The position numbers and the translations under genes were made by a program. The notes beneath the pieces are model-generated. The model worked only from the letters and a program-made list of their open reading frames with translations. It made no database searches and was not told the origin of the DNA. A stretch of DNA of 32,231 bases from Bacteroidota bacterium (lineage in GTDB: Bacteria; Bacteroidota; Bacteroidia; Palsa-948), in NCBI GenBank assembly GCA_023251675.1, contig JAHEYJ010000022.1, positions 1-32,231 on the forward strand, in the 5' to 3' direction. Shown piece by piece: positions 1 to 32,231 of this stretch. Within the stretch, counting starts at the first letter, position 1; every line of letters begins with the position of its first letter.

Positions 1-3000
1 TCTATTGACAACGCGCCGATCGATGTTAAGTGGTACCAGATAAAAATTCCGGTGCATGAATTCGAAGCCAAGTACGGCAACATCGAAGATTTTAAATCCA
101 TCCGTTTCATCCGCATGATTCTCCGCGGTTTTGACAAACCCGTAGTGGTCCGTATGGCGAAAGTGGACCTGATCCGCGGCGAGTGGAGAAAATATTCCTA
201 CAATATTGCAGGAGACGGAGAATACCTCGGCGACGATAATTCAGGAACCAGCTTTGATATTTCAGCTGTTAACTATGAAGAGAACGGAACCAAGACGCCA
301 GTGAACTATGTTCTTCCTCCGAAGATCGAGCAACAGCTTACCTATGGGCCATCCAATCCAATTCACATGAACGAGCAGGCCATGGCGCTCAAGACCTGTA
401 ACCTGGAAGACGGAGACGCCCGCGCCACGTACAAGAACGTTGAGTTCGATGTTCGCACGTATAAAAAACTACGCATGTATGTTCATGCCGAAGCACAGGC
501 TGCAGGTCCGGCGTTGCACGACAACGACCTTACCTGTTTTATCCGGCTGGGAACAGATTATACACAGAACTATTACGAATACGAGATCCCGCTGAAAGTA
601 ACGGCGCCCGGCTCTTACGATAACAGCAATGAAGATGACCGCTATAAAGTCTGGAGGGCAGAAAATGAAATGGAACTGGTCTTTGCCGATCTGCAGGACG
701 CCAAGCAAAAACGCAATGGAGAAATTTTCAACGGAACCGCTTCGCTCACCCAGCGCTATGCCGTTAACGTTACTGACCCGGAAGGAAACACACGAACGGT
801 TTATGTAAAAGGAAATCCCAACCTGAGCGAAGTGCGGACCATTATGATCGGAATACGAAATCCGAAAAAAACCGGAGCCGGAACGGATGATGACGGCTTG
901 CCAAAATGCGCTGAAGTCTGGGTGAACGAACTTCGCCTTGCCGACTTTGATGAGAAAGGCGGATGGGCAAGCACCGCGCGTGTCACCACCAAACTTGCCG
1001 ACCTGGGATCTTTAACACTCGCCGGAAATTACAGCACGCCCGGGTGGGGAAGCATTGATAAAAAAATCAGCGAGCGGCAGAAAGAAACAAAATACCAGTA
1101 TGATATTTCATCGCAGATCGCCCTGAATAAATTCATGCCCAGCGGCTGGGGGATCAACCTGCCGATGTACGTTGGCTATTCGCAGGCCATTATCCGCCCG
1201 GAATACAATCCGCTCGATCCGGATATTTACCTGAACGATGTCATCAACGCGCTTCCGAACGACAGCCTGAAAAAAGATCTGAAGAGCAGGACCATTGACG
1301 AGACCGACCGCAAGAGCATCAACTTCACGAATGTGAAAAAAGAAAAAGGAAAAAAGTCAAAAAAGAATCACATTTACGATGTGGAAAATTTTGCTTTCAA
1401 CTATTCCTATTCGATGTTTCATAATCACGGCCCCATGATCAAGTTCAACAACATGCGCGATTACCGCACCGGAGTGGTTTGGGGCTATAATGCCAATCCG
1501 AAGAACATCCAGCCGTTCAAGGGCGTGAAGTTCCTGAATAAGAAAGTATTTGCGCTTGTTAAGGATTTCAATTTCAACCCGTATCCAAGTAAATATTCTT
1601 TCATGCTGGATGTGAACCGGCACTACGCGGAACGGCTTGACCGCAACACCACCGGAATGGATATTCCGATGGATACTTTTTTTGACAAGAAGTTCACGAT
1701 GGCCCGGCTCTACGACATGAAATACGATATTTCCAAGTCGCTGAAACTGGATTTTCATGCCGAGAACGACAGCCGCGTTTTAGAACCGTTCGGAGCGATC
1801 GACACCAAAGGAGAAAAAGACGAGATCAAGAAAAATATTATGGCAGGCGGAAACAATACGATGTACACCCAGAAAGTAAAAGTGGATTACACCGTTCCGA
1901 TCAACAAATTTCCGATGCTGGACTGGGTGACCGCTAACGCCGGCTATTCCACCGACTACAAATGGACGCGCGCCCTGTACAGTGCCGATTCGCTTGGGAA
2001 CATGCTTCAGAACGGAAACCAGAAAACACTGAACCTGCAGGCAAACATGCTGACGCTGTATAACAAGGTTCCTTTCCTGAAAAAGGTCAACCAGGGAATA
2101 AAGAAAAAGGAAGAGGTGAAACCGAAGCTTGGCTCAAAAACCTCGGTTCCTTCTGTAAATCCCAAAATACCCGCACCCAAAAATCCGCAGGACACGGCAA
2201 AGAAAAAAGAGAAGAAACCATTTCTGCTCCCGCAGTATGTTGCAAGATCGGCCATGATGCTGAAGAATGTTTCTGTCAACGTTACCAACAGCGAAGGCAT
2301 GTCGCTTGCCGGATACCACGATAGCACACAATACATGGGAATGAATTCAAAATCACAATTTGCTCCCGGCCCCGGATTTGTTTTCGGGCAGCAGCATCAC
2401 TTCGGCGGATCCGGAATGGAATTCACGGATTATGCCGCTTCACAAAACTGGCTGTGGAAAACAAGATCGCTTAACGTGCCGTTCACGCAGAACCAGACAA
2501 CCAACATTACCGGAAGGGCCAACATTGAACCGCTGCCGGGATTCAAAGTAGAACTCACGGCCAATAGAAACCTTTCTAAGAACAAAAGCGAGTTTTACAG
2601 ATGGGGATTTAATTCTCTCCTGATGGATTCTTCGTTCCTGCATCAATCACCTACGGAAAGCGGAAACTTCAGCATGTCATTTATCACCTGGGGTACGGCA
2701 TTTGAAAAAATGAAAGATAATTTTGCGTCGGATGCATTCCAGAAATTCCTGGATAACCGTGAAATAATTTCTGCAGCGCAGGCGGAGCAAAATTCCAACT
2801 CTTATTCATCAACCACCTATACCGGAACAGACGGACACACGTATCACAAAGGATATGGCCCCACTTCTCAATCCACATTGATGTTCGCTTTCCTTTCTGC
2901 TTACTCGGGAAAGGATGCCAGTACGTATCCGAATAAAACCTTTCCCAACCGCCCGGCACCCAACTGGCGCGTAACGTATGATGGATTAGGAAAAATAAAA

Positions 3001-3645
3001 TCGCTGAAGAAAATTTTCAAATCCATTACGCTGAGCCACGCCTACCGGTCTTCTTACAGTTTCTCGTATACGAACAATCTGAATTCAAAAATAGTTGAAG
3101 GCCGGCCGACGACAACCGACGTAAATGGCAACTACATGTTCTATGAACAAATTAACGCTGTTACCATTGCCGAACAGTTCAGCCCGCTGATCAAAGTGGA
3201 CGTGTCGCTGCAGAACAGCTTGCAGTTAAACGCAGAAATTAAAAAAGAACGCAACCTGGCGCTGAGCTTTGCCAATAACCAGCTTACAGAAATAAACAGC
3301 AAGGAATATGTTTTCGGAACCGGCTACCGGTGGAAAAACCTGGAGCTGAAAAATCCTTTCAGCAAAGGCAAGAACAAAAAATCGATCAAGAGCGACCTGA
3401 ACCTGAAAGTAGATTTTTCCATACGGCAGAACCTGACGGTAATTCGAAAGGTGGTAGAGGAAGTGACGCAGCCAACGGCGGGACAAATTATTTACTCGCT
3501 TAAAAACTCGCTTGATTACCAGGTTACCCAGCGAATAACCGTACGGTTGTTTTATGATTGGTTATTCACCAACCCGCGCATTTCCACTTCGTTCAAATCC
3601 TCGAATACCAATGCGGGAGTGAGCCTGCGGTTTTCTCTGATCTAG
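1..3645 (+). CDS. sprA: SprA, T9SS outer-membrane translocon (C-terminal part)
   Basis: The frame is open from the first base, so the gene begins outside the window; about 1,214 C-terminal residues are present of a family that is usually around 2,400 residues. SprA is the very large beta-barrel that forms the outer-membrane channel of the type IX secretion system and is needed for gliding. Visible here are SprA-like segments with alternating aromatic and polar strands, repeated NELRLADFD-type and DYRTG-type motifs, a Lys/Pro-rich low-complexity linker near positions 2100-2215, and a terminal strand ending in VSLRFSLI, typical of an outer-membrane barrel closing strand. It is followed by a convergent gene 52 bp away, so it is the last gene of its transcript. 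The identification rests on recognised sequence and length; the missing N-terminal half was not seen. Confidence 0.93.
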   Translation, partial: SIDNAPIDVKWYQIKIPVHEFEAKYGNIEDFKSIRFIRMILRGFDKPVVVRMAKVDLIRGEWRKYSYNIAGDGEYLGDDNSGTSFDISAVNYEENGTKTPVNYVLPPKIEQQLTYGPSNPIHMNEQAMALKTCNLEDGDARATYKNVEFDVRTYKKLRMYVHAEAQAAGPALHDNDLTCFIRLGTDYTQNYYEYEIPLKVTAPGSYDNSNEDDRYKVWRAENEMELVFADLQDAKQKRNGEIFNGTASLTQRYAVNVTDPEGNTRTVYVKGNPNLSEVRTIMIGIRNPKKTGAGTDDDGLPKCAEVWVNELRLADFDEKGGWASTARVTTKLADLGSLTLAGNYSTPGWGSIDKKISERQKETKYQYDISSQIALNKFMPSGWGINLPMYVGYSQAIIRPEYNPLDPDIYLNDVINALPNDSLKKDLKSRTIDETDRKSINFTNVKKEKGKKSKKNHIYDVENFAFNYSYSMFHNHGPMIKFNNMRDYRTGVVWGYNANPKNIQPFKGVKFLNKKVFALVKDFNFNPYPSKYSFMLDVNRHYAERLDRNTTGMDIPMDTFFDKKFTMARLYDMKYDISKSLKLDFHAENDSRVLEPFGAIDTKGEKDEIKKNIMAGGNNTMYTQKVKVDYTVPINKFPMLDWVTANAGYSTDYKWTRALYSADSLGNMLQNGNQKTLNLQANMLTLYNKVPFLKKVNQGIKKKEEVKPKLGSKTSVPSVNPKIPAPKNPQDTAKKKEKKPFLLPQYVARSAMMLKNVSVNVTNSEGMSLAGYHDSTQYMGMNSKSQFAPGPGFVFGQQHHFGGSGMEFTDYAASQNWLWKTRSLNVPFTQNQTTNITGRANIEPLPGFKVELTANRNLSKNKSEFYRWGFNSLLMDSSFLHQSPTESGNFSMSFITWGTAFEKMKDNFASDAFQKFLDNREIISAAQAEQNSNSYSSTTYTGTDGHTYHKGYGPTSQSTLMFAFLSAYSGKDASTYPNKTFPNRPAPNWRVTYDGLGKIKSLKKIFKSITLSHAYRSSYSFSYTNNLNSKIVEGRPTTTDVNGNYMFYEQINAVTIAEQFSPLIKVDVSLQNSLQLNAEIKKERNLALSFANNQLTEINSKEYVFGTGYRWKNLELKNPFSKGKNKKSIKSDLNLKVDFSIRQNLTVIRKVVEEVTQPTAGQIIYSLKNSLDYQVTQRITVRLFYDWLFTNPRISTSFKSSNTNAGVSLRFSLI

Positions 3646-3678
3646 AAATTATTTCTTTGTGGAACCAGATTACCCCTT

Positions 3679-3698
3679 GTTCTTCCGGATCGAAGAAC
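3679..3698. terminator. Convergent hairpin between sprA and the aminotransferase gene
   Basis: A perfect 7-bp inverted repeat, GTTCTTC and GAAGAAC with a 6-base loop, lies between the two convergent stop codons and touches the stop of the minus-strand gene. Neither strand has a T-run after it, so it is at best a weak or factor-assisted terminator. Confidence 0.25.
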
Positions 3699-5134
3699 TA
3701 ATAGCCGCTTACTTTCTTTTTTGACAACAGGCTGTTGGCAACGGCCTTATTCTGCAGCGACCTGACAAGAGAAGTAAATTTAATAATGTCTTTCTCCGTA
3801 GTGGCGATCCCCACCGAAACCCGAGTAGCCCCCCGAATTTCTTTTAGATAAGAAATGAACTCATCGTAATCCTCTTCTTTTCTGTCGGTAAAGTACGCTG
3901 TTACTTCGTCTTTTGTGACACAATTATTTATTTCATCAATGCCGGGATTACAAAAACATCCCGAACGAATAGAGATCAAATTATCGTTAGCCCGTTTTTC
4001 AAATTCTCCGTTTGGATATTGCTCCCCGTTAATATCCAGGAAGTTCATGATCAATGTCCCGCCGCGATTTGAAAAACTCTTCGGCCCCAGAATTTTTATA
4101 ACCGGCTGGCCGTTGTCGTGAATTATCTTATTTAATTCAGCCGCCAGCGTTTCAATCAATGAATGCACTCTTTTTGAAATTCGATTCAGGCCAATGGATC
4201 CAATGTATTCAAGTCCGAATTTAACAGCGGGAATATCGAGGTAATTTACGGTGCCGTCTTCAAACCGTTCGTGGGAGTCGGTCAGGAAATAAGTTTGATT
4301 AACGGCAGAAGCAAAAGAAACGGTTCCGCCGGCAAACCAGGGCTTTTTTAATTTATGAAAAGCAGATTTCCTGATCAGCAAACAACCAACTCCTGTCGGG
4401 TATCCGAATATTTTATAGAACGAAACAGAAACAAATTCCGGTTTTACCAACGAAAGATCCAGTTTAGAAGTAGGAACAAACGCCGCCGCATCCAGCAACA
4501 CGTCAAATCCTTTGCTTTGGGCATAGGAGATCCATTTAAGGTCGTGTTTTAATCCCGACACATTTGATTGAGCGGGAAATGCAAACAAGTTGTTCTCGCC
4601 TTTTGTTGTTTCATCAATCGATTTCCTCAGCGCGGGTTCGTCTATTTCAAGATTTTTGTATTGTATAGGAACATATTTAGCCGCTCCCCCCTTGCTGTTG
4701 CAGAATTCGCGAATGCCATTAACAGAATTATGATTGTCGATAAGAAGTACAAAAGAGCTCTTTTCATTAAAAGGATAGCTCTCTCCGACTATTTTAAGCG
4801 CGCCGGTTGCGTTCTGGGTGAACACACAGATATAATCGTCGGCATTAAAAAAACGTAAAACTTTTTCTCTGGTTTCATTGATTAATTCCGTTGAATACCG
4901 GGAAGTCGGATTGCCCGAATGTGGATTTCCAAATACATTTTTAGCCAGCAGTGCATGATGTTTTTTTAGCAGAGAGGCCGGATATAAATTTCCGCCGGTG
5001 TAATCAAGGTAAGTATGGTTGGTGGAGTCAAGCCTGCTGTATTCTGTTCTTCTCAAAGCGCCAAAGAAATCCTCATCAGCTATTTGCAGCTTTGAATTCA
5101 GGGAAATCCTGGGTTTTAGTAACGAAATCCGCAT
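3698..5134 (-). CDS. Class V aminotransferase-fold enzyme, MOCOS/cysteine desulfurase-like
   Basis: A 478-residue PLP enzyme of aminotransferase class V. The N-terminal TYLDYTGGNLYP segment (about 41-52), the PLP lysine in SFYKIFGYPTG (Lys241), the aspartate in DVLLDAAAFVP (Asp215) and the cysteine-bearing SGCFCNPG motif (Cys393, Cys395) match the sulfurase domain of molybdenum cofactor sulfurase (MOCOS), where the cysteine carries the persulfide. The MOSC domain of eukaryotic MOCOS is absent, so this is a stand-alone desulfurase-like protein. A plain cysteine desulfurase/selenocysteine lyase role is the main alternative. It starts at ATG without an obvious Shine-Dalgarno, as usual in Bacteroidota. 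Both neighbours are unrelated (sprA, ilvA) and no molybdenum cofactor genes are in the window, so the sulfur acceptor cannot be inferred. Confidence 0.75.
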   Translation of the reverse strand: MRISLLKPRISLNSKLQIADEDFFGALRRTEYSRLDSTNHTYLDYTGGNLYPASLLKKHHALLAKNVFGNPHSGNPTSRYSTELINETREKVLRFFNADDYICVFTQNATGALKIVGESYPFNEKSSFVLLIDNHNSVNGIREFCNSKGGAAKYVPIQYKNLEIDEPALRKSIDETTKGENNLFAFPAQSNVSGLKHDLKWISYAQSKGFDVLLDAAAFVPTSKLDLSLVKPEFVSVSFYKIFGYPTGVGCLLIRKSAFHKLKKPWFAGGTVSFASAVNQTYFLTDSHERFEDGTVNYLDIPAVKFGLEYIGSIGLNRISKRVHSLIETLAAELNKIIHDNGQPVIKILGPKSFSNRGGTLIMNFLDINGEQYPNGEFEKRANDNLISIRSGCFCNPGIDEINNCVTKDEVTAYFTDRKEEDYDEFISYLKEIRGATRVSVGIATTEKDIIKFTSLVRSLQNKAVANSLLSKKKVSGY

Positions 5135-5526
5135 CTTTAATAAAATTGCATTTAATGATCATCGAGCCGGAGGGAGCGCATATACGCACCACAGCTTCAG
5201 CTCTCTTTTTACTATCATTAAAACGAAGTTTACAAAAGGACCAATAATATACAGCCTGCAGAAACAAACTTTGTATAAAATTTAAGTTTCTATTGAAGCC
5301 TCTTTTTGGGGTTAGAGCGACCGATGGTTCAATGACAGTCGTTTTTAAATGCCATAAAAGACGAAATGGGAGCCAAAATCCAATCAAAAACGTTCCCGAT
5401 CCATGAAAGTGCAAATTATTACAAAATTTTCCAACGATTTGCTTCGACTTTGATTCCAAAAAATCAATAAGTCAAACCACAATTAGGGTGAATTCCTGGT
5501 TCTGTTCTTTTTATAGGAAGTGTTTA
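5135..5526. other. Intergenic region, no gene recognised
   Basis: About 390 bp, visibly AT-rich, between the end of ilvA and the start of the aminotransferase gene, both on the minus strand. I see no convincing coding sequence, RNA gene, palindrome or consensus TAnnTTTG promoter here. The promoter of the downstream aminotransferase gene must lie here or be of a divergent type. No intrinsic terminator for the ilv operon was found after ilvA. Confidence 0.5.
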
Positions 5527-6789
5527 TTAAAGTAAAAAAGAAAAGATTTCGCTTCCCGGATCAACGTAACTAAAGGTAAAGCCGTTGGCTCCCATCCGTT
5601 CTTTCAACCCGGGCAGATCCTCTTTTTTCCCAAGTTCGATCCCGATCAGAACCGCGCCTTTTTCGCGGTTGGTTTTTTTCAGGTATTCAAAACGAGTGAT
5701 GTCGTTCCCATCACCGAGCACCTGATTCACAAATTCTTTTAACGCGCCGGCCCGTTGAGGAAAGTTAACGAGAAAATGATGTTTGAATCCTTCGAAGACC
5801 AGCGAGCGTTCTTTTATTTCCTCCATGCGGCCGATGTCGTTATTCCCGCCGGAAACAACACAGACTACATTTTTTCCTTTTATTTCCTCGCTGAAAAGAT
5901 CCAGCGCAGCAACTGAAAGCGCGCCGGCCGGCTCAGTAACGATGGCGCTGCGGTTATAAAGCTCCAGCAGGGAAGAGCAGATCTTTCCTTCGGGAACGAG
6001 AACAACAGCATCAAGAAAATTTTTACAAAGAGAAAATGTAAGGTCGCCCACCTGTTTTACTGCGGCGCCGTCTGCAAACCGATCGATCTCTGATAGTGAC
6101 AATACGCGCCCTGCCTCCAGCGATCTTTTCATTCCTGCAGCGCCTTCCGGTTCTACACCGACGAGCTTTGTTTTCGGGCTCAGTGTTTTGAAAACGTTTA
6201 CCATTCCGGCCGCAAGTCCGCCGCCGCCGATAGGAATAAAAAGATAATCGATGTGTGCTGCACTTTGTTCAAGCAACTCCAAAGCAAGCGTTCCTTGTCC
6301 GGCGATCACCTGCTCGTCATCAAAGGGATGAATGAACAAGCTGTTGTTCTCTTCGCAAAACCGTTTTGCTTTTTCACAGCAATCGTCAAAGGTGTCTCCC
6401 GTCAAACGCACAACGATAAAATCCTTTCCAAACCATCGTACCTGATCTGTTTTTTGTTTCGGCGTGGGAAGCGGCATAAAGACAGTTCCCTGTATTCCAA
6501 GCAGCGCACAGGAATAAGCAACACCCTGCGCATGGTTGCCGGCGCTGGCACATACGACCGATCTTTCTTTTGCAGCTTTTCCCAGTGAGAAAATTTTATT
6601 ATACGCCCCGCGGATCTTGAAAGAGCGTACCACCTGCAGGTCTTCCCGTTTCAAAAAAACAGAGGCATTGAACTTTTCACTCAAAAAATTATTTAGCTGC
6701 AGCGGCGTAAGTGAAGCTATATTTTTCAGATTGTTCTTTGCCGTTCGAATTTTTTCAAGCGACCCGTTTTGTGTTTCAGTTGTTCTCAT
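5527..6789 (-). CDS. ilvA: Threonine ammonia-lyase (threonine deaminase)
   Basis: Converts threonine to 2-oxobutanoate, the first committed step to isoleucine, using PLP. The 420-residue protein has the PLP lysine in SFKIRGAYNK (Lys58), the ASAGNHAQG motif near 81-89 and the phosphate-binding GGGGLAAG loop at 188-195. The C-terminal roughly 85 residues form one ACT-like regulatory domain (from about HHFLVNFPQRAGALKEF), the short architecture usual in Bacteroidota. I chose the ATG at 6789 because it falls one base after the ilvC stop codon; the frame stays open about 30 codons upstream, but that part overlaps ilvC and looks non-conserved. It is the last gene of the ilv operon. The single ACT domain suggests feedback control by isoleucine, which is inferred from the family. 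Confidence 0.95.
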   Translation of the reverse strand: MRTTETQNGSLEKIRTAKNNLKNIASLTPLQLNNFLSEKFNASVFLKREDLQVVRSFKIRGAYNKIFSLGKAAKERSVVCASAGNHAQGVAYSCALLGIQGTVFMPLPTPKQKTDQVRWFGKDFIVVRLTGDTFDDCCEKAKRFCEENNSLFIHPFDDEQVIAGQGTLALELLEQSAAHIDYLFIPIGGGGLAAGMVNVFKTLSPKTKLVGVEPEGAAGMKRSLEAGRVLSLSEIDRFADGAAVKQVGDLTFSLCKNFLDAVVLVPEGKICSSLLELYNRSAIVTEPAGALSVAALDLFSEEIKGKNVVCVVSGGNNDIGRMEEIKERSLVFEGFKHHFLVNFPQRAGALKEFVNQVLGDGNDITRFEYLKKTNREKGAVLIGIELGKKEDLPGLKERMGANGFTFSYVDPGSEIFSFLL

Positions 6790-6790
6790 T

Positions 6791-7840
6791 TTAATTTTTA
6801 TTTTCCGGGCGTAAGGACCGCACCTGTTTTCCTGCCTGCCAGAGTTCGCTGTCGCGGAGCTCTGCCAACTCTTTTTCAAGATTCTTTCTGTAATCGGGTT
6901 TTTTATTTGCTTCGATCACCACACGGGCCTCTTTTCCGGAAGAAACGCTGGCGTATAATTCTTCAAACAACGGAAGTGTTGTTTCGCGAAACCGGTGTCT
7001 CCAGTCCAGCGCACCGCGTTGCGCGGTAGTGGAAGTGTTCGCATACATCCAGTCCATTCCTTTTTCTGCAACAAGCGGCATCAGGCTTTGCGTGAGCTCT
7101 TCCACCGTTTCGTTAAATGCTTCGGAAGGGGAGTGCCCGTGTTTGCGCAACACTTTGTACTGCGCTTCAAAAAGTCCTGCGATAGCGCCCATCAGTACGC
7201 CCCGCTCTCCGGTGAGATCCGAAAAAACTTCTTTGCGGAAATCCGTTTCAAATAAATATCCCGACCCGATCCCCATCCCAACAGCCAATGCGCGCTCTTT
7301 TGCTCTTCCTGTGAAATCCTGGAACACCGCATAGCTGGAGTTCAGTCCCTTTCCCTGGAGAAATAACCGGCGGAGCGAAGTGCCCGATCCTTTTGGCGCG
7401 GCAAGGAACACATCTACCTTCTTGGGCGGAACGATGCCGGTCTGTTCGTGAAAAGTAACGCCGAAGCCGTGAGAAAAATAAAGCCCCTTGCCTTCGGTGA
7501 GATTATTTTTCAGTATAGGCCATAGTTGTATCTGTCCCGCATCAGATAAAAGGAACATAAGGATCGTTCCTCGCTTTGCGGCTTCTTCCGGTTCGAAAAG
7601 AGAAACGCCTTCTTGCCACCCGTCGCTTAGCGCCTTTTGCCAGGAAGCAGAATGTTTCCGTTGCCCGACGATCACATTGAACCCGTTATCGCGCAGGTTC
7701 ATTGCCTGTCCCGGGCCCTGAACGCCATAGCCGATCACCGCCATGGTTTCATTCTTCAGGACTTGTTTTGCTTTTTCAAGAGGAAACTCTTCGCGGGTCA
7801 CTACATCTTCCATGACTCCGCCAAAATTTAATTGTGCCAT
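6791..7840 (-). CDS. ilvC: Ketol-acid reductoisomerase
   Basis: Isomerises and reduces acetolactate or acetohydroxybutyrate to the dihydroxy acids of the valine and isoleucine routes. The dinucleotide-binding motif GYGVQGPGQ lies at 37-45 and is followed by the cofactor-specificity loop GQRKHSASWQ (about 59-68), whose Arg, Lys and Ser residues favour NADPH. The sequence around NLRDNGFNVIVGQRK resembles the yeast Ilv5/Bacteroidota branch rather than the Escherichia long form, and the 349-residue length agrees. The metal-binding acidic residues are expected in the FETDFRKEVFSDLTGERGVLMG region and are present. The gene sits 1 bp before ilvA and 146 bp after ilvN, with a strong hairpin in that gap. 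Confidence 0.96.
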   Translation of the reverse strand: MAQLNFGGVMEDVVTREEFPLEKAKQVLKNETMAVIGYGVQGPGQAMNLRDNGFNVIVGQRKHSASWQKALSDGWQEGVSLFEPEEAAKRGTILMFLLSDAGQIQLWPILKNNLTEGKGLYFSHGFGVTFHEQTGIVPPKKVDVFLAAPKGSGTSLRRLFLQGKGLNSSYAVFQDFTGRAKERALAVGMGIGSGYLFETDFRKEVFSDLTGERGVLMGAIAGLFEAQYKVLRKHGHSPSEAFNETVEELTQSLMPLVAEKGMDWMYANTSTTAQRGALDWRHRFRETTLPLFEELYASVSSGKEARVVIEANKKPDYRKNLEKELAELRDSELWQAGKQVRSLRPENKN

Positions 7841-7899
7841 ACTGTATTTGGTTTTAAGATTTGAATTTTAGAAAGAGACCTGCTGATTTACTAATCTTT

Positions 7900-7951
7900 A
7901 CTAATGTACTAATGCGTCAGTCGAGAAGAAGTCCCGTATTAGTACATTAGT
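7900..7951. repeat. Long hairpin between ilvN and ilvC
   Basis: Two 17-base arms (7900-7916 and 7935-7951) pair at 16 of 17 positions, the remaining one being a G-T wobble, around an 18-base loop. The pairing continues imperfectly outward to about 7889 and 7962. The arms are built from the iterated word TACTAAT(G). There is no T-run directly after it on the minus strand, so it is not a typical terminator. It could stabilise the upstream mRNA or lower expression of ilvC and ilvA relative to the earlier genes. By architecture it belongs with the other iterated-word hairpins in the window. Confidence 0.8.
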
Positions 7952-7986
7952 AGTGATTCGTAGTTTAGTAGATAACTTTTTTGTTT

Positions 7987-8511
7987 TTAGTTATTATATA
8001 ATTCCATTTCATTTAAATAATCCTGAAGAGGTTTCATCGGTTTTGACATAGCCACTCTTCCGGAACGGGCGAATTCAAGCACTCCGAAATTTTTCAGTTC
8101 GCGCAGCAGGCTGAGCAGATCTTCTTCGTGTCCCGTTTTTTCAACGATGGCAAAAGAAGATTCCAGCGCGACCACCGAAGCGTTGTGTTTCCGCAGAACA
8201 AGTTCAAGCTGCCCGCTGAGGGTTTTCAGGGGAACTTTGTACAATGCGATCTCTCTGAAAACCGTTTCACAGCCGGAATGGGCAAACGCCTTGAACACCT
8301 CCACCTGCTTTTCCATCTGCCGCGCGATCTTGTTGGCTAAATTTTCATCGCAGCAGACAACGATAGTGTAGCGGAAGATTCCTTCTACTTCGCATTCGGA
8401 ACACGTGATGCTTTCAATGTTCACATGCCTGCGCGAGAGAAGGGTGGTCAGCCGCATGAGCATGCCGATGCGGTGTTCGGAAAAAACGGAGAGGGTGTAT
8501 TGATTTTGCAT
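7987..8511 (-). CDS. ilvN: Acetolactate synthase, small regulatory subunit
   Basis: Regulatory subunit of acetohydroxyacid synthase, partner of the large subunit encoded 14 bp upstream. The 174-residue protein starts with an ACT domain (YTLSVFSEHRIGMLMRLTTLLSRR, about 5-28, then VNIESITCSECE), which in the family binds valine and gives feedback inhibition. A second domain of about 90 residues follows (from about LYKVPLKTLSGQL). The usual ilvN start segment, in which the ACT domain begins right after the initiator methionine, supports this start codon. It lies inside the ilv operon and is followed by the hairpin at 7900-7951. Confidence 0.93.
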   Translation of the reverse strand: MQNQYTLSVFSEHRIGMLMRLTTLLSRRHVNIESITCSECEVEGIFRYTIVVCCDENLANKIARQMEKQVEVFKAFAHSGCETVFREIALYKVPLKTLSGQLELVLRKHNASVVALESSFAIVEKTGHEEDLLSLLRELKNFGVLEFARSGRVAMSKPMKPLQDYLNEMELYNN

Positions 8512-8525
8512 TTGTTTTATTTATT

Positions 8526-10241
8526 TTAGCATAATCGCACTTCATCAACCGCCGCTCCGGCAGGAATCATGGGAAAAACATTTTCTTCTTTTTCCACAAC
8601 GACTTCCAGCAAGTATGCGGACGGGCTGCTCATCATTTCCTGCATGGCGCCTTTCAGTTCTTTTCTTTCAGTTACTTTTTTCGATGCGATACCGAATCCT
8701 TTTGCCAGTGTTTGAAAATCCGGATTCTGCATTTCTGTATGGGAATACCGTTTGTCAAAAAACAATTCCTGCCACTGGCGAACCATGCCCAGAAAATTAT
8801 TGTTGAGCAGAAGGATCTTAACATTTGTCTTTTCCTGTGCGATGGTGGCGAGTTCCTGTATCGTCATCTGAAAACCCCCATCGCCGATCACCGCAACCAC
8901 GTCTCTTTCAGGAGCGCCCATTTTTGCACCGAGCGCTGCAGGCAAAGCAAAGCCCATCGTGCCGAGTCCGCCGGATGTGATCTGGGATCGGCAGGTCTCG
9001 AATTTAAAATAACGCGAAGCGATCATCTGGTGTTGTCCGACATCGGTTACCAGTATCGTGTCAGGGCTTTTCGTTTCATTCAGCAGACGGAGCGCTTCGC
9101 CCATCGATAAAGCAGAATTCTCCGGAAAGAATTCTTTCTCTATCACGGCTTCATATTCCACGCTGCGGAGTTTTTTGAACTCGTCCACCCAGGCCGAATG
9201 ATCGTTTGAATTTGCGGCAAGACGTAATAAGTGAAGCGTTTCTTTGCAATCTCCCGGCAAAGGCAGATCACACTTCACTACTTTATTTATTTCGGAAGCG
9301 TCGACATCAAGGTGAATTATTTTTGCCTGTTTCGCATACCGGTTCACGTCACTGGTTACACGGTCGTCGAACCGCATGCCTACGGCGATCAGAACGTCGC
9401 AGTAATTCGTCAGCAGGTTGGGCGCATAATTTCCGTGCATGCCGAGCATTCCCGCATGTTGCGGATGATCGGTAGGCAAAGCAGAAAGGCCGAGCAGTGT
9501 TCCCGCTGCCGGCATTCCTGTTTTTTCAAGAAAAGATTTTAATTCTTTTTCCGCTCCACCCAAAACAACACCCTGCCCGAATAAAAGAAACGGGCGCTTT
9601 GCTTTGTTGATCAGCGTTGCCGCTTGCCGAACTTTTTCCATGTCCACTTTCGGATAAGGAACGTACGAACGAAGCCCCTTGCATTTTTCATAGCGGAATT
9701 CTGCTTTTCCGAATTGTGCGTCTTTGGTGATATCGATGAGCACCGGCCCCGGCCTTCCCGTTCGTGCTATATAAAAAGCTTTTGCCAGCGCAGCGGGTAT
9801 GTCTTCTGCGCGAACGGCCTGCGTGTTCCACTTGGTGACCGTGGTCGATAAGCCGATCATGTCCGTTTCCTGGAACGCGTCGCTGCCCAGAAGATGTGAG
9901 TGAACTTGTCCGGTGATACAAACTACCGGCGTGCTGTCGGCCATTGCATCGGCAAGCCCGGTTATGAGATTGGTTGCGCCGGGCCCGGAGGTTGCGATGC
10001 AGACACCGACCTTTCCTGTAGCGCGCGCATAACCTTGTGCCGCATGTATGGCGCCTTGTTCGTGGCGAACCAAAACATGACGAAGTTGTTTTTCATATCC
10101 GTAAAGCGCATCATACACCGGCATGATGGCGCCGCCGGGATAACCGAAAAGCAGGTTCACGTTTTCTTCGAGCAAACATTTTACAACAGCCTCGGCGCCT
10201 GTCAGGGTTTTTGTTTTTTCTTTTATCGTAGTTGTTTCCAT
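8526..10241 (-). CDS. ilvB: Acetolactate synthase, large catalytic subunit
   Basis: Thiamine-diphosphate enzyme that condenses pyruvate with pyruvate or 2-oxobutanoate, at the branch point to valine and isoleucine. In the 571-residue protein the catalytic glutamate is in VRHEQGA (Glu61), and the ThDP/magnesium motif starts with GDGG at 453-456 and ends with NNN at 480-482. The GYPGGAIMPVYDAL start of the pyrimidine-binding domain is at about 33-46, and the central domain contains the FAD-type segment around FGQGVVLGG. It starts 2 bp after the ilvD stop and is followed by ilvN, so the two subunits are made from one message. Confidence 0.96.
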   Translation of the reverse strand: METTTIKEKTKTLTGAEAVVKCLLEENVNLLFGYPGGAIMPVYDALYGYEKQLRHVLVRHEQGAIHAAQGYARATGKVGVCIATSGPGATNLITGLADAMADSTPVVCITGQVHSHLLGSDAFQETDMIGLSTTVTKWNTQAVRAEDIPAALAKAFYIARTGRPGPVLIDITKDAQFGKAEFRYEKCKGLRSYVPYPKVDMEKVRQAATLINKAKRPFLLFGQGVVLGGAEKELKSFLEKTGMPAAGTLLGLSALPTDHPQHAGMLGMHGNYAPNLLTNYCDVLIAVGMRFDDRVTSDVNRYAKQAKIIHLDVDASEINKVVKCDLPLPGDCKETLHLLRLAANSNDHSAWVDEFKKLRSVEYEAVIEKEFFPENSALSMGEALRLLNETKSPDTILVTDVGQHQMIASRYFKFETCRSQITSGGLGTMGFALPAALGAKMGAPERDVVAVIGDGGFQMTIQELATIAQEKTNVKILLLNNNFLGMVRQWQELFFDKRYSHTEMQNPDFQTLAKGFGIASKKVTERKELKGAMQEMMSSPSAYLLEVVVEKEENVFPMIPAGAAVDEVRLC

Positions 10242-10243
10242 AG

Positions 10244-11914
10244 TTAATTTGAATCAGTTACACATCCTTCCGAAGCCGACGATACCAGTTTTGCGTACTT
10301 ATACAGGTATCCCGACTTCACTTTCAGTTCCGGTTTTTTCCAGCCACGTTTGCGATTTTTTATTTCGTCAAAGAACAAATGCGCATGAATGGAGTTTTTA
10401 TTTATATCGATCGTGATCTTATCTCCGTCGCGGAGCAATGCGATCATTCCCCCGTCAAACGCTTCAGGAGAGATATGCCCGACCACAAATCCATGTGACC
10501 CGCCGGAAAATCGTCCGTCGGTTATCAGCGCCACGTCGCTGCCGAGCCCGGCACCCATGAGCAGGGAAGTGGGCTTCAGCATTTCGGGCATTCCCGGACC
10601 TCCTTTCGGCCCTGCGTAACGGATCACCACCACGTCGCCCTTTTTTATTTTGTTTCCGAGGATGGCTTCGTTCACCTCTTTTTCGCCGTCAAAAACTTTT
10701 GCTGTTCCGGAAAACAATTCGCCTTCTTTGCCGGATATTTTTGCAACGGCCCCGTCGGGTGCCAGGTTTCCAAAAAGTATTTTCAAGTGGCCGGTTTCCT
10801 TTACGGGAGTTTCCGCGGGAAGAAAAACAGATTGTTTCTTTTTCAAAGAAGGAACACTTACAAGGTTTTCTTCCAGTGTTTTTCCCGTGACGGTCAAACA
10901 ATCTCCGTGGAGAAGTTTTCTTTCTAAAAGATATTTCATCACCGCCGGAGTTCCGCCCGCTTCGTGAAGGTCCTCCATCAGGAATTTTCCGCTCGGTTTC
11001 AAATCACCCAGAACCGGGGTGCGCCGGCTTATTCTTTCAAAATCATGCAGCGAAAGTTTTACGCCGGCGGTTTTTGCAACCGCAAGCAGATGAAGAACCA
11101 GGTTGGTGGAACCTCCCAGCGCCACCGCAGCGGTTATTGCATTCTCAAAAGACCTTTTTGTAAATAATTTTTCAGGAAGCAAATTGTTCTTCAGCAGCGT
11201 CGTCATTTTTCTTCCGGCTTCTTCGCACTCTTTTTTCTTGGCACCGCTCACGGCTGGAGTGGAAGAAGATCGGGGGAGGGTAAGTCCCATGGCTTCCATC
11301 GTTACGGCCATGGTGTTTGCGGTGTACATTCCTCCGCAGGCGCCGGGGCCGGGACAAGCTTTCTTCACTACATTTTTAAATTCCTGTTCAGATATTTTTC
11401 CGGAAAGTTTTTCCCCCAGCGATTCAAACGCGCTGACCACATCCAGCTTTTTTCCGTTGTGGCATCCCGACGCGATCGTACCGCCGTAGACCAGTATGGC
11501 AGGTCGATTCAACCGCGCCATCGCCATCATGGCTCCCGGCATATTTTTGTCGCAACCGACAACGGCAATAAAACTGTCGTAATGCTGTGCGCTCACCACC
11601 GATTCGATGCTGTCGGCGATGATCTCGCGCGAGGGAAGTGAATACCGCATTCCTTCCGTTCCCATGGAGATGCCATCGCTCACACCGATGGTGTTGAAGA
11701 TAAGTCCCATGGTGCCGGACTTTTTGCATCCGTTCTTTACGAAGGTGGCCAGTTCGTTCAGGTGCATGTTGCAGGGATTTCCTTCGTAGCCCGTGCTTAC
11801 GATACCGATCTGAGGTTTTAAAAAATCTTCTTCCTTAAAACCGGTTGCGTGAAGCATGGCTCTTGCTGCCGGCAGTGTTGGATCTTGCGTGATATGTTTA
11901 CTATAATGATTCAT
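10244..11914 (-). CDS. ilvD: Dihydroxy-acid dehydratase
   Basis: Iron-sulfur dehydratase that makes the 2-oxo acid precursors of valine and isoleucine. The 556-residue protein has the family signatures GCDKNMPG (Cys121; Lys123 is the probable carbamylated lysine) and [16 protein letters not shown] (Cys187, Cys193), with Cys48 in GNPCNMH; three cysteines are the expected ligands of a [2Fe-2S] cluster. The C-terminal signature [23 protein letters not shown] is present. It is the second structural gene of the operon. The gap to ilvE is 53 bp and holds a small palindromic repeat; the gap to ilvB is 2 bp. Confidence 0.96.
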
Positions 11915-11919
11915 TTTGT

Positions 11920-11956
11920 CTCACCCCGGACCTTCTCCTTTGGAGAGAGAGGGGAA
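11920..11956. repeat. Palindromic repeat in the ilvE-ilvD gap
   Basis: A GC-rich element on the minus strand of the form CTCTCC-AAA-GGAGAAGG followed by a GGGGTGAG tail. It belongs to the same family as the copies at 18641, 25731, 26862 and 28904: a CCTCTCC/GGAGAGG stem plus a GGGGTGAGG-like tail. It fills most of the 53-bp gap between ilvE and ilvD. Confidence 0.75.
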
Positions 11957-11967
11957 TTTATTATTGG

Positions 11968-12858
11968 TTATTTTATCCGTTCTGATCTATATTTTTTTTC
12001 ACGGACAAGTTCCGAATATGCTTGCTGGAGTTTTGCTCCCAGCGTTTTGCTCCACGGTTTTTGAAACGACACATCGTTCACCGATTCGATGCCGATCACT
12101 TCAGCAGCGGTTCCGCAGAAGAAAGCTCCGTCCATGCTTAATAATTCAGAAGGCTGTAAATGCCGGACCTCGTAAGGCAGGTTGAGTTCGTCGCATAATT
12201 CAAGAACGGTAGCGCGTGTGATTCCGGGCAGTATATTTCCGAGCGGAGGGGTGAAAAGTTTTCCATTCTTTTCGCAGAAAAAATTTGCTCCGGGGCCTTC
12301 GGCTATGTTTCCGTACATGTCGAGCAGCAATCCTTCATCGAATCCTTTTTCTTTTGCTTCAACGGTAGCAAGGATGGAATTCACGTAGTGGCCGCATGCC
12401 TTCGCCTCCACTTTTACCGATCTTGGATTCGGGCGCTGGTAAGAAGAGAGGCAAAGGCGCAGAAGTTTATCTCCGAGATAATTTCCCCATTTCCACGCGC
12501 AGATCATGAAATTTACTTTCGTTGGCTTGTTCAGGCTCATGTTCGGATCACAGTAAACGAGCGGGCGCAGGTAGGCATCCTGGAGATCATTTCTTTTCAA
12601 CACCTCGTATGACAACTCTTCCATTTCTTTTACAGAATACCCAAAAGGTATATGGATGAGATCGCAAGAGCGTTTTAATCGTTCGTAATGTTCTTTTGCC
12701 TTGAAGATCTTTGCTTTTCCGGATGCTTCATACGAGCGGATTCCCTCGAAGGCCCCGTAGCCGTAATGCAGGGTTTGTCCGTACAGATCAGTCGTTACTT
12801 CGGATGCTTTCAGAAATTTTCCGTTGTTGAAGAGAACCGTGTTTTTGTCGTAGTACAT
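11968..12858 (-). CDS. ilvE: Branched-chain amino acid aminotransferase
   Basis: PLP-dependent class IV aminotransferase that makes valine, isoleucine and leucine from their 2-oxo acids. In the 296-residue protein the PLP lysine is in VEAKACGHYVNS (Lys153) and the class signature EGPGANFF is at 187-194. The HYGYGAFEGIRSY segment near 31-43 and LPGITRATVLEL are typical of the bacterial IlvE branch. It is the first structural gene of the ilv operon, just downstream of two attenuators, so its expression depends on reading through both. I see no separate promoter between the second terminator and its ATG. Confidence 0.95.
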   Translation of the reverse strand: MYYDKNTVLFNNGKFLKASEVTTDLYGQTLHYGYGAFEGIRSYEASGKAKIFKAKEHYERLKRSCDLIHIPFGYSVKEMEELSYEVLKRNDLQDAYLRPLVYCDPNMSLNKPTKVNFMICAWKWGNYLGDKLLRLCLSSYQRPNPRSVKVEAKACGHYVNSILATVEAKEKGFDEGLLLDMYGNIAEGPGANFFCEKNGKLFTPPLGNILPGITRATVLELCDELNLPYEVRHLQPSELLSMDGAFFCGTAAEVIGIESVNDVSFQKPWSKTLGAKLQQAYSELVREKKYRSERIK

Positions 12859-12922
12859 TTTGTTTGTTGTTTTATCCCGAAGCGATGTTTTGTATCTGCC
12901 TCGAGGTTGTTATTATTTTTTT

Positions 12923-12950
12923 CCTCCCCCTGCCCCCTCCAGAGGGGGAC
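12923..12950. repeat. GC-rich palindrome after the second ilv attenuator
   Basis: On the minus strand a CCCCCTC-TG-GAGGGGG stem is followed by CAGGGGGAGG. It begins about 7 bases after the T-run of the second leader terminator. A related copy occupies the same position after the first terminator (13129-13168). Confidence 0.75.
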
Positions 12951-12957
12951 ATGAAAC

Positions 12958-12993
12958 AAAAAAGCCCTTCCACGTTTGGTGAGAAGAGCTTTT
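12958..12993 (-). terminator. ilv leader terminator 2 (attenuator)
   Basis: On the minus strand the arms AAAAGCTCTTC (12983-12993) and GAAGGGCTTTT (12960-12970) pair over 11 positions with one U-G wobble, followed by six T. The 5' arm can instead pair with the antiterminator strand that overlaps the stop codon of leader peptide 2. Confidence 0.85.
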
Positions 12994-13019
12994 GTAATTT
13001 TTGACAAAGCAATCTCACC
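12978..13019 (-). promoter_or_regulatory. ilv leader antiterminator 2
   Basis: GGTGAGA (13013-13019, overlapping the leader-2 stop codon) is an exact complement of TCTCACC (12978-12984). The stem continues after a small internal loop as GCTTTGT against ACAAAAGC with one bulged base. This pairing uses most of the terminator 5' arm, so the two structures exclude each other, as in classical attenuation. It would form when a ribosome stalls at the Ile/Val codons and leaves the stop region free. Confidence 0.75.
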
Positions 13020-13077
13020 CGGGTGGTTTCACCACGATGATGCTGATAATAATGATCGTTAGTTTTTTCATTTTCAT
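13015..13077 (-). CDS. ilv leader peptide 2
   Basis: Twenty codons: MKMKKLTIIIISIIVVKPPG, with six Ile, two Val and one Leu, ending at TGA. Such a run of the end products of the downstream pathway is the hallmark of a ribosome-stalling leader peptide. The coding stretch is immediately followed by, and overlaps, the antiterminator 5' strand, then the terminator. It is preceded by an A-rich stretch instead of a Shine-Dalgarno. It lies about 160 bp after the first leader peptide, on the same strand as the ilv genes. Confidence 0.85.
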   Translation of the reverse strand: MKMKKLTIIIISIIVVKPPG

Positions 13078-13128
13078 TTTTTCTTCACCGCCTGTTTATT
13101 CATAGCCAGAAACATGTTTTTACAGCCA

Positions 13129-13168
13129 AATCCCCCTGCCCTGCGGGCATCCCCCTTTGCAAGGGGGA
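13129..13168. repeat. GC-rich palindrome after the first ilv attenuator
   Basis: On the minus strand CCCCCTT-GC-AAAGGGGG is followed by a second small stem TGCCC-GCA-GGGCA and then GGGGGATT. It lies just after the first leader terminator. Together with 12923-12950 it makes the pattern leader, terminator, palindrome occur twice. Confidence 0.75.
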
Positions 13169-13173
13169 GAAAC

Positions 13174-13207
13174 AAAAAAGCCCCTCTCGCATTTGCGGGA
13201 AGAGCTT
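13174..13207 (-). terminator. ilv leader terminator 1 (attenuator)
   Basis: On the minus strand a 13-base arm starting AAGCTCTTCCCGC (13195-13207) pairs with GCGAGAGGGGCTT (13178-13190) across a 4-base loop, with two wobbles and one mismatch, followed by six T at 13174-13179. Terminators 1 and 2 share the ending GCTTTTTTGTTTC. Confidence 0.85.
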
Positions 13208-13236
13208 CAATATGTTTTTACACAAATCTTTCCCGC
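13195..13236 (-). promoter_or_regulatory. ilv leader antiterminator 1
   Basis: GCGGGAA (13230-13236, starting at the last base of the leader-1 TAG) is an exact complement of TTCCCGC (13195-13201) in the terminator 5' arm, with partial pairing continuing inward. The geometry is the same as in attenuator 2: the antiterminator 5' strand abuts the stop codon, so a ribosome that reaches the stop would cover it. Confidence 0.75.
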
Positions 13237-13289
13237 TACGCTTTGCCAGGCGTAATAATAATGACGAGAGCGATTGTGTTGTTTTTCAT
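13236..13289 (-). CDS. ilv leader peptide 1
   Basis: Seventeen codons, MKNNTIALVIIITPGKA, then TAG. It has four Ile, one Leu, one Val and two Thr, with three Ile codons in a row, so it would report the charging of tRNAs of the pathway it precedes. A promoter-like TACATTTG box lies only 7 bases upstream of the ATG, so the transcript would have almost no 5' untranslated region. It differs in sequence from leader 2 but has the same layout. Confidence 0.82.
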   Translation of the reverse strand: MKNNTIALVIIITPGKA

Positions 13290-13296
13290 TGCGCGG

Positions 13297-13325
13297 CAAA
13301 TGTATAATCTTTTTTGTCAAACCAA
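13297..13325 (-). promoter_or_regulatory. Predicted promoter of the ilv operon
   Basis: TACATTTG (13297-13304) matches the Bacteroidota -7 consensus TAnnTTTG exactly, and TTG at 13323-13325 is 18 bp upstream, fitting the -33 element. The predicted start point is near 13291-13293, a few bases before the leader-1 ATG. Confidence 0.6.
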
Positions 13326-13386
13326 CTTTTCTAAAAAAAATATTTTCTAAGGAGCTGGCTCTCAGCGTGAAAAAAAGTTAAAACAA

Positions 13387-13415
13387 TTGTTTTTTAATTC
13401 AAATGCCTATCTTTG
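13387..13415 (+). promoter_or_regulatory. Predicted promoter of the dsbD-like gene
   Basis: TTG (13387-13389), an 18-bp spacer and TATCTTTG (13408-13415) match the Bacteroidota -33 and -7 elements. The ATG follows 19 bases after the -7 box. The spacing is identical to that of the divergent ilv promoter. Confidence 0.65.
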
Positions 13416-13434
13416 GAAGTACAAAACAAATACC

Positions 13435-15438
13435 ATGAGGAGTATCAAGTCGTTAATCACCTTTTTGCTGATCATTCCGTTTGCGTCACTTTTTTCGCAG
13501 ATCCAGAACCCCGTAAAATGGCATTTCACAGTGAACAAAACATCCGACACAGAGGCGGAACTGCTGCTGAAGGCCACTATGGATAAAGGATGGCACATCT
13601 ATTCCATGCAGCAGGAAAGCAACGACGGCCCCATTTCCCTCACCTTCAGTTTTGATAAGAGCAAGAATTATTCTCTGAACGGAAAGATCCTTGAGCCGGC
13701 TCCCGAGAAAATGTACGACAAGAATTTTGAGATGAATGTTAAGTTCTACGAGCACGAAGTAACCTATAAGCAAAAAATAAAAATTCTTTCTCAGGAATCA
13801 TTTTCTGTCAAGGGGCTGCTGAATTTTCAAACCTGTAATGACCAGATGTGCCTGCCTCCTACGGATGTGGATTTTGAGTTTAAGATCGAAGGAAAAAATG
13901 GCGCAGTGCAGACCAATACCGTTGCGGCAACCAAAGATTCTGACACAGCAGCGATTTCAAAAATGGATACGGCAGCAACAAAAGCGATCGTTGATGATGA
14001 AAACTTCAACGACGACTGTGGAAATCTTGCAGGAGATACGTATTCAAATCTATCGGCATGGTCCATTTTCATCCAGGGACTGATCGGAGGATTGCTTGCG
14101 CTGCTAACGCCCTGTGTGTTTTCCATGATCCCGCTGACCGTTAGTTTTTTCATCAAGCAAAGCAAGGACCGGAAAACCGGGATCAAAAACGCATCGGTAT
14201 ATTCTGTTTCTATTGTCCTGATATATGTAGCCCTCGGATTTATCATTACCAAGCTGTTTGGCGCCGATGCATTAAACAGCATGGCAAGCGATGTATGGTT
14301 TAACCTGGCTTTCTTCGTCATATTTATTGTATTTGCCGTTTCCTTTTTTGGAGCATTTGAAATTACACTGCCCAGTTCATGGGTGAACAGAAGCGACCGG
14401 GCTGCAGACAGGGGAGGATTGATAGGAATTTTTTTTATGGCATTTACACTTGCCCTTGTTTCATTTTCCTGTACAGCTCCTGTAATTGGCGGATTGCTGG
14501 CGGTTGTAATGCAAGGCGGAAATAATATGGGTGCATTAATTGGTATGGCGGGATTTTCAATTGCACTAGCCGTCCCCTTTGCCTTGTTCGCCATATTCCC
14601 GGCATGGTTAAACACGCTTCCAAAATCGGGAGGCTGGCTCAACGCCATAAAAGTTAGTTTGGGATTTATTGAACTGGCCCTTGCGCTGAAATTTTTCTCC
14701 AACGTGGACCTGGCGTATCACTGGGGAATTCTCAAGCGGGAGATTTTTGTAGCGCTCTGGATCATCATCTTCGGGCTTTGGGGAATGTACCTGCTCGGGA
14801 AAATAAAATTCTCACACGACAGCGAAATAAAACATCTTTCCATACCGAGGCTGTTGTTTGCGGTAGTTGTACTGAGCTTTACGATCTATTTAATTCCCGG
14901 CTTATGGGGCGCCCCCTTAAAGATCATCAGCGGTTTTCCTCCTCCTGATTTTTATAAGGAGTGGAACTCCGGTAAAACCGATGGAGGGCATTGTCCGCAT
15001 GATCTGTCGTGCTTTCATGATTACAATGAAGGAATGGCGTATGCGAAGAACCAGGGCAAGCCGGTAATGATCGATTTCACCGGGTGGAGCTGCGTGAACT
15101 GCCGCAAGATGGAAGACAACGTGTGGAGCGATCCTGAAATCCTGAAACGCCTGCGCGAAGAATATGTGCTGATCTCTCTTTACGTGGACGACAAAACGCC
15201 GCTTCCAGAAAAAGACCAGATCGTTTCTCCGGCTACAGGAAAGAAAATAAAAACGCAGGGAAATAAGTGGAGCGATATGCAGACGGCCGTTTACAAAACC
15301 AATTCACAGCCGTATTATGTTTTGCTGGACAACAACGCGAAGAAACTTGCCCAGCCGCGCGGCAACACGCCGGACATAGAAACCTACAAGCAGTTCCTGG
15401 ATGAGGGGATATGCCGTTATAAGAAGCGGAAGGAGTAG
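13435..15438 (+). CDS. dsbD: DsbD-type thiol:disulfide interchange protein
   Basis: Membrane protein that passes electrons from cytoplasmic thioredoxin to periplasmic thiol proteins. I chose the ATG at 13435 because a signal peptide (MRSIKSLITFLLIIPFASLF) follows at once and a promoter lies just upstream. The 667-residue product has an N-terminal periplasmic domain with a cysteine pair in FQTCNDQMC (134, 139), and about eight membrane segments from about 207 to 492. Conserved cysteines in the membrane core are in TPCVFSMIP (227) and SFSCTAPV (346). A C-terminal thioredoxin-fold domain carries CVNC in GWSCVNCRKME (553, 556), and an extra cysteine pair GGHCPHDLSC (520, 526) precedes it. All three redox modules of DsbD are therefore present. 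Its client could be cytochrome c maturation or general disulfide reduction; nothing nearby decides. Confidence 0.92.
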   Translation: MRSIKSLITFLLIIPFASLFSQIQNPVKWHFTVNKTSDTEAELLLKATMDKGWHIYSMQQESNDGPISLTFSFDKSKNYSLNGKILEPAPEKMYDKNFEMNVKFYEHEVTYKQKIKILSQESFSVKGLLNFQTCNDQMCLPPTDVDFEFKIEGKNGAVQTNTVAATKDSDTAAISKMDTAATKAIVDDENFNDDCGNLAGDTYSNLSAWSIFIQGLIGGLLALLTPCVFSMIPLTVSFFIKQSKDRKTGIKNASVYSVSIVLIYVALGFIITKLFGADALNSMASDVWFNLAFFVIFIVFAVSFFGAFEITLPSSWVNRSDRAADRGGLIGIFFMAFTLALVSFSCTAPVIGGLLAVVMQGGNNMGALIGMAGFSIALAVPFALFAIFPAWLNTLPKSGGWLNAIKVSLGFIELALALKFFSNVDLAYHWGILKREIFVALWIIIFGLWGMYLLGKIKFSHDSEIKHLSIPRLLFAVVVLSFTIYLIPGLWGAPLKIISGFPPPDFYKEWNSGKTDGGHCPHDLSCFHDYNEGMAYAKNQGKPVMIDFTGWSCVNCRKMEDNVWSDPEILKRLREEYVLISLYVDDKTPLPEKDQIVSPATGKKIKTQGNKWSDMQTAVYKTNSQPYYVLLDNNAKKLAQPRGNTPDIETYKQFLDEGICRYKKRKE

Positions 15439-15439
15439 A

Positions 15440-16087
15440 TTATTTTCCTTGTGATGCTTTGTATTCAGCGTTCAATCCCTCCAGCACCTGGCGGGTAACA
15501 TCGAGCGAGTCATTAATTCCAAGAACACCGCCGCCGGTAAGCGTATACGCCAGCACACAATAATAACCATGCTCTTTGTTGAATCGCGAAAGATAGCTGT
15601 AAACCTTGCTCTGAACCTGGATAGTTGAATTATCCAGTTCCGCCATCACTTTATCCTGGTTTTGTTCCATGGTCACGATATCGTCTTTCTTTTTTTGTAA
15701 TCCGGCTTCAATGGCCTGGCCCTGTTCTTTGGTGTATCCGCCGGCGCCTGCTTTCTGAACATAATCATCATATTCTTTCTGGAACGATTCCACTTTCTGC
15801 TGATAGGATTTCTGGTAGTTGAGCACGCGCCCTTCCCCGGCCGCTTTTGCTTTTTTAGCAAACTCGTAATGGGCAAAAATGGTATCCGCATTTACAAAAG
15901 CGAACGCAACGCCTTTCGGCAGCGAAGCAATTGTTTTTGCAGAAAGCGGAACCACCGGCTGAACAAGTGAATCGTTTACGGATGTTGCTGAAGCGATTTC
16001 GGATTTTGAACCGGAAAATGTTTTGTAAAAAAGAAAGGCAACGGCGATTACCAGGATTCCGTTTATGGCGAGAGAAATATTTTTCAT
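15440..16087 (-). CDS. OmpH/Skp-like periplasmic chaperone
   Basis: A 215-residue OmpH/Skp family protein. It has an N-terminal hydrophobic segment at about 7-21 that anchors or exports it, then the family start VAFAFVNADTIFAHYEFAKKA. A long Gln/Lys/Glu-rich coiled coil (about 85-155) follows, then the conserved C-terminal segment LAYTLTGGGVLGINDSLDVTRQVLEGLN. In the family such proteins bind unfolded outer-membrane proteins in the periplasm. It converges with the dsbD-like gene, with one base between the stop codons and no room for a separate terminator. Confidence 0.85.
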   Translation of the reverse strand: MKNISLAINGILVIAVAFLFYKTFSGSKSEIASATSVNDSLVQPVVPLSAKTIASLPKGVAFAFVNADTIFAHYEFAKKAKAAGEGRVLNYQKSYQQKVESFQKEYDDYVQKAGAGGYTKEQGQAIEAGLQKKKDDIVTMEQNQDKVMAELDNSTIQVQSKVYSYLSRFNKEHGYYCVLAYTLTGGGVLGINDSLDVTRQVLEGLNAEYKASQGK

Positions 16088-16105
16088 GATTTTATTTTAA
16101 TGGGA

Positions 16106-16113
16106 CAAAAGTA
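16106..16113 (-). promoter_or_regulatory. Predicted -7 box for the OmpH-like gene
   Basis: TACTTTTG on the minus strand matches TAnnTTTG, 18 bases before the ATG. The upstream element is poor (a TTC about 20 bp further up). Confidence 0.5.
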
Positions 16114-16133
16114 GAGTAAAAAGTTAATCGTAC

Positions 16134-16187
16134 GAACAGCGAATAGCGGCGAATATTCGAATATTTGTTTTCATTCGCGATTCGAAC
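16134..16187. repeat. CGAAT-iterated hairpin between gldC and the OmpH-like gene
   Basis: Opposed arms beginning GAACAGCGAAT and ending GATTCGAAC enclose a perfect 14-base palindrome AATATTCGAATATT. The word CGAAT occurs repeatedly in both orientations. It begins right after the gldC stop and may end that transcript, although no T-run follows. Confidence 0.65.
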
Positions 16188-16194
16188 AAAATAT

Positions 16195-16524
16195 TTAATC
16201 TTTCTTTATCAGGTTTGTCTTCTCCGCGAAGTGGACGCAATAGTCTTTGAGGTCTTCCGCCAGTTTTTCTTCTCCGGTTGCGCGCTTCAGTGTGTCGGCC
16301 ATAGAGAGCAGGGTTTGGTGAAAAAAGATCTTCATTTCATCCACCAGCATGTCTTTTGTCCAAAGATCGATCTTCAGCGTATTGCTTTCTTTCGCATCCC
16401 ACAAAGAGATCAGGACGCTTTTGCAGGAACCTTTTTCATTCATGCTGCCGGCGTCCCAATCGATAGACAGCGGAAGGTTGTTTTCGTCAAGCGTTACTTT
16501 AAAGTTAATTTCAGATGTTTTCAT
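16195..16524 (-). CDS. gldC: Gliding motility protein GldC
   Basis: A 109-residue soluble protein matching GldC from its first residues (SEINFKVTLDENNLPLSIDW) through ISLWDAKESNTLKIDLWTKDM to a C-terminal helix with FFHQTLLSMADTLKRATG. In Flavobacterium GldC supports gliding, probably by assisting GldB; its biochemical role is unknown. It follows gldB by 90 bp on the same strand, the arrangement normally seen, and that gap is filled by a hairpin repeat. Confidence 0.9.
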   Translation of the reverse strand: MKTSEINFKVTLDENNLPLSIDWDAGSMNEKGSCKSVLISLWDAKESNTLKIDLWTKDMLVDEMKIFFHQTLLSMADTLKRATGEEKLAEDLKDYCVHFAEKTNLIKKD

Positions 16525-16533
16525 AGTGAAAAA

Positions 16534-16599
16534 GTATTGGGTATCAGGAATCAGGTATCGAGAGGATCAGGTGCAAGGCTGTTTCCCTATACCCAATAC
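16534..16599. repeat. Hairpin repeat in the gldB-gldC gap
   Basis: GTATTGGGTATCAGG (16534-16548) pairs with CCCTATACCCAATAC (16585-16599) at 13 of 15 positions. Inside lie further copies of the word ATCAGG. It occupies most of the 90-bp intergenic gap. Confidence 0.8.
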
Positions 16600-16614
16600 C
16601 TTATTCCTCTTCCC

Positions 16615-17682
16615 TTACGGTTTATATTTTGATTTTGATAATATCATCTGCGGATCATTCTCATTCATCAGCTGTTCCAGTGTTGTTTTCGGATTTGCTT
16701 TCATATAATCCCGCACTATTTTCCATCCGATCCAAACGCCGGTGCGCGCCGGAGATTCTTTAACAAACCCGGTAGTGAACGGGCCTTCCCCTGTGAACTT
16801 TGTAACTACGTCCACGGCCTTTGAATAGAGAAACTTATTCTGCACCAAATGTCCCCACACATCCTTTTCGTGTTCGTTGCACCAGTCCATCTGTTTTTTT
16901 GTAAAGCCGATCTTCAGGGTGTCGTTCATTTCCGGGATTAAGGCGTCTTCGAGGTAGAGGATCTTTCCCTGGTAGATCATTTCGCTGAGGAGCGATCCGC
17001 TTCGGTTCTGGTTTGGGAATTCGCGAAGCATCCAGGCGCGGGTCAGGTCAGGAACGATATATTCTTTCTGCATGGTGATCCTTACATAATCAGGGATCTG
17101 GAGCATTTCATAGAACCGGCATTTCCTGCCCAAGTATTTTTCAAGCCCGATGGCGAAGTTTGAATCCGCCGTTGCGATGGAATAATTAAAACCCGACATC
17201 ATCGCGTAAAATTTTGGAAGGGATCTTTTCGGGAAGTAATACTTATAGTGGCGCAGCACATCCGTTAGTCCCGATTCGGTTTCCGACAACCCCGTCTCTC
17301 CAAAAACATTCTGACAGGCATCAAAGGCGCTTCGCATATCCTTGTCCGTAACGAACCTCGTGATCTCTGGAATGCAGGCGCTGTCCGGTATTCCGTTCTT
17401 GCAGACAATATTTTTTACGAAGAGATCGGCAAACCCCGGGTATTTTTTCTGAAGAGCGGAAAGGTTCTGTTCAATATTTCCGGAATCGAGCGCAAAAAAA
17501 TCCCGGTCGAAACGAACGATCTTTACCGGATCAACAGGTACAGAAGAGACGTCGACCTTAAGGGGATTGTTCCCGCACGAAACGAGAAGCAAAGAGGCGA
17601 ACAATACCACCCACCACTTGAAATTCGTAATTCGGCCAATTCGTGGCGGAAGCCATCCCCTGAGGGATAATTCGTAGGACAT
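16615..17682 (-). CDS. gldB: Gliding motility lipoprotein GldB
   Basis: A 355-residue protein matching GldB, a lipoprotein needed for gliding and T9SS function in Flavobacterium. The lipobox LLVSC puts the lipidated cysteine at residue 36, followed by GNNPLKVDVSS. Family features seen include VKIVRFDRDFFALDS, the FNYSIATADSNFAIGLEKYLG region and a C-terminal YMKANPKTTLEQLM segment. The first 20 or so residues (with LSLRGWLPPRIGRI) are unusual for GldB and are encoded by an AATTCG-iterated repeat. No better start codon exists in frame before the hydrophobic core, so this start is probably used. gldC follows; nadE lies nearby on the other strand. Confidence 0.88.
   Translation of the reverse strand: MSYELSLRGWLPPRIGRITNFKWWVVLFASLLLVSCGNNPLKVDVSSVPVDPVKIVRFDRDFFALDSGNIEQNLSALQKKYPGFADLFVKNIVCKNGIPDSACIPEITRFVTDKDMRSAFDACQNVFGETGLSETESGLTDVLRHYKYYFPKRSLPKFYAMMSGFNYSIATADSNFAIGLEKYLGRKCRFYEMLQIPDYVRITMQKEYIVPDLTRAWMLREFPNQNRSGSLLSEMIYQGKILYLEDALIPEMNDTLKIGFTKKQMDWCNEHEKDVWGHLVQNKFLYSKAVDVVTKFTGEGPFTTGFVKESPARTGVWIGWKIVRDYMKANPKTTLEQLMNENDPQMILSKSKYKP
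17622..17678. repeat. AATTCG-iterated repeat at the 5' end of gldB
   Basis: Four copies of AATTCG followed by T or G (17622, 17629, 17638, 17669), plus an ATCCC-CTGA-GGGAT hairpin. The element overlaps almost exactly the codons for the first 20 residues of GldB and supplies the charged n-region of its lipoprotein signal. Confidence 0.65.
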
Positions 17683-17725
17683 TCTTAAAAATATTTCTTA
17701 ATATTGCACTCTGATTTTACAAAGG

Positions 17726-17733
17726 CAAAATTA
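17726..17733 (-). promoter_or_regulatory. Possible -7 box for gldB
   Basis: TAATTTTG on the minus strand fits TAnnTTTG, 43 bases before the gldB ATG. The nearest TTG upstream is only 15 bp away, shorter than the 18 bp of the two clearer promoters, so support is weak. Confidence 0.3.
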
Positions 17734-17762
17734 GAATCATTCACCATACAACTTATTAAAAC

Positions 17763-18584
17763 ATGAAAAAGCTATTCACAATTTCTCTTTTGTTTTTATT
17801 TTCTCTTTCAATCTTTGCACAGGACGCTAAAAGCGGGGATATGAAAAATATGCGCTTCGGCGCCACGATATTGCCCGGGCTTTTCTGGTACAAACCCGAT
17901 AACTTGCTGAAATTTTCAAATGACGGGGTGGTTGCTAAATTCGGCGTGTTGTTGAACGGAGAATATTCCTTCAGCGGAAATTTTGCTTTTGGATTTGGAT
18001 TGGGAATTGGATCCTCGGGGGGAAAAATTGATTTTACCGGCTCTTCAAAGCAAGACACAGTTCATTATTATTATAATAACGACAACGGTATTCTTTCTCT
18101 TGCTGACACCAACGGTTTAAAAGGTAAATACGAACACGTTCGTCTCATTGGCCGCACCTATAACGCCAGCTACTTTAATATTCCTCTTTCATTGAAAATG
18201 CGCACCAATGAGATCGGATACATGCGTTACTTTTTTGAGCCCCGCTTAAATATAGGGATCCGCAAAAAAGTTCGTGCCAACGACAACGATATCAGTCTCA
18301 AAACCGGTCAGTCAACCCAGCCGCCAAAAGGAATTGACATAACCAAAGACATGTCGTTCATGCGGCTATCCGTTTCGTTAAGCGCAGGAGGAGAATATTA
18401 TCTCTCCGGCTCAACCGCGCTTACTTTTTCGATCGGTTATGACTATGGATTATCGAATGTAGTAAATGGGGATTCAAAATATTTACTTAAAACACCCTAT
18501 GCCTCTTCCAGCACAACCCCCGCACCGGTTCAGCAAAAATTCACTCCGGGCGGAATTGTGCTGGCGGTGGGAATATTATTCTAA
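17763..18584 (+). CDS. Outer-membrane beta-barrel protein (PorT-like barrel family)
   Basis: A 273-residue protein with a clear signal peptide (MKKLFTISLLFLFSLSIFAQ, cleaved before or after the Gln). The rest is predicted outer-membrane barrel: alternating strands such as MRFGATILPGLFWYKP, FAFGFGLGIGSSGG and ASYFNIPLSLKMR, and a final strand ending in GIVLAVGILF with a C-terminal aromatic. It resembles the general Bacteroidota outer-membrane beta-barrel domain to which PorT belongs, but I would not call it PorT itself. It is divergent from gldB and is closed by a strong terminator, so it is probably a single-gene transcript. Specific function unknown. Confidence 0.75.
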   Translation: MKKLFTISLLFLFSLSIFAQDAKSGDMKNMRFGATILPGLFWYKPDNLLKFSNDGVVAKFGVLLNGEYSFSGNFAFGFGLGIGSSGGKIDFTGSSKQDTVHYYYNNDNGILSLADTNGLKGKYEHVRLIGRTYNASYFNIPLSLKMRTNEIGYMRYFFEPRLNIGIRKKVRANDNDISLKTGQSTQPPKGIDITKDMSFMRLSVSLSAGGEYYLSGSTALTFSIGYDYGLSNVVNGDSKYLLKTPYASSSTTPAPVQQKFTPGGIVLAVGILF

Positions 18585-18605
18585 ACAGGAACTTTTCTAA
18601 CTTTA

Positions 18606-18640
18606 ATCCCTCTCCGAAATATCGGAGAGGGATTTTTTTT
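18606..18640 (+). terminator. Intrinsic terminator of the beta-barrel gene
   Basis: A perfect 12-bp stem ATCCCTCTCCGA/TCGGAGAGGGAT with loop AATA, followed by a run of T. It lies 21 bp after the stop codon. Confidence 0.93.
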
Positions 18641-18693
18641 GCCTCACCCTGCCTGAACGGCAGACTGGCTAAATTCCTCTCCAGACGTAGAGG
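18641..18693. repeat. Palindromic repeat upstream of nadE
   Basis: Carries CCTCACCC, a CTGCC/GGCAG stem and a CCTCT/AGAGG stem. Arrangement and tail resemble the repeat family found at 11920 and in the signal-peptide regions at 25731, 26862 and 28904. It fills the space between the terminator and the nadE start. Confidence 0.6.
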
Positions 18694-18701
18694 GCCTTGT
18701 T

Positions 18702-19514
18702 ATGAAGAAACAGCAAACGATAAAATTCATTTCCCGCTGGCTGAAAACGTATTGCGAAGGATCCGGCATGAACGGGTTTGTTATAGGCGTTTCCGGTGGA
18801 ATTGATTCTGCGCTGACCTCCACGCTTTGCGCGCTTACGGGAAAGAAAGTCGTTGTGGTCAACATGCCGATCCTGCAGAACAAAACACAATTCGATCTTG
18901 CCGACAAACACATTCAATGGCTGAAGAAAAAATTCAAAAACGTTTCTTCGTACGAAGTGGATCTGACGGACACCTTTCTCCAGCTGAAAAAGGATCTTCC
19001 TGCAGAGATCCAGGACGATCACTCCATGGCCAACACACGGTCGCGCCTGCGCATGCTGGCGCTGTACACAACATCCACACACAACAAAATGCTGGTGGCG
19101 GGCACCGGGAATAAAATAGAAGATTTCGGAGTGGGATTTTTCACGAAGTACGGCGACGGAGGCGTGGACATCAGCCCGATCGCCGACCTGATGAAATCAG
19201 AAGTGTATGCGCTGGCAAAGGAACTGGGCGTGATCCCGGAAATAATTTCCGCTCCGCCGGTGGATGGGTTATGGGCGGATAACCGCACGGACGAAGACCA
19301 GATCGGCGCATCGTACGATGAGATGGAGTGGGCGATGCAACACTCAAGTCTCAAGTCTCAAGCACGTGGTGAGAGGAGCCGAACCATCTCAAGTCCCAAG
19401 TTAACAGCCCGGCAGAAAAAAGTTTTAGAAATCTTCAAACGGTTCAACAAAATGAACGAGCACAAGATGAAACCGATCCCGGTTTGTGTTATTCCGAAAA
19501 AGCTTAAAAAGTAA
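18702..19514 (+). CDS. nadE: NAD+ synthetase, ammonia-dependent type
   Basis: Amidates nicotinic acid adenine dinucleotide to NAD+ using ATP and ammonia. The 270-residue protein has the ATP-pyrophosphatase P-loop SGGIDS at 31-36, HSMANTRSRLRM (about 107-118), the AGTGNKIEDFGVGFFTKYGDGG substrate loop and DGLWADNRTDEDQIGASYDEMEWAM. No glutaminase domain is attached, so ammonia is the expected nitrogen source. Residues of about 215-233 are encoded by a repeat element inserted in frame, and the conserved end FKRFNKMNEHKMKPIPVCVIP resumes after it. nadE near gldB/gldC is a common Bacteroidota arrangement. Confidence 0.93.
   Translation: MKKQQTIKFISRWLKTYCEGSGMNGFVIGVSGGIDSALTSTLCALTGKKVVVVNMPILQNKTQFDLADKHIQWLKKKFKNVSSYEVDLTDTFLQLKKDLPAEIQDDHSMANTRSRLRMLALYTTSTHNKMLVAGTGNKIEDFGVGFFTKYGDGGVDISPIADLMKSEVYALAKELGVIPEIISAPPVDGLWADNRTDEDQIGASYDEMEWAMQHSSLKSQARGERSRTISSPKLTARQKKVLEIFKRFNKMNEHKMKPIPVCVIPKKLKK
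19342..19400. repeat. Repeat element inside nadE
   Basis: Three overlapping copies of CTCAAGT/CTCAAGC, then GTGGTGAGAGGAGCCGAACC, then CTCAAGTCCCAAG. The middle part has the GGTGAG...CGAACCA pattern of palindromic repeats normally found between genes. It adds about 19 residues to a surface loop of NadE and keeps the frame open. Confidence 0.75.
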
Positions 19515-19522
19515 AATAGAAA

Positions 19523-22261
19523 TTATTTCCCGGCCTTCTTCACCTTGAATTCCGTGCGACGGTTTTGCGCGTGTTCTTCTTCGGAGCACTCCACGCCGTT
19601 CTTGCATTTGTTCACGAGCTGGGTTTCGCCTTTACCGATAGCCGTCAGCCGTTTTTTGTCGATGCCTTTTGCGATTATATAATCCACCGCGGTCTGCGCG
19701 CGTTTTTCGGAAAGCTTCATGTTGAACTCATCCGAGCCGCGCGAATCGGTATGGGAGATCAGGTCAAGCGTAATGTCCGGGCTTGCTTTCATTACTCCAA
19801 CTACTTTATTGAGTGTGATGATGGTTTGCGGAAGAAGATTCCATTTCTGGTAGTCATAATAAACATTCTCGATAATGGTCATGGTGTTTGTCGCACTGTC
19901 TTTTTTTGCTTTTGACTGCATCTGCGATACCTTGAGCCACGGATCGTCAAAGTAAATGGTTGAAAGCGCTTTTTCGTCGGAAGGAATATACGTATACCTG
20001 AAAAATTTTCCTGATGCGGATTTAAGCGTGGCCACAATTCTTCCCCTGGAATCGGCAAGGAAAACATCCTTGAAGGAAATGGAGGGGTCGTCTTCTTTGA
20101 GGCGCACCATGTAATTCTTATCAACGGCGAGATTGATGAATTTGAAATTTCCGAAATCATCGGTCTGAGAAGAGCCAACCACGGTTCCGTTCTCATCCAC
20201 GAGGTTGATCGTCGAATTCTTTATCCGGTCTTTTCCGTTTTTATCTGCATACAGCGTTCCTTTCAGGTCTACGAGCAGCTGGCTGTCTTCCACTTTAAGA
20301 AGATCCAGCGTGTTTTTATCGGAAGAGAGGATCTGGAACTTAAACGAGCCTCCCGAACCCATGGCAATTTCTTTTCCTCCTTTGTTTGTGAAATATACTT
20401 TCTGTTTGGCGAGGGAAGGGTCGCTGGCATCGAGCGTGACCGTAAAATCCTGGTCGGGAGACAAATTCATGAAAACAAAGGAACCGAACGCATTGGTGGT
20501 GGTGGACTGAACCACATCCCCTTTGGTGTTCAGCAGGTTGATCTTTGTGTTTTCAATGGGGGTGCGGTTATCGCCTGCATACATATTTCCGGCGATAGAA
20601 AAGTTCTTAAGGGAAACATCGTCTTCAATGTACGGCGCGAGTTTAGTCAGGTCAGGCGGCAGGTTTTCAAAAATGAAAAAACCATTTTGCCCCCTTACGA
20701 TCATGCGCACCACCCGGTTCTTTGAATCGGTGAGATAATATTTTCGCTGGTTCACGAGGTTGGGATCTGACTCATCCACCTTGATCATATAGGATTGATC
20801 GGCAAACAGGTTTTCAAACCGGAAAAAACCCGACCGGTCCGTAGAGGTGGATTGCAGGATATTTCCTTTGTCGGTAAGCAGGAACACTTTTACATTCTGG
20901 GCGCCGTCATCGGTCTTGCTGCTGAGAAGTATTTTTCCGGAAACAGAAGTGATCAAACCGGAAAGCGAAAATCCATACAGGTCATCACTTCCTTTTCCTC
21001 CTGCGCGGTTGGAAGAAAAATAGCCGCCGTTATCTTCTTTAAAAATAATTCCGAAATCATCGGCGGTCGAATTGATGGGAGGCATCATATTGGTGACATT
21101 TCCCCATTTATTATCTTTCTGAATAGCAGAAAAAATATCAAGCCCGCCAAAACCGGGATGCCCGTTGGAAGAGAAGTACAAAACATTTTCAGTACCTATG
21201 TGCGGAAAGGTTTCATCGCCTTTCGTATTTACTTCCGGCCCCAGGTTTTGAGGTTCATCCCAGCCGTCCCCGTTTCGTTTGGAAACCCAGATATCGGTTC
21301 CGCCCTGCCCGCCCGGACGGTTGGAAGAAAAATATAAATACTGTCCGTCTTTTGAAAGGGAAGGATGGCCCGTTGCGTAATCGTTGCTGGAGAAAAGCAT
21401 AACGGGTTTGCTCCATCCTCCCGCGTGTTTTGTCCAATAAAGTTTTGGCTGCGCAACGGAGCTGTGCCGCTTCGTTACAGTATTATCCACTTTGGTAAAG
21501 AACATCTCGCTGTAATCGCTGTTGAAACAGGCGGGGCCGTAATGGCCGTCGCCGCTGAACTTTTCGGCGAAGAGATTCGCCTTTTCATAATAAACAGAAT
21601 CTTTTTTTACTCCGGCGGGCTGGTTCTCATACGAACTTATCTTTTCTCCTTTAGCATATACCAGCGCCAGGTAGGGATTTCCGTTCCAGTTGCTTTCAGA
21701 ATGACTTACAAGATCGCGGATCCGCTCGGTAGCGAAAACAATTCCTTCTTTATAAAATACGGGGCAAAAATCCGAGACCGGTGAATTGACATCTCCTAAA
21801 TTGTAAACCTTATAGATCGCTGGCTTGACCAGCAGCGTTTTTATTTCATCACACGCTTTTGCATACAGATCCCCTTTCATGTCGTCGGGATTCAGCGTGG
21901 AATAAACGGAGAATTGTTTTTTAGCATCGTCATACTTGTTGTTGTTCAGAAGCGCTTCGCCGTAATAATAATACATCATCGGGTCGGATGGTTTTTTAGA
22001 GACCAGCTTTGCGTAAGCATTTTCGGCTTCGGGATAATTTTTCATGATCCGGTAGCAGTCCGCCAGCTTTTTCAATGCCTCGTCATTTTTTTCAGACGCC
22101 TTTTTATAAAGAGGAATTGCTTTCGAATATTCATAGTTATTATAATACGCGTCGGCTTTTTTAACGGTGGGTTTTTTCTGCGCATAGGCGCCGTTTGCTC
22201 CCTGCCCGAGCGAACAGATGAACAGGAAAAGGAAGAAGAAGGTTTCCTTTACCCTTGCCAT
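19523..22261 (-). CDS. PorE-like OmpA-family protein (TPR, propeller, CRD, OmpA)
   Basis: A 912-residue envelope protein. I chose the ATG at 22261, followed by a signal peptide (MARVKETFFFLFLFICSLGQ, cleavage near AYAQ). Next come TPR repeats (from ADAYYNNYEYSKAIPLYKKA to about 120), a WD40-like beta-propeller with repeated LYFSSNRPGGQGGTDIWV-type blades (to about 430), three carboxypeptidase-regulatory-like domains (GSFVFMNL or GFFRFENL motifs), and a C-terminal OmpA peptidoglycan-binding domain (LISHTDSRGSDEFNMKLSEKRA). This order matches PorE of the T9SS, which has a single regulatory-like domain; here there are three. It is the last gene of the surface-protein operon, after PorP/SprF. A role in anchoring the secretion or adhesin complex to peptidoglycan is inferred. 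Confidence 0.85.
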   Translation of the reverse strand: MARVKETFFFLFLFICSLGQGANGAYAQKKPTVKKADAYYNNYEYSKAIPLYKKASEKNDEALKKLADCYRIMKNYPEAENAYAKLVSKKPSDPMMYYYYGEALLNNNKYDDAKKQFSVYSTLNPDDMKGDLYAKACDEIKTLLVKPAIYKVYNLGDVNSPVSDFCPVFYKEGIVFATERIRDLVSHSESNWNGNPYLALVYAKGEKISSYENQPAGVKKDSVYYEKANLFAEKFSGDGHYGPACFNSDYSEMFFTKVDNTVTKRHSSVAQPKLYWTKHAGGWSKPVMLFSSNDYATGHPSLSKDGQYLYFSSNRPGGQGGTDIWVSKRNGDGWDEPQNLGPEVNTKGDETFPHIGTENVLYFSSNGHPGFGGLDIFSAIQKDNKWGNVTNMMPPINSTADDFGIIFKEDNGGYFSSNRAGGKGSDDLYGFSLSGLITSVSGKILLSSKTDDGAQNVKVFLLTDKGNILQSTSTDRSGFFRFENLFADQSYMIKVDESDPNLVNQRKYYLTDSKNRVVRMIVRGQNGFFIFENLPPDLTKLAPYIEDDVSLKNFSIAGNMYAGDNRTPIENTKINLLNTKGDVVQSTTTNAFGSFVFMNLSPDQDFTVTLDASDPSLAKQKVYFTNKGGKEIAMGSGGSFKFQILSSDKNTLDLLKVEDSQLLVDLKGTLYADKNGKDRIKNSTINLVDENGTVVGSSQTDDFGNFKFINLAVDKNYMVRLKEDDPSISFKDVFLADSRGRIVATLKSASGKFFRYTYIPSDEKALSTIYFDDPWLKVSQMQSKAKKDSATNTMTIIENVYYDYQKWNLLPQTIITLNKVVGVMKASPDITLDLISHTDSRGSDEFNMKLSEKRAQTAVDYIIAKGIDKKRLTAIGKGETQLVNKCKNGVECSEEEHAQNRRTEFKVKKAGK

Positions 22262-22326
22262 ATTCAGTATGTAGTTAATGCTTTTCAAAACCAATTCAAC
22301 CTTTTTATTTCAATTCAAAATCTTTT

Positions 22327-23277
22327 TTATAAATACCGCGGCGTCATCATTTTCGTGCCAAAAATATTAATATCATATCCGAGCATTATTTCGTGACTTC
22401 CTTTTCCGGCACGCCCGATCCGGTTAGATCCGTAATCATAAGAGTAACCGACCTTCAGTTTATCGGTGATCTGAAACTGGGTCAGCAGCACCATTCCGTA
22501 TCCGCTGCGGAGAGAAAATCCCAGCCACAGCCGGTCCTTTATAAGAAAGTTGCATCCCAGGTCTATTTCCGACGGAGCTTTTGATGCGCCCTTGATCAGC
22601 ATCGTAGGATTGACAACCGTGGTTCCGACCTCAAATGCTTTGCTGACGGGAATAAAGAAATGAGTCGATTGCCTGGAAGTAGTATCGTTCACAGCGAAGT
22701 CTGAAATTTTACCGTGGTTGAGGTGAGTCATACCCAGTCCGCAGTATAATGTTCGGGAATAATAAAAGAAGCCCAGGTCGCCGGTTCCGGCGATCTTAGA
22801 AGTCCGCGAAGCTGCGTTGTTGATGTAATACGTATCGTTCAGATCTTTATAATCCATTTTGCTCCAGTCAAAAACATAATCATAGACCCCTGCCCTCAAA
22901 CCGAGCGCAAGATGTCCTTTCAGAAAACGAATCCGGTAAGCATATGAAAGCAGTACCGCGCTTGCATTCTCCGGTCCCAGCCGGTCGGAAATAATTTCAG
23001 CGCCCACGCCGATCTTCTTTTTCTTCAAAGGCATCTGGATGGAAAACGCTTTGGTGGAAGGTGATCCGGCAATACCCGTCCATTGGTCGCGGTATGTAAG
23101 AGAAGTTGCCAGCACTTCGCGGTTTCCTGCAGAGGCGGGATTGATCGCCAGCAGATTGAACATGTACTGACTGTACTGCGCATCCTGCTGGGCAAAGGCG
23201 CCAATTAAAAAGGAGAAATTAAAAAGTAAAAAAAGAATTTTAATTTTCACAGAGGCTTTATGTTTTTTAATTTTCAT
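22327..23277 (-). CDS. PorP/SprF family T9SS outer-membrane protein
   Basis: A 316-residue outer-membrane barrel of the PorP/SprF family. It has a signal peptide ending in GAFAQ, then the hallmark start QDAQYSQYMFNLLAINPASAGNRE, later YRDQWTGI and a C-terminal barrel ending in EIMLGYDINIF with final ...TPRYL. In this family each member usually serves the type B T9SS substrate encoded just upstream, as SprF does for SprB. Here the gene starts 22 bp after the Ig-repeat type B protein and is followed by the PorE-like gene, which fits that partnership. Confidence 0.92.
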   Translation of the reverse strand: MKIKKHKASVKIKILFLLFNFSFLIGAFAQQDAQYSQYMFNLLAINPASAGNREVLATSLTYRDQWTGIAGSPSTKAFSIQMPLKKKKIGVGAEIISDRLGPENASAVLLSYAYRIRFLKGHLALGLRAGVYDYVFDWSKMDYKDLNDTYYINNAASRTSKIAGTGDLGFFYYSRTLYCGLGMTHLNHGKISDFAVNDTTSRQSTHFFIPVSKAFEVGTTVVNPTMLIKGASKAPSEIDLGCNFLIKDRLWLGFSLRSGYGMVLLTQFQITDKLKVGYSYDYGSNRIGRAGKGSHEIMLGYDINIFGTKMMTPRYL

Positions 23278-23299
23278 TTTTTACTTGATACTTTATTCG

Positions 23300-25882
23300 T
23301 TATCGCGTTACCTCCACCCATTTGCTTTGGTGGAAAAGAACTTCGCCTTTTTTGTTATACAGTTCTACAATATAATAATACGTTCCGTCGGGCAACAATT
23401 GTCCCGATGACGAGGTGCCTCTCCAAATTACTTTATCGTTATCATAATGTCTCGCCTCCCAAACCTTTGTTCCCCAGCGGTTAAAGATCACCACCAGGTT
23501 ATCCGGGAACGATTGGATCCCGTCGATCCACCATGCGTCATTGCTGCCGTCGCCGTTGGGCGTGATGCCGTTGTAAATATGAATTTCGCATCCGTTGTCC
23601 GGCGAGACAAAAACCCAGACGGTATCTTTTTCAGAATAACAGGAACCGGCGTTGTATCCTCTCACCAAATAATAAGTTGTTGTGTCGGGGTGAACCGAAT
23701 ACAATGAATTGGGAGAAGTATAAAGCATGCTGTCGATCGTGCTGTTTACCAGCCACCATTCATAGATCAGCCCGGTAGTGTCTCCGGCTGCGGTGGCAGA
23801 AAGCTGCGCCGTAAATCCCGGACAAATAGTAATATCCGGACAGCCGGTTACGTTGACCGTGGGATTAATGGTAATCGAAACCGAAGAAGGATCCGCAAAA
23901 CAGCCAAGCGTTCCTTGCGTAACCCATCCGGAAGTAATACCGACAGGAAGATTTTGAGGGGGCTGATAAGGATTGCCAACAAACAAGTTGCCTCCCATTG
24001 CATTAGACCAGACAACAGCAGTAAATAGATATGTGTTAGTTACTGTTAATGGTTGAATGGAATCCCCCAAACAGTAAGTAGGAGAAACAGGAGATACGAC
24101 CGGTGAAAGATAAGGATTCGAAATTACATTTATGTGAATGGTGTCCACACCTTTGCAACCCGCGGCATTTGTAGTTTCAACTGTATAGGTAGTGCTGCTC
24201 GGTGTAAGGTTCGGACCAATTTGAATTGATTGGGTTGTTTTTGCACCGGGAGACCATAAATAACTGATCGCCCCGGGTGATGTGGCGGTAAGTGTAGTGG
24301 TGTTTAGTGGAATCAATACTGATCCTGATGTACAAAGAGTGGTGACGTTGTTGCTGGCAGAAATCGTAACCGAAGGAGCTGCATTTACAGTAACCGAAAA
24401 CGTGTGCGAACCCATACATCCCGATCCATCAGTAACGGTCACGGAATAATTGTTTATCCCGGGAGAGGTATAGGTTGGTGTAATTACCTGTGTAGTTGCC
24501 GCCGGGTTCCACAAATACGTGTAGGGCGGATTTCCGCTGGATGCGGTAGCGGTAAGCGTGTTGCTGCTGCCGACACAGGCCGTATTGTTTCCGGTGATGG
24601 AAACGGCGATGGAAGAAACATTGATGGTCAGTGTAGTTGTATCGGCGCAGGATCCGATACTGCCAGTAAGTGTATAGACGGTTGTTGTTGTCGGATTGGC
24701 AACCGGGTTAAAGCAACTGATACAACTCAGGCCGCCGCCGTTCGCGGGCGCCCAAACATACGATGACGCGCCGCTTGCCGTAAGCGAAGTGGAGTTTCCG
24801 TTGCAAATAGAGGCGCTGCTTGCCGTAGCGTTTACGGTAGGTGATGGAACGACAGTTACCGAAACGGTTTTTGTTCCCGTGCATCCGAGCGAAGTTCCGG
24901 AAACAGTATAGGTTGTGTTTCCTGTGGGAGAAGCAACCGGGTTTGAAATGGTGGTGCTGCTGAGACTTGGATTAGGCGACCAAACATAATTGGTTGCGCC
25001 CGAAGCCGTGAGCGTAGCCGTACTTCCGTGACAGATCGTAAGCGATGGGCTTGCAGTAACAGTCAGCGTGGGGATCGGATTTACCGTAACCGTTTTTGTG
25101 GCAAGGGTTGTACATGAAAAATTATCGGTGGCAACAACGGTGTACGTTGAAGTGGAGGTCGGCGTAACGGTGAGAGAGTTTGTGGAGTTGTTACTCGGAA
25201 GCCAGTGATACGTATAAGGAGAAATTCCTGCAGTAGCCGAAGCAGAAAGCGTTACGCTGCTTCCCGCGCAAATGCTGGTATTCGGATTTGCGCTGATGGT
25301 GACAACAGGATGAATGACCGTAATGGTTTTGATGGCTGTATCTTTATTATGCCCCGGCGTGTTTTGATCCGAAACAACAAGCGTATACGATGTAGTTACA
25401 GTCGGAGAAACAACGATGGCGGAAGTGGTACTGCCGGCGGGAGCCCAGTAATAAGTATACGGAGGGATTCCGTTGCTGACCGTAGCCGAAATGGTTACGT
25501 TGCTGCCGAAACAAATACTGGTGCTGGGGCCGATGATGATCGAATCGATTCGGATATCAACCACATTCGGCTGCTGAAATCCCTGTGTGAGAAATTTTAC
25601 TGCCGGAGTTCCGGTTGCGGTAAAAGTCTGAACCACCGGCTCGCCAACAGAGGAAGAGATGGAACCAAAGATTGCTGTACTGTAGTTCCCGGTAGAGCCG
25701 ACCAGAACCGGAGAAAGCGATTGGGAAAATGCCCCACCCTCGGTCCCTCCCCAAAGGAGAGGGAAGAAAAAAAGAATAAATAAAACGGAAGAATGGAATG
25801 GCGGAAGAATGGAATAATACCCAACCTTCCGGCTTTCCACCATTCCGTTCTTACTATATGTTATTTTATTTTTCAAAAACAT
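23300..25882 (-). CDS. Ig-like repeat surface protein with T9SS type B sorting domain
   Basis: A secreted adhesin-like protein of about 860 residues. After a signal peptide containing PLLWGGTEGGAF come about nine Ig/PKD-like repeats of some 80 residues, each with an ICxGSSVTLSA-type start, a YxWxP core and a YTVxxTDxxxC end. Each repeat carries a pair of cysteines. The C-terminal about 90 residues (YNGITPNGDGSNDAWWIDGI, FNRWGTKVWE, LPDGTYYYIVEL) are a type B, gliding-motility-associated sorting domain read by the T9SS. The start is uncertain: the ATG at 25882 is used here, while 25843 matches the ATG position of the upstream paralogous leader. The next gene is its probable PorP/SprF partner. 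Resembles SprB-type adhesins but is much smaller. Confidence 0.85.
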   Translation of the reverse strand: MFLKNKITYSKNGMVESRKVGYYSILPPFHSSVLFILFFFPLLWGGTEGGAFSQSLSPVLVGSTGNYSTAIFGSISSSVGEPVVQTFTATGTPAVKFLTQGFQQPNVVDIRIDSIIIGPSTSICFGSNVTISATVSNGIPPYTYYWAPAGSTTSAIVVSPTVTTSYTLVVSDQNTPGHNKDTAIKTITVIHPVVTISANPNTSICAGSSVTLSASATAGISPYTYHWLPSNNSTNSLTVTPTSTSTYTVVATDNFSCTTLATKTVTVNPIPTLTVTASPSLTICHGSTATLTASGATNYVWSPNPSLSSTTISNPVASPTGNTTYTVSGTSLGCTGTKTVSVTVVPSPTVNATASSASICNGNSTSLTASGASSYVWAPANGGGLSCISCFNPVANPTTTTVYTLTGSIGSCADTTTLTINVSSIAVSITGNNTACVGSSNTLTATASSGNPPYTYLWNPAATTQVITPTYTSPGINNYSVTVTDGSGCMGSHTFSVTVNAAPSVTISASNNVTTLCTSGSVLIPLNTTTLTATSPGAISYLWSPGAKTTQSIQIGPNLTPSSTTYTVETTNAAGCKGVDTIHINVISNPYLSPVVSPVSPTYCLGDSIQPLTVTNTYLFTAVVWSNAMGGNLFVGNPYQPPQNLPVGITSGWVTQGTLGCFADPSSVSITINPTVNVTGCPDITICPGFTAQLSATAAGDTTGLIYEWWLVNSTIDSMLYTSPNSLYSVHPDTTTYYLVRGYNAGSCYSEKDTVWVFVSPDNGCEIHIYNGITPNGDGSNDAWWIDGIQSFPDNLVVIFNRWGTKVWEARHYDNDKVIWRGTSSSGQLLPDGTYYYIVELYNKKGEVLFHQSKWVEVTR
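25731..25763. repeat. Palindromic repeat encoding part of a signal peptide (copy 1)
   Basis: On the minus strand CCCTCTCCTTTGGGGAGGG followed by ACCGAGGGTGGGGC. Read in frame it gives PLLWGGTEGGA. It lies between the hydrophobic core and the cleavage site of the Ig-repeat protein, and with its 5' flank is identical over about 50 bp to the copy at 26862. Confidence 0.85.
25787..25847. repeat. GGAATGG-iterated hairpin in the leader of the Ig-repeat gene
   Basis: Inverted arms GGAATGGCGGAA and TTTCCACCATTCC match at 11 of 12 core positions. The words GGAATGG and GGAAGAAT are iterated between them. It encodes the n-region of the long signal peptide and contains one of the two candidate ATG codons. 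Confidence 0.7.
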
Positions 25883-25900
25883 TTTTTCAAAACTCAAACT

Positions 25901-26977
25901 TTACCACCAAACCACCACGCGGCCGACCGCTCCTGTTCCTCCTGTATTGGGAGGACCAACTGTACCGCCGCCGCCGCCGCCGGGAGCTACACCTGTTCCT
26001 CCGGGTGCACCTGAAAAACCGTTTCCTCCCGATCCTCCGTAACCTCCGTCGCCGCCGCCCGGAAGCAAATAAAAATTCGAACAATTATTACAACCGGTAA
26101 ACCCGGATCCTCCGGAAACAGAAAAAGGAGAGCCGGAACTGATTCCGCCTGCACCCACACTTGTAGTAGAGCCGGTTGTGCCGCCTGTACCGCCCGTTGC
26201 GCTGATCAACCCACCAAAACTGCTTGATCCTCCGGTTGTACCAACCTGGGGTGTAGGTCCGCCGCCCGAACCACCTGCACCCACTGTTACTGTATAGTTT
26301 GTATTTGGGATGACAGGATAAATTCCTTTTCCATATCCGCCGCCGCCACCACCGCTGCACGAAACATTTCCGGCAGCGCCTCCACCACCGGCGCCCCAGA
26401 CCTCCACCATAATTTTATTTACACCTGCGGGAACTGTAAAGGTAGCGCTGGTAGTAGCCGTAGAGAACACCTGCATGTTTGAAAAACCCGCATTGGCGGA
26501 AGCAGAAATATTTTTTACGCTGTCGGCCATGTGGGCGCTGAAGGCATAGGGGACAGAAACAAACTGCGTAAATCCCATGTGAAAACCGTTCACCCATACG
26601 CGTAAATAAAAAGTTCCCTGGCCCCATTTTATATTTCCAAATGCTGCCGCCGAGCCGCCGATCTTTGTTCCCTGCCCGATCTCTGCGTTAAACAATCCAA
26701 ACGCATTGGTTGTTGTGCTTTGTGTTTCTACCCAAACGGTATCAAGCGGAGGCGCACTGTAAATGGCGAACCGGATGTTTGCCGATGTGTTGATGATCGG
26801 ATTGCCGGCAGGATTTCTCGCCACCGCCTGGTAATTAATTGCCGGGGGAGCCTGGGCGAATGCCCCACCCTCGGTCCCTCCCCAAAGGAGAGGGAAGAAA
26901 AAAAGAATAAAGGACAAAACAGAATACTGGAATACTGGAATACTGGAATAACGACCAACATTCCACCATTCCACCAT
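25901..26977 (-). CDS. Secreted glycine-rich protein, smaller paralogue
   Basis: A 358-residue protein from the ATG at 26977; the open frame extends upstream only to a TTG overlapping the preceding gene. A long signal peptide contains PLLWGGTEGGAFAQ. The mature protein starts with INYQAVARNPAGNPI, a domain of about 120 residues common at the N-terminus of Bacteroidota tail-fibre-like proteins (ending SVPYAFSAHMADS). A glycine-rich domain of about 180 residues follows, with VPAGVNKIMVEVWGAGGGG at its start and GRVVVWW at its end. No type A or type B sorting domain is visible. It is a paralogue of the preceding 649-residue gene but lacks its central repeats. Surface or extracellular role inferred; function unknown. 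Confidence 0.8.
   Translation of the reverse strand: MVEWWNVGRYSSIPVFQYSVLSFILFFFPLLWGGTEGGAFAQAPPAINYQAVARNPAGNPIINTSANIRFAIYSAPPLDTVWVETQSTTTNAFGLFNAEIGQGTKIGGSAAAFGNIKWGQGTFYLRVWVNGFHMGFTQFVSVPYAFSAHMADSVKNISASANAGFSNMQVFSTATTSATFTVPAGVNKIMVEVWGAGGGGAAGNVSCSGGGGGGYGKGIYPVIPNTNYTVTVGAGGSGGGPTPQVGTTGGSSSFGGLISATGGTGGTTGSTTSVGAGGISSGSPFSVSGGSGFTGCNNCSNFYLLPGGGDGGYGGSGGNGFSGAPGGTGVAPGGGGGGTVGPPNTGGTGAVGRVVVWW
26862..26894. repeat. Palindromic repeat encoding part of a signal peptide (copy 2)
   Basis: Same 33-bp element as at 25731. Upstream of it in the coding sense the DNA matches the Ig-repeat gene leader; downstream it matches the 649-residue gene (GCATTCGCCCA), so this copy sits at the apparent junction of two ancestries. 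Confidence 0.85.
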
Positions 26978-26981
26978 TCCG
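26921..26981. repeat. Octamer-iterated hairpin in the leader of the smaller glycine-rich gene
   Basis: Three copies of AATACTGG followed by two to three copies of ACCATTCC on the plus strand. The ATG used as start codon (26975-26977) is inside it. It aligns with the hairpin at 25787-25847. Confidence 0.75.
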
Positions 26982-27036
26982 CTTTTTCTATATGTTATTT
27001 TATTTTTCAAAACTATTTTTTCAATTACAAAAAATT

Positions 27037-28986
27037 TTACCACCAAACCACTACACGGCCGATAGCGCCCGCTCCGCCTGTCCCACCACTACCGCCTGCA
27101 AACGCTCCACCACCACCACCACCGGGAGCTATTCCCGGGAATCCATTTGAGGGCAAGTTAATACCTCCCAAACCACCTGCTCCACCATTGGCCCCCGCCC
27201 CACCATTGGCAAATAGCCCTGTATTGGAACCGGGATATCCGTAGCCTCCATTCATTGTAAATGTTCCCGGTACTGATGAGCCGGCTCCTCCGCCAATAAC
27301 AATTGTACCGGATGTTGTACCACCACCACCACCACCGGCAGCCGTAATAGAATAGGTTGAACAAATAAAAGTAGATGCGCCTCCTGGTCCTCCTGAAGCA
27401 TTGGCAGCAGCAGTTCCCGCTCCGCCCGCACCAACCGTATAGGTACATACCGTTGATGGAGTAACGGCGGCAAAAATAGTTTTTCCGTATCCGCCTCCGC
27501 AGCCTCCGTAGGTCGGATTAGATCCTGCACTCCCGGCCCCGCCGCCGCCAGCGCCCCAAACTTCAACCATAATTTTTGTTACGCCGGCAGGAATTGGAAA
27601 TGTTGAAGGGCCCGCAGTTGAAAACACTACCATATTTGAAAAGCCACCGCTGGAGACAACAACGCTTCCGGGAGCTACCCAGCTTGCGTTACCGCTTCCG
27701 TCAGAGACAAGTATTTTATTTAATCCTTGGTTGCCATCGGTGATTCTTATTCTTCCATTGAACCACGCCGCTAAACCGGTAACCGTATTTGTTGAAACGG
27801 CATAAAGCGCTGGGTTTGTATTTACCCCATTGGTATTTTGAAAAGCACCGGCAAAACCAATTCCCGAATTAACTCCATATATTGCCGGAACATTTTGAGT
27901 GCTGTTGGTGATAGAATATAAAGTAGGGCTTGTATTATTTGGGTTGGTGTTGTCAAAAAGTCCGGTGATGCCTGTGCCATTCGTAGAAACATACATAGCG
28001 GTGTCTGTGTTTAATGAATTGGCGATCTGAAATATGCCCGCCTTTCCTCTTCCCGTTCCTGAAACCAATCCCCAGACAGCAGTACTTTTAGAAGTGCCGT
28101 TTGTCATACCAACCAGCGCGGCAGAATCATTATTAACATTGTTTGTCCAGAACACACCGCCGTAACCTGTTCCTGTTTGAAGCCCGAACACAGATTTTCC
28201 TTTTCCATTTGTTGAACCAATAAGTCCGCAGCCTCCGCTTGAAGAATTGCTCACGGCAAACACCCCGCCGTGTCCTGCTGGTCCCATGTTGATTCCGAAA
28301 ACTGCATTTCCTTTTCCGGCTGTGTAAGCAACAAGGCAAGTAGAATCATTTGCCGGATTGCTTTGCGCGAAAACACCGGCACGGCCCCAGCCTTGATGAC
28401 CAACATTAAAAGCATCTGTATGGTTGTTAGAACCGGCAACAATCACGCTTAATTTCCCGGAAGGATTATTTGTCCCGATGCCCACGCTGTCGCCGAGGTA
28501 GTTAAAAGGAAAAACTTTTTCTCCTGATTTTTTCCAGATGTTGGCGCCCGCAGCAGAGGTAAGGCTGTCGGCCGTATTGGCGTGTAACGCATAAGGTACG
28601 GAAAAAAATTGCGTGGCGCCCATATTGTTTCCGTTCACGATCACTTCTAAAAAATATTTATTGCTTCCCCATGGAATAGTAGAAAAGGTGGCTGTATTGA
28701 CAGAGCCGATGACCAGGTTAAATAATCCGAACGGGTTGGTGATGGTATTCTGATTTTCAGTGAAGATCAAAACTCCGCCAGAAGATGGAGGATTTGTTTT
28801 ATAAATTTTGAAAACAACAGCTACGGATTGCGTAGCGATCGGGTTTCCCGCAGGATCTCGTGCTATTGCCTGGTAGTTTATTCCCTGCGGAGATTGGGCG
28901 AATGCCCCGCCCTCGGTCCCTCCCCAAAGGAGAGGGAAGAAGAACAGGAAGAATGAAAAAAACAATACAGTGTAATTTTTTTTCAT
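27037..28986 (-). CDS. Secreted tail-fibre-like glycine-rich protein
   Basis: A 649-residue protein with a compact signal peptide at 1-31 (MKKNYTVLFFSFFLFFFPLL, then WGGTEGGAFAQ). Then come an INYQAIARDPAGNPI domain (about 34-155), a GIGTNNPSGKLSV head as in collar or tail-fibre proteins, and six to seven repeats of about 35 residues with GVF..NN..N....L...TNG.G.AVFG patterns (about 195-420). A C-terminal glycine-rich domain (from about 455) ends in GRVVVWW. Such repeats usually form elongated trimeric or beta-helical fibres, and the glycine-rich end could pack as polyglycine helices; both points are inference. It is the first gene of the operon leading to PorP/SprF and the PorE-like protein. 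It lacks a recognisable T9SS sorting domain, so its export route past the periplasm is open. Confidence 0.8.
   Translation of the reverse strand: MKKNYTVLFFSFFLFFFPLLWGGTEGGAFAQSPQGINYQAIARDPAGNPIATQSVAVVFKIYKTNPPSSGGVLIFTENQNTITNPFGLFNLVIGSVNTATFSTIPWGSNKYFLEVIVNGNNMGATQFFSVPYALHANTADSLTSAAGANIWKKSGEKVFPFNYLGDSVGIGTNNPSGKLSVIVAGSNNHTDAFNVGHQGWGRAGVFAQSNPANDSTCLVAYTAGKGNAVFGINMGPAGHGGVFAVSNSSSGGCGLIGSTNGKGKSVFGLQTGTGYGGVFWTNNVNNDSAALVGMTNGTSKSTAVWGLVSGTGRGKAGIFQIANSLNTDTAMYVSTNGTGITGLFDNTNPNNTSPTLYSITNSTQNVPAIYGVNSGIGFAGAFQNTNGVNTNPALYAVSTNTVTGLAAWFNGRIRITDGNQGLNKILVSDGSGNASWVAPGSVVVSSGGFSNMVVFSTAGPSTFPIPAGVTKIMVEVWGAGGGGAGSAGSNPTYGGCGGGYGKTIFAAVTPSTVCTYTVGAGGAGTAAANASGGPGGASTFICSTYSITAAGGGGGGTTSGTIVIGGGAGSSVPGTFTMNGGYGYPGSNTGLFANGGAGANGGAGGLGGINLPSNGFPGIAPGGGGGGAFAGGSGGTGGAGAIGRVVVWW
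28904..28936. repeat. Palindromic repeat encoding part of a signal peptide (copy 3)
   Basis: The same element as at 25731 and 26862 with one base changed (GGGCGGGGC in place of GGGTGGGGC). It supplies PLLWGGTEGGA just before the AFA cleavage site. Confidence 0.85.
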
Positions 28987-29128
28987 GGATAGAAGAATAA
29001 GTTAAACGGCGGCCATTTTAAGAATGAAACCGCCCGCAAAAAGTTTTAACAAATATGGCAAAAAATTTCCATATAAACAGGCTCACCTTTTTAAAAAATA
29101 ATCGAATGAAAAACAGGTTTGGAAAGGT

Positions 29129-29164
29129 AAAAAAAGAAGCCGCCCTTAGTTTAAAAGGCGGCTT
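29129..29164 (-). terminator. Intrinsic terminator after the Kelch-OmpA gene
   Basis: AAGCCGCC/GGCGGCTT stem with a 12-base loop. On the minus strand it is followed by C and seven T. It lies about 86 bp after the stop codon, with a hairpin repeat in between. On the plus strand only a short T-run follows. Confidence 0.85.
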
Positions 29165-29167
29165 TTC

Positions 29168-29246
29168 TTGCAGTCAGTTCGAGAACGGATTCAGAAGCAC
29201 ATCTCGATACGTTTTGCAAAGCCAAAACACTCGATGTGACTGCCAA
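29168..29246. repeat. CACATC...CGATGTG palindromic repeat after the Kelch-OmpA gene
   Basis: Outer arms TTGCAGTCAG..TCGAG and CTCGA..TGACTGCCAA are near-complementary over about 16 bases. Inner arms CACATCTCGATACGTTTTG and CAAAACACTCGATGTG pair with small bulges. It resembles a widespread CTCGATGTG-type bacterial palindromic repeat. It starts 3 bp after the stop codon. The rest of the gap (28987-29128) shows only a weak promoter-like CATATTTG for the gene at 28986. Confidence 0.75.
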
Positions 29247-29249
29247 CAA

Positions 29250-31277
29250 TTAATTTTTCCGGATCGTAAATTCCATTCGGCGGTTTTGCGCGTGCTCTTC
29301 TTCGGTGCAGGCCACGCCATCCTTGCATTTATTCACGAGCTTGGATTCTCCGTAACCTTTGGTAGTGATCTGGCTTGCTTTCACTCCTTTTGAAACCATG
29401 TAATCTTTTGCGGCGGCGGCGCGTTTTTCTGAAAGCTCCTGGTTTGATTTTTCATCGCCGCGCGAATCCGTGTGGGCCGCTACTTCAATGGAATATTTCG
29501 CGTTGCTTTTCAGCACTGCGACGGCTTTGTTCAGGATCGTTTTTGCGTCGGGAAGGATCTCCCATTTTGCCAGATCAAAATAGATCGGCTCCACCACTTT
29601 TAATTCCATGTTCTTGTTTGACAGAAAAGGGATCCAGGAGTCTTCCATGTACACCTTTGTGAGGGAATTTTTTTCGGGCGGAAGGTTGATCAGTTCGAAT
29701 TCAGAATGCGAAGAAGGGGTTTTGCTCACCAGGTTATCCCCTTCATCCAGCAAAAGGATTTTTTCTCCTTTCGATATTTTTTTCGCCATCTTTTCATCAA
29801 TGGAAAGATAAACCGTGGAATCTACGGGCAGGTAATCGAAACCAAAAACACCGTTCTCATCGGTAGCGCCCGCCTGCATCACTTCGTCGTCTTCGTTCAA
29901 AAGCGAAACGGTAACATTCCCAAGCGGGGTTTTCTTTTTATCATCCACCACCAGCTTTCCCTTCATGTTCATGCGGAGGTTTTTATTCTCCAGCTTGATC
30001 AGCTGCACCTTGTTCTTCGTGGCGGCAGAAAGATAAAACCGAAACTGGTTGTCTTTGTTCAGAACGGCCACCGCCTCGTTTTTCTTGTTGACGAGAATAA
30101 ATTTTTCATTCTTATAACCCGGATCGCTCGCGTCAAATGTAAAGATCAGGTCTTCCTCCTCCGGGAGATTTGTAAACAGGAACGATCCGAACAGGTTTGT
30201 GAATGCTGATTTGATCACTTCTCCTTTTGTGTTGGTGATCTTTACTTCTAAACCCGCCTGGGGCACCCTTTCCTCACCGAGCAAAAGACTTCCGCCAATA
30301 ATGAGCGTCCCCGACGGAGGCGGATCGGTGAAATTATATTGCCACACTTCCGCTCCGCTTGAACCGGGTTTTGCCCTGCCGTTACAAACAATGGCCGTGT
30401 TGCCGTTCACAAGAGCAAATCCATAAGCTACATTGCCGAAGGGCAGATCTGTTTTTTCCTGCCACTTGTTCTTGGATGCATCGTATTCCCAGAAATCTTC
30501 ATAGCGTTTGGTGGTCCCGTTGGTGCCGCCTGCGGCATATCCTTTTCCCTTAAATGAAAGGGTGACCACACCGGCACGCGGAAAATCCGGGAACTCGGCA
30601 AACATTTTCCATTCATTTTTTGCAGGAGAAAATTTCCAGGAATTCTTTTTCGAAATAAAAAGTTCTTTTCCCTGGCCGAAGGCGATGTACGCTTCGTTGT
30701 CGATAACAAAACAGGAAGCGTCGGCTCTTCCGTTTTCCGGAAAGTCGGCTTTCTTTGCCCATTGGTTGGTGCCGGGATTATATTCCCAGATATCATTGTA
30801 AAAGGTTTTATCGCTTACGCCCAGCGTAATGTATCCGCGGCTGCCAATGGCAAATCCCACGGCTCCGTAACGGATGCCGCCGGGAAAGCTTGCCTTTTGC
30901 GACCAGGTATTTTTTTCAGTATCATATTCCCAGAAATCGTTGGTTCCCTGGCGCGAATTTTCCATGCCCACCAGGCCGGTACCCACATACCCTTTGTTGC
31001 CCACGGAGAAAGCCACTGCAGAAATCCGGGGCTGTGCAGGGAAATCCTCCGCTTTTTCCCACTTATCTTTTTCAAAAGAATATTTCCAGAAATCTTTTCT
31101 GAACACAGAATTGTTGCTGCCCAGGCCGGTATATCCAAAATCTCCACAGGAAAAGGCAATTGCTTTTTCAGAAATCCCTCCTGCGTAATTCGCCTTCTTT
31201 ACCCATGATTTATTGGTTTGGGAAAAAAGAAGCTGGGAGGTCAGAAATAAAATAAAAGGAAATAACCGTTTTGTCAT
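29250..31277 (-). CDS. Kelch-propeller, CRD and OmpA-domain envelope protein
   Basis: A 675-residue protein with a signal peptide (MTKRLFPFILFLTSQLLFSQ). An N-terminal beta-propeller of about six Kelch-type blades follows, with recurring DFWEYDxxKNxWxxKADFP and GYVGTG motifs (about 25-320). Two or more carboxypeptidase-regulatory-like domains are next (GSFLFTNLPEEEDL; GVFGFDYLPVDS), then an OmpA peptidoglycan-binding domain (AAHTDSRGDEKSNQELSEKRA, then NKCKDGVACTEEEHAQNRRMEF). Its C-terminal half is clearly paralogous to the PorE-like protein at 19523-22261, but the front end is a different propeller and there are no TPRs. It starts 10 bp after the SpoIIE-type phosphatase gene, so the two are probably co-transcribed. 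Confidence 0.85.
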   Translation of the reverse strand: MTKRLFPFILFLTSQLLFSQTNKSWVKKANYAGGISEKAIAFSCGDFGYTGLGSNNSVFRKDFWKYSFEKDKWEKAEDFPAQPRISAVAFSVGNKGYVGTGLVGMENSRQGTNDFWEYDTEKNTWSQKASFPGGIRYGAVGFAIGSRGYITLGVSDKTFYNDIWEYNPGTNQWAKKADFPENGRADASCFVIDNEAYIAFGQGKELFISKKNSWKFSPAKNEWKMFAEFPDFPRAGVVTLSFKGKGYAAGGTNGTTKRYEDFWEYDASKNKWQEKTDLPFGNVAYGFALVNGNTAIVCNGRAKPGSSGAEVWQYNFTDPPPSGTLIIGGSLLLGEERVPQAGLEVKITNTKGEVIKSAFTNLFGSFLFTNLPEEEDLIFTFDASDPGYKNEKFILVNKKNEAVAVLNKDNQFRFYLSAATKNKVQLIKLENKNLRMNMKGKLVVDDKKKTPLGNVTVSLLNEDDEVMQAGATDENGVFGFDYLPVDSTVYLSIDEKMAKKISKGEKILLLDEGDNLVSKTPSSHSEFELINLPPEKNSLTKVYMEDSWIPFLSNKNMELKVVEPIYFDLAKWEILPDAKTILNKAVAVLKSNAKYSIEVAAHTDSRGDEKSNQELSEKRAAAAKDYMVSKGVKASQITTKGYGESKLVNKCKDGVACTEEEHAQNRRMEFTIRKN

Positions 31278-31287
31278 ACATGTTGAT

Positions 31288-32231
31288 TTAGTTCATTCTG
31301 AAACCCATCACCAATATATCATCTACCTGATCTTCATTGCCCCGCCAGTGTTCAATGGTGTTGTCAAGAATTCTTTTTTGTTCGGGCATGGGTTTCCGGT
31401 GAATATCAAACAGGAGGTTGCGGAACTGGTTCTGCATGAATTTTTTTCCTTTAGGCCCGCCGAACTGATCGGCGTATCCGTCCGAGAAAATATAGATAAC
31501 GTCTCCTTTCTTCAGCTTTAGCTTGTGATTGGTGAAGTTCCGTGATTCTTTCTCAAGATAAATTCCCACGGAAAATTTATTTCCCTTTATCTCAAAGATC
31601 TCTTCGTCGCGGACCAGGTAAAGCGGATTAAACGCGGCGGAGAATTCAAGTTCGTTCTTTGATTTATCGATCGAGCAAAGGGTGATATCCATTCCGTCTT
31701 TTGAAGTAGATTCTTCAAAGTTCCGCTGGTGCAGGGTGTCGCGAACCCCTTTGTTCAGTTCATCAAGGATCTTGGCCGGGGGAATGTTCTGGTGCTTGCT
31801 CATGATCTGTTTGAGCAGGTTGTGGCCCACAATGCTCATGAAGGCGCCCGGAACGCCGTGGCCCGTACAATCCACCGCGGCAAAAAATACTTTTTCGTTT
31901 GTTTGGTCAAACCAGTAAAAATCACCGCTCACAATATCCTTCGGCTTATAGAGAACAAATGAATCGGGTAAAAGTTTCCGCACATAATTGTCGGGAGGAA
32001 GAATGGCTTCCTGGATCCGTTTCGCGTAGCGGATGGAATCGGTCACCTGTTTATAGAAGACCTCTATCTTTTGTGATTGCAATTCTATTTCTGCTTTCTG
32101 CCGGACCACTTCGGCGGTTCGCTGCGCTACTTTATTTTCCAGCATGCGCTCATTGATGCGAAGGTCTTCACGCATTTTCAGCAAAGCCAGGCCCAGGTTG
32201 TCTTCTTCAGAAAGGGGTTTGTAGTAAGAAT
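31288..32231 (-). CDS. SpoIIE-type PP2C serine phosphatase (N-terminus outside window)
   Basis: The frame is open to the window edge, so the protein is N-terminally incomplete (about 314 residues seen). A coiled coil (about LRINERMLENKVAQRTAEVVRQKAEIELQ) leads into a SpoIIE-type PP2C domain with QEAILPP, the metal-binding GDFYWFDQ, VDCTGHGVPGAFMS and the late SDGYADQFGG motif, all intact, so it is probably active. The segment YYKPLSEEDNLGLALLK before the coiled coil is typical of Bacteroidota two-component-like sensors with an upstream sensory part (TPR, 7TM or propeller) that is not in the window. It would dephosphorylate a partner such as an anti-sigma-factor antagonist; no such partner is visible here. 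Confidence 0.88.
   Translation of the reverse strand, partial: SYYKPLSEEDNLGLALLKMREDLRINERMLENKVAQRTAEVVRQKAEIELQSQKIEVFYKQVTDSIRYAKRIQEAILPPDNYVRKLLPDSFVLYKPKDIVSGDFYWFDQTNEKVFFAAVDCTGHGVPGAFMSIVGHNLLKQIMSKHQNIPPAKILDELNKGVRDTLHQRNFEESTSKDGMDITLCSIDKSKNELEFSAAFNPLYLVRDEEIFEIKGNKFSVGIYLEKESRNFTNHKLKLKKGDVIYIFSDGYADQFGGPKGKKFMQNQFRNLLFDIHRKPMPEQKRILDNTIEHWRGNEDQVDDILVMGFRMN

Follow-up and report, generated by a model that had tools for sequence, protein, structure and literature searches.

Why would one biosynthetic operon be preceded by two complete attenuators? Leader-peptide attenuation of ilv genes is textbook biology in enterobacteria, in which ilvGMEDA and ilvBN are controlled in this way. 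For a 32,231-nucleotide stretch of DNA from a Bacteroidota bacterium (the window), an earlier reading made from the letters alone had proposed that two such units stand in series in front of the ilv operon. To follow up this proposal, we read the minus strand from 13325 to 12858 directly for leader parts and compared the region with other ilvE upstream regions. Our analysis indicates that the operon is very probably preceded by two ribosome-mediated transcription attenuators in series, on one transcript that would start just before leader ORF 1.

The operon lies on the minus strand in the order ilvE-D-B-N-C-A. Its first gene, ilvE (11968..12858), scores above the cut-off of TIGR01122 for branched-chain aminotransferase. 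The genes after it span 5527..11914 and comprise ilvD (10244-11914), ilvB (8526-10241), ilvN (7987-8511), ilvC (6791-7840) and ilvA (5527-6879), each an NCBIfam equivalog. The divergent neighbour on the opposite strand is a DsbD-like gene. In the other branched-chain amino acid operon of this genome, leuA-leuC on contig C94, the upstream region is short and contains no attenuator. A motif scan identified a candidate sigma-A-type Bacteroidota promoter at 13297..13325 on the minus strand, 5′ of leader ORF 1, with the form TTG-N18-TACATTTG (TTG at 13325-13323 and TACATTTG at 13304-13297). The TAnnTTTG box, the -7 element of Bacteroidota, ends 7 bases 5′ of ATG1, and the TTG lies 18 bases ahead of the box. 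Because we placed this box at -12 to -5, the position described from mapping in Flavobacterium psychrophilum (PMC9723704), the predicted transcription start falls near 13292, about 3 nt 5′ of ATG1, and leader ORF 1 would therefore be nearly leaderless. The box-to-ATG distance in the window is shorter than in most box-carrying relatives, in which it is 17-20 bases or more. With the start predicted in the 13289-13304 region, translation of leader peptide 1 may take place on an mRNA that has almost no 5′ leader.

Both units proved to be complete, with ORFs, antiterminators and terminators all on the minus strand at the positions first proposed. In unit 1, leader ORF 1 (13236..13289; MKNNTIALVIIITPGKA, stop TAG) is followed by the antiterminator strand GCGGGAA (13230..13236), which begins on the G that forms the last base of the stop codon. 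All seven bases of this strand are complementary to TTCCCGC (13201-13195) in the 5′ arm of terminator hairpin 1 (13178..13207), whose T-run occupies 13179-13174. In unit 2, the stop codon of leader ORF 2 (13015..13077; MKMKKLTIIIISIIVVKPPG, stop TGA) is spanned by the strand GGTGAGA (13013..13019), the exact complement of TCTCACC (12984-12978) in the 5′ arm of terminator hairpin 2 (12960..12993; T-run 12963-12958), and this pairing forms when the free fragment is folded. The sequence-only reading had the T-runs ending at 13174 and 12958 and had described, for both units, a seven-base strand at or over the leader stop that exactly complements the terminator arm; our reading agrees on each point. 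Both terminators consist of a stem followed by T6. They were found by RNA folding and by a dedicated scan, and neither was listed by a simple consensus terminator scan. Leader ORF 1 contains four Ile codons, one Val and one Leu, and leader ORF 2 contains six Ile, two Val and one Leu.

The two peptides are unrelated, as had been stated. We add that the terminator halves are 71% alike, a resemblance that is not clearly above the between-genome background. The earlier account described the units correctly and left out the promoter, the nearly leaderless ORF 1 and REP-like palindromes that lie directly 3′ of both terminator T-runs. One palindrome lies between the units (13131..13168, minus strand; CCCCCTTGCAAAGGGGG...CAGGGGGA) and has related copies elsewhere in the genome. 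The other follows unit 2 (12925..12948, minus strand; CCCCCTCTGGAGGGGGCAGGGGGA) and has seven genome copies with at most three mismatches, with none for the reversed control. Elsewhere in the window, three genes for secreted proteins share a stretch, FFPLLWGGTEGGAF, that is encoded by a near-identical palindromic element (CCCTCTCCTTTGGGGAGGGACCGAGGG; 28935, 26893 and 25762, minus strand) placed in frame within their signal-peptide regions.

We estimated how often such units arise by chance from shuffled sequences and control regions. To count as a unit, a site had to combine an ORF containing a run of three or more Ile, Val or Leu codons, a terminator no more than 60 nt from the stop codon, and pairing between the stop region and the terminator arm above a score threshold. 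None of 4,000 dinucleotide shuffles of the 520-nt leader contained even one unit, and a scan of both strands of the 32 kb returned only the two units of the window. None of six congeners of the window genome had ilvD or a close ilvE; the operon was therefore either lost in them or gained here. Because these nearest relatives are without the operon, the comparison draws on more distant Bacteroidota, with IlvE orthologues taken from 45 matches in 395 class-level genomes and from 80 loci in named genomes. We found at least one unit within 550 nt in 85 of the 114 Bacteroidota ilvE upstream regions, versus 1 of 114 coding stretches and none of 106 regions further upstream. Absence of the short ORFs and stems from relatives would have spoken against the original proposal; units are instead common in these more distant genomes, ORFs and stems are conserved in an alignment of close carriers, and strand and arm covary.

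Most ilvE loci (73/114) carry one unit only. Two or three units are found at 20 loci, from approximately 18 distinct genomes, and a stricter scan over 550 nt finds at least two in 12 loci. The expectation that two in series would be unusual was therefore only partly right, as roughly 18 of about 111 distinct ilvE loci carry two or three. Tandem carriers include Pontibacter indicus, Flavobacterium sp. NRK F7 and SUN046, Myroides sp. 1354 and Amniculibacterium aquaticum, and three units in series are found in the Flavobacteriaceae Aequorivita vitellina, Bizionia sp. and Oceanihabitans sediminis. Loci at which the detector reported a doubtful extra ORF (L007, L037, L056, L057 and parts of L075) were not scored as tandem on that ground. 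Weaker cases, with low strand-arm pairing by the detector, are unit 1 of Pontibacter L066, the first units of L035 and L122, and the second unit of L086. Some redundancy is present, as L075 and L078 are near-copies and the pairs L128/L045, L079/L033 and L094/L034 each come from the same genome. In 17 of the 20 tandem loci ilvD follows ilvE, and in alignments of close tandem carriers conservation is centred on both ORFs and both stems while the spacers differ.

Two further features of these loci were seen in the survey. The single ilvE leader peptides of Chitinophaga and [Flexibacter] sp. (L081, L082, L084, L087, L088, L096, L099, L103, L106 and L117) share a strongly conserved N terminus, MWVNKDN...LNWAIT, that lies well apart from the control codons; its conservation hints at an additional function of this part of the ORF or of its RNA. 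Although their genomes are assigned to different families, L075 (Pedobacter sp. Hv1) and L078 (Amniculibacterium aquaticum) have almost the same IlvE and leader, as could result from recent transfer, from mislabelling or from contamination.

The relatives also allowed us to examine whether the strand at the stop codon is matched to its own terminator. Across 95 non-redundant units, the stop-region strand paired with its own terminator arm with a mean score of 16.2, versus 12.2 ± 0.28 when arms were swapped among units, and none of 300 permutations exceeded 12.99. Pairing peaked at the stop codon and was confined to its surroundings. For unit 2 of the window by itself, stop-region pairing was equalled or exceeded by 15% of foreign arms, and the mechanism is better settled by the relatives than by the window on its own. 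In Escherichia coli, a ribosome protects 12 nt past the first base of the A-site codon, and we assumed this downstream footprint in testing the geometry. The strand begins shortly beyond a ribosome positioned on the last Ile, Val or Leu codon of the run, with a median gap of 1 nt from its front (quartiles -1 to 3); once the ribosome stands at the stop codon, it hides the whole strand in 69 of 70 units.

When leaders were folded at the stage that precedes synthesis of the 3′ arm, upstream RNA captured a mean of 7.65 bases of the 5′ arm with a stalled ribosome and 0.95 with the ribosome at the stop codon, a contrast that is partly built in since a ribosome at the stop blocks the same region that was searched for the strand. 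At least four arm bases were captured in 87 of 95 units in the stalled state versus 3 of 95 at the stop, and the corresponding captured bases for the two window units were 10.2 versus 0.5 and 7.9 versus 0.02. At equilibrium the full terminator was favoured in all states (mean P of 0.86 stalled and 0.92 at the stop), and therefore the switch has to be kinetic. Kinetic switching is also how classical attenuation operates. A ribosome-free, untranslated intermediate likewise captured the arm, so a leader without a ribosome might read through. The anti-antiterminator (1:2) pairing, which in E. coli trp enforces termination of an untranslated leader, appeared in full-length folds of both leaders but was not favoured in ribosome-free intermediates. 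Taken together, the masking geometry and the covariation of strand and arm are consistent with the original claim that a ribosome at the stop would lead to termination and a stalled ribosome to read-through.

We propose that the two units act as gates in series. When charged tRNA is low, a ribosome would wait at the Ile and Val codons and leave the strand at the leader stop codon free; the free strand would then capture the 5′ arm of the terminator, and polymerase would read on. A ribosome that reaches the stop codon would cover the strand and allow the terminator to form. Polymerase would have to pass both units to reach ilvE and, because both gates lie before this gene, their read-through probabilities should multiply. 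Compared with a single unit, the expected result is a steeper response, with deeper repression at high Ile and Val. This model builds on the anatomy of the units, the position of the strand relative to the ribosome, the covariation of strand and arm, the conservation of the units and the single promoter motif; these, with the identity of the genes, all fit an ilv operon under two serial ribosome-mediated units. Its assumptions are that no other promoter drives the operon, that termination occurs in vivo at both hairpins and that the effects of the gates are multiplicative. The sequence-only reading had left a steeper and a broader response side by side. A steeper response is more likely, because Ile codons predominate in both units, with fewer for Val and one for Leu in each.

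The leader would be one RNA with two leader ORFs ahead of one operon, given one promoter motif and no box between the units. Were a second promoter to lie between them, unit 2 would be an independent leader; the approximately 100 nt from terminator 1 to ATG2 leave room for one, and our scan is blind to promoters of sigma factors other than sigma-A. However, no TAnnTTTG box was found between the units (13180 to 13078), even with one mismatch allowed. Across all loci a box lies within 80 nt of 43 of 99 first units versus 3 of 24 later units (Fisher p = 0.005), and a hand count of the other tandem loci found one within 40 nt of 13 of 18 first units and of none of 20 later units. Since the boxes stand mainly before first units, a single transcript probably runs through both gates in turn, and we consider two separate transcripts distinctly improbable. 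A single transcript could still carry two gates that sense different signals, for example Ile and Val at one and Ile alone at the other, or leaderless and ordinary initiation, and so form an AND gate like that of Salmonella mgtCBR. The triples point in this direction, with Ile, Val and Leu codons in unit 1 and only Ile in units 2 and 3, as do the mean Val counts of 2.2 in first units versus 1.3 in later ones and, in the window, a nearly leaderless unit 1 (predicted 5′ UTR of 3 nt) ahead of an internal unit 2. Yet codon content overlaps in most other pairs and both window units are mainly Ile with some Val (4/1/1 and 6/2/1 Ile/Val/Leu); this likeness favours gates for the same signal, and we regard the two-signal arrangement as possible but doubtful.

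The same comparison bears on the nature of the sensor and on the need for both units. A T-box, riboswitch or protein-binding attenuator can also place a terminator/antiterminator pair before an ilv operon. No Rfam family matched the ilv leaders at gathering score in the window or in the loci of 15 relatives, where only a tRNA was returned, and no T-box matched in the window at gathering score or at E ≤ 1. Among Rfam leaders (Thr_leader, Leu_leader, His_leader, Trp_leader and Bacteroid-trp) none scored above gathering, and only Thr_leader appeared, with 18.4 bits against the 55 needed (E 0.62). Across 95 units, moreover, the strand that pairs keeps its place at the stop codon of an ORF with Ile/Val codons, and a sensor other than leader translation is hardly credible here. 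It is conceivable that one unit alone regulates and that the other, although it looks intact, is left over from a duplication or from an earlier leader. A single unit suffices at most ilvE loci, and parsimony on the IlvE tree requires about seven switches into or out of the tandem state, a sign that units are gained and lost; at least six of the seven changes are forced by well-supported branches. Against a relic, every part of both window units is intact, both ORFs and stems are kept in tandem lineages while spacers differ, and 16 of 19 tandem rows fall in one 21-row clade (support 94/84) that includes the window, which suggests long retention. We therefore think it unlikely that either unit is idle, and return to two working gates as the preferred reading. 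The tree fits either an old tandem that was lost in places or repeated origin. Units 2 and 3 of the Aequorivita, Bizionia and Oceanihabitans triples arose by local duplication and are 79-93% alike, whereas in the other tandems, including the window pair, units are not clearly more alike than units from different genomes. When we tested derivation of unit 2 from unit 1 by duplication, the terminator-side identity of 0.71 was equalled by 11% of unrelated pairs.

By its in silico features, each unit appears to be a classical ribosome-mediated attenuator: both have a leader ORF rich in branched-chain amino acid codons, a predicted terminator before the first structural gene, an antiterminator that uses the 5′ arm of the terminator, and a strand that in our models is masked at the stop and free at the control codons. 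They share with E. coli trp, his, ilvGMEDA and ilvBN and with Corynebacterium ilvBNC a leader ORF rich in regulating codons, mutually exclusive antiterminator and terminator, masking by a ribosome at the stop codon, and a position ahead of genes of the same pathway (PMC11857589, PMC10272879). Unlike these attenuators, there are two or three complete units per operon and ORF 1 is nearly leaderless; in contrast to the E. coli cases, 1:2 pairing is found in full-length folds and is not favoured in intermediates. Serial T-boxes are found at Bacillus subtilis thrZ. Tandem riboswitches of Bacillus clausii metE are mentioned in a study of Salmonella mgtCBR (PMC3641672). As in thrZ and in metE as mentioned there, terminators stand in series before one gene and their effects are expected to combine, but in those systems the RNA senses a metabolite or uncharged tRNA directly, whereas the sensor here would be translation of a leader ORF. 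The one close precedent that our literature search turned up is the mgtCBR leader itself, in which tandem ORFs respond one to ATP and one to proline, a ‘singular example’ according to its authors (PMC3641672). It resembles the ilv leader in that a single leader with a pair of short ORFs serves one operon; the signals there differ, whereas the ilv units draw on codons for the same amino acids, and every unit ends in an intrinsic terminator of its own. In the open-access literature that we searched, we found no description of serial leader-peptide units for the same signal. Such a series, each unit itself of classical type, appears to be the new element.

In the same phylum, the Bacteroid-trp motif is read as an attenuator. 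This motif (RF01692; PMC2864571) and the amino-acid operons of F. psychrophilum, for which strong clues for leader-peptide attenuation have been reported (PMC9723704), resemble the ilv leaders in that the mechanism is likewise inferred from structure, but differ, as described in those sources, in that the units here are serial. We found leader-peptide attenuation in Bacteroidota only as a prediction in the open literature searched. With natural leaders of one, two and three units before the same gene, whether the effects of serial attenuators multiply could be tested directly.

Ribosome-mediated attenuation needs close coupling of transcription and translation, and Bacteroidota make little use of Shine-Dalgarno initiation. 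Because of this need for coupling, the leaders are ready-made coupling probes in such a phylum. More broadly, the number of serial same-signal attenuators (one, two or three) may be an evolvable setting in Bacteroidota for how deeply the ilv operon is repressed and for the gain of its response, with units that arose partly by local duplication and were kept by selection, an idea for which we find the present evidence evenly balanced.
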